Part shown: positions 1 to 46,108 of the stretch, one piece after another
How the letters are laid out: the number at the start of each line of letters is the position of its first letter
Position numbering within the stretch: position 1 is the stretch's first letter
The notes under the pieces: model-generated
The model's database searches: none
What the model was told of the DNA's origin: nothing
The model's input: the letters and a program-made list of their open reading frames with translations, nothing else
Position numbers and translations under genes: made by a program
Source of the DNA: Promethearchaeia archaeon
GTDB taxonomy: Archaea; Asgardarchaeota; Lokiarchaeia; Sigyniarchaeales; SOKP01
Reading direction: 5' to 3'
Assembly: GCA_029856085.1 (NCBI GenBank)
Contig: JAHQWI010000066.1
Location: 1-46,108 of the forward strand
Length of the DNA: 46,108 nt

Positions 1-50
1 CCCCCACACAGGGGTGTCATCATCTGTCTCGTTTTTTCACAGATAATTCA
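1..50 (-). promoter_or_regulatory. candidate SECIS element, cut by the window edge
   Basis: Directly after the stop of the TGA-containing peroxiredoxin gene, the minus strand can fold into two stems. A 6-bp stem (ATCTGT/ACAGAT, plus 22-27 and 39-44) encloses an A-rich loop. It is followed by ATGATGA and a GC-rich hairpin (CCCC/GGGG, plus 2-5 and 11-14, 5-nt loop) that touches the window edge. Archaeal SECIS elements usually lie in the 3' untranslated region, and such a GC-rich hairpin stands out in this AT-rich sequence. The rest of the element would lie outside the window, so the consensus fold cannot be confirmed. Confidence 0.4.
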
Positions 51-53
51 TCC

Positions 54-695
54 TTAATTGGGATTTTGAAGGTTTTTATCAATAATCGATGTCATCATTT
101 TAATGGAAGGTCGATCTGTTTTATCTTTACCAATATATTTCCATACAATAATCCCATCTTTATTAATTAAAAATTTACTTGGAACTGCCTGCTTTATTTT
201 ATAGTCTTTTCCTCCTCCAGGAGCATACCAGTAAACACCGTATTCTTTAGCTATTTTTGCCCCGCGATCAGATATCATATCGACTTTAAAATTGTTGTCT
301 TCTTTAAATACTTTTAATAACCTTACGCTATCACTTGCAATTGATAGAAGTTTGATTTTACGCTTTTTAAATTCTGATAAATTCTCTGTCAATAGTTTTA
401 AATGTTTCTTACAATGACTTCACCAGTTTCCTCGAAAAAAATCAATTAAAACACCATTAAAGTCCTTAAGAAGATCGTTTAAATTAATGTGGTTACCATA
501 AATATCGACAGTATTTATTAAAGGTGCTTTAATGCTAATAGCTATTCCATTTGGTCTGGGGAGTTCTTCGTTGTTCATAATATTCCATTTTGTCGAATTG
601 AATTTAAATAAGATCATTATAATCTGTAAAGTCATTAAAATTTGATATAAGACAAGAAATAATGAGATACTAATAATCCTCAAAAAGGAATTCAT
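54..695 (-). CDS. selenocysteine-containing peroxiredoxin-like protein (AhpC/TSA fold)
   Basis: Two open segments (420-695 and 54-419) are joined in one frame by a TGA at 420-422. Reading TGA as selenocysteine gives a continuous protein of about 213 residues with the motif FFRGNW-U-SHC. This is the place of the peroxidatic cysteine in the RGxWCxxC motif of thioredoxin-fold peroxiredoxin-like proteins. Downstream residues (AKEYGVYWYAPG, then PSKFLINKDGIIVWKYIG) continue the AhpC/TSA fold. The predicted role is thiol-dependent peroxide reduction with Sec as attacking residue. The start is uncertain: ATG at 695 adds a hydrophobic segment (residues 4-30, a possible membrane anchor) and overlaps the GTPase gene by 26 nt; ATG at 578 gives a soluble protein. 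A pseudogene is less likely because the frame and motif on both sides are intact. Confidence 0.8.
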
Positions 696-1197
696 TCAAA
701 ACATCAAAAGCTTTCTCGACATTATCCCCAGTTTTAGAAGATAATTCAATAAATGAAGCTAAATTGTATTTTTTTGCAGCTAGTATCCCTTCTTCACGTG
801 TGACTGCTCGAAATTCATCTAAATCTTTTTTTGAACCAATTAGCATTATTGGGATATCTCCCGCATTCTCTCTAACTATTTGTGTCCAATCTGGTAAATG
901 TTCTAGACTCATTGGATTTGTTATATCATAAAGAAAGAATGCACCATTTGCTCCTTTACTATATTGAGAAAGTAGAAATCTGAATCGTTCTTCACCACCA
1001 AAGTCCCAGATTTGTAATTTAACTTTCTTGCTGTTAAAAAGTGTTGTTTTAGAATAGAAATCAACCCCTAGTGTCAGTTTTAAGTCTTGCATGAAGTATC
1101 CCGAGATATATCTAAGAGTGAGTGATGTTTTTCCTACTGAAGCATCACCCAACATCATTAATTTAAACGTATAATCGTACTCTGTCATTCTCCTCAA
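670..1197 (-). CDS. Ras/Rab-like small GTPase
   Basis: The 175-residue protein carries all G motifs of the Ras superfamily: P-loop GDASVGKT (17-24), a switch I threonine (about 42), WDFGGEE (64-70), SKKD (122-125) in place of NKxD, and SSK (153-155). The residue equivalent to Ras Gln61 is Glu69 and Ala59 is replaced by Gly. It ends in FEDY, so no CaaX or CC prenylation motif is present. Small GTPases of this type are greatly expanded in Asgard archaea and are thought to act as GTP-dependent switches; the effector is unknown. An ATG at residue 4 is an equally good start. The gene precedes the selenoprotein gene on the same strand and its end overlaps that gene's longest form. Confidence 0.93.
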   Translation of the reverse strand: MRRMTEYDYTFKLMMLGDASVGKTSLTLRYISGYFMQDLKLTLGVDFYSKTTLFNSKKVKLQIWDFGGEERFRFLLSQYSKGANGAFFLYDITNPMSLEHLPDWTQIVRENAGDIPIMLIGSKKDLDEFRAVTREEGILAAKKYNLASFIELSSKTGDNVEKAFDVLNEFLFEDY

Positions 1198-1340
1198 CGA
1201 TCAATTTGTTTCGGGAATTTTTCTTAGCTTTTAAGAGTAATATCATTTTAAAAGCTCAAATAAAACCTTATGATATTAATATACCTAATATTAATTAATT
1301 TTTGTCTAATATAAACTTAATATTTCATCCTAGGCAAAAA

Positions 1341-1982
1341 TCATACCAATAATAAAAGGACATTAAGACAAGAATGGGATATTGAGCAAGGAATTAATGA
1401 ATATTCAAAAAATATGAAAATCAAAGCTAATAAAACGCCAAATGCAAAATAATAGCCAAAATAGGTTATAGTTGTAGTTAAAGGGACTATAAAAGGGGGA
1501 ACGTGATAGAGAGCAAATAGGATCGATGAAATTATAACAGAATATGCTAATTTTATTTTATTATTAATTTTTTTTATGAGGAATCCTCTGAAAAAGGCTT
1601 CCTCACAAGGACCAATTATAATTATTTGTAGTATCACAAGAATGATTATTTGGATCATATTGGGCAGGATGGGGAGAGTTCTAATTACTCCTTCTTGTCC
1701 TACTTCAATAAATCTAGTACCAAACAAATTTTCTATTATTATATGTCGAAAAAAGATGAGAATGAAATCTCCAAATGAGAAAAATATGACGCCAATACTT
1801 AAACCAGCGATAACCTTAATCAAAATATCATTATTCTTCTGAAACCCCATTTCAAACAATAATTTTTTGAAGGTTTTTTTCTCAATTTTACTAGAAATAT
1901 AAGCAGGTATAATAACGAGGAATATCTCCAGAAATATTAACCCTATTAAAATCCAAGGGTTTTCTCCTAATTGTATTGTCAT
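1341..1982 (-). CDS. CPBP-family intramembrane metalloprotease (Rce1-like)
   Basis: This 213-residue, strongly hydrophobic protein has about six or seven membrane helices and the three CPBP/CAAX-protease motifs: EEAFFRG (E127, E128, R132), FALYH with H160, and HSCLN (H203, N207). In this family the paired glutamates and histidines form the glutamate-dependent active site within the membrane. Eukaryotic Rce1 cleaves prenylated CaaX proteins; bacterial relatives have other substrates, and nothing here identifies one. It lies 143 nt upstream of the small GTPase gene on the same strand and is divergent from nurA. The ATG at 1982 is the clear start. Confidence 0.9.
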   Translation of the reverse strand: MTIQLGENPWILIGLIFLEIFLVIIPAYISSKIEKKTFKKLLFEMGFQKNNDILIKVIAGLSIGVIFFSFGDFILIFFRHIIIENLFGTRFIEVGQEGVIRTLPILPNMIQIIILVILQIIIIGPCEEAFFRGFLIKKINNKIKLAYSVIISSILFALYHVPPFIVPLTTTITYFGYYFAFGVLLALIFIFFEYSLIPCSISHSCLNVLLLLV

Positions 1983-2076
1983 TTTATTATAAATTTGCTT
2001 TTCATTTAACCTTAAAAAATCAAAAAATTAAATATCTCATTATTATTATTATTATCCCTATTTTTTAGTTCTTGTA

Positions 2077-3357
2077 ATGACAATAAGAGAAAATCCCATT
2101 AGGCTTAATAATAATAAATTTACACTTCCTAATAGGAAAAGTGCATTAAGAAGTAATATGGGCTTGACAAAAGAACAAATTTTATTGAAAGATTTAAAAA
2201 TTATTGCTAAAGAATATCTTGAGCTTGAAAAATTAAAGAAAACATTTTCTAAGATTATCTTGAAAAATCTATACGAGTTAGATTTTTCACATTTTATAAA
2301 ATCTCCAAGATTTTATATTAAAGAAAAATTTCTAAAGAAATCATTATTATCTTCGAATTTAAGAGGTTTAAACATCGTAAGTGTTGATGGAAGCTCAGTG
2401 ACAAAGAAATTCATGAATGCTGATTTCTCATTTTTAAAAGGAATCGCTGTAAAATACTATTTTAAAGAAAATCATGTTGCAAATATTGAATATTTCCCAG
2501 ATTTGAGTGGTTTTAATAATTATTTTGTTCAGGGGGATTTTTTTAATCGAGATGAGAGTACTGTTGATGCTAAAGTCTCAATGGACATGAGATACTTAGA
2601 AATCAATTTACTTAATGAGATGATAAAAAATTCTAATGATATTGATCTCATAATAATTGATGGATCCATAGTTATTATGCCCATAAATTTATTATTTTCT
2701 AAAGATCCTGAGATATCGATAAAATATGATATTTTATTAAAAGAATATCACAAATTATATTCAAATTGCAAAGAAAAAGGTATTATCCTAATTGGCTCAA
2801 TTAAGGATACAAGAACATCTGCATTATCAAATCTTTTATGTGACTCAATCCAATTATTAAAGCCAAGTTATTCAAAGTTGAGCGATTTTATTAAATTAAA
2901 TTATAGAGAAGTTATTGGATATTTCTCAGACACCGATTTATTTAATAGATTACTGAAAAAGTCTGAAAGAAGCTGTATTTTTAATTGTAAACGAGAGATC
3001 GATAAAATAAGAGACACCGGAATAAAAAAGGAAATCCCATATTATTTTCCACTTTCATTTTATGCATTTTATCTTAAAACAACTAGATATGATACACCTT
3101 GTAGAATCGAATTTTTTATGGATGAAAAAGATTCTATTGAAGAAGCTTCTAAAAAAGCAGATTTAATTTCTTCAATTTTACTACCTATATCAAGTTTAAA
3201 TGAACACTATGGACTACCTATTCCTCAAATTGAAGCACATAAACGTTCTGTATTTAAGCCAAATGAGGTTGATCTTTTGTTGAATAATCTGACAAGAATT
3301 TTGCATATGGAGGGGATTTCACTATTAGAAAAAAGAAGAAATAGAAGACCTTTTTAG
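2077..3357 (+). CDS. nurA: NurA-family nuclease
   Basis: The 426-residue protein has the RNase H-like NurA fold signature: VDGSS (103-107), IIIDGSI with D195, IGSIKDTRTS, and a C-terminal PQIEAHKRSV segment. NurA is a 5'-3' nuclease that normally works with the HerA helicase to resect DNA ends for homologous recombination. No herA gene is in this window, so the usual operon is broken up or the partner is elsewhere. The first ATG at 2077 gives an Asn/Arg-rich leader; an ATG at residue 28 is an alternative start. The stop overlaps that of the convergent methyltransferase gene by 4 nt. Confidence 0.9.
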   Translation: MTIRENPIRLNNNKFTLPNRKSALRSNMGLTKEQILLKDLKIIAKEYLELEKLKKTFSKIILKNLYELDFSHFIKSPRFYIKEKFLKKSLLSSNLRGLNIVSVDGSSVTKKFMNADFSFLKGIAVKYYFKENHVANIEYFPDLSGFNNYFVQGDFFNRDESTVDAKVSMDMRYLEINLLNEMIKNSNDIDLIIIDGSIVIMPINLLFSKDPEISIKYDILLKEYHKLYSNCKEKGIILIGSIKDTRTSALSNLLCDSIQLLKPSYSKLSDFIKLNYREVIGYFSDTDLFNRLLKKSERSCIFNCKREIDKIRDTGIKKEIPYYFPLSFYAFYLKTTRYDTPCRIEFFMDEKDSIEEASKKADLISSILLPISSLNEHYGLPIPQIEAHKRSVFKPNEVDLLLNNLTRILHMEGISLLEKRRNRRPF

Positions 3358-4049
3358 CCTTTAATATATTGCAATCGGTTTAAAATAATATCTTCGAAGA
3401 AAACGTGTATTTTTTCTAGTTTTTCATTCTTATATCCAACGTCAATTATTCTTTTTTCTAACTCATCTATATCTGACCTATTAGAACTTATGTAATAGAT
3501 ATAATGAGCTTTCTCATAATTTAGAAATCTCTTTAGTTCTTTAAGGAAAACAATTAGTATTTCAATCCCTTTATAACCTCCCTCCCAACTATGATCAATA
3601 CCTTTTTTATTTATAGTTTCCTTTATTAATGGAGAGGATGGTAAATATGGGGGATTAAAAACTATAATATTAAATTTAGACCTTAAAGATTCTGGAAAAG
3701 ATTTAAATAAATCAGATTGAAAGTATGTAATTTTATTTTTGCTTTTATTAAGAATTTCATTTCTTTTAGCACAAATTATTGATTCTTCTAAAATATCAGA
3801 GGCATATATTTTTGGATTGAATTTTGGGTAGAGAGATTTAAGTATTTGAAAAAAAATTGCGATGATACCTGTACCAGTACCCATATCTAATACATTTTCA
3901 ATTTCTTCTAACTTAATTCCATCAAATAGATCATCATTTATTTTTTTTCTAAAATAATCAATTAATAAATATGAATCATCAGAGGGATAATAAACATTCT
4001 TCAAATCACATTCGATTAAAGGATCGGGTACAAATTTAATTGTTATCAA
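3354..4049 (-). CDS. release-factor glutamine methyltransferase, HemK2/Mtq2 type
   Basis: The 231-residue class I SAM methyltransferase has PSDDSYLLID near the N-terminus (23-31), the SAM motif VLDMGTGTG (53-61), the catalytic NPPY (132-135) and a WEGGYKG segment. This is the pattern of archaeal and eukaryotic HemK2/Mtq2/N6AMT1, which methylates the glutamine of the GGQ motif in release factor aRF1. It is the last gene of the rpl21e-rpoF-DUF655-ksgA series, 18 nt after ksgA. A ksgA-hemK2 pairing is common in archaea and supports a role in translation. Fold and motif are clear; the substrate is inferred from the family. Confidence 0.88.
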   Translation of the reverse strand: MITIKFVPDPLIECDLKNVYYPSDDSYLLIDYFRKKINDDLFDGIKLEEIENVLDMGTGTGIIAIFFQILKSLYPKFNPKIYASDILEESIICAKRNEILNKSKNKITYFQSDLFKSFPESLRSKFNIIVFNPPYLPSSPLIKETINKKGIDHSWEGGYKGIEILIVFLKELKRFLNYEKAHYIYYISSNRSDIDELEKRIIDVGYKNEKLEKIHVFFEDIILNRLQYIKG

Positions 4050-4067
4050 ATCCTCAGTAGTTTTAAT

Positions 4068-4904
4068 TTAGGAATAAAAAATTTTGCTTAGTTCTATAAA
4101 TTCTTCAATGTTAAAGTTAAATAATTTTTTATTTTTATAGTTATTTTCGTGTAAAATTTCTAAAATTTTCGCTTTTGTATGGTAAGGGTCATCATTAGCT
4201 TTAAAAAAAAAGTAGAGGGCATTCACGATGTTTTTATTTTTGTATGGCATGATTCCAGCAATAAATTTTAAAAATAATTGAACTGATTCTTCCTTCAATA
4301 AAATAGGATTTAGACTTTCTTTGGGAACAATTTTAATAAGAGTAAGATCAATTTTTGGCATAGGATAAAAGCTATTTCGCGGAATTGAATACTTTACAAC
4401 TGGTTTCATAAAAGAATTTAAACCTATGCTAATTCTAGAAAATCTCTTATAATTTTCTGATAAAAAAACTCGGTCTGCAATACTTTTTTCAATAGTCAAT
4501 ATCCCTTGAGGAGGATTTTTTTTGAAAAACACTTTTTCTAAGATGGGCCCAGTTATCTTATATGGAACATTTGATATAGCCTTATTGTGTGATGGAATAT
4601 CAACTTTTAAGATGTCATCATTAATTATTTCAATATTGTTATATATTGAGAATTTTTCTGAAAGATATTTGCTAAGAATCGGGTCAATTTCAACTGCATA
4701 TACTTTCTTTGCTTTTTCTATTAATGATTCTGTTAATGCACCTATACCAGGCCCGACTTCTAATATAATATCCTCTCTTGAAATCTCAGACAAATTTATT
4801 ATTTTTTCTAATATACTTGTGTTGGTTAAAAAATTTTGACCTAAATGTTTTTTAGGTTTGAAATCCAATTGATTAAGGATTAGTTGTACGTCTTTAAAAT
4901 TCAT
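4068..4904 (-). CDS. rsmA: 16S rRNA adenine dimethyltransferase KsgA/Dim1
   Basis: The 278-residue protein opens with the family signature KKHLGQNFL (18-26), followed by the SAM-binding EVGPGIGALTE (49-59), VEIDP (71-75) and the catalytic NVPYKITGP (112-120, the usual NLPYxIxxP). It dimethylates the two adjacent adenines of the 3'-terminal helix of 16S rRNA, a late step in small-subunit maturation. It is five nucleotides downstream of the DUF655 gene and upstream of hemK2, the conserved archaeal order. The ATG start at 4904 sits just before the conserved N-terminal helix. Length and motifs are normal. Confidence 0.95.
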   Translation of the reverse strand: MNFKDVQLILNQLDFKPKKHLGQNFLTNTSILEKIINLSEISREDIILEVGPGIGALTESLIEKAKKVYAVEIDPILSKYLSEKFSIYNNIEIINDDILKVDIPSHNKAISNVPYKITGPILEKVFFKKNPPQGILTIEKSIADRVFLSENYKRFSRISIGLNSFMKPVVKYSIPRNSFYPMPKIDLTLIKIVPKESLNPILLKEESVQLFLKFIAGIMPYKNKNIVNALYFFFKANDDPYHTKAKILEILHENNYKNKKLFNFNIEEFIELSKIFYS

Positions 4905-4909
4905 ATTAT

Positions 4910-5554
4910 TTATTCATATTTTTGAGTTTTACTAAAAAGGTAGTACTTTACATCTCTTTGGAGTTCTTTTATAATTCTTTGAGAAATTAGTTTAGCTGGA
5001 TTTGAAATACTCGTTCTGTCAGAAATATCTTGAAATGTTACGAATTTTTGTCTTTCTCTTGCTTCAAGGATTTCCCACATATGTTTTTGACCTATCCCTG
5101 GCAGTAGTTTTAAAGCGTGCATTCTAGGAGTAATCGAAGTAGAGTTATTAAAGAAATTGATAAATTCTTCCTCATATATTAAAACCTCATTTTCAAGAAA
5201 AGGCTGAATTAACGCTTTTGATGTGCTTGTTAAATCATCAAGATCGATTTTCTTCAAGACTTCTCTTAATTTATCTTCATTTAAAAATCCCTCATAGGTT
5301 TTTTGTTCTTGAACTTTAATATCAGAGTTTTTGTTTATTTTAACTTCATAAAGAACAAAATCTGGAAAAGTAAGAACTTGTGCTATCGGTGTTTTTGCCC
5401 AGCTTGGTCTATCTTCCTCTGGATGACCATGCAAAAGAAGATCTAAGATTACAATTTCCCGAAATTTTTTTATAAACTGTTTTTTCTTTCTGGGACCACT
5501 TTGATAACCTCTTCTGCGAGGAGGACCTCTGTATCGATCTCTTCTTTCCATCAT
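4910..5554 (-). CDS. DUF655 nucleic-acid-binding protein
   Basis: The protein (about 214 residues) has a very basic Arg/Gly/Pro-rich N-terminus (RRDRYRGPPRRR), an OB-like central part and a helix-hairpin-helix motif LLPGIGQKHMWEIL near residue 150. These are features of the archaeal DUF655 family, which is regularly encoded between rpoF and ksgA as here. RNA binding is inferred from the composition and the HhH motif; its exact task is not established. A longer reading starts at TTG 5560, but the tandem ATG codons at 5554 and 5551 are better starts. Confidence 0.9.
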   Translation of the reverse strand: MMERRDRYRGPPRRRGYQSGPRKKKQFIKKFREIVILDLLLHGHPEEDRPSWAKTPIAQVLTFPDFVLYEVKINKNSDIKVQEQKTYEGFLNEDKLREVLKKIDLDDLTSTSKALIQPFLENEVLIYEEEFINFFNNSTSITPRMHALKLLPGIGQKHMWEILEARERQKFVTFQDISDRTSISNPAKLISQRIIKELQRDVKYYLFSKTQKYE

Positions 5555-5667
5555 TACCAATAATTTTAATTTTTACTTTTCCTTTAAACATTTCAAAATT
5601 TCAATTTTTATAAACTACTTAATGAATTGGGGTAGTTCATTAAAATTTAAAACAATATAGATTTATA

Positions 5668-5737
5668 AATTCTTCGATCTAAATTAAGATAATTCCAATT
5701 CTTCGATCTAAATTAAGATGATTCTAATTCTTCGATT
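5668..5737. repeat. 29-bp tandem repeat across the rpoF stop codon
   Basis: A 29-nt unit starting AATTCTTCGATCTAAATT occurs at 5668-5696 and again at 5697-5725 with two base differences. An 11-13 nt third partial copy follows from 5726. The second unit contains the rpoF stop codon and last codons, so the array duplicates the 3' end of the gene into the intergenic space. The unit length is not a multiple of three. This looks like a replication-slippage duplication; no function is evident. Confidence 0.85.
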
Positions 5738-6078
5738 TCCTCAATAATAACTTCTAACTGTTCGTTATTCAATGTTTTTCCTGTAAAAGATTTTTCAAGT
5801 ATTACCCTAAGCTCCGGAACTGATTTTGGAAACACGTTAATAATATTAATCGTATAAATTTCTTCAAAATCATACTTATCCATAAGAAATTTTTTTATTT
5901 TTTTTGCCTTTTTGACATCTATTTTGGCAAATTTATTAACGTAATTATAAGTAATTTCCTGAAAATGAGACATGCCTTCTTCAGAATCAATTTCTTCCAT
6001 TTGTTCCTTTACATATTCCATCATTTCTTTTACTTCCGGGATGGAAACCGTTTTTTCGTCTATCTTTCTTCCAGACAT
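5713..6078 (-). CDS. rpoF: RNA polymerase subunit Rpo4/RpoF
   Basis: The protein of about 121 residues is largely helical and acidic, with the HRDC-like C-terminal half ending EVIIEEIEELESS. It matches archaeal Rpo4, the counterpart of eukaryotic RPB4, which pairs with Rpo7 to form the RNA polymerase stalk. Its place directly after rpl21e and before DUF655 is the conserved archaeal order and makes the identification firm. A GTG two codons upstream (6084) could also be used, but the ATG at 6078 is preferred. The stop codon lies inside a 29-bp tandem repeat. Confidence 0.9.
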   Translation of the reverse strand: MSGRKIDEKTVSIPEVKEMMEYVKEQMEEIDSEEGMSHFQEITYNYVNKFAKIDVKKAKKIKKFLMDKYDFEEIYTINIINVFPKSVPELRVILEKSFTGKTLNNEQLEVIIEEIEELESS

Positions 6079-6103
6079 TGCCACACCAATATTAATATCT
6101 ATT

Positions 6104-6415
6104 TTATTTTATAGAAACAGGATTTAATCTTAGGTGTTCTGTACCAATAATTAGAGTTTTGGTTGCATTTCCTAATTTAACTTCGACCAGATAACAGCGT
6201 CCTCTTTTCTCTATGATTGTACCAGTTCTACCGTGATAACGACTGTGAGGCATACCTCGCTTGTGTTGAGAGGGGTCAGTGATTATATCAACTTTGTTAT
6301 TTACTTCATAATCAATTAAGTATTTTTCAACTGATCCTAAGCCTCTATCGCGAACATTTTTTCTGTGTTTATGTCGACTTTTTTTACGGTAGCCTCTGTG
6401 CTTAACGATAGTCAA
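6104..6415 (-). CDS. rpl21e: 50S ribosomal protein L21e
   Basis: The 103-residue basic protein has the eL21 pattern: an Arg/Lys/His-rich N-terminus (KHRGYRKKSRHKHRK), then DPSQHKRGMPHSRYHGRTG and a C-terminal beta region ending EHLRLNP. eL21 is a large-subunit ribosomal protein of archaea and eukaryotes. It heads the rpoF-DUF655-ksgA-hemK2 operon. The start is TTG at 6415; no in-frame ATG lies near it, so the non-ATG start is likely real. A 114-nt AT-rich gap separates it from pus10. Confidence 0.93.
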   Translation of the reverse strand: MTIVKHRGYRKKSRHKHRKNVRDRGLGSVEKYLIDYEVNNKVDIITDPSQHKRGMPHSRYHGRTGTIIEKRGRCYLVEVKLGNATKTLIIGTEHLRLNPVSIK

Positions 6416-6529
6416 CCAGCTCGTGTTTTTAATTGGTAGTATGAAAATAAATCAATTAATTTAGTAGAAATATGAATAATTGTTTATTTATTTTTTGATT
6501 TTGTGTAAATGATTTATTTATTATCAATC

Positions 6530-7753
6530 TTAGGTTGAGATTTCTAATACATCTAACTCTTTGCATATTAGCGGTGTTTTAAAGATTTCTGAAAATGAGG
6601 GAGACGTTCTCCCATCGTCCCCGTTAATAAGTTCTTTTATGTAAGTTCCCCCTTGGGTTTTGATTGTAAATTCAAACAGATTGGATTTAACAAACTTTCC
6701 TTCTATATTATAGATAAATTTACCTCTAATTTTATCAGCACGGCGATGAGCAACTCTGTTGGGTGTTCTTTGATGGATTTTTTGATTTTCAAATGTATTT
6801 TTCAATTTATTTAATTTTTTTTCAAATTCTTCCTTAGATATCTTATTATTAGACCCTACTAAAGATCTATATACTTTTTTAGTGTCTTTTGCTTCAGTTT
6901 TAAGTCTAATTACTTCTCTTTTATTGCTATATCTTAGATTCCGAACCCTTACTTTTTTCTTATTATTTCGATTTATTTTTTTCTCTATTTTAAATAGATC
7001 TAATTTGCGGGTTTTAGGATCTCTTAATTCGAGAATGAATGGTCTTCCTAAACCTAGCATCCTTACATCTATATCTTCTCTTCCAGCCCCATGAAACTTA
7101 GAATCTTTAGCCTCAGATTCTTTAACAAATTCTGGGCTTACTAATTCTTCTACGCTTATTAAATATTGTTTTCCAGTAAAATTACATCTTTTACATCCTT
7201 TCCCCATGCAATTTCTACAAAACCAGTGAGTTTGGGGGATTCCTCTCATTAATTTATTATATCTTCCAAAAATAAAAAGAGATTTCAGGTTTAATTTAAT
7301 ACTGAATAATTCATAACCTATAAAATATACTAATAAAACATCTGGATTATTGAATTCAGGAGGTTTGTTAAGTATTTCCATCAGATTTTTGCCGACTACA
7401 CGATTGAAATGACTTTTAAAAGATTCTGCTTCTAAAATGTTGAATTCTGCTTTAAATTTATCCTCCTTATTTATTATTTGAGAGTCTGGAGTTGATCCAA
7501 CTAAGAAGTTATTAAATTCAATTCCTTCAAGAACTTCTATACCTTTTTTTGCATACTTTTCAATTTCTAAAAAAATGTTATTGCAAAGATGACAAGATCG
7601 GTTTGTATTCTTTAGTGTATATTCGATACCCTCATTTTTTAATACAGTTTGAGCAGGTAAATATTTAGCTTGTTCGGCTAATAATTTTAAATAAAATATT
7701 GCCTTTTTTTGCTCCTGATTATTATTCGATAAATACTTTCTATGATTTTCCAT
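6530..7753 (-). CDS. pus10: tRNA pseudouridine synthase Pus10
   Basis: The 407-residue protein has the two parts of Pus10. The N-terminal THUMP-like zinc domain has cysteine pairs C54/C57 and C179/C182, with C187/C190 alongside. The pseudouridine synthase domain has GREDIDVRMLG (224-234, holding the catalytic Asp), GRPFILEL, RTPNRVAHRRAD and QGGTYIKELINGDDGRT. Archaeal Pus10 makes pseudouridine 54 (and often 55) in the T-arm of tRNA. It is followed by the ribosomal operon on the same strand, with a 114-nt gap that could hold a separate promoter. Confidence 0.95.
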   Translation of the reverse strand: MENHRKYLSNNNQEQKKAIFYLKLLAEQAKYLPAQTVLKNEGIEYTLKNTNRSCHLCNNIFLEIEKYAKKGIEVLEGIEFNNFLVGSTPDSQIINKEDKFKAEFNILEAESFKSHFNRVVGKNLMEILNKPPEFNNPDVLLVYFIGYELFSIKLNLKSLFIFGRYNKLMRGIPQTHWFCRNCMGKGCKRCNFTGKQYLISVEELVSPEFVKESEAKDSKFHGAGREDIDVRMLGLGRPFILELRDPKTRKLDLFKIEKKINRNNKKKVRVRNLRYSNKREVIRLKTEAKDTKKVYRSLVGSNNKISKEEFEKKLNKLKNTFENQKIHQRTPNRVAHRRADKIRGKFIYNIEGKFVKSNLFEFTIKTQGGTYIKELINGDDGRTSPSFSEIFKTPLICKELDVLEIST

Positions 7754-7758
7754 AGTTA

Positions 7759-7932
7759 ATGAAAGTAATAAAGAATCTCCTCTTTTTTGGTTTGTTGTTT
7801 ATGATGCTAATAGAGAAAACATTCTACCAAGACAATGGATGCATATATAATATTCCTGGTAAATTTGTAGAACTTTATCAAAAATCATATTCATTTAAAT
7901 CTAGTAAATTATTATTTATTGATTTTATCTAA
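7759..7932 (+). CDS. possible 57-residue small protein
   Basis: An ATG-initiated frame of 57 codons fills most of the gap between pus10 and the roadblock gene, running opposite to both. It would encode a hydrophobic start (LLFFGLLFMMLIE) followed by a Lys/Ser/Tyr-rich part ending FIDFI. I recognise no family. An open frame of this length can arise by chance in DNA this AT-rich, and the region should also hold the pus10 promoter, so support is weak. Confidence 0.2.
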   Translation: MKVIKNLLFFGLLFMMLIEKTFYQDNGCIYNIPGKFVELYQKSYSFKSSKLLFIDFI

Positions 7933-8008
7933 GATATGAGAGTGTATTTAAAAAAATTTTAAAAGTAAAATTTCTAAATACTAAATTATTAAATTTTCGA
8001 AATAGAGT

Positions 8009-9034
8009 TTAGTCTTCTTCTTGGTCCCAGCCGAGGTCGCGTAGCACAGTTCCTAACGTTTCTGATTCTTCCTCTAATACAAATTCAGTATCATATTCAG
8101 AAGCATAAGATTCAATTTCAAAATCAGGAGGTGCTAATTCTTCTAAAGAAGGTAGTTCATCTGATGATGGCAATTCTTCTACCGGAGGAGATTCCTCATA
8201 AGTCGTTGCTTCCTCTATAAGTGATGGTTCTTCAGAAACTAAATCCTCTTCAATTTCCATTGGTGTGTAGTCATCCAGAGCTATTGGAGGAACTTCATCG
8301 TCATAAACTTTAAATTGTGGGTGAGTTTTAGAAATAGATGTCTCTTCAAATTGATTGATTTCTTCAAATTGAGGGGTGATAGTTTCCCCTATTTCTTTCA
8401 CTTCATGATCAATACCAAGGTCAATGGATTTTGGGATTGAGACAACATTACTATCAACTTCTGCTTCAAGATCCTCGAATTTTTCGCCTTCTTTTTCCCA
8501 ATCATCCAAAAATCCTAACAAATCATCTAAAGCAGCTTTATCTTGTTCAACTGAAGGTTTTTTAATGGTTGAAACCTTTTCCTCCATTTGTTGTTGTTCG
8601 ATTTTCTCCATTTCTGACACTTCTAAAGAAAGCATCATTTCAGTTTCTTCATCGCCAGAAATTAATTTATTTAGCTTTCTTGCTAATTCTCTCAAATAAC
8701 CTAGATAAAATCCTATTCGGACAACAGCTCTTAATCCCCCAAATACGATAAATTCATCATTTATCGCCATTAATATGCTATATCCAGAAGAATTATGTAA
8801 AATTATTTCAGTTAAAGCCCCATGGTCAGTTGCTTGATTTAATCTTAAACCTAAATCAATTAAAGCTGTACTTGAGGCCGATGTTGCATCCGCATCCAAG
8901 TCTGAGGATGATGCGGTTGCTACTTTCATCCCTACTCTATCAAGGACGGCCAAATTTTCTAATTCAGTTTTACTCTCTTCATCTTTTAAAAGATACATCA
9001 TTTTTTCTTGGATATCTTTAGCAATCGATGACAT
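8009..9034 (-). CDS. roadblock/LC7-domain protein with long acidic tail
   Basis: Residues 1-125 form a roadblock/LC7-type domain: an initial helix, LAVLDRVGMKVATASSSDLD, a second helix with LGLRLNQATDHGALTEIIL, then GYSILMAINDEFIVFGGL. Roadblock proteins dimerise and serve as scaffolds or regulators of small GTPases (MglB, Ragulator, dynein light chain), and they are abundant in Asgards. From about residue 130 the chain is very acidic and low in complexity, with many Glu/Ser/Pro repeats. It ends in a short, better-structured segment, LGTVLRDLGWDQEED, that could be a docking motif. The gene stands alone; its GTPase partner cannot be named. Confidence 0.85.
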   Translation of the reverse strand: MSSIAKDIQEKMMYLLKDEESKTELENLAVLDRVGMKVATASSSDLDADATSASSTALIDLGLRLNQATDHGALTEIILHNSSGYSILMAINDEFIVFGGLRAVVRIGFYLGYLRELARKLNKLISGDEETEMMLSLEVSEMEKIEQQQMEEKVSTIKKPSVEQDKAALDDLLGFLDDWEKEGEKFEDLEAEVDSNVVSIPKSIDLGIDHEVKEIGETITPQFEEINQFEETSISKTHPQFKVYDDEVPPIALDDYTPMEIEEDLVSEEPSLIEEATTYEESPPVEELPSSDELPSLEELAPPDFEIESYASEYDTEFVLEEESETLGTVLRDLGWDQEED

Positions 9035-9141
9035 TTATTATTCCTATACAAGATAATTTGAATTGAATAAGATTTTAAAATTGAGATTTAAGTATAAATA
9101 GAAAGACTATTTTAATATATTTTTTCTTTATTCTATTTTAT

Positions 9142-9846
9142 TTAGAACTTATCTAAATTCATTTGAGTAGTAGAAGATTGTTCAATCTTCCCAAAAGAAT
9201 AATCAGATAAGTCAGTAATTATTATCTTAATTTTATCGACTACTTCTTTTGGAGTTAGAGCATTTGTGTCAATAGGAAACACATTGGTTTTAGTAGATAA
9301 GAATTGTTTATAATAAGTAAGAATTTTTAGTAAATAGTTATTATCATCCTCATTCCATTCTCTTCTTATTTTATCAAGTGAGCCTCTCTGTACTATCCTT
9401 TTTAAAATTACATCAGGTTTCGCAGTCAAATTAATTATATAATTTTCCTTCCACTTAATGGAACTATAAGTATCTAGAATAAGAGTAAAATCTTTCTCTT
9501 TAAGATTTAAACTCTTAGAATATATTAATACACATAAAGGAGTTCTATCTAATATTATTATTCTACCGTTGTAATTATTATCAAAATTCATAATATTTTG
9601 ATTTCTTCTAATGAGTTGTTGAAGAAAATGAAGTTCACTTCTAAAACCAATCTGCTTATCTGAAGAACCAAACGGAAATGGCGGTTTTTTTACATATCTT
9701 TCAGGAAAAAATTTAAATTTATTATTTTCTTTAAGTATTTTTTTAAGAAGATTGAAGACTGTTGTTTTACCTACTCCATGAACCCCCGCAAGGGATATAA
9801 CTATATTGTCCTTAGAACCCTTATTTCTGTAAAACGTCTTACTCAA
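9142..9846 (-). CDS. P-loop nucleoside/nucleotide kinase-like protein
   Basis: The 234-residue protein has a Walker A motif GVHGVGKTT (about 21-29), an FFPERY segment and LDRTPLCVLIYSK, which resembles the DR(S/T) active-site motif of deoxynucleoside and thymidylate kinases. A basic segment, RGSLDKIRREW, could be the LID. This suggests phosphate transfer to a nucleoside or nucleotide, but substrate residues are not diagnostic and a general AAA-type ATP-binding protein remains possible. It is a single gene with AT-rich flanks. Confidence 0.6.
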   Translation of the reverse strand: MSKTFYRNKGSKDNIVISLAGVHGVGKTTVFNLLKKILKENNKFKFFPERYVKKPPFPFGSSDKQIGFRSELHFLQQLIRRNQNIMNFDNNYNGRIIILDRTPLCVLIYSKSLNLKEKDFTLILDTYSSIKWKENYIINLTAKPDVILKRIVQRGSLDKIRREWNEDDNNYLLKILTYYKQFLSTKTNVFPIDTNALTPKEVVDKIKIIITDLSDYSFGKIEQSSTTQMNLDKF

Positions 9847-9964
9847 TCTTTTTACTCCTATCTACTAATATTTTATCGTGTAAAAATAATTGAAATAATT
9901 ATAGAGATTATTGATTTTCCTTATTATTAAAATTTTATATTGAGGGAGTAATGAAAGGTTGAAA

Positions 9965-11041
9965 CTAAAAATAGATTAAGACAATTAAGAGAATGTTATA
10001 AAAAACACTTGCAATGAGAGTACTATAAATGTTCCCATTTGATAATTCAAAAAGAATTCCTAATACTACAAATCCCAAGAAATTCAATAAGAAGTAGGCG
10101 GGATTAGGATATATAAATATAATAAAAATTGAATAGATCAATGCAACCGAAAGAATTGTATAAACGTCATTACGAAATTTCTGTTTTAAAGCGTTATGCA
10201 AAACGCCTCTATATACAATTTCTAATGATGCCGCTCCAATAGCAATTAATACTATAAGCAAGAAAACATATATAAAATCTGCATCTCTAATAATTTGATT
10301 TTGTATGATGATCTCAGTTTCCATATCAAAAATATCCAAGCCTATCTCGGCTAAATAGCTGATTAAAGAATTGTAAAAAAGGTTTAGTAATATTAAACTA
10401 ATTGCTCCTATTACACCTATAAAAATGCCTATTAAAACTCTTTTAGAATCTTTAGAAAAGCCTAATTTTGAATAGCTATGATTTTTTGATAGTATGTAAT
10501 ATATAGGATAAATAACAATTAACATTTCAGGGATTTGGCTTACTATAAGCATTTGAATATTTTGTTCAATAGATTCACCGTCCCCTTGAAAAACTAATAA
10601 GAAATATATAAGAAAAAAGGCTATAATGTAAACGTATATACAAGTTCCAAAGACATTTAAGCCTTCTTTTAAATTCCATTTATCCTTTTTTAATATAAAT
10701 TTTTGTTCGGGTTCTAATTTTTTGTCTGTAAATATCAATCCTGGTTTTTTTTGGATAGCAATTTTTTTTACCGCAGGAATTTTTTCTAAGGTAGTATTGC
10801 AAATCGGACATTGTTCTAAAATTGTTGAGGTAACAATTGAACCACAACCAGGACATTTACGTGAAATTTCAACCCTTTGCATTGAAACTGGTTTATGAAT
10901 AGGACGTGGTCCTATTGGTGTTTCACTTGGACTAAGTTTTATCACTAGCTTACCGCAATTTGGGCAATAAGTTTTATTTTTCTCGACATCAGCACCACAA
11001 TAAACGCAGTATTTAATTTTTTTTTCGTTATCTTTCGACAT
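9965..11041 (-). CDS. zinc-ribbon protein with degenerate CPBP membrane domain
   Basis: Two N-terminal zinc ribbons are evident (C12/C15/C26/C29 and C63/C66/C78/C81). They are followed from about residue 128 by seven or so membrane helices. The membrane part has CPBP architecture, but its motifs are damaged: the first motif reads LEIVYRG (273-279) instead of EExxxRG, the second has no histidine, and the third reads SVFYN (345-349), with Ser where the catalytic His should be. It is therefore probably not an active protease. A membrane-bound scaffold or a pseudoprotease tethered to a zinc-ribbon partner domain is plausible. Compare the intact paralogue at 1341-1982. Confidence 0.8.
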   Translation of the reverse strand: MSKDNEKKIKYCVYCGADVEKNKTYCPNCGKLVIKLSPSETPIGPRPIHKPVSMQRVEISRKCPGCGSIVTSTILEQCPICNTTLEKIPAVKKIAIQKKPGLIFTDKKLEPEQKFILKKDKWNLKEGLNVFGTCIYVYIIAFFLIYFLLVFQGDGESIEQNIQMLIVSQIPEMLIVIYPIYYILSKNHSYSKLGFSKDSKRVLIGIFIGVIGAISLILLNLFYNSLISYLAEIGLDIFDMETEIIIQNQIIRDADFIYVFLLIVLIAIGAASLEIVYRGVLHNALKQKFRNDVYTILSVALIYSIFIIFIYPNPAYFLLNFLGFVVLGILFELSNGNIYSTLIASVFYNILLIVLIYF

Positions 11042-11193
11042 TATTTACCATTTAATTAAAATTTAGAAAACTCTGTTTTCAAGTAAAATTCTTTTTTAAA
11101 TTAATATTTGCTTTAATATATAAACTAGGGATTAAATAATTTTTGATTATATTTTTATCTACAAAGATTGTCCCGTATCAAGAACGTGTTATC

Positions 11194-11580
11194 ATGTTAA
11201 AGAGAATATTTACAAAAAGAATTAATGAAATCTATGCAAAATATATGAGTAAGGATGTGCTCATTACTGATGACATGGCTAACTTTTTTGGGCTTGAATC
11301 ATTAGGAACATGGAAAGTCCGCGGGAATGGGGTCTTATTACTTACAGAAAAAGAATTATACTTTGGAATGTGGAAACCCAAAAAAGAGTTATTAATTCCA
11401 GTTAAGTCTATCATTAAGATTAGAAATCCAAAATCTCATATGCATAGATCTGCTTTTAGGCCTCTTTTAAAAATAATATATAAGAATGAAAACGGAGAAT
11501 CTGATTCAGTAGCTTGGCATGTACGTCATTTAGGTAAGTGGAATGAAATTCTAAATGAATTGATTTCAACTAATATATAG
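11194..11580 (+). CDS. small PH/GRAM-like domain protein
   Basis: From ATG 11194 the product is 128 residues. The central part, GNGVLLLTEKELYFGMW then ELLIPVKSIIKI, has the beta-strand pattern of GRAM/PH-like domains (a strand reading L-T-x-x-x-L-Y-F followed by an I-P-x-x-x-I strand). It ends in a helix, LGKWNEILNELI. Such domains often bind lipids or proteins at membranes. A longer reading from TTG 11143 is possible but adds an unconvincing leader. The stop is 2 nt from the convergent GH57 gene. The domain call rests on pattern only. Confidence 0.55.
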   Translation: MLKRIFTKRINEIYAKYMSKDVLITDDMANFFGLESLGTWKVRGNGVLLLTEKELYFGMWKPKKELLIPVKSIIKIRNPKSHMHRSAFRPLLKIIYKNENGESDSVAWHVRHLGKWNEILNELISTNI

Positions 11581-11582
11581 AA

Positions 11583-12860
11583 TTACGTATTTCTACTTTC
11601 ATTATACTTTTTCATGGTCTTTTTTGTAATATTAGATAATTCGATTAAAAGTAAACTGTGATATAATGAGATGGAATCATAGTACTCATCACTCTGATCA
11701 GACTTTTCAGCGTAAACTAATGCCATTTGAGCATTCAGTGCAGCTTTCATTAGTAATTCTATCCCTTTATAAATAAGATTTGGGTTCCAAGTTTCATTTT
11801 GAGGATTGGACCACCACATAGGACATGAATAGATTCCGCGATTATAGAAGTATCTGGCGGTGTTGTAGTAATTCTCAATCTCCCTGTCTGTTGTTAAATC
11901 TATATTGTCAGCTAAATTCATTAAATTGTTGAGACTATTCACTAGTTTCCAATAATTCTTATGGATATTGTTTTCTGGATGTTTCCATAAGGGATAAAGA
12001 ATGCCTGCTTGAATATCTTCATAGGTTGTACTCCAGCTCGATTCACGTGGGATGATTTTTTTATTACTAAATGGAAAATATCGATCCAATTCTGAAATAA
12101 ATACAGTTCTAATTCTTTCTTCCTCATTAATAAGATCTAATACCTTTTTTAGAAAAGTTTTTTCGTAATTTTTAATATGATGGCCAAATGTCTCGCCATC
12201 CATAGCAGTAATAATAAATCGATCAATCTTTGTGAAAGATTTTTGCTTAGGGTCTGCCTTTGGCTGGAAAATCTCCTTAATTGTTTTTATAAATTCTTTT
12301 GCTGATATATTTTTAAAGGAAATCTTGTTACTAAGAATATCATCCCTGAAAAACAATTGAAGTCCATCAGGAGAAGTATAAATTTTATCGTATGACCAAT
12401 CCTCAGGACAAGCAATGCCACTCATTATAACCCATTTGTATCCTAACTGACGAATATATTCAGCAACGCTTCCAGATATTGCCAGTTCGGGTGGAAAAAA
12501 ACCTTTTCTTTGCCATCGACCAAATTCTCTCCTATTTATTTCTTCGTTCATCTGAATTTGATATTGGACTTCTTTTTTAGGGATTAAGGGGAGGATGGGA
12601 TGGAATTTAGCAGTCCCGACGATTTCAATTTTACTTTCAGATACTAAGTTTTTTAATAAATCCATAGTATCTGATAAACCAAATTCATATAATAACTCAA
12701 TAAGAACACCACTGATATTTAAACAAAATTTAATATCATCATATTCGTTTAATAAGCTAAATAAAGGTTTGTAGCATTCTTTATCTATTGATTTTAAAAC
12801 TTTAAGGTCTTGGTTGGCTGGCTGGTAAATGTGCAGCAGAGGAGCCCAGAATGTCGTCAT
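11583..12860 (-). CDS. glycoside hydrolase family 57 protein
   Basis: The 425-residue protein has the ordered GH57 motifs: HIYQPAN (10-16, the HQP motif), GTAKFHPILP (82-91), GFFPPELAISG with the nucleophile Glu125, and AMDGETFGHH with the acid/base Asp221. The C-terminal third is helical. GH57 members are retaining alpha-amylases, 4-alpha-glucanotransferases, amylopullulanases or branching enzymes; the motifs do not settle which. A role in alpha-glucan metabolism fits the GT5 glycogen-synthase-like gene at 24.4 kb. No signal peptide is seen, so it is probably cytoplasmic. Confidence 0.88.
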   Translation of the reverse strand: MTTFWAPLLHIYQPANQDLKVLKSIDKECYKPLFSLLNEYDDIKFCLNISGVLIELLYEFGLSDTMDLLKNLVSESKIEIVGTAKFHPILPLIPKKEVQYQIQMNEEINRREFGRWQRKGFFPPELAISGSVAEYIRQLGYKWVIMSGIACPEDWSYDKIYTSPDGLQLFFRDDILSNKISFKNISAKEFIKTIKEIFQPKADPKQKSFTKIDRFIITAMDGETFGHHIKNYEKTFLKKVLDLINEEERIRTVFISELDRYFPFSNKKIIPRESSWSTTYEDIQAGILYPLWKHPENNIHKNYWKLVNSLNNLMNLADNIDLTTDREIENYYNTARYFYNRGIYSCPMWWSNPQNETWNPNLIYKGIELLMKAALNAQMALVYAEKSDQSDEYYDSISLYHSLLLIELSNITKKTMKKYNESRNT

Positions 12861-12958
12861 GGTTCTTGGTTAGTATTAATTTACTATATAATTATTCAAT
12901 AAAGAATGAATTTTTAAAACTATGTACTATTTGTTAACATTATCTAAATGCTTTTTGA

Positions 12959-14086
12959 GTGATAAATTTGAGTGAAATAAAATTTGGTCATCAATTATAT
13001 TATCTTCATTCTTATGACTTTTTTCGAAAAAAAGTTATAGCAGCGAGTAAGGAAAATTGGGATTCTCTTTGGCTTCCTGATCACCTATCTGGTATGGGAG
13101 GTACATTAGTTGATGATTATTTGAGTCCCTGGTCACTGTTTGGTGCAATGGCAGAATTAGTTAAGGGAAAATCTTTTGGGACGGCTGTTACAGATCCTCA
13201 TAGAATCCATCCGGCAGTTCTTGCGCAGTTATGTACTTCTATTAATCACCTTACAGAAGGTAATTTTATTTTAGGGTTTGGTGCTGGTGAGGCGATGAAT
13301 TTAAAGGCTTACGGCATTCCTTCTGGTCATGCGCTCTCTAAGATGAGAGAGGCTATAAATATGATGAAGTCATTCTGGGATGAAGGAAGAAATGTTTCGT
13401 TCAAGGGTCAGCACTATAATGCGGAAAATGCAGTTTTACTCCCAAAACCCGTATCAAAAATTCCTTTATGGATAGGAGCCAACTCTCCAAAAACTTTAAA
13501 GCTGACTGGTGAAATAGCTGATGGATGGATGCCTGTTGGAATTGATTCCAAGTCCTATATAGCTAAAAAACAACAAATTGTTAAAGCAATGAATGAAAAG
13601 GGAAGGGATTTGGACAAATTTTCATTTGGGGTATTTCAATTTACCTTTATTAACGATGATACAAATAAGATCAATCAAAGAATACAAGGAAGTAAATTTG
13701 AATTAATAACAAGTCCTCGTCGAATAAAAGAATTAGGATATTGGAAAGATGAGTACGAACAACTGTATATAGATGCTACCGGCTATAAAAGTGAAGAGTT
13801 GAATATTCTAAAGATTGATAGAGATGATGTTTTGAAATTTGATCTTAGAAAATTAGAACCGATAGTAAGAGATATTCCAGATGATTTAATACGCGATGGC
13901 ACGATGATTGGAACAAAAGAAGATATCATTAAAAGAATTCGTACGTATGTAGAAGCAGGCGCAAATCATTTCATATTTTCATCTACTAATGGAGCTTCGA
14001 GTAAAAATGCTCCATTTACTTACTGGGACGCTTCAAGAATAATTAGCGAAGAAATAATTCCATTATTTAAAAACTCGAATGTCTAA
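12959..14086 (+). CDS. F420-dependent LLM-class oxidoreductase
   Basis: The 375-residue TIM-barrel protein belongs to the luciferase-like monooxygenase family: WDSLWLPDHLSGMG near the N-terminus, LGFGAGEAMNLKAYG in the middle, SKMREAINMMKSFWDEG, and PLWIGANSPKTLKLTGEIADGW. This is the pattern of archaeal F420-dependent members (methylene-H4MPT reductase, glucose-6-phosphate dehydrogenase and alcohol dehydrogenase types). The substrate cannot be told from motifs. A methylene-H4MPT reductase role would fit the mch gene at 43.7 kb, but the inserts do not specifically support it. Start is GTG 12959, with a TTG three codons later possible. Confidence 0.88.
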   Translation: MINLSEIKFGHQLYYLHSYDFFRKKVIAASKENWDSLWLPDHLSGMGGTLVDDYLSPWSLFGAMAELVKGKSFGTAVTDPHRIHPAVLAQLCTSINHLTEGNFILGFGAGEAMNLKAYGIPSGHALSKMREAINMMKSFWDEGRNVSFKGQHYNAENAVLLPKPVSKIPLWIGANSPKTLKLTGEIADGWMPVGIDSKSYIAKKQQIVKAMNEKGRDLDKFSFGVFQFTFINDDTNKINQRIQGSKFELITSPRRIKELGYWKDEYEQLYIDATGYKSEELNILKIDRDDVLKFDLRKLEPIVRDIPDDLIRDGTMIGTKEDIIKRIRTYVEAGANHFIFSSTNGASSKNAPFTYWDASRIISEEIIPLFKNSNV

Positions 14087-14110
14087 AATTTATAAATACT
14101 TCTTCTTATC

Positions 14111-15226
14111 TTATTTTTCAATTATAGTTTCTTTAATAGGTGTACCGAAATGAGTCGCACCAGGACCTATATGAACTAAGACCTTATCTCCAATCTTAAT
14201 ATCAACAACAGGTTTAGCTTTACCATCAACTCCTACTAAACGAATTGTTTCAGCATTTTGGCAAATGCAACTTATAGGAATTTTTTTATCTTCTATTGAA
14301 GCTTCCAATTCAAATCTCAACATTGGCCTTGTTTCAATTTTAACCCTTCCAATTGATACAATTCTAACCTCACCTTTTTCTGTAATTGCTAAAACTCTAT
14401 CTCCTCCTTTCAATTCACTCAGATATTTGGTTCGATATTTTTTTTCTGGATCATCGTCAGGTACTAAAACATAAGCAGATACATCCCCCGCGTTGACTCT
14501 AAATGGTCTGGATGCTACAAATTGTGTTTCAAATGTTTCGGAATGAATTAAACAAAAACCTGTAGCTGTTGAACCTACCAAAAGTCCTTCTCCTACTTTT
14601 AGAAGTGAAGTTGTATCGACACACACTCTTTCAGCTTCAGGTATACTCTCAATATTAACTACTTTTGCTTTTAAAAGTTCAATCTGAAAAGTGACATGCA
14701 TAAGCTTTTTTAATTGAATAATATCATTGATACTTTTTGGCGTCAAAAGTATTCCATCTACTCCAATTTCTAATGTTTTTAACATTAATTCCGCTTCATC
14801 AACTGTATCTACTGCAGCAATTAAATCAGTATCGGTTTTATGCATTTCGGCTATAAGGTTTTCAAAAGGGATAATTTTCCAGTCTTCAGCTGATACAATA
14901 ATAAAATCGACTTGTTTACTTTTAGAAAGTTCTATAATCGCTTTCTCATCATCCTTCGATTTTAATTCTTTATAAAATCCAATTATGCCTTCTGAAATTT
15001 CATTATTAGCTAGTATTTCATTTAGTTTCTCCATAGTATCAGTTATAAAATAATTCACTGGAATATCCAGATCTTTTGTAAAGAGATTAATACGTTCTAT
15101 TTTTTTAAACTCAGAATAAGTTTTATTTGATACTAAATAATTTAAGATGTCCTTATTAAATGCTTCTTGAACTAATTCTTTAAAATTGCTTTGCTTACTC
15201 TCAAAATTTAGGATTATTTTTTTCAT
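14111..15226 (-). CDS. 3-dehydroquinate synthase type II (archaeal AroB')
   Basis: The 371-residue protein matches archaeal DHQ synthase II. The N-terminal half contains the VDTVDEAELMLKTLEIGVDGILL segment; the C-terminal half has VGEGLLVGSTATGFCLIHSE, FRVNAGDVSAYVLVPDD, YLSELKGGDRVLAI and HIGPGATHFGTPI. The enzyme converts an aldol-derived C7 sugar amine to 3-dehydroquinate by NAD-dependent oxidative deamination, the alternative entry to the shikimate pathway used by archaea lacking DAHP synthase. It is divergent from the ESCRT-III gene; no other aro gene is present. Confidence 0.93.
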   Translation of the reverse strand: MKKIILNFESKQSNFKELVQEAFNKDILNYLVSNKTYSEFKKIERINLFTKDLDIPVNYFITDTMEKLNEILANNEISEGIIGFYKELKSKDDEKAIIELSKSKQVDFIIVSAEDWKIIPFENLIAEMHKTDTDLIAAVDTVDEAELMLKTLEIGVDGILLTPKSINDIIQLKKLMHVTFQIELLKAKVVNIESIPEAERVCVDTTSLLKVGEGLLVGSTATGFCLIHSETFETQFVASRPFRVNAGDVSAYVLVPDDDPEKKYRTKYLSELKGGDRVLAITEKGEVRIVSIGRVKIETRPMLRFELEASIEDKKIPISCICQNAETIRLVGVDGKAKPVVDIKIGDKVLVHIGPGATHFGTPIKETIIEK

Positions 15227-15353
15227 AATAAATCAAAATTTGGTCTATGAAAACTTTTTTGTTGAGAATTAATTTATTATATTATATTGAATAATATTAA
15301 ATTTTTAAGTTAGTAAAATCATATAATTCATAAAAAAAAGAGTTGAATAGTCA

Positions 15354-16001
15354 GTGGGATTAAAAAAAAAGCTATTTCCTCGGAAAGGTAAAGAGAAAGA
15401 TGACTTAATATCAAAGGCTAAGGGCCATATCCATAGATTAAATTTAATTAATAGGAATTATAGCAAACGAGCTGAGATAAGCCGTAAAAATGCGAAGATA
15501 GCATTGAAACGTGGTGAAAAAGATCGCGCGAAGAATTATCTTATTCAATACAAGTCTTATAATACTAAAGTTGATAGAACAAGTAATATTAGGGGGAAAA
15601 TAGAACGGCAGATTCAAGCAATCGAAGAGGGACAATTAATCTCGGCTACAGGTGATATTTTTAGTGGAATACGCGATGAATTAGAATATATTGCTACAAA
15701 AGCATCTCCTGCAAAGGTTGCAGAAATTGCAGAAGATTCTGAAGCTTATGTTGCAGAAATTGAAGAGGCCGCAGATATTTTAGCAGGAGACCCTGAAATT
15801 GATCTTGCAATTGATGTTACAGAGGAATTAAATCAACTTGAAACCGAGATGCTTCTTGATCAAGGAGGAACAATGCCTGAAACACCTTCAGATGATTTAC
15901 AGTATATTCCGGAATATGAAATTGAAGAACTTGACGAAGTTAAATCAAAAGAAAAACTAAATAAAGAAATAGAAAAATTAAAGAAGGAACTACAAAGCTA
16001 A
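15354..16001 (+). CDS. ESCRT-III (Snf7-family) protein
   Basis: The 215-residue protein has the ESCRT-III layout: a basic N-terminus (GLKKKLFPRKGKEK), a long charged helical hairpin with KNAKIALKRGEKDRAKNYLIQYK, an acidic second half (SPAKVAEIAEDSEAYVAEIEEA) and a C-terminal helix (KEKLNKEIEKLKKEL) that could act in autoinhibition or Vps4 binding. The family polymerises on membranes to constrict and cut them. The start is GTG 15354: an in-frame TAG two codons upstream rules out a longer form. Vps4 and ESCRT-II genes, often beside Asgard ESCRT-III genes, are absent here. Confidence 0.88.
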   Translation: MGLKKKLFPRKGKEKDDLISKAKGHIHRLNLINRNYSKRAEISRKNAKIALKRGEKDRAKNYLIQYKSYNTKVDRTSNIRGKIERQIQAIEEGQLISATGDIFSGIRDELEYIATKASPAKVAEIAEDSEAYVAEIEEAADILAGDPEIDLAIDVTEELNQLETEMLLDQGGTMPETPSDDLQYIPEYEIEELDEVKSKEKLNKEIEKLKKELQS

Positions 16002-16044
16002 TACTTTTTCTTAAATTTTTTACACATTCCAGATAAATTTATCA

Positions 16045-17058
16045 TTATTTGATTCTTTTTAACGCTTGGACCATATTTTTTAGTTTTCTGATTGTAATTT
16101 CATAACTGAGTTCTTCTCCAAAAGTGTCTTTTAAAGGCAGAAAACCACAATCAGGTTTAATTAATAAATTTTCCTTACCGTATTGTTTAATTGCCTTTCG
16201 AATATAAGCTTCAAGAGTGTCTATTCCTTCAACATAATCATCGATTTCATATCCTTCTACGGGTAAAAACTTAGATTTAACTGTGCCTAAAGCTAAAAAT
16301 TTATCGGTATTTGTAAGATGTTCTTTTTGAAAAATATCAAAGTTTTCCTCGTTAGTTCTAAACTCATGGTCTAATATGTTCACTTCAGTTTGAAGGAGTA
16401 TATCACGGCATTTAGGGCTAATTCTTCCACACACATGAATTGATGATAAAGATTTAATTTCTGAGATAGATTTATTTAGAATTTCTAAAATGAAATCTTC
16501 AGAGTGAAATAGCACTTTTCTTCCTATTAAAATCCCCAAAAGAGGTTCGTCCATAGAAATTATATCTATACCCATATCATTATACGCTTTTCCTAATTGT
16601 TTCATGATTTCTGCTAATTTTTCCACAATCCAATCTATCATTACTGCTCTAGGTTCTGTAAAGATTCTGGCTTTTAAACCCTTAGCAACTTCACCTTTCA
16701 AAATTATTTCAGATGCTAAGGTGAATGGACCAGTTAAACAGGCTTTTGTTCCTTTAATTTGTTCTAAAAGCTGTGGTCGTTCATTAAAAAAGCTTTTAAT
16801 AAATTCACCGTATTCTAAGGCTACCGGGTTTTCCGGGATTTTGAAATCATCTGATAAATAAAATTTATGGTTAATTTCTTCTAATTGGGTAATTTCTTTT
16901 GCTAATGGGGATAAAAACTGAGAAATCATAGAAATTAATTGAGGATAACATGGATAATCAATGCCAATTTGAATTAAATCATTAAATGTCTTTAGCATAT
17001 TTTCATTACTATTATTTAAAGGCCAACTTCCAACTACCGTAGTGGAGGGATTATCCAT
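16045..17058 (-). CDS. cobalamin-independent methionine synthase-like protein (MetE catalytic domain)
   Basis: The 337-residue protein corresponds to the C-terminal catalytic barrel of MetE. It starts TTVVGSWP and carries the zinc-binding residues of the family: HVC (H208, C210), DHEF with Glu232, and KPDCGF (C304), plus SMDEP (168-172). It lacks the MetE N-terminal domain, as archaeal core-MetE proteins do. Methyl transfer to homocysteine is expected; in archaea the donor may be a corrinoid protein rather than a folate. A 17-nt palindrome lies about 46 nt upstream of the start. Confidence 0.85.
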   Translation of the reverse strand: MDNPSTTVVGSWPLNNSNENMLKTFNDLIQIGIDYPCYPQLISMISQFLSPLAKEITQLEEINHKFYLSDDFKIPENPVALEYGEFIKSFFNERPQLLEQIKGTKACLTGPFTLASEIILKGEVAKGLKARIFTEPRAVMIDWIVEKLAEIMKQLGKAYNDMGIDIISMDEPLLGILIGRKVLFHSEDFILEILNKSISEIKSLSSIHVCGRISPKCRDILLQTEVNILDHEFRTNEENFDIFQKEHLTNTDKFLALGTVKSKFLPVEGYEIDDYVEGIDTLEAYIRKAIKQYGKENLLIKPDCGFLPLKDTFGEELSYEITIRKLKNMVQALKRIK

Positions 17059-17103
17059 ATTTTCTATAAAGCTTAAAAGAATATAAACTTAGATTATGTA
17101 AAA

Positions 17104-17120
17104 TATGCAGAATCTGCATA
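17104..17120. promoter_or_regulatory. 17-nt palindrome upstream of the MetE-like gene
   Basis: A perfect inverted repeat with 8-bp arms, TATGCAGA-A-TCTGCATA, lies between the end of the zinc-finger gene and the start of the MetE-like gene, 46 to 62 nt upstream of the latter. Position and symmetry fit an operator for a dimeric regulator controlling methionine synthesis. No regulator is identified. Confidence 0.5.
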
Positions 17121-17140
17121 AAATATGTTTTAATAAAGAT

Positions 17141-19195
17141 CTAAGTATAGAATCTTTTATTATCAAAATTTCTGCTGTTTTGTTTAATGGATTCTAATTC
17201 TTCTAAACTCTGTCGTAGATTTTGAATTTTATTATCGATTAAATATATTTCTTTATTTAAATTTCTAAATGTTCTAAAATAATCACTTTCTGATATTGAA
17301 CCTTGATCAAATTTAGTTTCAAGTTTCTTCAGAGTTGCTTTAAGGCTGTAGTGTTCTTTTTCTAATTCAAGCATTTTTTCATGTTTTTCTCGATCTAATT
17401 TAAACAATTTTCTTTTGTGTCTATAAGATTGCTGTGTTAAAGAATTATTTGAATTAAACAAGTCAGATAAATGATTGTTGTTAAATTCTTGGAATGGATA
17501 TTTATCATTTAATACGTTGGGATTTATTTGATTTGGGTATTGTGGGTTGAAACCTTGTGCTTGTTCTAGATTTCTCGTTAGAACATCCCTCTCTTCAACA
17601 TCTAGGAATTCCTCATAGTTGGGATTAATTTTTTGAGAATTATAATTTTGGAATCGATTTGGGTTGATGAAGTTTTGAGAAAAAAATTGACTTTGCCTAG
17701 GGTTGGCTCCTTGATATTGATACATAGGGTTTATATAGTTATTTACTCCTTGAGGAGATTGAACTGGTGGCGGTGGATAGTATGGCGAATATTGATTATT
17801 TGGATTTTGTATTAATGGTTGATTAATTCCAAATTGTCCTAAATTATGATCCTGATAAGAAAATCCTTGATTTCGAGATTGAGGCATTAAAATTGGAATT
17901 TGGTTAGGTTGAGCATTAAAATCTTGAGGAAAAATTTGATTATAACTGCTTATTTTTTGAGAACTCTTGTTGTATTGGCATTTTAAGCTAAAAAATGAGT
18001 TAATGCTTTCTTCAATGAAATTTACTAACTCATTTAAATCGATATCAACTCTTTGAAGTTTAGTTGCTGATTTGATATCATAAACAGTGGATTCGTCAAA
18101 TGTTCTTGCCAATAGAATATATTCTATAACTCTAGAAAGAGCATTAGAGGGCAATGTAAATTCATATTTCCCATACTCAAATTCAATATATAGCTTTTTG
18201 AAGAATCTTCCTTTTTGTTTTATCCTTATTAAATCTTGAACCGGTGCTTTAAAGGTTAACGCTTGCTTTTTTTTTCTCACACCGAACTCATGAATAAAAG
18301 ATAAATCTAAATTAGTGATAAATAAAATTCCTCTATCTTTCTTATATCTATCATCTGTGTTCAATCCGTTTACTAATTTGGCATAGATTGCATAAACAGG
18401 TTTTTCCTTTTCTGCCAATTTTATTAATTTCTTATAAGTAGAAAAATAGAGACTAATTTTTTCAATAAATTTTAGATTCACTTCAAAAGAACCTATGCTA
18501 TCTTTAAAAGTTTTAATGTTATTGAATACAAAATCATTGATTGAATTATGGCTTCTTAGAAGATTATCAAAGATACCTTCTATAATTGTTATATTAGTAT
18601 TTGGTTGAGCGTAAATGTCAAAAAAATATTCTTTATATAAAACCATTTGATGAAAATGAGCATTAATTTTATCAAATAATGTATTTTGCACATATATAAA
18701 CAGTTTAAAGAGAGCTAATAAATCAGATTCCATTTTAGGAAAATGATAGCATCTTATTGGGGGATCTCTTGCTTTTTTTATTTCTTGTTGAAGAATAAAT
18801 AACTTATCAAGAGCCTCTCTTAACGGATTAATAAACAAACGAGAATTTTTAATCAATTTTAAGAATTCTTTCTCTAATTCTTCTTTTTTCTCATATATAT
18901 TAATAATTTTGTGGGATCCACATTTTGGACATGATTTTAAAAGCTGATTTACTTTTATTATATTTTCATTACCACAATCTCTACATGTTTTTTTTTTCTC
19001 AGAATCAGAAAACTCTATATTATTCGAATTACACTCTTGGCATGTATAAAAATCAACTTTTTTTTCGTGTAAACAGTCAGAACAACAATTAGCACCACAG
19101 TCTTCACAATAATAAGTCAACTGCACATATCTTTGACAAAATCGGCAAACTTGATCTGACATGTTTAAATTTTTAACCCAACCAAATAAATTCAA
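17141..19195 (-). CDS. B-box-like zinc finger protein with PH/GRAM-like domain, disordered Q/N/P region and coiled coil
   Basis: This 684-residue protein has at least four parts. The N-terminus contains a B-box-like finger (C17, C20, C30, C33, C38, C41, H43) followed by further CxxC pairs (52/55, 71/74, 89/92), like zinc ribbons. A helical part follows to about residue 265. Residues 270-365 look like a PH/GRAM domain (RGILFITNLDLSFIHEFG, KLYIEFEYGKYEFTLP). Residues 415-590 are a Gln/Asn/Pro/Tyr-rich disordered stretch, including a PPPP run. The C-terminus is a coiled coil with a SHOCT-like turn (LETKFDQGSISESDYF). It suggests a cytoplasmic or membrane-edge scaffold. The start may also be the Met at residue 12. 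Confidence 0.75.
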   Translation of the reverse strand: MNLFGWVKNLNMSDQVCRFCQRYVQLTYYCEDCGANCCSDCLHEKKVDFYTCQECNSNNIEFSDSEKKKTCRDCGNENIIKVNQLLKSCPKCGSHKIINIYEKKEELEKEFLKLIKNSRLFINPLREALDKLFILQQEIKKARDPPIRCYHFPKMESDLLALFKLFIYVQNTLFDKINAHFHQMVLYKEYFFDIYAQPNTNITIIEGIFDNLLRSHNSINDFVFNNIKTFKDSIGSFEVNLKFIEKISLYFSTYKKLIKLAEKEKPVYAIYAKLVNGLNTDDRYKKDRGILFITNLDLSFIHEFGVRKKKQALTFKAPVQDLIRIKQKGRFFKKLYIEFEYGKYEFTLPSNALSRVIEYILLARTFDESTVYDIKSATKLQRVDIDLNELVNFIEESINSFFSLKCQYNKSSQKISSYNQIFPQDFNAQPNQIPILMPQSRNQGFSYQDHNLGQFGINQPLIQNPNNQYSPYYPPPPVQSPQGVNNYINPMYQYQGANPRQSQFFSQNFINPNRFQNYNSQKINPNYEEFLDVEERDVLTRNLEQAQGFNPQYPNQINPNVLNDKYPFQEFNNNHLSDLFNSNNSLTQQSYRHKRKLFKLDREKHEKMLELEKEHYSLKATLKKLETKFDQGSISESDYFRTFRNLNKEIYLIDNKIQNLRQSLEELESIKQNSRNFDNKRFYT

Positions 19196-19321
19196 AAATC
19201 TTTACAAATCACTTTATCAGAAGAATAAGAAATATCGAAATATAAAAAATAATTATATTATTCTGGTATCATGTAATATCCAGGTATAATAGAGAAGAAA
19301 GTAAGTTTATTACAAAAACCA

Positions 19322-19615
19322 TTACTTAATTATTTTTATTTTTGTTCCAAGAGCTTGACCTGGAACTCCTGCTTTCTTAAAATGGGCTCTTACAGCACCA
19401 CTATTACCATGAGCACGTGTAATTACACCCTTTAATTCCTTACCAGATGAACTTTTCCAAACAACGGTTCTACCGATAAGTTTATTTGCATCTTTTCTAC
19501 TCTGAATATTTGAAAAAACTAATATACAATGTTTCTGGTGGACAGTATGGCGACCTCGCTTATAATTTGAGATAACTCCTTCCATACCTAAAATATCTAA
19601 TTTACTCAATGACAT
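19322..19615 (-). CDS. rpl35ae: 50S ribosomal protein L35Ae (eL33)
   Basis: The 97-residue basic protein matches eL33: an opening beta strand with GVISNYKRGRHTVHQKHCIL, the core DANKLIGRTVVWKSSSGKELKGVI, and the hallmark RAHGNSGAVRAHFKKAGVPGQALGTKIKI. It is a large-subunit ribosomal protein present in eukaryotes and only part of the archaea. It is a single gene, with AT-rich gaps of about 130 nt on each side and no ribosomal neighbours. Confidence 0.94.
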   Translation of the reverse strand: MSLSKLDILGMEGVISNYKRGRHTVHQKHCILVFSNIQSRKDANKLIGRTVVWKSSSGKELKGVITRAHGNSGAVRAHFKKAGVPGQALGTKIKIIK

Positions 19616-19756
19616 AAGTAGTAACTCAAATAGAGATTATATTCAACTATATTAATGGAAATACTCTTAAACTATTAAGTTTTATTAATGAAAAAAAATG
19701 GATCTTTTCAAGAAGTGGTAAAAATGATTAAAATAGAATTCTATCCAAATTATGTA

Positions 19757-20923
19757 TTAATTTAATATCTCATAAGATTTGTTCCAAGCTTCTATATTCA
19801 GCATTTTAATTTTTTCTATAAATTGTTTTTCAGAAATTTTGTTTTCTTGACTTATTAATTGGTTTATTCTTAAAATAAGAGAATTCTCAATATTCCTAAG
19901 ATCCAACCTTCTGTTTATAGGTTTAGTACTAGTATGTTTACACCAAAACCAATCAGGATTAATCGTGGGATATGGTCCTGAATTATAATATTTTTGACCT
20001 TCGATAGGAAACACATAAGGCTTATAAATGCTAACACAAGGAAGTGTGGTACCTGTAAACCAGTGTATTTGGTTCCTTTTTTTCCTTAAATGTGATACTT
20101 GTGAGCCTGTTGATTCAAAACCTCCATGCATACAAATTCCTGCTTGGTGTTCTCTTAGAAAGTCCATCATCAGTTTTGGAGAAATTTTGTTAATATTTTC
20201 TCTCAATAATAGAGTAGCCTTTCCTTCCCTAGAATAAGGTGAAGGCATCGAGGATATTAGAGATCCAGAAAATGTTGTAGCAAAATCAAAATCATTCTCA
20301 CCTCTACAATATCTTTTCTTTATAGCATGGTCAATAATTCCTTCTCTTCGCATATCTCCTTTACCTCTAATAGAAATACTGTTAGATATAGATCTTACAT
20401 TTTTTATTTTTTCAACAATCCACCACTCGTCAGCAGTTTCTAATACATAAGCTTCATTAGGATCCGCAATTATAAATGAATTATGATACATCCAACTTGG
20501 ATCATTGTAAGCACAACCTCCACCCTGACCGTATATCTCTAATAAATCGATAATGACATCCAACGCATCTCTTGCTGTTTTTCCCCGTTCAAGACCTAAC
20601 CTTAACAAATCCATCCCTAACAATCCAATATTTCTTATTGGTTCCAGTGTATGTGTCGCTTCATTCCCTATTACAACACCATACTCATTTGCACCCATTT
20701 CTGCGCCCCACATCCACCATGGTTGGCTTAAAAGGATGGAATAGGTTTCAATAACTTGAGGAATTTCGATATACGTACATTTCAAAACATCTCCTCTTTC
20801 ATACTTTTTTCGAGGAACATAAACTATTAATTGAACCTCATCAAAAGGACGATCCGAATTCTTACCAAAAATAACATTTCCATCAACAGTAGAATTGCCA
20901 AGTGCTAATAACGTATCACACAT
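19757..20923 (-). CDS. secernin-like C69-family peptidase
   Basis: The 388-residue protein begins MCDTLLALGNSTVDGNVIFGKNSDRP. After Met removal, Cys2 would be the N-terminal nucleophile of an Ntn-hydrolase; the D-G-x-x-I-F-G-K-N-S-D-R stretch and the later ANEYGVVIGNEA are typical of secernins. C69 enzymes cleave dipeptides or other amide bonds; eukaryotic secernins are of uncertain activity. It lies 18 nt downstream of the M20 deacylase gene and closes a five-gene minus-strand series, which argues for an amide-hydrolysing role there. Confidence 0.9.
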   Translation of the reverse strand: MCDTLLALGNSTVDGNVIFGKNSDRPFDEVQLIVYVPRKKYERGDVLKCTYIEIPQVIETYSILLSQPWWMWGAEMGANEYGVVIGNEATHTLEPIRNIGLLGMDLLRLGLERGKTARDALDVIIDLLEIYGQGGGCAYNDPSWMYHNSFIIADPNEAYVLETADEWWIVEKIKNVRSISNSISIRGKGDMRREGIIDHAIKKRYCRGENDFDFATTFSGSLISSMPSPYSREGKATLLLRENINKISPKLMMDFLREHQAGICMHGGFESTGSQVSHLRKKRNQIHWFTGTTLPCVSIYKPYVFPIEGQKYYNSGPYPTINPDWFWCKHTSTKPINRRLDLRNIENSLILRINQLISQENKISEKQFIEKIKMLNIEAWNKSYEILN

Positions 20924-20941
20924 AATTTTAGTAAATAAAAT

Positions 20942-22162
20942 TCATCTCAGATAATTTAATGCTGTTATTGCATATAGTTTTGTCACGTTTATCAAATCTT
21001 CAATATATACAAACTCATCGGTCGAATGAATGTTATTATCTCCTCGAAACGGTCCAATTAAAATTGTTTCTATTCCTTTTTGTTGGAAAAAATGAGCATC
21101 TGTTGTTGGCAACATGATTTTAAAATCTCTTTCTTCATTATATACTGCTTGATAAGCATTTTTAACAATTTTCGCAAAATCTGAGTTAATATCTGTTATT
21201 TGTGGTTCAATATGTATTGGTATTTGTACTGTTATGTCTAAATCAGGATCATCTTTCTTTAAATCTTCAATAAAATCTAAGATTCTTGTTTTCAATTCAT
21301 CAATATTTTGTTCTGGTATTGTATTAATCAAGCAATGTAAAACACATTTATCAGGTACAGTATTTACTGAGACTCCTCCTTCTATCATTGTAAAATTAAC
21401 ACTACTAATTTTAGACGGCATATCTGGGGAAAGAGGATATTTAGTTTCTTTAGATTTTAATTCTTCTTGTAATTCCATTAGAAAATTCATAATTGGTAGC
21501 ATTTTATTGATTGTATTTATTCCAGAATATATATTCCGATTAGGTGGAGGTAAATCTGGCCATCCTTGTGCGTGTCTACGTATTCCTTTAATTATAAAAC
21601 TTATCTGAAATGTTCCTGCTCGATATGCAACTGGATAATCACATACAGAATCACCTAATAAACATGCATCTCCTTTTACTATTCCATCATTTACAAGAAA
21701 CTCAGCACCCAATAGCCCTCCAATTTCTTCATTAATTACACCAGTAAAAATTAGTTTTCCATTTAACTTAACCCCCATGTCAATCAAAGCCTTGGTGGCA
21801 AAAATTTCTGCTACTACACATGATTTGTCATCAGATGCACCTCGTCCATAAATTTTTTCCCCAATCCTTTCTCCACCATAAGGGTTTTTTGTCCAACCAT
21901 TAAAAGTAGGCACAGTATCGAAATGAGCATTGAATATTAGAGTTGGTCCCTCTTCATTACCTATTTCACCTATAACATTGTGTCGTTTCCTTTGAGTTTG
22001 CATCCCAAACTCGTTCATTTTAGAAGCTATAAATTTTGAAATTTCTTTGTATCTTCCAGGGGGAACTATAGATTGTTTTTTTATCATCTCTTGAAGTAAT
22101 TCTATAATTTCTTCCCTCATATCATCTATTTTATCTAATAATACTTTCTCTAATTTATCCAA
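20942..22162 (-). CDS. M20-family metallopeptidase/deacylase (ArgE/DapE type)
   Basis: The 406-residue protein has the M20 dinuclear-zinc motifs: HFDTVP (His and Asp ligands, about 80-85), GRGASDDKS (the bridging Asp), NEEIGG (catalytic Glu and ligand) and a C-terminal DNNIHSTDEF with the last His. A lid/dimerisation domain lies between, starting near GIRRHAQGWPDLPPP. Family members hydrolyse N-acyl amino acids or small peptides, and the exact substrate is open. It lies between uxaA and the secernin gene (18 nt upstream of the latter). Confidence 0.9.
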   Translation of the reverse strand: MDKLEKVLLDKIDDMREEIIELLQEMIKKQSIVPPGRYKEISKFIASKMNEFGMQTQRKRHNVIGEIGNEEGPTLIFNAHFDTVPTFNGWTKNPYGGERIGEKIYGRGASDDKSCVVAEIFATKALIDMGVKLNGKLIFTGVINEEIGGLLGAEFLVNDGIVKGDACLLGDSVCDYPVAYRAGTFQISFIIKGIRRHAQGWPDLPPPNRNIYSGINTINKMLPIMNFLMELQEELKSKETKYPLSPDMPSKISSVNFTMIEGGVSVNTVPDKCVLHCLINTIPEQNIDELKTRILDFIEDLKKDDPDLDITVQIPIHIEPQITDINSDFAKIVKNAYQAVYNEERDFKIMLPTTDAHFFQQKGIETILIGPFRGDNNIHSTDEFVYIEDLINVTKLYAITALNYLR

Positions 22163-22272
22163 AATTTCAAACCAATATTTGTTTTTAAAATTAAATAAGG
22201 GAAAATACGATTTTTAAAATATGTTTTCATTGAAAAAAAGGAGAAAAATAAAGCAATTTTAAATTAAAATGG

Positions 22273-23439
22273 TTATAATCCCCGAGCACGCCAAATTCCT
22301 ATATCTTCTTCAAATCCTAATCTTTCAGCACTGGTTTGTTCTCCATTACAAACGTCTTTTAGCATTTTCCATAATATTTCAGATATATCCCCAATTGATT
22401 TATTATTAGTTATGATTCTACTGGCATCTACATCAATATTGCTTGCCATATAATCACATGTTTTTGGATTTCCACAGATTTTAATAACTGGAGTTACTGG
22501 ATTCCCAAATGGAGTCCCACGACCAGTTGTCATAATAATGACTTGAGCTCCAGCTGCAGCAAGACCAGTCACAGATTCAACATCTAATCCTGGTTCTATC
22601 ATTAGCCATAATCCTTTTCCTCCTGGTTTTTCTGTATAATTAATAACACCTTGTATTGGGGCTTTACCAGCTTTAGCAATATTCCCTAAGGATTTTTCTT
22701 CTATTGTACTTAATCCTCCCGCTATATTTCCAGGTGTTGGTTGAGTCCCGCGAATATCAATACCACGCTCCATGGTCCTTTCTAAAAAATCCTTTATAGG
22801 TGTTTTAATCATTAAAGCAACTTCTTCATTTATTGCCCTTCTACTCAATAAATGTTCAGTTCCAATCCATTCCGTAAATTCCGGAAGTATAGAAGTTCCT
22901 CCTAAACTTACAACTTTATCAGATACAACTCCAACCAACGGATTTGCCGTTATCCCTGATGTGCTATCCGATCCACCACATTCTAAACCTAATGTAAGGT
23001 GTGAAAAATCAAAAAACTCTCGCTTTATCTCCCTGGCTTCTTGATCTAATCCTCTACATATACCTAATCCTTTTTCAATTGCATTAATTGTGCCTCCTTG
23101 CACGTCCTGTACATTAAAGGATTCTACTGGCTTTTTTGAATCTTTTATGCGATTAGCTAAACTACTGCTTAAAAGATTTTCACATCCTAATCCAATGACA
23201 AGAGCACCATAAACATTTGGGTTACTTGCAAGACCTCCCAAGATATTAAATGTATTCGAAAAACTTATTCCTCTTTGACCACATCCGTAAGGATGTGTAA
23301 TTGCTACGGCATTATCTATTTTTTCAGCTACTCTTCGAACTACAGTATTCACACAAACCACTGAAGATACAACAACTATTTTATTACGAATACCAACCGT
23401 TCCATTAGAACGGGGATACCCTAAAAAGCCTTCATCCAT
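22273..23439 (-). CDS. UxaA-family hydro-lyase, large subunit
   Basis: The 388-residue protein corresponds to the C-terminal catalytic domain of altronate/galactarate dehydratases: GYPRSNGTVGIRN at the N-terminus, THPYGCGQRG, LGLECGGSDSTSGITANP and MTTGRGTPFGNP. Conserved cysteines fit an iron-dependent dehydratase. Split-subunit relatives include sugar-acid dehydratases and (2R)-sulfolactate sulfo-lyase, so the substrate is uncertain. It overlaps the small-subunit gene by 8 nt, implying translational coupling. Confidence 0.88.
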   Translation of the reverse strand: MDEGFLGYPRSNGTVGIRNKIVVVSSVVCVNTVVRRVAEKIDNAVAITHPYGCGQRGISFSNTFNILGGLASNPNVYGALVIGLGCENLLSSSLANRIKDSKKPVESFNVQDVQGGTINAIEKGLGICRGLDQEAREIKREFFDFSHLTLGLECGGSDSTSGITANPLVGVVSDKVVSLGGTSILPEFTEWIGTEHLLSRRAINEEVALMIKTPIKDFLERTMERGIDIRGTQPTPGNIAGGLSTIEEKSLGNIAKAGKAPIQGVINYTEKPGGKGLWLMIEPGLDVESVTGLAAAGAQVIIMTTGRGTPFGNPVTPVIKICGNPKTCDYMASNIDVDASRIITNNKSIGDISEILWKMLKDVCNGEQTSAERLGFEEDIGIWRARGL

Positions 23440-23722
23440 CCTTTGTCACCTCTAAATAGGAACTTGTAATATTATGAGTATGAATCCACTCACCCTCATT
23501 TATAACCTCAGTTGCAATTCCTATAATTTCGCCATATTTTATTATATAATCCTCTTTTTCAATATGATTAATAGCAAACTTATGTCCTAATGGAATTTCA
23601 TGATGGATTTCTATAGACCTATCTATAAGATTTATTTTTGCATTTTGAGGAATATCCTCAAGAGCAGTAGCACAATTATCCTTTGAATCAATGATTATAT
23701 ACTTATTTTTCATTATGCTCAC
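23432..23722 (-). CDS. UxaA-family hydro-lyase, small (SAF-domain) subunit
   Basis: The 96-residue SAF-domain protein has DNCATALEDIPQNAKINL near the start, then HEIPLGHKFAINHIEKEDYIIKYGEIIG and the terminal EGEWIHTHNI. This corresponds to the N-terminal domain of single-chain altronate dehydratases, which closes over the active site of the large subunit. The gene overlaps the large-subunit gene by 8 nt and follows the RidA gene by 33 nt. Confidence 0.9.
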   Translation of the reverse strand: MSIMKNKYIIIDSKDNCATALEDIPQNAKINLIDRSIEIHHEIPLGHKFAINHIEKEDYIIKYGEIIGIATEVINEGEWIHTHNITSSYLEVTKDG

Positions 23723-23755
23723 AAAAATTCAAATACATTTTTATAAACTTTTTTA

Positions 23756-24130
23756 CTAAAGAACTGCTATAGCATCAATTTCAATCAAACCATTTGGAAA
23801 TGGACAGGTAGCTTCAATAGTTGTTCTTGCGGGGAATTTTTCTTTAACATCATTCTGCAAAAAGAAATCTTTATAGGCGTCATTCATTTCCTTGAAATTT
23901 GACATATTTTTTAAATAAATTGTTGTTTTAACTATATTTGAAACGCTTGCACCCACCGCTTCTAATATTTTTTTAATTTTTTCTAAAGCTGTTAAAGTTT
24001 GTTCTCTTATACCTTTAGCTCCTTGATCACCAACCTGACCTGAAATAAAAACAAGGTTTCCTGCTTTTATACCAAGATTATAGGGGCCAGCTTTAGGGGT
24101 GCCAGTATCTATCACTTCAATATTGACCAT
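23756..24130 (-). CDS. RidA-family enamine/imine deaminase
   Basis: The protein of 124 residues shows the RidA/YjgF signature: GNLVFISGQVG, an internal KIKKILEAVGASVSNIVKTTIYL, and the C-terminal FPARTTIEATCPFPNGLIEIDAIAV with the substrate-binding Arg. RidA removes reactive enamines and imines released by PLP-dependent dehydratases. It leads a minus-strand series with the split UxaA, M20 and secernin genes, so it may clear an imine in that pathway. The ATG at 24130 (MVNIEV) is preferred over the in-frame ATG at 24142. Confidence 0.93.
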   Translation of the reverse strand: MVNIEVIDTGTPKAGPYNLGIKAGNLVFISGQVGDQGAKGIREQTLTALEKIKKILEAVGASVSNIVKTTIYLKNMSNFKEMNDAYKDFFLQNDVKEKFPARTTIEATCPFPNGLIEIDAIAVL

Positions 24131-24369
24131 TATACATATCACCTTTACTCTTTTTTGTAACTTACCTTTTTATTAAATTAATATAAATTTGTTCCATTAG
24201 TTTTTATTATATTCCTAAAAATATTTACTTTTTGTCGTATTCGAATTAAACAAATCAAATTTTAATTAAGTTTTAATAAAATTCTTTTTTTAAAGACTTA
24301 AATTAAATCAACATGAATGATAAATTGATTTTTTGCTTTTAACGGCGCTTAAAAAAGGTTTGAAGCATC

Positions 24370-26178
24370 GTGAGTGAGAAAAAAGATAGAGTTTGGATAT
24401 TTACATTCGAATATGCTGGAATTGTTAAAGTAGGGGGTTTGGGAGAAGTACCCGCTAACCAAGCAAAACACCTTGCGGATAAATTTGAAATTACTGTTTT
24501 TATTCCATCTCACGGTCAACTAAATAACCTTAAAAAAAATTATGAATGGAAAAAATTACCTTTCAAATGTGTTGGTCAGATTAATCCCTCAATTTTTGGA
24601 TTGAATGATCTTGAAAGTAATTATAGTATTTCATTTCATAAATCTAAAATCGATAATGTAAATATCATTTTATTAACTGGAGAAAATTCATTTACAAATA
24701 GATTTTTAGATGATCCTGCAGTATACAATCCTGATACACTTAGGGGGAAGATTTCTTTATTTAGTATTGGAATGCAATGTTATCTAGATTATCTTATTGA
24801 TAATCAAAGAGAAAACTTGCCAAATATAATACATCTACATGATTATCATGTTGTAATACCATTTATTGGTATAAAACAAAATTTGATTAAAAATGGCTTA
24901 GATGTCTATTCAATAATTACTATCCACTTATTAACAAGACCTAGGTATGAGTTTGAATTTTATACTGGATGTGGCATAGATCAAACCCCGATTAGAGTAC
25001 TTTTAAAGAATGGTCATACTTTACTAACTTTAAGTGAGATTTTTGATTTATGTAAAAAATATAATCCACTTAATGAAATAGGTCAACTTCCGACTTTGGA
25101 AAAAATCGGTGCGGTTGTATGTGATATGGTTACAACTGTTAGTCAATCATATCTTATATCAGACATAATACCGAATTGCGGAAATGACTTAATTGAGTTT
25201 AAATCTGATTTTATTTGGGATGGATGCGATTGGGATTACAATGAGATTTATCAGCAAGTCATAGATAAACATGGAGAAGAAATACGGATGTTTTTAGATT
25301 ATCCAATTGAGAAGAAATTAACTTTATCAGATATGAAGAAATACCTCTTGACTCATAAAATTGCTCATTTAGACAAAAGCCCTCTTATTCGTTCTGAAAA
25401 AATACTTAATGTAATAAATGAGATCTCAAATGGCAATCAATTCATTAAGAATGGAAATGTAAAAGCATTTGAAGATTCAGGGCCTTTAGTAATTACTACA
25501 GGAAGAATATCACAGCAGAAAGGTTTTGAAACCATTTTTGAAGCAATCCCTGAAGTAATCAAGGTTATACCAAACGCAAAATTTCTATTTCTAATACTAC
25601 CTACTGATTACAGTTTAGGAGAAATTAAATCATATTCTCAAACTGTTAAAAAGTTCCCAGATAATCTCCGTATAATTTTTGGAGTTGCGAAAGATATTTT
25701 TCATTTAGCACATATTTCTGCAGATTTATATTGTGCATTATCAAGATGGGAACCTTTTGGTATCATTGCTTTAGAGGCAATGTCATTAAAGCTTCCCATT
25801 ATCGCAACACGTGTTGGAGGATTTCAAGAGACCATTATAGATATTAGAAACTTCTCTGAAATAGGCACTGGTATTTTAATTGAAAAAGATAATCCTTCTC
25901 AATTTGCTAACGCTTTAATTTCCCTTTTTCTATTAGCAGAAATCTCTAAGAGAGCAAAAAATAAAGATTCGCTTTATGAACAAGAAGCACTTAATATGGT
26001 TAATCAAATACCTGATGAAATTCTTAAATCTTTAGTCCTATTAGATCCAGATTTTTATTATAAAATTAAAGAGAATTGCTATAAAAGAGTAGAAAATAAT
26101 TTTCGATGGAGTATAGTTTCGAAAAAGTTAATTAGCTTGTACAGTAAAATAAAAGAAAAACACACATTAAAAGTTTAG
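24370..26178 (+). CDS. glycogen/starch synthase-like glycosyltransferase (GT5)
   Basis: The 602-residue GT-B protein has the GT5 N-terminal loop KVGGLGEV (20-27), HLHDYH in the middle, and the C-terminal donor site ITTGRISQQKGFE and SRWEPFGIIALEAMS (E-x7-E type). GT5 enzymes transfer glucose from ADP- or UDP-glucose onto alpha-1,4-glucan. It is longer than bacterial GlgA (about 480), with an insert of charged and helical sequence around residues 285-355. The start is GTG 24370, about 230 nt from the divergent RidA gene. It probably acts in glycogen storage together with a GH57 enzyme. Confidence 0.85.
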   Translation: MSEKKDRVWIFTFEYAGIVKVGGLGEVPANQAKHLADKFEITVFIPSHGQLNNLKKNYEWKKLPFKCVGQINPSIFGLNDLESNYSISFHKSKIDNVNIILLTGENSFTNRFLDDPAVYNPDTLRGKISLFSIGMQCYLDYLIDNQRENLPNIIHLHDYHVVIPFIGIKQNLIKNGLDVYSIITIHLLTRPRYEFEFYTGCGIDQTPIRVLLKNGHTLLTLSEIFDLCKKYNPLNEIGQLPTLEKIGAVVCDMVTTVSQSYLISDIIPNCGNDLIEFKSDFIWDGCDWDYNEIYQQVIDKHGEEIRMFLDYPIEKKLTLSDMKKYLLTHKIAHLDKSPLIRSEKILNVINEISNGNQFIKNGNVKAFEDSGPLVITTGRISQQKGFETIFEAIPEVIKVIPNAKFLFLILPTDYSLGEIKSYSQTVKKFPDNLRIIFGVAKDIFHLAHISADLYCALSRWEPFGIIALEAMSLKLPIIATRVGGFQETIIDIRNFSEIGTGILIEKDNPSQFANALISLFLLAEISKRAKNKDSLYEQEALNMVNQIPDEILKSLVLLDPDFYYKIKENCYKRVENNFRWSIVSKKLISLYSKIKEKHTLKV

Positions 26179-26196
26179 AGTAAAAACCTTGATTCT

Positions 26197-26364
26197 TTGG
26201 GTGGATTAGTTTTCACTCTTTTATTGATGACATTTAGTTCTCATGATGATCCATATGATATTGCTATTTATTTCATGATAGTTTTTCCACTACTTGCAGT
26301 AGTGAGCATATTAATAGAATTTAAACCAAAAAAGCGACTATTAGAGAGTTTTAAGAAAAAGTAA
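26197..26364 (+). CDS. small two-helix membrane protein
   Basis: A short frame of 55 codons starts at TTG 26197, 18 nt after the GT5 gene. It encodes two hydrophobic helices (LVFTLLLMTF, then IAIYFMIVFPLLAVVSILI) split by an acidic loop (SSHDDPYD). A basic tail (KPKKRLLESFKKK) is typical of an inside-facing end. The separation of hydrophobic, acidic and basic parts looks like a real protein rather than chance. An ATG at residue 11 is an alternative start. The function is unknown. Confidence 0.5.
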   Translation: MGGLVFTLLLMTFSSHDDPYDIAIYFMIVFPLLAVVSILIEFKPKKRLLESFKKK

Positions 26365-26366
26365 TT

Positions 26367-28344
26367 TTATTTAGTATCCCAAAAGGGATTTAGGTTTTGA
26401 ATTACAGCGTTAGGTTTATCAGGAATAAGTTCTAGTTCTTCTCTAATCCAACTAGAAATCCATTTATATTTCGCTTTAAAACGGCTATCCATAAATATTA
26501 TTGCTCCTTTGTCAGAAGACTTTCTTATGGGGCGTCCAGAAGCTTGATTAGCTCTTTGAATAGCAGGATATAAATACGCAAAATTCCACCCTTGGTTTTT
26601 AAAAACTTTATCATAATACTTAATTTTTGCATCAACTCTTGGAGTAGGTAAATGGTAAGGAAATCCTGCTATGACAACAGAATTCATATAATCTCCCGGA
26701 TAATCTTCTCCTTCTGAATTCCTTCCTCCACATACTCCAAGTAATACTGCACCACCATTAGATGCTTGTGCTTTAAAATCGTCAACCATCGCATTGTTCT
26801 CTGAAGCAGATAATCCAGGATTCTCAATAAAAAGATTTTTACTGTTCTTTTCTATGATATTCTTTATCCCATTTGAAAGAAGGCCTCTAAGGATTTGGTA
26901 AGAAGCACAAAATATGCCAATATTTGCTGGTGTACAAGCCAATACCTCATTGATTTTACCTATCATTTTTTTAAACATTGCTGGCGTTCTATTAGCTCTT
27001 TTTGTGTCCACACCCTCAATTATTACTGCTTTTATATTTTTCTTTGGAAATGGTGAATCTGTAATTATACCTTTATAGCTCTTACCACTCTCGTTCAACC
27101 CCATTAAATTATTATAAATATAAGGGTTTACTGTTCCAGAAAGGTTTAAGGATGTATAAGCTGATTTTAGAATTGGAATTACAATTTCTCTAGGATCTAA
27201 AGCTACTATCTCTAATGAAATCGATCTTTTTCCTTTTATTTCCTTAAGATTAAAGCAAAAGAAATAATTATCTAAATTAAAGGTTTTTAACCATTTTAAC
27301 CAAAATTCAGCTATAGACCCCAAAAAATCCCTTGAAAGTTTACCATTAGCTAACTTCACTTCATGAATTGAAATACTAAATTCTTGAATTTCTTGAATTA
27401 AATTTTTAAATCCATTCAAATCTCTGAATTTTAACTTTTCAAATATATATTTTAGATATTTATTTGGATCTACTTCTTGTTCTCCGAGTTTTAGATCAAG
27501 TTTTTTTTCATTCAAGTGATCCAACAAGATTTTAACAAAATCTTGCATAATAATGGGGGATCTATACATTTCAAGATCTTTTAAAGATAGCTTCAGTGAA
27601 TAGGGCGTTAATCTATCTGAATTTACCTCTGTTGCTATATCAATTATATTATGACATTCATCGAGAACTAAGATGCAATTTTTAAGCTCTTGATCAATAA
27701 ATTGTAAAAATAAATCTCGAATATACGGATTGAAAAGCCACTGATAATTACAGATAATAACTTTCATCTCTTTTAAGAGAAATTTGCATAAAAAATAAGG
27801 ACATAATCTTTGGTCTTTACAAAAATTTATTAGTTCTTCAGCATCAATAGGTTTATTGAATAATTCTGGTGCTAGCAATACAGGATTTTCCACTTCTCCT
27901 TTTTTTTTTAATAAATTTAAGAAATAGCTACAATTTCTATTTTGCCTTAAGTCTCTACAGACTGACATTGACTCTTTTGGATTTAATTTTAATGTTAACA
28001 GTGTTTCATTTAAGCACATCTCGTTTCTTCCTCTAATTGAAAGACCATTTAATTTTACAGAAAGGTTATCTTCGGTTATTTTTTGGGATACTTTAATTAA
28101 TTCCTTAGTAACTCTTCGATTTTGAGAATGTGTTCTACACATATAAATCATCTTTAAGTTTTTCTCGTATACTAATGGGAGAAGTCCACTTAACGCAATT
28201 ATTGTTTTTCCAGTTCCATTAGGAGCTACTAATAATATATTTTTTTTTGATTTCGAATCTATTTCAATTTGCTTGATAATGTTTTCTTGATCTTTCCTAA
28301 ATTTGTCATACGGAAAAAAAGATAAGTAATTTATTTTTGTACAC
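26367..28344 (-). CDS. xpd: XPD/Rad3-like DNA helicase, with frame break near the start
   Basis: From ATG 28151 the frame gives 594 residues with the XPD features: cysteines for a 4Fe-4S cluster (CRDLRQNRNC and FCKDQRLCPYF), DECH (Walker B) and QASGRPIRKS (motif VI). That start lacks Walker A. Upstream in the same frame lies LLVAPNGTGKT (plus 28203-28232), preceded by FFPYDKFRKDQENII, so the true gene starts earlier. No ATG, GTG or TTG precedes this in frame; removing one T from the T7 run at 28314-28320 joins it to GTG 28344 or TTG 28347. XPD unwinds DNA 5'-3' in repair and transcription. The break may be a sequencing error or real. Confidence 0.85.
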
Positions 28345-28433
28345 CAAAATTGTAATTAACTAGGTCTTACTAAATTTGTTTATTTTAAATTTTATATTGC
28401 CAAAGAGTATAAAAATTTATTCAAATAACGATA

Positions 28434-29870
28434 TTAATCGTGTAATACAGGCTTTCTGGCAGCAAGAACAGCATCTAAACGTTTAACAGGTAAATTATGA
28501 GGTGCACTTTTTAAAATCTCGGGATTTTCCTTAGCTTCTTCATAGATTTTATTCATTATTTCAACAAAATAATCCAAAGATTCCTTTGATTCAGTTTCAG
28601 TAGGCTCGATCATTAAAGCTCCTTGTATTATCAGAGGAAAATAAATAGTTGGGGCGTATATCCCATAATCAAGAATTCTTTTAGCAATATCTTCAGTTGT
28701 TATGTTATTAGGCATATTTTTGTCAGAAATTACAAATTCATGCTGACAGATTCGATTGTAGGGAAGTTTATATTTTTGTTGTAAAAGAATTCGTAAATAG
28801 TTAGCATTTAATACGGCAATCTTACCTACCCGAAGTAATCCTTCGGCACCTAAAGCTAAAATATAAGCATAAGCTCTAACAATAACTCCAAAATTACCCC
28901 AAAAAGATTTAATTCTACCAATAGATTTACCAGCAGACTCTTTACATACTAATCCATTTTCAGTTGAAATAATGCATGGTTCAGGAAGAAAAGGACTAAG
29001 GTCATTTATTACACCTATAGGTCCTGAACCTGGACCACCTCCTCCGTGTGGTGTAGCAAAAGTTTTATGTAGATTAAGATGGACAATATCAAATCCCATA
29101 TCTCTAGGCCTACATATACCTAACATTGGATTTAAATTTGCTCCATCGTAATAACATAAACCACCATTATTATGCACAATTTGTGTAATTTCCTTAATAT
29201 GTCGATCAAAGATTCCTAAAGTATTAGGATTTGTTAGCATTATTCCCGCTACATCACCTCCCTGCATTGCATATTCTAAATGGTCAAGTGGCACTTCTCC
29301 TTGTTCATTTGATTTTAACTCTATAATTGAGAAGCCTGCCATTTTTGCCGATGCAGGATTAGTTCCATGAGCGGAATCTGGTACAACAATTTTTTCTTTT
29401 TTTATTCCCTTATGTTCAAAATATTTTTTCATAATTAATAATCCTGCTAATTCCCCATGCGCTCCCGCCGCCGGCTGAAGTGTAAATCCATCCATACCGG
29501 TTATTTCTCCTAAGAATTTTGAGATATTATATAAGAGTTCGATTGAACCTTGATTTTCTTCTTGTAATGGATGAACTTGACTGAATCCTGGTAATCTTTC
29601 AATAGATTCACAAATTTTAGGGTTGTATTTCATCGTACATGAACCTAATGGATAAATTCCTGTATCAACACCATAATTTTTATGACTTAATTTCACAAAA
29701 TGACGAACAATTTCAATTTCTGGAACATTCGGAATGGGTATATCATTTCTTAATAGAATCTGAGGAATAATTTCTTTAAGATCTGCGACTTCTATGTCCA
29801 TTTCAGGTATATAATTTTGTAGTTCTTCATCTATTCCCTTTTCAAAGATTAGAGTTATATTTGATTTCAT
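28434..29870 (-). CDS. gcvPB: glycine dehydrogenase (decarboxylating) subunit 2
   Basis: The 478-residue protein is the PLP-binding half of split P-protein. It shows GIYPLGSCTMKYNP (71-84), LQPAAGAHGE (131-140), DSAHGTNPASA (165-175) and HLNLHKTFATPHGGGGPG, where Lys269 should form the internal aldimine. Together with gcvPA it decarboxylates glycine and passes the aminomethyl group to the lipoyl arm of GcvH. It is 5 nt downstream of gcvPA and ends the gcvT-gcvH-gcvPA-gcvPB series. Motifs and length are normal for the archaeal two-subunit form. Confidence 0.97.
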   Translation of the reverse strand: MKSNITLIFEKGIDEELQNYIPEMDIEVADLKEIIPQILLRNDIPIPNVPEIEIVRHFVKLSHKNYGVDTGIYPLGSCTMKYNPKICESIERLPGFSQVHPLQEENQGSIELLYNISKFLGEITGMDGFTLQPAAGAHGELAGLLIMKKYFEHKGIKKEKIVVPDSAHGTNPASAKMAGFSIIELKSNEQGEVPLDHLEYAMQGGDVAGIMLTNPNTLGIFDRHIKEITQIVHNNGGLCYYDGANLNPMLGICRPRDMGFDIVHLNLHKTFATPHGGGGPGSGPIGVINDLSPFLPEPCIISTENGLVCKESAGKSIGRIKSFWGNFGVIVRAYAYILALGAEGLLRVGKIAVLNANYLRILLQQKYKLPYNRICQHEFVISDKNMPNNITTEDIAKRILDYGIYAPTIYFPLIIQGALMIEPTETESKESLDYFVEIMNKIYEEAKENPEILKSAPHNLPVKRLDAVLAARKPVLHD

Positions 29871-29875
29871 AACTT

Positions 29876-31213
29876 TTACCCCTCTGCTTTATTGTTTAAT
29901 GCTACTTGAGCAGCTTGAATAAATGCTTCAATTGAATCTTTTGAATTCATTTCTGTTATACACACCAAAGCAGTATTTTTCATTTGAGGGTAGTATTTCG
30001 AGATTTTAAGTGGTGGAAGTAAGTTCCGCTGCTTACATTGATAAATAAGAGAATCAATACTAGGGCATTTAACTAAAAACTCGTTATATGTTGGTTTGGT
30101 GTTTAAGATTTTGTAACCAGGAATTTTTCCAATTTTAGATTTGAGGTAATGAGCTTTTTGAAAATTTTGGGTCGCAATCCCTTTTAATCCAGTTCTTCCC
30201 ATTGCTAATAGATAAACTAATGCTGCTAACGAGCATAATGCTTGATTTGTACATATGTTCGAACTAGCTTTTTCGCGTCGGATGTGCTGCTCACGCGCTT
30301 GTAATGTTAAAATAAATCCTTCGCGTGTTCCATTAATCTCCTTAGTTTTTCCAACCAACCTACCTGGCATTTTTCTTAGATATTTCTTTTTAGCAGTAAA
30401 AATCCCTAATCCAGGTCCTCCGAATGATGGACTTATGCCAAAAGACTGTCCTTCAGCTACAAAGATATCTATATCTGTTAAACCCGGTGGTTTAATAACT
30501 CCTAGGCATGTAGGATCAGTCATTACTTGAACCAGTAAACAATTTGGAGCTTTCTCCCTAACATGCTTCACCAATTTTGAGATATCCTCTATATCACCAA
30601 AGAAATTGGGACTTTGGAATAATAATGCAGCAACATCTTCATTTAATTGATTCAATAATTTATCTTCAGTGGTTATTTCAATACTAATATTTTGCCCCCA
30701 ACAATAAGTCTTAACAACTTCAATATATTCTGGGTGAATTCCTTCCAACATAAATATAGATTTCTTATTAGTAATTAGAGTGGTCATGATAGCTGCTTCA
30801 GCAAGAGCAGTAGAACCATCATACATGCTTGCATTAGCAATGTCCATTTGAGTAAGTCTGGAAATCATTGTTTGATATTCATAAATGGCTTGCAAATACC
30901 CTTGACTCGCTTCTGCTTGATAAGGTGTATATGATGTGTAAAATTCTGATCTAGAAATAACAAAATCAACTAAGGAAGGGATATAATGATAATAACAACC
31001 AGCACCTAAGAAAGAACTCGTATAAATTTTATTTTTTCTTGAAATTTCTTCCATATGGCGAAAAAGATCAGGTTCAGATAATCCTGTAGGTAAATCTAAC
31101 TTTTCTTTAATTAAATCTTTAGGGATATCTTGAAATAATTCTTCAATATCTGCTACCCCAATTACCCTCAACATCTCGGTAATTGTTTTTCGGTCGTGAG
31201 GTACAAAATCCAC
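29876..31213 (-). CDS. gcvPA: glycine dehydrogenase (decarboxylating) subunit 1
   Basis: The 445-residue protein is the non-PLP-lysine half of split glycine decarboxylase. It has SFLGAGCYYHYIPSLVD, YTPYQAEASQGYLQAIYEYQT, ANASMYDGSTALAEA and QSFGISPSFGGPGLGIF, all typical of GcvPA. It pairs with the adjacent gcvPB product to make the active P-protein. The start ATG (31213) is 75 nt from gcvH, and the genes are very likely cotranscribed. Confidence 0.97.
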   Translation of the reverse strand: MDFVPHDRKTITEMLRVIGVADIEELFQDIPKDLIKEKLDLPTGLSEPDLFRHMEEISRKNKIYTSSFLGAGCYYHYIPSLVDFVISRSEFYTSYTPYQAEASQGYLQAIYEYQTMISRLTQMDIANASMYDGSTALAEAAIMTTLITNKKSIFMLEGIHPEYIEVVKTYCWGQNISIEITTEDKLLNQLNEDVAALLFQSPNFFGDIEDISKLVKHVREKAPNCLLVQVMTDPTCLGVIKPPGLTDIDIFVAEGQSFGISPSFGGPGLGIFTAKKKYLRKMPGRLVGKTKEINGTREGFILTLQAREQHIRREKASSNICTNQALCSLAALVYLLAMGRTGLKGIATQNFQKAHYLKSKIGKIPGYKILNTKPTYNEFLVKCPSIDSLIYQCKQRNLLPPLKISKYYPQMKNTALVCITEMNSKDSIEAFIQAAQVALNNKAEG

Positions 31214-31288
31214 TTAATTTTTCCACTCAATTATTTGATATAAACAATTAACAAAAATAATTTAATGAATAAATAAAAAAAAATATTA

Positions 31289-31681
31289 TTATTCTTCTGA
31301 TTTAACTAATTCTTTATATCTTTCAACAGATATAAGTTCATCAATTTCAATTGTATTAAAAATTTTAATCTTTATCATCCAGCCCTCCCTAAAAGGAGAA
31401 GAATTTACGAGTTCTGGGCTCTCAGCAAGTTGTTCATTTATCTCAACAATTTCTCCAGATAATGGCATTAAAAGATCTCCGACTGCTTTCACTGACTCAA
31501 TTTCACCAGCGTTACTTTCTTTCTCTAATACCATTCCTATAGCAGGGAGTTCAACAAAAACTATATCACCTAATTGATGCTGAGCATAGTCAGTAATGCC
31601 AACAGTAGCAATACTATCATTTAAATTTACCCATTCATGAGATGTTGTATATTTTAAATCACTAGGAAATTCATAACTCAT
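31289..31681 (-). CDS. gcvH: glycine cleavage system H protein
   Basis: The 130-residue lipoyl carrier shows HEWVNLNDSIATVGITDYAQ near the start and the lipoylation site ESVKAV with Lys65, followed by the GEIVEIN turn. The lipoyl arm shuttles the aminomethyl group among P, T and L proteins. It sits 34 nt after gcvT and 75 nt before gcvPA. No lipoate ligase or lipoyl synthase is present in the window. Confidence 0.97.
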   Translation of the reverse strand: MSYEFPSDLKYTTSHEWVNLNDSIATVGITDYAQHQLGDIVFVELPAIGMVLEKESNAGEIESVKAVGDLLMPLSGEIVEINEQLAESPELVNSSPFREGWMIKIKIFNTIEIDELISVERYKELVKSEE

Positions 31682-31715
31682 TAGTTTTCACTTCATTTCT
31701 AAGTTTTTACGTTTT

Positions 31716-32813
31716 TTACACATTTCGATAAAATGGTATAGAAACAATAATTCCCTTTAGAAGTTTACCTCGAATTTCGATTTCTAATTCAGTTCCAACT
31801 TCTTTATATTGACTTTTTACCAAACCTAATCCAATAGTCTTTTTAAGAGTAGGTGAATACCCACCAGATGTTACATATCCAATTTCGTTTCCATTCTTGA
31901 ATAACTTATAGTTTTCTCTAATTATTCCTTTATCTAATAAATTAAGAGCAACTAAAATTCTTTCAGTGCCTTCAGATTTTTGCTTCATAAGCACTTGTTT
32001 ACCAAGATATTCAATACCTTCCTTGGGTTTTACTAACCAATTTAATCCAGCCTCTATTGGCGTAATTGTATCACTTATTTCATGCCCATATAAAGAATAA
32101 CATGCTTCTAACCTTAACGAATCTCTTGCCCCTAAGCCAGTTGGACTTGCTCCTGTATTTACCAAATTATTCCATATTTCTTCTGAATTCTTCTTATCAA
32201 ATGAAATTTCAAACCCGCGTTCCCCTGTGTAGCCGGTTCTAGCTATAAATATTGGTATATGTTTAAGATTACAATATTTAAAATAGAATCTTTTAATTTC
32301 AGATAGATCAACATCTACAAGTGGTTGAAGTAGATCATCTGTTTTAGGTCCTTGAAATGCTAAACGACTTCGTTCAGATGAGAGATCCTGCACATTTACA
32401 TCATAATCTTTAATGTGATTATTTAGCCATTTAAAATCTTTCTCGATATTGCCAGCATTAACAATTATTCTAAAAAGATCTTCTCTTTCCTCATAATAAA
32501 ATAAATCATCAACGACAGTTCCATTCTCATAACACATGCAAGAATATTGACCCTTAGATACTTCCAATAATTTTAAATCGTTTATCATGATATATTGGAG
32601 AAATGGGATTACATCTTTACCTTTAAGTAGAAACTCACCCATATGGGATATATCGAACACTCCCGCATTAGAGCGAACTGCTTCATGCTCCTTAATAATG
32701 CTCTCATATTGAACAGGCATTAACCATCCAGAAAAATTTACTATTCGTGCGCCAAGATTTACATGAATATCATAAAGAGGCGTCTTTCTACTATTGAGTT
32801 TTTCACTTTTCAC
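31716..32813 (-). CDS. gcvT: aminomethyltransferase (glycine cleavage T protein)
   Basis: The 365-residue protein begins with TPLYDIHVNLGARIVNFSGW and has the catalytic Asp in GVFDISHMGEF, RTGYTGERGFEI for cofactor binding and TGLGARDSLRLEA. It moves the methylene group from the H-protein arm to a tetrahydropterin; in this organism the acceptor may be tetrahydromethanopterin or tetrahydrofolate. It is first in the gcvT-H-PA-PB operon, with its promoter expected in the 200-nt divergent gap to 33014. No gcvL gene is in the operon. Confidence 0.96.
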   Translation of the reverse strand: MKSEKLNSRKTPLYDIHVNLGARIVNFSGWLMPVQYESIIKEHEAVRSNAGVFDISHMGEFLLKGKDVIPFLQYIMINDLKLLEVSKGQYSCMCYENGTVVDDLFYYEEREDLFRIIVNAGNIEKDFKWLNNHIKDYDVNVQDLSSERSRLAFQGPKTDDLLQPLVDVDLSEIKRFYFKYCNLKHIPIFIARTGYTGERGFEISFDKKNSEEIWNNLVNTGASPTGLGARDSLRLEACYSLYGHEISDTITPIEAGLNWLVKPKEGIEYLGKQVLMKQKSEGTERILVALNLLDKGIIRENYKLFKNGNEIGYVTSGGYSPTLKKTIGLGLVKSQYKEVGTELEIEIRGKLLKGIIVSIPFYRNV

Positions 32814-33013
32814 TTTTTCTACACCATCTTAACATTATTTAATGTGTAAGAGGTATGTTGTGGAATAAAATAGTGTGATTAATTTAAATTTTTAGGGTTA
32901 GCAAGAGTTATGCTTTGGCTAAATTGAATCTAATTTATTCATAAGCTATAAGCAGATAATTCAAAACTAATAATCATAAAAGTTTAATTATTAAGATTGC
33001 TTTTAATAAAAAA

Positions 33014-33892
33014 ATGAGTGAAGATAATAATAATGATTTTTATTTATCAATAAAAGACCTTATTAATGAAGCTCTAGTTCGTGATTTAATCATATTCAGT
33101 TTTCTTTTTCTGTTAGTAATTACTCAGGTATGGGAGAATATATCTCTCTTACTATTTCCACTAATTTCTTTTGCTTTTTCAGTATTTTTTAGAATTGTAA
33201 ATACAAATAAATGGAGAACTGAATTTGAGGAGAGACCTATTATTTATAATCCGATAGGATTAGAAAAGAAACACGCGAACCGATTATTTTTCTCTGCTCT
33301 CTTTCAATTAATTCTGTTATTTTGGATAGGGGCTGAATCTCTATACAATCCACATATAGTAGACCAGTACTTCTCATATTTTAACGGGTTGTTTATTTTT
33401 TTATACACTTTCGGATTTTTTTGGATTTTTGTTGATCTATGGAAGCATTCAAAAGTAGAAATTATTCTTAGCAGAATTACTAGAGAAAATCCTAAAACTT
33501 ATGATTCCATTGTTTCATTTTTAAAAATAAAAAATTTTAGATTAATTGCATTAATTAACTTATTCGTCTTCATTGCTCTAAACATTCTAAATTCTATTTT
33601 AATTATTACTTCGAACCAAGATCCCCTCTTCAGAATTCAACTTAATCTACCGGGAACTGGAAGTGGGGGATCAGATCCGATGACTACTTCTTCTCTTATC
33701 TATTTTATACTATTAATTTCTCCTCTTTTTGCGGTCATTTCTCTGATTTTAACTTATCGGGATGTAAATGATTTTAGCAGAGAAAAATTAGATAAGGTTC
33801 TCGAACCATTACCTAAGAATATTCAAATGATTATAATTGAACACCTTAAGGCACTTGATAAAAAAATAAAAGCCCAATTAAATATTGAATAA
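33014..33892 (+). CDS. polytopic membrane protein of unknown function
   Basis: The 292-residue protein starts with a polar acidic segment (SEDNNNDFY). It has about six membrane helices (near residues 25-60 as a pair, 88-110, 120-150, 178-200 and 225-250) and a cytoplasmic-type charged C-terminus (EKLDKVLEPLPKNIQ, then KKIKAQLNIE). A loop near residue 215 (PGTGSGGSDP) is Gly/Ser-rich. I recognise no family. It is convergent with the second small GTPase gene, with 3 nt between the stops, and divergent from gcvT. Confidence 0.75.
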   Translation: MSEDNNNDFYLSIKDLINEALVRDLIIFSFLFLLVITQVWENISLLLFPLISFAFSVFFRIVNTNKWRTEFEERPIIYNPIGLEKKHANRLFFSALFQLILLFWIGAESLYNPHIVDQYFSYFNGLFIFLYTFGFFWIFVDLWKHSKVEIILSRITRENPKTYDSIVSFLKIKNFRLIALINLFVFIALNILNSILIITSNQDPLFRIQLNLPGTGSGGSDPMTTSSLIYFILLISPLFAVISLILTYRDVNDFSREKLDKVLEPLPKNIQMIIIEHLKALDKKIKAQLNIE

Positions 33893-33895
33893 AAA

Positions 33896-34435
33896 TTAAT
33901 CTAAAAATCCCTTTTTCTTTAAAACCAACTGTGTTAAAGTTTCAAAAATATTCTCATTATTTTCCCCGCTCTTAGAGGAAGTCTCGAAAAAACGGTCAAT
34001 ATTATGAGTATTTTTAAAATTTTCGGCTTGGTCTGTTTCCACGCTTCTCCTTACATCAGCTAAATCGAGCTTTTCTCCAACTAGAATAAATACAGGGTCC
34101 ACCGCATTATTTTTCACGATACCATACCATTCTTCTAAACTATCGAAACTTGTTCGCCGGGTAATATCATAACATAATAAGCAACCCGTCGCACCTCGAG
34201 CATAACTAGGGAGAAAGATCCGAAAACGCCTTTCGCCAGCGAAATCCCATATCTGGAGCCTTGTCATTATGGAATCATTGCCTTGGTTGTCCCAGGTCGC
34301 AAGATCTGTCCCAATCGTTATCTTTTGTGCTATAAACTGCCCGGTCAGTAATCGCTGCACCATTGTGCTCTTACCTATCCCTCCATCTCCTACAACGCAG
34401 ATCTTGAACAATAGTTTTCGCGGAATTTTATCCAT
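33896..34435 (-). CDS. Ras/Rab-like small GTPase
   Basis: The 179-residue protein has P-loop GDGGIGKST (16-24), switch I TIGTD with T40, WDFAGER (63-69), EKLD (121-124) in place of NKxD, and SSK (153-155). The residue at the Ras Gln61 position is Glu68, followed by Arg69. The base-recognition Asn is replaced by Glu, so guanine specificity may be altered. The end (KKKGFLD) has no prenylation motif. The gene is visibly richer in G and C (CG-containing codons) than its neighbours, hinting at a different history. It is convergent with the membrane protein gene at 33014. Confidence 0.92.
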   Translation of the reverse strand: MDKIPRKLLFKICVVGDGGIGKSTMVQRLLTGQFIAQKITIGTDLATWDNQGNDSIMTRLQIWDFAGERRFRIFLPSYARGATGCLLCYDITRRTSFDSLEEWYGIVKNNAVDPVFILVGEKLDLADVRRSVETDQAENFKNTHNIDRFFETSSKSGENNENIFETLTQLVLKKKGFLD

Positions 34436-34557
34436 AAGCCCTTACTATCACCAAACTTAGCTAGATTAAAATTGTTAATAATTATATAGACTTTAATTGT
34501 AAATAATTTTTTTTGCTTTAATAAGATTAAATCGATTTTATATTTATATAACTCTTT

Positions 34558-34567
34558 AAAAAAAAAA
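34558..34567 (-). terminator. possible T-run terminator after the FrhB-like gene
   Basis: A run of ten A on the plus strand is a T10 tract on the minus strand, 76 nt after the FrhB-like stop and before the promoter region of the small GTPase. Archaeal transcription often ends at such T-rich tracts. Evidence is by position and composition only. Confidence 0.3.
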
Positions 34568-34642
34568 TTTCTTAATCACGAAAAATTCTTTGTATTAGAG
34601 TTACAAAACAAAAAGAAAAAGAAATAGGAATTAAAAAGTTAT

Positions 34643-35618
34643 TTATTCTTCAAGAATATCTTTTAACTCATCAATATTAAGATCTAAATATTTAGCGGTT
34701 ATTAAATCTTTACCGAGGAGAGTCAAGAAATTCTTTTTACGTTTCTTATTAAGAAATTTCTTCATTTCTGATAAATCTGGATTTGGGTCAGTAATTTCAA
34801 TCAATTTTTGTTTAACAGCAGCATCAACAACCTTTTGACCAACATCAGTTCGAATTATTAAAAGCGCTTCACCAGAGCCTTTTGGAGCACCCCAAGGTGA
34901 ATAGGAAATATCGGAGAATTCCCCAGAAAAATCGGTGCAATATTTACAACCCGTCATCCCGCCTGAGGAACAAGCGTACGCGATAGTTAATGATGTTCTC
35001 TCTGCCCCAGTGTTGAAATCGCTAGTGATAATTTTTGCTAATCCTTGTAAGTGACATGGATTTGCTATTATTCCAATATCCCGTTTATAATCTTTATAAG
35101 CTTGACCAATACCCGTGATTAGAGGACCTGCATTATCCATCGTTGATTTAGGTATGTATTTCTTGGCATCTTTTGCGTTATCTACAACAACAGGAAATGC
35201 TACGGGTGGTTTTTTACTTTTTGGTTCGCTTAAAACCATATGTTTTACTACTCCTGATTCAAAAGCAGCTAAAGTAAGGTTGTATAATATCTCATCCTTG
35301 TTTTTGGATTTAACTTGGATTATATCATTATAGACTCCTACGGCTAAATCAACACGAGTTTTTCCATATAATTTTTGTTCAATTTCCGATATCGGTAAAA
35401 AACTTCTAGGGCATGCATTATAACAGAGCCCTACAGTTTCAGCACATTCATCTACTACATAAGCTTCTCCAGTTTCTTGGTTAAAGTCCATGTGTGGGCA
35501 GAAGGCGTTTCATGCGCTTTCTCTAAGCGAGAAAATCGATACATGAGCCACAGTGAATACATAGCCCACTATATATAACTTCATTTTCGAGATCTTGACT
35601 TGACTTTTCAACTTTCAT
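34643..35618 (-). CDS. FrhB-like F420-linked iron-sulfur protein, interrupted in its first cluster motif
   Basis: The frame from 35491 to 34643 (282 residues) is an FrhB-type protein: second cluster CAETVGLCYNACPR, the C-terminal FrhB domain with ANPCHLQGLAK, ACSSGGMTGCKYCTDFSGEFSDIS and SPWGAPKG. A separate upstream frame from ATG 35618 encodes MKVEKSSQDLENEVIYSG followed by LCIHCGSC, the start of the first CxxCGxC motif, then hits TAG at 35523. The expected continuation (NAFCPHMDF) is found in another frame after a TGA at 35510. Removing 31 nt restores CIHCGSC-NAFCP in one frame (or U for the last C). FrhB proteins use F420 and flavin to move electrons to partner enzymes; no partner is nearby. 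It is either a pseudogene or an unusually decoded gene. Confidence 0.75.
35510..35545 (-). other. 31-nt disrupting segment between CATG repeats
   Basis: CATG occurs at 35511-35514 and 35542-35545, exactly 31 nt apart, inside the first iron-sulfur motif of the FrhB-like gene. Between them lies a perfect 5-bp hairpin (CGCTT/AAGCG, 35515-35519 and 35525-35529) containing the TAG stop in its loop region. Excision of one repeat plus the interior restores the frame. This could be a small insertion with a 4-bp duplication, a very short RNA-spliced intron or an assembly artefact. I could not draw a convincing bulge-helix-bulge intron structure. Confidence 0.6.
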
Positions 35619-35644
35619 TTAAATTAACCGGATACATTAATTTT

Positions 35645-35670
35645 ATTTAGTGTGAAAATTCACACTAAAT
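35645..35670. promoter_or_regulatory. perfect 12-bp inverted repeat upstream of the FrhB-like gene
   Basis: Two 12-bp arms, ATTTAGTGTGAA and TTCACACTAAAT, are separated by two bases. The element lies 27-52 nt upstream of ATG 35618. It contains TGTGA-N4-TCACA. It is probably an operator for a dimeric regulator of the FrhB-like gene. Confidence 0.55.
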
Positions 35671-35683
35671 TAAAAAGTTTTTT

Positions 35684-35704
35684 TTTTGTGATAACATCAC
35701 AAAA
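35684..35704. promoter_or_regulatory. perfect 9-bp inverted repeat, second operator-like site
   Basis: The arms TTTTGTGAT and ATCACAAAA are separated by AAC. It contains TGTGA-N5-TCACA, the same half-sites as the repeat 14 nt away. Two sites with the same half-site and similar spacing suggest cooperative binding by one regulator. A small winged-helix gene is next upstream at 35843. Confidence 0.55.
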
Positions 35705-35842
35705 TTTTAAAATTTAATTATTTGTTACAACATTCAACGGATTAAGGAAATTGAGAATTATGAGAGGGATATCTTAAAAAGAAGAACCTAATCATGTATC
35801 TAACTTTTTAAAATAAAGAAATTATTATTTTCAAATAAAATA

Positions 35843-36133
35843 TTAACATTCATCATTGGAATCTTCTAAAAAACGAGAGCATGTTTCATCTAATTTCTTA
35901 ATTATATGATCTCGATCTTTCCATGTAATCCATGTATTTCCTGATTTTTCAAAATGAAATCCATCATAACCTTCTTTTATCTTAGCTAAAGTTTTTTTAA
36001 TAAAACTCCAAGAAAAGCCAGTGTCTTCTACGACTTTTGCAATTGCTATAGGATGATTTACTTCAAGTTCATTATTGAAATATTCTATTATTTTCTCGAA
36101 TCCGGTTTTAATGGTTTTTTCTACCTTTGACAT
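35843..36133 (-). CDS. small winged-helix-like protein
   Basis: The 96-residue protein has a helix-turn-helix-like centre, IAIAKVVEDTGFSWSFIKKTLAKI (about 29-52). A wing-like hairpin (GFHFEKSGNTWITWK) and an acidic C-terminus containing two cysteines follow. This is the size and pattern of archaeal winged-helix DNA-binding proteins. It lies upstream of the two palindromes and of the FrhB-like gene on the same strand, so it could be their regulator. That link is inferred from position only. Confidence 0.6.
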   Translation of the reverse strand: MSKVEKTIKTGFEKIIEYFNNELEVNHPIAIAKVVEDTGFSWSFIKKTLAKIKEGYDGFHFEKSGNTWITWKDRDHIIKKLDETCSRFLEDSNDEC

Positions 36134-36175
36134 ATTAGGAATTTTTATTAATTATAATATGTGATTAACTCTCTT

Positions 36176-37201
36176 TTAACTTTCTAAATCATTTGATTCA
36201 TTTTTCCCTTCTTTGTGTACTAAAATTGAATGGACACCAAAAATCAAAATACAACATAAAAATATAACTAATAGAAAGATTTGTTGCCAGAGTAAATAAT
36301 TGGGAGGGACTGCAATACCTGATATATCTGGAATAATCTTATAAAATTGAGCTATTAATTTCATTAATATTACAAACAGAGATATCGTTTCTGCCCCGAA
36401 AATTTTAAATTTTTGTTCTAAATATTCCACTTTATCAAATATCGACCCTATAATGTAAAAAAATAAGCTAAGGTCAATTATAAAGAAATACCATGCAAAA
36501 CTTACTGTATCTGGAAATAAAAATTTAGCAATAGTATCTATTACAATATAGAGGATATAGAAAAAAGTTAATATAAAAAATAAAGTAATGTATGCCGCGA
36601 ATTTCTTAGTAATGATTACTCGCAATATTACAATGATTATTAAAATTAAATCAACACAGAAAATAATTCTAAAGATATTGGCACTTCTTTGCGCTGCAAT
36701 TGGGGTTAATCTGCCTAAAATATTCCAGGTAATAATAAAAGTAAATAAAGCAATAAATCCAAATATTATAAATTCTAATGGTCTTATAAATATCCTAGAT
36801 TTCTCTTGGATATAGAAATAATCATCAAGTTTAGTCGATGAATCCATACATAATTTAAATGCAAAAAATGCTGTTAAAAATTGATTAGCTACCAAGCAAA
36901 AGGTGTAAAATAAACTCAGGATTCCTTTAAATATTATTATTATTGGTATTGAAATTAGAAATATAATGATTATAATAATATAGCTCATTTTTTCAATTGG
37001 TTTAAAGAAGGAGATGACAAGTAATAATGTGTTAAATCCTGCTAAAATGCCAACAAAAATAAAAAGAAATAAAATATATCCACGACCAGGTATGAAAGTA
37101 TATCCAAATAAAATCAAAAACCATGTGGCAACAAATAAAACTAAAATTATTATATAAATAGGCTTTTTGAAAAAAACTTTAAGTCCGTTTATAAAAGACA
37201 T
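36176..37201 (-). CDS. polytopic membrane protein of unknown function
   Basis: The 341-residue protein consists almost wholly of about ten hydrophobic helices rich in Ile, Leu and Phe, with short charged loops (IQEKSRIFIRPLE, DKVEYLEQKFKIFG) and a charged end (HKEGKNESNDLES). No catalytic or transport motif is recognised. It precedes the winged-helix gene by 42 nt on the same strand and may be cotranscribed with it. Its start is 107 nt from the end of the hydroxyacyl-CoA dehydrogenase gene. Confidence 0.75.
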   Translation of the reverse strand: MSFINGLKVFFKKPIYIIILVLFVATWFLILFGYTFIPGRGYILFLFIFVGILAGFNTLLLVISFFKPIEKMSYIIIIIIFLISIPIIIIFKGILSLFYTFCLVANQFLTAFFAFKLCMDSSTKLDDYFYIQEKSRIFIRPLEFIIFGFIALFTFIITWNILGRLTPIAAQRSANIFRIIFCVDLILIIIVILRVIITKKFAAYITLFFILTFFYILYIVIDTIAKFLFPDTVSFAWYFFIIDLSLFFYIIGSIFDKVEYLEQKFKIFGAETISLFVILMKLIAQFYKIIPDISGIAVPPNYLLWQQIFLLVIFLCCILIFGVHSILVHKEGKNESNDLES

Positions 37202-37308
37202 CCTAATTGCTAACCTTTTTCATTTTTTTAACTAAGTTGTGTAAAGTTTTATTAAAACTTTATGAAAATCTAAATTAAAAATATATATGACCTTGTAGAT
37301 TAAACTAA

Positions 37309-38487
37309 TTATTTTCTCATATTGACAAAATCACCAGATTTCATTAGTTTACACGGTTTTAAATACTTAATACCTGAGTTTTCTACAAAGTCTTCCAACA
37401 ATCTTGTCCATTTCTCATAACTTCTTTTTCCAGGTCCAAAAGGTCCTGGTAGGTTCATTCCTGCCATCATAGTATCATCAATTATTTTATAACCAGAAAC
37501 AATTTTATCTTCTAAGAGTCTACAGCCTTCATTTAATTGAATTGCCATAAAAAGCTCTACATTAAAAAGTCCTGCTTTTTCAGTTTTTGAAATATTGAGT
37601 TTCCCGCCTTTCCAGTCGAAAAGTCCTTTTCCCGTTTTTTTTCCAAGATGACCGTTATTTACTAAATTACTTATTGTTTTTCCTGGAGAAAATTCTGGAG
37701 AAAGCACTTCTGCGAAATAACTCCAAGCATTATAAATAGTATCAAGTCCGAGATAATCCATTTTAGCAAAAGGTCCAATTTCAGCTAGAGATTCGGCATC
37801 TGCATCTATATTTTCCAAGGGTATTCCTTTCTCCATTGAGTATTCAAGAAGCCAGTTTAAATAAAGACTAGTTGCAATCGTCAAGCGATTTACAATAAAT
37901 CCGGGACTCTCTTTTTGGAGGATCGGTAAAAGTCGCTTTCCTTGAAGAGCTGGGAACTTTTCACAAATTTCTTTTACAATTTTTACGGTATCTTCTGAAG
38001 TTTTCTTCCCTTTAATGATCTCAATTAATCGTAATACAACTATAGGTGTAAAAAAATGGCACCCAATGACTTTATCAGGTCTTCCCGATATTGATGCTAT
38101 TTCAGAAATGCTCATTGTAGAAGTATTTGTTGCTAAAATTGCATGTTTAGGGGCAAATCTTCCTAATTTCTCAAAAAGCATTTTCTTTAGCGTCATTACC
38201 TCTGGAATTGCTTCTATAACAAAGTCTGCTCTGGATAGGGCTTTTTCTAAACTAACCTCCCTTACTAGATTATCCATTAAATTAGTGGCTGTACAACCTT
38301 CATTTAACTTACCTTTTAATTCAAGTCTTTCTAAACCATTTTTAATTTTAATCGCAGCATTATTAATAATTTCCTCAGTTAAGTCATTTAAAATAACAGT
38401 TTTAAAACCCCCCATGAGCGCAACTTGAGCGATTTCATGACCCATAATCCCTGCACCTACTACGGTTATCGTTTTAATATCATTAAT
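37309..38487 (-). CDS. 3-hydroxyacyl-CoA dehydrogenase with unclear start
   Basis: From ATG 38445 the protein has 378 residues but begins inside the NAD motif. Upstream in the same frame DIKTITVVGAGIMGHE completes the GxGxxG Rossmann fold. The frame stays open past this with no ATG, GTG or TTG; an ATT at 38487 would give MNDIKTITVVGAG. Alternatively, one missing A in the run at 38472-38475 would link ATG 38483 (MILKTITVVGAG). Other features are NTSTMSISEIAS, GCHFFTPIVVLRLIEII (catalytic His), SPGFIVNRL and GKKTGKGLFDW. It oxidises 3-hydroxyacyl-CoA in beta-oxidation or butyrate-type pathways. No thiolase or crotonase gene is nearby. Confidence 0.85.
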   Translation of the reverse strand: MNDIKTITVVGAGIMGHEIAQVALMGGFKTVILNDLTEEIINNAAIKIKNGLERLELKGKLNEGCTATNLMDNLVREVSLEKALSRADFVIEAIPEVMTLKKMLFEKLGRFAPKHAILATNTSTMSISEIASISGRPDKVIGCHFFTPIVVLRLIEIIKGKKTSEDTVKIVKEICEKFPALQGKRLLPILQKESPGFIVNRLTIATSLYLNWLLEYSMEKGIPLENIDADAESLAEIGPFAKMDYLGLDTIYNAWSYFAEVLSPEFSPGKTISNLVNNGHLGKKTGKGLFDWKGGKLNISKTEKAGLFNVELFMAIQLNEGCRLLEDKIVSGYKIIDDTMMAGMNLPGPFGPGKRSYEKWTRLLEDFVENSGIKYLKPCKLMKSGDFVNMRK

Positions 38488-38535
38488 AGTAACTATAAAT
38501 ATACACCTTTTACGCGGTACTAAAGAATATAATGA

Positions 38536-38561
38536 AATTTCCTTTAAAAAATTAGGAAATT
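38536..38561 (-). promoter_or_regulatory. hairpin after the presenilin gene
   Basis: Perfect 8-bp arms, AATTTCCT and AGGAAATT, enclose a 10-nt loop, 5 nt beyond the presenilin stop and upstream of the dehydrogenase gene. On the minus strand the loop contains T6. It could be a transcript-end structure or a processing site; no more can be said. Confidence 0.35.
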
Positions 38562-38565
38562 AATG

Positions 38566-39636
38566 CTAAACAAATATGAATGAAAAAATATACCATGAGA
38601 ACAGCATTGTCCCTATTCCTAGAAAAATTGAGATAGGTAGACCAGGTAAAATTTTATTTCTTTTGAGACCCAATATTGTAATTCCTGTTCCAATAATTAT
38701 AGCTATTGAGGTTAAAATCATAATTATTACATTATTTGTTTGAACAAGAGCACTAGAAGTAAGCATACTATAAAATGCTAGATCACCAATTCCGATTTCC
38801 AATTTGGAAGTATCATATGTATATTCTCCGCTCTGTATTTTTTCTTTTAATTCTGTTTCTGAAGTATTGGTGATATTATCATTAGGTTCTGAAACTATAT
38901 CAATTAATTGCTTTATAGGACCGTGTTTATACAAAACAGCAAACATATCCCATAAAGAAATTCCTATTAATATAGCTAGAGTGGTCCAAAGAGGCATTAA
39001 AACACCCATAGACGCTCCAATTAATAATCCTATATACAACACAATGAAATTTTTTATCCTAATTGATATTGAAGTAAGATATCTATAAATCATATATATA
39101 GTAAATACAGCTGTAAGAAAGATTAATTCAACATCAAGTAAATAATATAATCTAGGATTATTGGAAAACGATAAATATAATATTACCTCCCCAAAGAACC
39201 ATGTTTGAAAAAAGGTTACTATACCAAATCCTATCCCAAAAATATACATTAAAGAGCCTACACCTCTTTTTTTAATAATATAAATGATAACAAAAGCTGA
39301 GAAACCAGCTATCACCGTATAAATAAGTCCATTAATTATCCCCCCAATTGCCCCATATTCACTTTCCGAAAAATATCCTCCTTCTATTTGAACTCCAGCT
39401 TCTACATATGTTAAATATGCTAAAATCCCCGCAATTGTTACAACTAGAATTATCGGAACTGGAAAAAGTGATCTTTTAATCCTATAGGTTGGAAAATAGT
39501 GAGGTATAAAATCTTTGTTAACAATCCTATCATCTGAATCTATATCCTTTGAGGTTTGTTCGATTTCTTCTCCTCTTTGCTCCATATCTTCTGAATTTTT
39601 TGAATTTTCAACCATAATTCTACGCTTAATTTTCAA
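38566..39636 (-). CDS. presenilin-family intramembrane aspartyl protease
   Basis: The 356-residue protein has an acidic cytosolic N-terminus (about 1-50), nine or so membrane helices and the three presenilin motifs. These are SLWDMFAVLYKHGPIKQL with catalytic Asp230 (presenilin YDxxAV), GIGDLAFYSML with Asp285 (GxGD), and LPGLPISIFLG (330-340, the PAL motif). A short polar loop (about 249-279) lies between the catalytic helices, where presenilins are cleaved to become active. Family members cut transmembrane segments. The WD-F-AV/GP and SISI-type details are closer to presenilin than to signal peptide peptidase. ATG at residue 8 (39615) is an alternative start. No gamma-secretase partner is evident. 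Confidence 0.88.
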   Translation of the reverse strand: MKIKRRIMVENSKNSEDMEQRGEEIEQTSKDIDSDDRIVNKDFIPHYFPTYRIKRSLFPVPIILVVTIAGILAYLTYVEAGVQIEGGYFSESEYGAIGGIINGLIYTVIAGFSAFVIIYIIKKRGVGSLMYIFGIGFGIVTFFQTWFFGEVILYLSFSNNPRLYYLLDVELIFLTAVFTIYMIYRYLTSISIRIKNFIVLYIGLLIGASMGVLMPLWTTLAILIGISLWDMFAVLYKHGPIKQLIDIVSEPNDNITNTSETELKEKIQSGEYTYDTSKLEIGIGDLAFYSMLTSSALVQTNNVIIMILTSIAIIIGTGITILGLKRNKILPGLPISIFLGIGTMLFSWYIFSFIFV

Positions 39637-39763
39637 TCAAATTGAAATATTTTATTTTATAATATAATTAATGATTTAAATACCTATTATTAATGAATTT
39701 AAACTAATTTTATTTTTAGAGAATGATTATTTTAGATAGCTTAAAATTTTAATTTGACAAATA

Positions 39764-40510
39764 ATGCCTAAGTTTCAAAAATATGAGCAGAAAATACGCA
39801 AATACAAGGAAAAATTAAAAAAACTTGTTACAAGAATAGGAATTTTTTATTCTGAAGAATTTGAATTAGTAGATGATGAGCTGAAAAAACTAATATTACC
39901 TTGTCATTTGGGAATTTTGTTTTATGCCGATTTTGATGCTAAGTTGTTTAGACAAATCGAATCTTACTTGAATCAAATTTTTGATTCCTACTTTTTTGAG
40001 ATTATAAATTTAGGGCAATTTAATTTTTCAAAAGAACTTCTCTCTAAAGGTGTAAAAAAAGAGTATAAAGAAATGAAAGGAATCAATGATAAGTTAAGTA
40101 TTCACCCCACTAATAAATTTTATCAGTCATTAATAGATATAAGAACGAAAGAAAGACTTGGTATGATAATTGCACTCACAGATCTTCCTATTTATTCGAG
40201 TAGTGACGATAATATACTTTTTTTATTTGGAGAGACTCACTTAAAACATCGATGTAGTGTAGTATCTACACTTAAACTGAAAGAGCAATTTTATGATAGA
40301 CAAAAAGATAATGAACTATTTGAACAAAGAGTTATTAAGGAAATAATTCATGAAATAGGACATATTTTAATGGATTCTACCCATTGTGAGGAAAATTCCT
40401 GTGTTATGAGGTTTTCTAAGAATATTGATGAAATTGATAAGAAATCATATTATTTATGTGAAATCTGTAAAAAAAAACTAGGTAAAATTAGAAAAGATTT
40501 CAATTTCTAA
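39764..40510 (+). CDS. amzA: archaemetzincin-like metalloprotease with altered zinc motif
   Basis: The 248-residue protein has the M54 pattern: HEIGH (196-200, with catalytic Glu197), THC (His207, Cys208), Cys213-Val-Met215 and CEIC (232-235). Archaemetzincins normally read HExxHxxGxxHC; here the third His is one residue further away (HEIGHILMDSTHC) and the Gly is missing. The structural zinc site (C208, C213, C232, C235) is intact. The protein should be a zinc metallopeptidase, but the shifted ligand may change or abolish catalysis. It is divergent from the presenilin gene. Confidence 0.85.
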   Translation: MPKFQKYEQKIRKYKEKLKKLVTRIGIFYSEEFELVDDELKKLILPCHLGILFYADFDAKLFRQIESYLNQIFDSYFFEIINLGQFNFSKELLSKGVKKEYKEMKGINDKLSIHPTNKFYQSLIDIRTKERLGMIIALTDLPIYSSSDDNILFLFGETHLKHRCSVVSTLKLKEQFYDRQKDNELFEQRVIKEIIHEIGHILMDSTHCEENSCVMRFSKNIDEIDKKSYYLCEICKKKLGKIRKDFNF

Positions 40511-40523
40511 TAAAACTCACAAT

Positions 40524-41774
40524 TTAAAAACTAACTATTGGCAATTTGTGTATAAACTCCTTTACTAGCCTTACCCTTTCTTTCCGTTCTTTGTTATAAT
40601 ACCTAAGTGGGTAAAGTTCATTAATCAAAAATTTATATAATTTTACCCAAGTTTTTGCAACAATGCTTATCCTATAATTTTCAGCAACTTTTCTAGCATT
40701 TTTACCCATCTCAAGTCGAAGATCATCATCTTTGAATAGTTTTATTACTCTATCCTTAAAATCATCTAAATCCTGACTTAAATATCCAGTATGCCCGTGT
40801 CTTATTACATCTGAAATTCCAATACTATTAGAGCCTATACATGGTGTTCCTTGAGCCATACTTTCCAGAAGTACCAGTCCTTCTGCTTCTATCCAAGACC
40901 ATAGGCAAGATAAATCAGCTGTATTGTAAAGTTTCAATAAATCGTTGAATGGAACTCGCCCGAGATAAGAAACACAATCTCTGTATTGTTTCTTCTTAAT
41001 TAATTTTAAAACATGTGTTGTAGATGGTCCGTCGCTGCCTACAAGTACTAAATGTGAATTGGGTACCTCTTTATGAATTTTCTTAAATGATTTAATAATA
41101 CTTAATTGATGTTTCTCAGGAGAAAGTCTTGAAGCATAGAGTAGAATCTTTTTATTATCTAAGTTATATTTATCCCTAACTCCGTTTTCCTTAACATCAG
41201 TGAAATAGCGATCATGAATCCCATTAGAAAGACAGACGATGGGTTCTTTAAATCTCTGCTTCCTAAGTAAATCTTTCTTAGATTTTGTTGGTACTGATAC
41301 AAGATCATATTTATCTAAGATATGTCTTTCATATCGCCAGATCCAATCCATTTTAGACAAAAGACCTCCCACTATAGGTATATATTGAGAGGTATAAAAG
41401 GAAAGGGGGGAATTATGAGTTCCGGCCATTGGGATCCCCATATATTTTGACCAATTTATCGCCATACTACCAAATGTTGCATGTGTATGAATATGAGCAA
41501 TGTCTAAATAATCATGTTGGCAGAAAAAGTATTTATGGATAGGAAAACTTAGAACAAACCCGGTTTTAGGGGCTATTTTTGCACCAAAAAAATTATGAAG
41601 ACAGAGATTTTTTGGTATGTTTTTCGGTTTTTGAATTCCAGGTGCATAAACATGTACTGTATGACCCGTATGTTTTGCGACTGCCTCGGATAAGAATCGC
41701 ACAGCATGGGCTGTACCATTAGTTTGACTATACATACTAGTGAAAAATCCAATGTCAAGCTTCTGTTGAACCAT
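40524..41774 (-). CDS. GT4-family glycosyltransferase
   Basis: The 416-residue GT-B protein begins KLDIGFFTSMYSQTNGTAHAV. It has GTHNSPLSFYTSQYIPIVGG in the acceptor domain and LLYASRLSPEKHQ plus WIEAEGLVLLESMAQGTPC (E-x7-E donor motif) in the C-terminal domain. The N-terminal motifs resemble diacylglycerol glucosyl- and mannosyltransferases, which act at the cytoplasmic membrane face, so a lipid or glycan acceptor is likely. It is convergent with the archaemetzincin gene, 13 nt apart. Confidence 0.88.
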   Translation of the reverse strand: MVQQKLDIGFFTSMYSQTNGTAHAVRFLSEAVAKHTGHTVHVYAPGIQKPKNIPKNLCLHNFFGAKIAPKTGFVLSFPIHKYFFCQHDYLDIAHIHTHATFGSMAINWSKYMGIPMAGTHNSPLSFYTSQYIPIVGGLLSKMDWIWRYERHILDKYDLVSVPTKSKKDLLRKQRFKEPIVCLSNGIHDRYFTDVKENGVRDKYNLDNKKILLYASRLSPEKHQLSIIKSFKKIHKEVPNSHLVLVGSDGPSTTHVLKLIKKKQYRDCVSYLGRVPFNDLLKLYNTADLSCLWSWIEAEGLVLLESMAQGTPCIGSNSIGISDVIRHGHTGYLSQDLDDFKDRVIKLFKDDDLRLEMGKNARKVAENYRISIVAKTWVKLYKFLINELYPLRYYNKERKERVRLVKEFIHKLPIVSF

Positions 41775-41895
41775 AATGCTTCAGAGACGAGAGATCGATT
41801 ATATGCAAAATTTTGCTTTATAAATATTTTAATGAAATACTCATTTATTTATTAAACTGTTTATTAAAAAAAACTCCGATTTTTAATAAAATCAT

Positions 41896-41964
41896 GGAAT
41901 TATCCCTAATGAAAAAATATCCATTATTAAAACCTCAATTTTTTCATTTAGGAAATAGAATTCC
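41896..41964. repeat. long imperfect inverted repeat in a gene-free stretch
   Basis: The only stretch over 300 nt without a gene (41775-42109) contains arms of about 23-27 nt. GGAATTATCCCTAATGAAAA and the next three bases (41896-41918) pair with the segment starting ATTTTTTCATTTAGGAAATA (41938-41964), with a few mismatches and bulges, across a 19-nt loop. It could be a structured non-coding RNA, a 5' leader of the glycosyltransferase gene or a small mobile-element remnant. I see no coding frame in it. The rest of this stretch is plain AT-rich sequence. Confidence 0.5.
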
Positions 41965-42051
41965 ACTTTTTTGATTCAATCGAAATTCTATTTTAAGTTT
42001 AACTTGCTGATCTAATAAGTATATAAGATGAAAAACAATCTTTAAATTTAC

Positions 42052-42067
42052 TACCAATATGTTGGTA
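42052..42067. promoter_or_regulatory. 16-nt palindrome upstream of the small gene at 42110
   Basis: TACCAA-TATG-TTGGTA is a 6-bp perfect inverted repeat with a 4-nt centre. It lies 43 nt before the ATG of the 59-residue gene, a plausible operator position. The arms are short, so chance cannot be excluded. Confidence 0.3.
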
Positions 42068-42109
42068 AAAATAGTAAAATTTTTTTGATTTGAAATATAA
42101 ATCTTAGTT

Positions 42110-42289
42110 ATGGATTCTAAAGAAGAGAAAAAAATAGTTGAAGATATCCTAAATAAAAGGAGACTATCATATTCGATAGAAATATTAGATATTCAAGGAG
42201 ATAAATATACAGTTCGTAATAATTTTGGTTCTACGACTGTTTATATAAAGAAGGATGACAAATATTTCTTAGAAGAGGAATTAGAATAA
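42110..42289 (+). CDS. 59-residue conserved-looking small protein
   Basis: An ATG frame of 59 codons encodes a charged protein: helix DSKEEKKIVEDILNKRRL, then three strand-like segments (YSIEILDIQGDKYTVRN, STTVYIKKDD, KYFLEEELE). The regular pattern and balanced charge look like a compact folded domain, perhaps a small beta-barrel. I recognise no family. It lies upstream of the 356-residue unknown gene on the same strand, 237 nt away. Confidence 0.6.
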   Translation: MDSKEEKKIVEDILNKRRLSYSIEILDIQGDKYTVRNNFGSTTVYIKKDDKYFLEEELE

Positions 42290-42526
42290 GATAATTATTA
42301 ATTTTCGGATAAAATTCTAGTATCCATTTATAAATTAGGCTGGTTTAGTTTAAATTTAATAAAAAACTAAGATGAATAATTTCTTTTAGTTAAGAATTTA
42401 AGATAAAAATTTTATAAATAAATTAACTAAGAATAAATTTCAAAAATAATTAGTTGATTAAAAATTCGAAGAAGAAGAGTAGGTTCAGAGAACGCAGAAA
42501 ACAAATTCATTGAGAAATTTCGAGCG

Positions 42527-43597
42527 GTGCTTGATGATAACAATTCGCTTTCAATATTTAATAAAAAAAAGAGATCTGTTTGCATTATTCGAAGAGACTT
42601 AGCAAAATCATATGAAATTGAAGTAGAGGCTTCAGAAGCGCCTGTGTTAAATAAGATGCTAAGTGAACCTGAACCATATGAGAGTTCTATAGCAGATGTT
42701 AAGATTCTCGAAGATGAAGTGTTTCCCATAAATGAAGCCTTTCAAAAAGTATTTGGAATAGATAAAGAGTTTAAATTAAATGCTATAAAACTTGGTATTG
42801 GAAGTAATTATAATGATTATGTTACTATTGGACAAGATGATTTAATTCGTTTTGATGTAAAACCTACTCTTACTGGATTAAATAAATTTATAAAAGAAAA
42901 TAAAGAGAGTATTCTAGGATTTTTAGATTGTGAATATATCAGTGAAGAGGGAAATGTAATTTACTTAAACTGTAGCAAAAAGAATGTTTCCGATAAGGTT
43001 TTTTCAATAAAGTTATTGATTCTCGCATCTATGCAACAAAGAGGCTTTTTCCTTCAACAGGAGCATAAATATTATGGTCTTCAACTTTATATTATTATAG
43101 AATCAAGAAAACCTAATGATATAAAATTACTCGAATTTCTGAAAGAACTGGAAATTGATTGGGAGCTGATATACTTTAGAAGAAAACTAGCCATCCATGA
43201 TTGGACAGAAATTGAGTGTGAAAAAGACTCTGAAAATCTTAAAAGTTTTCTACGTGCTAAATATGAAACTTTGAATTATTTTGATGTAAATAATATAATT
43301 CGTTTAATTGTTAAGAACCAGTTACCTTTTAAAGTAGCCGATAAAATGGCATCTTTATTATATCAGATGAAAAATGAAAGAGCTACTAAAATTCAAGATC
43401 ATCGATATCAAGAAAATACTTACCAAGAAGAACAAAATCAGCAGGATGAATATTCTGTAACCCTTAAAAAAGCCGAAATTGCTGCTGCTGCTAATCTTGC
43501 ATGCGCATATTTAGGGATACATAAAAAAATAAACTTTGATAAGGATATTTCTGTAAATGAAATTTTAAAGTATCAAGAAGAACTCACCAATATATAG
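42527..43597 (+). CDS. protein of unknown function, 356 residues
   Basis: The soluble, charged protein starts at GTG 42527. It contains IGSNYNDYVTIGQDDLIRFDVKP (about 90-112), a helical middle and a C-terminal region with a Gln-rich linker (YQENTYQEEQNQQDEY) before a final helix, LKKAEIAAAANLACAYLG. No domain is recognised. The same frame continues upstream for 22 codons (RRRRVGSENAENKFIEKFRA) and looks coding, but contains no ATG, GTG or TTG; an ATT at 42464 is the only near-start. Either the start is at GTG 42527 or it is non-standard. Confidence 0.7.
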   Translation: MLDDNNSLSIFNKKKRSVCIIRRDLAKSYEIEVEASEAPVLNKMLSEPEPYESSIADVKILEDEVFPINEAFQKVFGIDKEFKLNAIKLGIGSNYNDYVTIGQDDLIRFDVKPTLTGLNKFIKENKESILGFLDCEYISEEGNVIYLNCSKKNVSDKVFSIKLLILASMQQRGFFLQQEHKYYGLQLYIIIESRKPNDIKLLEFLKELEIDWELIYFRRKLAIHDWTEIECEKDSENLKSFLRAKYETLNYFDVNNIIRLIVKNQLPFKVADKMASLLYQMKNERATKIQDHRYQENTYQEEQNQQDEYSVTLKKAEIAAAANLACAYLGIHKKINFDKDISVNEILKYQEELTNI

Positions 43598-43657
43598 GCT
43601 TTGTTTTTATTAAATAAAAAAATTAATGATATTAGAACAAAGTTTTTATTTTTTCAA

Positions 43658-44653
43658 CTAATCTAATCCATAAGATTGTTTTAATAATTCATGATTTACT
43701 TTTCCAACAGTTAAACTTTTCCCTGTTTTAATATTAGTTAAAGTGTATGTTGCTGGAGCAAATAACCCTGGATCAATATCATAAAAGTTATAATTTGCCT
43801 CTTTAAATGTTTCGATGAATGGTTTTCCATAACTAGAAGATGTATTTGCTGGACCCTTTTTAATAAGCTCGAATAATTCTTCTTCTTTTTCTTTCTCAAC
43901 GTCGATAGTATAGTATGTCATTCCACCTGCGCTTATGGAATCATTAGTGCGTCCCATTGCACCTAGATCATCTTTCGCAATTGGAGCAATTGTAGTTGTT
44001 CCATACCCGTCTCTGATTAATTCTATTGGAAATTTAATCTCATGTAATTTGTGAATACCTGTTTCTACAATTCTTGCTGCTACTTGAATAGATCCTGTTA
44101 AACAAGCTGTTGGCGCGCAAACTGCATAAGTTTTACTTATATCAACACTACATTTTTCAGCAACAATATTCATGACTTCTTCATTTGGAAATTTTGGGGT
44201 CTCAAAAACAATAACGGCACAATCAGAATTATCTATGTAATCAATTTCATTAAATATTTTTTCAACTTTACTTTTAGCTCGAGCTGGTCCTGAACCTAAT
44301 GACTGAAAAATGACTTTTTTTTTCATTTGTCCATTTTTTTCTACTTCTTTCTTCAATTTCACATTCCAACCTGCCAATTGAGAAGCTATACATGAAATTA
44401 ATGGTTCTGAAGTATGAACAGTAACACTTGGTAAGAAATGCCCATCTAAATTATAATGAGAAAATTCTACAGTTCCTAAACCCCCCATACAAATTTCTCC
44501 CACCAATTTACCTCCTTTCCATGAGGCGTTTGTCATATCTAAAATAGTAGAATTATTAGCTAATTCAATTATACTGGCCTTATATATATCTTTCTTGTTG
44601 ATTATCTTCTCTACAATGTTTCTTGCAAGCTCATTTATTCTTATATGATGCAT
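43658..44653 (-). CDS. mch: methenyltetrahydromethanopterin cyclohydrolase
   Basis: The 331-residue protein matches Mch. It has WKGGKLVGEICMGGLGTV, HTSEPLISCIASQLAGW, SLGSGPARA, YAVCAPTACLTGSIQVAAR and RDGYGTTTIAPIAKDDLGAMGRTND. It interconverts 5-formyl- and 5,10-methenyl-tetrahydromethanopterin, a step in C1 transfer between formyl and methyl levels. It shows that this organism uses a methanopterin-type cofactor, beside a glycine cleavage system. It is transcribed divergently from the zinc-motif gene at 44789, across a gap with an inverted repeat. Confidence 0.96.
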   Translation of the reverse strand: MHHIRINELARNIVEKIINKKDIYKASIIELANNSTILDMTNASWKGGKLVGEICMGGLGTVEFSHYNLDGHFLPSVTVHTSEPLISCIASQLAGWNVKLKKEVEKNGQMKKKVIFQSLGSGPARAKSKVEKIFNEIDYIDNSDCAVIVFETPKFPNEEVMNIVAEKCSVDISKTYAVCAPTACLTGSIQVAARIVETGIHKLHEIKFPIELIRDGYGTTTIAPIAKDDLGAMGRTNDSISAGGMTYYTIDVEKEKEEELFELIKKGPANTSSSYGKPFIETFKEANYNFYDIDPGLFAPATYTLTNIKTGKSLTVGKVNHELLKQSYGLD

Positions 44654-44727
44654 TTATTTTCACCTTAGTAAATTGAATAAATTAATCGTCGTTAAATATA
44701 CTATTATACATAGAAAAAAAGTCTTTT

Positions 44728-44786
44728 GTAATACAATTGAATTCATGGAGTTTAAATAAAAAAATAAAGAAAGTCAACTGTATTAC
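44728..44786. promoter_or_regulatory. spaced inverted repeat in the mch divergent promoter
   Basis: GTAATACAATTGA (44728-44740) and TCAACTGTATTAC (44774-44786) are inverted copies with one mismatch, 33 nt apart. The right arm ends 2 nt before the ATG at 44789. The octamer TGAATTCA also occurs next to both arms. Two half-sites across a divergent promoter suggest a regulator controlling both mch and the small zinc gene. Confidence 0.45.
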
Positions 44787-44788
44787 GA

Positions 44789-45007
44789 ATGAATTCAAGA
44801 ATACTCAATTTTTTTAGGATTAGGGAACAGAAATGGAAATGTCCAATATGCTTGGATTTTGTTGATAAAGCAGAAAGGCACGTCATGTTAGAAGTACATA
44901 CAGTACCCCCTTATCTTTTGATATTTCATATAGAGCATTATAAAGACTTCATGGAAACATTAAAAAATTACTTCGCAGATAGGAAAAGAAGCAAGACAAG
45001 ATCATGA
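44789..45007 (+). CDS. small zinc-motif protein, 72 residues
   Basis: The product has a CPIC knuckle (C18, C21) followed by H31 and H37 (C-x2-C-x9-H-x5-H, C2H2-like). An amphipathic segment (HTVPPYLLIFHIEHYKDFMETL) and a basic end (DRKRSKTRS) follow. One zinc is likely. Its stop overlaps the ATG of the next small gene (ATGA), so translation of the two is probably coupled. The function is unknown. Confidence 0.6.
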   Translation: MNSRILNFFRIREQKWKCPICLDFVDKAERHVMLEVHTVPPYLLIFHIEHYKDFMETLKNYFADRKRSKTRS

Positions 45008-45288
45008 AGAAGAAAAAGATTTTTGATGAATTTTTATACATCCCAAAAAAACCGATTTTTATCGGATTATTTTTGAATTTAGTTTTCGGGATTTTTTATA
45101 TTATAGGTCAGAATATCATCTAAGCTATATTCCTTTAGTTTTTTCTAACTTTTTCACCTTATAATATTAATGAAATATTTGAAGTGTTTATAACTCCTTT
45201 CTATTCTAATGTCATTCCTTTACTTCCTTTCTTTGAAGCTATTTTTAAATTAATGATTTATTTACATTACTACCCAATAAAATGGTAA
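45004..45288 (+). pseudogene. small membrane protein gene, probably frameshifted
   Basis: The ATG at 45004 overlaps the preceding stop (ATGA). The frame first gives 39 residues (MKKKKIFDEFLYIPKKPIFI then a hydrophobic helix) to a TAA at 45121. Immediately downstream another frame reads LSYIPLVFSNFFT, and then the first frame resumes with NINEIFEVFITPFYSNVIPL up to a TAA at 45286. Two compensating single-base shifts would give one protein of about 94 residues. The 3' end overlaps the convergent methyltransferase gene. It may be decayed, or the shifts may be sequencing errors; the 39-residue form alone could also be genuine. Confidence 0.45.
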
Positions 45289-45990
45289 AATCAAAAAAAG
45301 TTGATAGAGTACATAAATACTTAGGATATAAATTAGAAGTAGAAATGGATACCGATATTTTTTGTTATAGATGGCAGAGAAATAATAGCTAATTCGATAA
45401 GGGAAAATCCTGGGAAGAAAAAATCCAGTATTTTCATAGTATGATTGGAACTCTTCTGGATACTTTTTTTTTAATTTAATATCTCCAATATCAGAATAGA
45501 TAATCATTATGAATATAAATTGAACCCATGAGATAAAATTTCCTAACCTAAATCCATATCGATATAAGAATAATGGAAAAGCCATAATAATAATAGAGAG
45601 AATTTGAGGATGTCTTATACGTTTATATATTCTCTCTTGTACTAACCCCGCATTCTTTCTAATTCCAATTACTAGACATGCCAAAGAAATAATGAAAAGA
45701 ATAAGACCCGCTACAAATATCATTACTCTTAAATATCCCCAGTTATCTGAGAAAAAAAAAGAGTTATCTATATATGAATTCAACCAACAAAATCTAAGAT
45801 CTTTTGAAAAAGTTGTTGGATCTGCAAAAAACCAAGAAATCCAATAAAAGTGATTAAGAAATATGAAGAAACCTCCGATGAGTAACATTGGAAAGAGGAA
45901 TCCTGCTAAAACAGAACTATAAAGTACAAAAATAATAAATATTTTTATAACTCTTTCTAAAGCATTTTTTATGAGCTTTCTTATAGTCAT
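45262..45990 (-). CDS. ICMT/PEMT-like integral membrane methyltransferase
   Basis: The 242-residue protein has about five membrane helices and the family's C-terminal pattern: IYKRIRHPQILSIII (the GxYxxxRHPxY element that helps bind SAM) and KKYPEEFQSYYENTGFFLPR (the E-x-x-x-Y-x-x-Y element). Relatives methylate isoprenylcysteine, phospholipids or small molecules within the membrane. The substrate is unknown here. An Rce1-like protease elsewhere in the window makes prenyl-protein processing conceivable, but neither GTPase here ends in CaaX. It starts with a basic segment (TIRKLIKNALERVIK). Confidence 0.8.
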   Translation of the reverse strand: MTIRKLIKNALERVIKIFIIFVLYSSVLAGFLFPMLLIGGFFIFLNHFYWISWFFADPTTFSKDLRFCWLNSYIDNSFFFSDNWGYLRVMIFVAGLILFIISLACLVIGIRKNAGLVQERIYKRIRHPQILSIIIMAFPLFLYRYGFRLGNFISWVQFIFIMIIYSDIGDIKLKKKYPEEFQSYYENTGFFLPRIFPYRISYYFSAIYNKKYRYPFLLLIYILSIYVLYQLFLILPFYWVVM

Positions 45991-46028
45991 GATAATGTTC
46001 TATTTATAATTTATAAAAAAAAAGGATT

Positions 46029-46108
46029 TTATTTTATACTTCTTAGTGTTAAAATTCCTAAGATTAACGCAATAACTCCAAAAATTGGTACAGGATAAAA
46101 TACAGGAG
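46029..46108 (-). CDS. C-terminal end of a membrane protein, cut by the window edge
   Basis: The minus strand from the right edge reads PVFYPVPIFGVIALILGILT followed by LRSIK and a TAA (46029-46031). This is a hydrophobic terminal helix with a basic inside-facing end. The gene begins outside the window, upstream of the ICMT-like gene on the same strand. Too little is visible to name a family. Confidence 0.5.
   Translation of the reverse strand, partial: PVFYPVPIFGVIALILGILTLRSIK

Follow-up and report, generated by a model that had tools for sequence, protein, structure and literature searches.

A prxL-type gene of a Lokiarchaeon with an in-frame UGA most likely read as selenocysteine, and the eukaryotic-like SECIS element behind it

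Peroxiredoxin-like proteins have already been described among the selenoproteins of Asgard archaea. In the text of Huang et al. (2024, PMC11227280), the Prx-like family is given as one of five widespread Asgard selenoprotein families, present in 43.2% of the selenocysteine (Sec)-using Asgards, and Prx is also named as a selenoprotein by Sun et al. (2021). A table in PMC13188914 lists a 'Prx-like thiol:disulfide oxidoreductase' with PF00578, the motifs UxxC/UxxU and 1-2 Sec residues; UxxU in Prx-like selenoproteins is known from reviews (PMC13188914, PMC9312934), and 'several sequences' with it are mentioned for ocean data (PMC2398784). Since Prx-like Asgard selenoproteins are thus published (PMC11227280), we regard the gene analysed here as a further member of the known prxL family; the exact locus is, as far as the searched literature goes, a new record. 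It shares with Asgard prxL, as described in the text of PMC11227280, the lokiarchaeal host, PF00578, UxxC and a type I eukaryotic-like SECIS element with AUGA_GA and an A-rich loop, and no difference was found that would take it out of the family.

Two other groups of selenoproteins were compared with it. The bacterial PrxU-type peroxiredoxins (TxxU; table in PMC13188914) share the AhpC/TSA superfamily and an active-site Sec, but in them the Sec occupies the second place of the motif, whereas in the protein from the window it occupies the first, and the score with NF040737 was 33 bits against a cut-off of 270. In an NCBIfam search of the joined protein, i.e. with the TGA read through, every match remained below the family cut-off. 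SelL has the motif UxxU. The SelL-related redox proteins (NF040769) share the thioredoxin fold, and UxxU is present in prxL paralogues; however, the window protein reached only 46 bits against a cut-off of 120.

The window, i.e. the whole analysed stretch of 46,108 nucleotides, contains the gene on the minus strand, close to base 1. When the minus strand was read from 695 to 54 with TGA as U, the frame was open throughout except for a single TGA at 420-422, and it ended with the stop codon TAA at 54-56. The original prediction had proposed this frame and this TGA without naming a strand, and both were borne out on the minus strand. It had also expected automated annotation to report two fragments, and genetic code table 11 indeed splits the locus into ORFs 54..392 and 420..695; the prxL locus illustrates clearly how Asgard selenoproteins are broken up by annotation. 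The proposed start at 695 did not hold. Sequence conservation begins at MNNEE (ATG 576-578), the preceding 39 codons are without conservation, and the nearest relative has a TAA within the matched stretch upstream of the MNNEE start, so the gene extends over approximately 54..578. The features of the coding part are as follows:

54..578, minus strand: prxL coding region, from ATG 576-578 to TAA 54-56, 174 residues including Sec
420..422, minus strand: in-frame TGA, most likely read as selenocysteine; TGA is likewise in frame in the 60 best homologue rows
411..422, minus strand: redox motif U-S-H-C (UxxC) in the context GNW-U-SHC, from motif parsing of the frame and homologues
670..1197, minus strand: Ras-like small GTPase (our reading of the ORF), upstream of prxL; homologue in 13 of 29 prxL loci tested (L014-L042)

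The joined protein matched PF00578 (AhpC-TSA) with 81.9 bits (cut-off 26) over residues 56-185, a match that spans the TGA at residue 92, in agreement with the predicted peroxiredoxin-like fold continuing on both sides. In the whole window there are only 2 sites where one TGA joins two open frames of at least 60 codons. The other one, at 20942, was rejected as a second selenoprotein, because its joined frame reads as two separate ordinary genes (named from our reading of the ORFs, without family search). Since a TGA at 20942 joins separate genes, such a join proves little alone; the prxL join stands apart from it in that homology crosses the TGA and the TGA is kept in relatives.

A homologue at E<=0.001 was found in 97 of 147 relatives' genomes, and the nearest relative in a named genome was 88% identical. 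Every one of the best 60 homologue rows, the lowest at 61.6 bits and with identities down to 32%, had at least one in-frame TGA, while the homologues free of TGA began at 46.3 bits and 33% identity. The TGA could have arisen by faulty sequencing, or it could be a true stop codon in a Cys gene undergoing decay, leaving two fragments or a pseudogene. The assembly is a metagenome-assembled genome whose contig ends 53 bases behind the prxL stop codon, and the unrelated join at 20942 lies in the same window, both of which would suit such an explanation; however, the TGA is in frame in all 60 best rows from many genomes, and both the frame and the 3' element are conserved. Error or decay is thus already contradicted by the present data, and we consider it highly improbable.

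Reading of UGA by general read-through or reassignment (e.g. to Trp) would likewise open the frame, and nothing else was found to support it. The stops of 35 long ORFs picked from 56 listed were TAA in 25 cases, TAG in 8 and TGA in 2; as TGA still ends 2 of the 35 ORFs examined, it is not simply reassigned. Furthermore, the solved relatives have Cys, not Trp, at the first motif position, and a SECIS element and a tRNA-Sec are present, which makes reassignment scarcely credible. Our preferred reading, which we hold with high confidence, is that the frame is a prxL-type selenoprotein gene of a Lokiarchaeon, in which UGA 420-422 would be decoded as Sec by means of the 3' SECIS and the Sec machinery, to give a UxxC reductase. 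It is supported by the frame, the TGA of homologues, SECIS covariation, and the tRNA-Sec, SepSecS and SelD genes. Judged from the sequence, TGA 420-422 most likely encodes selenocysteine; the actual insertion and the SelB step we infer.

The 3' region carries the second set of features, to which the RNA model R2, built from 48 prxL SECIS elements, was applied:

1..53, minus strand: 3' region with eukaryotic-like SECIS, truncated by the contig end; R2 match 3-57 with 54.3 bits, the window being among the sequences used to build R2
48..51, minus strand: 5' side of the SECIS core, AUGA; GA invariant in 54 rows, T in at least 90%
39..47, minus strand: 5' arm of the upper stem, AUUAUCUGU, from fold, alignment and covariation
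28..38, minus strand: apical loop, GAAAAAACGAG; three A invariant in 54 rows
19..27, minus strand: 3' arm of the upper stem, ACAGAUGAU, from fold, alignment and covariation
16..18, minus strand: 3' side of the SECIS core, GA(C); A and C invariant, G in at least 90% of 54 rows
60..67, minus strand: 5' arm of the lower helix (AAAAUCCC), within the last prxL codons; the pairing 3' arm (GGGATTTT in L014) would fall past the end of the contig
1..14, minus strand: side hairpin CCCCU-GUGU-GGGGG, 3' side of the core; 4 bp in the MFE fold

Behind the stop codon the order is GG-AUGA-AUUAUCUGU-GAAAAAACGAG-ACAGAUGAU-GAC. Folding of this region gave a z of -2.88, with 2 of 200 shuffles equally good. The alignment comprised 54 3' regions, 8 of the 62 references being left out (two running off the contig, one with a broken frame and five distant ones, L093, L095, L096, L102 and L103, without a clear element). 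In these 54 rows the 8-bp upper stem was paired in 95.4% of cells and every pair was changed on both sides somewhere; stem covariation was 0.786 versus 0.350 in shuffled alignments (0 of 500) and at most 0.214 in slid ones. The ninth stem pair, formed in the window, was unpaired in 27 of 54. A strict pattern scan, which detected a SECIS behind 26 of 61 genes and in 10 of 1220 shuffles, was set aside in favour of alignment and covariation. Rfam returned no SECIS family among six matches up to E 10 for the window end, and a PHROGs search gave no match. With AUGA, a stem of 9 bp, a loop of 11 nt and GA, as compared with AUGA_[G/A]A, 7-15 bp and 8-20 nt for type I, the predicted element fits the published Asgard type I SECIS model.

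The eukaryotic SECIS is described in the text of PMC11227280 as two stems and an internal loop. An AUGA/GA core and an A-rich apical loop are common to it and to the lokiarchaeal element, whereas the lower helix that starts in the coding end and the hairpin 3' of the core belong only to the latter. The Euryarchaeal SECIS, with a GAA_A bulge between two stems with S-S pairs, is of another type than the window element. The lower helix is formed between bases 3' of the core and either the final codons or the bases that follow the stop; its mean score in 53 prxL elements was 15.0 versus 12.6 with partners swapped (sd 0.33, highest 13.6), and in 48 other elements (50 tried, two of which gave no core) 16.4 versus 10.7 (sd 0.42, highest 12.1). 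The small hairpin between the core and the lower helix, typically CCU-UGCA-AGG, recurs behind several gene families. In 54 prxL elements its mean score was 11.1 versus 7.1 in shuffles, a modest effect, since it beat 95% of its own shuffles in only 14 of 54 prxL elements and 5 of 26 elements of the ~310-residue family described below; one of its three pairs was changed on both sides in prxL, with 86.8% of cells paired. Some of these SECIS features may, reportedly, already have been described by Mariotti et al. in 2016. In the text of PMC11227280 a lower stem is mentioned as family-specific for frhA and selD, and the words 'hairpin' and 'three-way' are absent from that text; a literature search on archaeal SECIS with a three-way junction brought up one paper, from 2009. 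It has been proposed that Asgard SECIS elements link archaeal with eukaryotic selenocysteine coding; should the side hairpin and lower helix prove general, they would be a structural difference testable against binding by eukaryotic SBP2 and by the Asgard recogniser.

Close relatives of the gene were located in 12 loci of named genomes, all 12 labelled Candidatus Lokiarchaeota or Lokiarchaeia, in agreement with the predicted Loki-type host. The assembly of the window (G000) is 79.7% complete in 214 contigs. A tRNA-Sec with UCA anticodon was found by ARAGORN at G000:C50:4110-4202, with 63.0 bits for RF01852 (cut-off 47); as all 14 controls match RF01852 at E<=0.001, which is therefore unspecific, only matches over the cut-off (31 of 58) were used. 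SepSecS lies on the same contig, about 0.2 kb from the tRNA-Sec (484 bits, cut-off 225), and two SelD genes, both over the cut-off and with one TGA each, lie on C185. A PSTK-like kinase reached 131 bits, and since this is below the PSTK cut-off of 290.5, it could be KTI12-like. No SelB was found in the 80%-complete assembly. Elongation factor-like candidates on C117 (EF1A-like), C200 (IF2-gamma-like), and C173 and C102 (EF2-like) were rejected by ORF reading, the rejection for C117 excluding ORF C117:27208; a SelB/EF-like ORF of 366 residues on C8 had no Pfam GTPase-domain match and was not counted as SelB. Of the five relatives searched, four had their best SelB match 3-5 kb from the best tRNA-Sec match; none stood out in the fifth (G008). 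Contig C50 runs collinear with G003, the nearest relative, all the way to the final base of C50 (matching G003:C44 near 69934), and SelB in G003 starts at 70454, so that C50 breaks off about 0.5 kb short of the SelB place and the missing SelB looks like an assembly break.

By the rule of at least three Sec-pathway genes per genome (text of PMC11227280), this genome has tRNA-Sec, SepSecS and SelD over the cut-off. Thus the expected Sec machinery was recovered in part: these three genes were present, the PSTK-like kinase stayed below its cut-off and SelB was missing. The suggestion that Loki-type Asgards decode Sec in a partly eukaryote-like manner agrees with the AUGA/GA core, the Sec genes and the text of PMC11227280. 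We propose that the SECIS directly behind the stop in the mRNA would let the ribosome read UGA 420-422 as selenocysteine; the PSTK/SepSecS/SelD route would form this residue on tRNA-Sec, and SelB would deliver it.

A script run on the fetched loci kept 63 different prxL genes, with 41 UxxC motifs, 19 UxxU and 3 unparsed by the pattern in which U is nevertheless visible in the sequence or motif; the genome of the window carries one more UxxC paralogue, on C8. Across the 59 of these genes that were placed in a tree (four short, broken or incomplete rows were omitted), the first Sec of the motif was invariant, and the distribution of UxxU and UxxC required no fewer than 7 changes, of which well-supported branches force 5. 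A single UxxU clade was rejected (p-AU 4.6e-7), a result weakened by long branches. Exchange of Cys and Sec at the second motif position thus appears to have taken place five times or more. Three genomes carry a UxxU paralogue immediately after the UxxC gene (L071-L073 with L023, L024 and L028); in the window, a neighbour of that kind would fall beyond base 1.

The original prediction had placed the TGA at the column of the peroxidatic cysteine. The GNW-U-SHC motif is there, but the column is another: the Sec opens the UxxC motif and stands three positions ahead of the conserved Cys column of classical peroxiredoxins. In alignments to solved relatives, its counterpart in a ResA is the first Cys of CxxC; in an Aeropyrum peroxiredoxin it lies opposite the Ser of SxxC, the motif Cys being opposite that enzyme's Cys, which we take to be the peroxidatic one. 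In classical peroxiredoxins the peroxidatic Cys/Sec stands at the second place of T/SxxC, where the window protein has Cys, its Sec being at the first. The protein could therefore be a true peroxiredoxin, with the second motif residue (Cys) peroxidatic and the Sec resolving or tuning. The Aeropyrum alignment and the repeated exchange of the second Cys for Sec in relatives speak for this, whereas a ResA-type oxidoreductase carrying CxxC comes out as the best solved relative and the first Sec never varies in the tree; we regard it as possible, though rather unlikely. As for chemistry and electron donor, we think, by inference, that the gene encodes a cytosolic AhpC/TSA-superfamily protein with a thioredoxin fold and U-x-x-C in its active site. 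It would function as a selenol-dependent thiol:disulfide (or peroxide) reductase, in which the Sec selenolate would attack, the Cys three residues on would resolve it as a Se-S bond, and a thioredoxin-like donor would then reduce this bond.

At E<=0.001, R2 matched 64 places in 15 of 21 genomes. Forty of these were fetched, the remaining 24 comprising 18 at prxL genes and 6 already included. By motif and reading, the 40 were MvhD/FrhD (17), VhuU (5), HdrA (2), SelD (1), small TGA membrane ORFs (13) and unassigned (2); known selenoprotein genes of relatives are thus among those picked up by R2. Pfam on four representatives confirmed MvhD (FlpD) and identified the SelD one as an AIRS protein; it gave a NiFe hydrogenase in front of VhuU and, for HdrA, ferredoxin domains. 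In a run on five genomes, G056 had no R2 match, and G051 had MvhD elements although it is without a tRNA-Sec match.

Taken with the families below, we consider it probable that there is a three-helix class of lokiarchaeal SECIS (lower helix, kink-turn-like core with upper stem, and 3'-side hairpin), that two kinds of families absent from the published Asgard list exist (one of ~310 residues with Sec/Cys homologues, and small membrane-anchored GGUxC-like proteins), and that Cys/Sec flips in prxL gave repeated UxxU (diselenide-type) enzymes. Should the candidate families be real, the selenoproteome of Lokiarchaea would exceed the published one.

The candidate family of ~310 residues comprises L146 (G000:C124:5240-6214, minus strand) and its relatives L147-L189. 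It had no Pfam match over the cut-off and no NCBIfam or PDB match, and a homologue was found in 45 of 58 genomes. TGA stood at one column in 31 of 34 same-rank loci (...LATU NxxGY[VL]MGFS; aligned by eye), and a SECIS pattern was present behind the stop in 31 of the 34. In 10 more distant loci, also aligned by eye, the same column held Cys in five and TGA in CxxU in four, and one was too short. R2 matched 19 of 27 tested same-rank loci, none of 5 Cys homologues and, weakly, one CxxU locus. In most of L146-L173 there is no fitting ATG, GTG or TTG before the TGA; 13 codons ahead of the TGA there is an ATA codon with GGAGG about 9 bases before it, and the frames of L170 and L171 begin at this ATA, so a non-standard start codon is possible. 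L155, L160 and L161 (G008, G009, G010) keep TGA and SECIS and have an out-of-frame insert of ~28-31 bases (TCTTC...GAAGCAAGA) after TGAA, an unexplained feature that may be an intron, a frameshift element or decay.

The candidate small membrane selenoproteins (L138 on G000:C90, L193, L197, L202, L204, L207, L214, L227, L233, L234, L236 and L237) have an N-terminal RKxKIKK, one membrane helix, often GGU-x-C, then the stop and a SECIS. A protein search with one member gave matches in 9 of 58 genomes, with TGA in each; at 8 of these 9 loci an R2 element lay 8-32 bases behind the stop, and three came from outside the RNA search. L138, L197 and L207, missed by the protein search, were grouped by N-terminal likeness only. 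Weaker evidence, from few members, concerns two further sets of short TGA-containing membrane ORFs before an R2 element: L140, L190, L191, L192 and L212, with an acidic linker followed by C..U, and L209 and L211, with TG[VL][VM]AUG between two helices.
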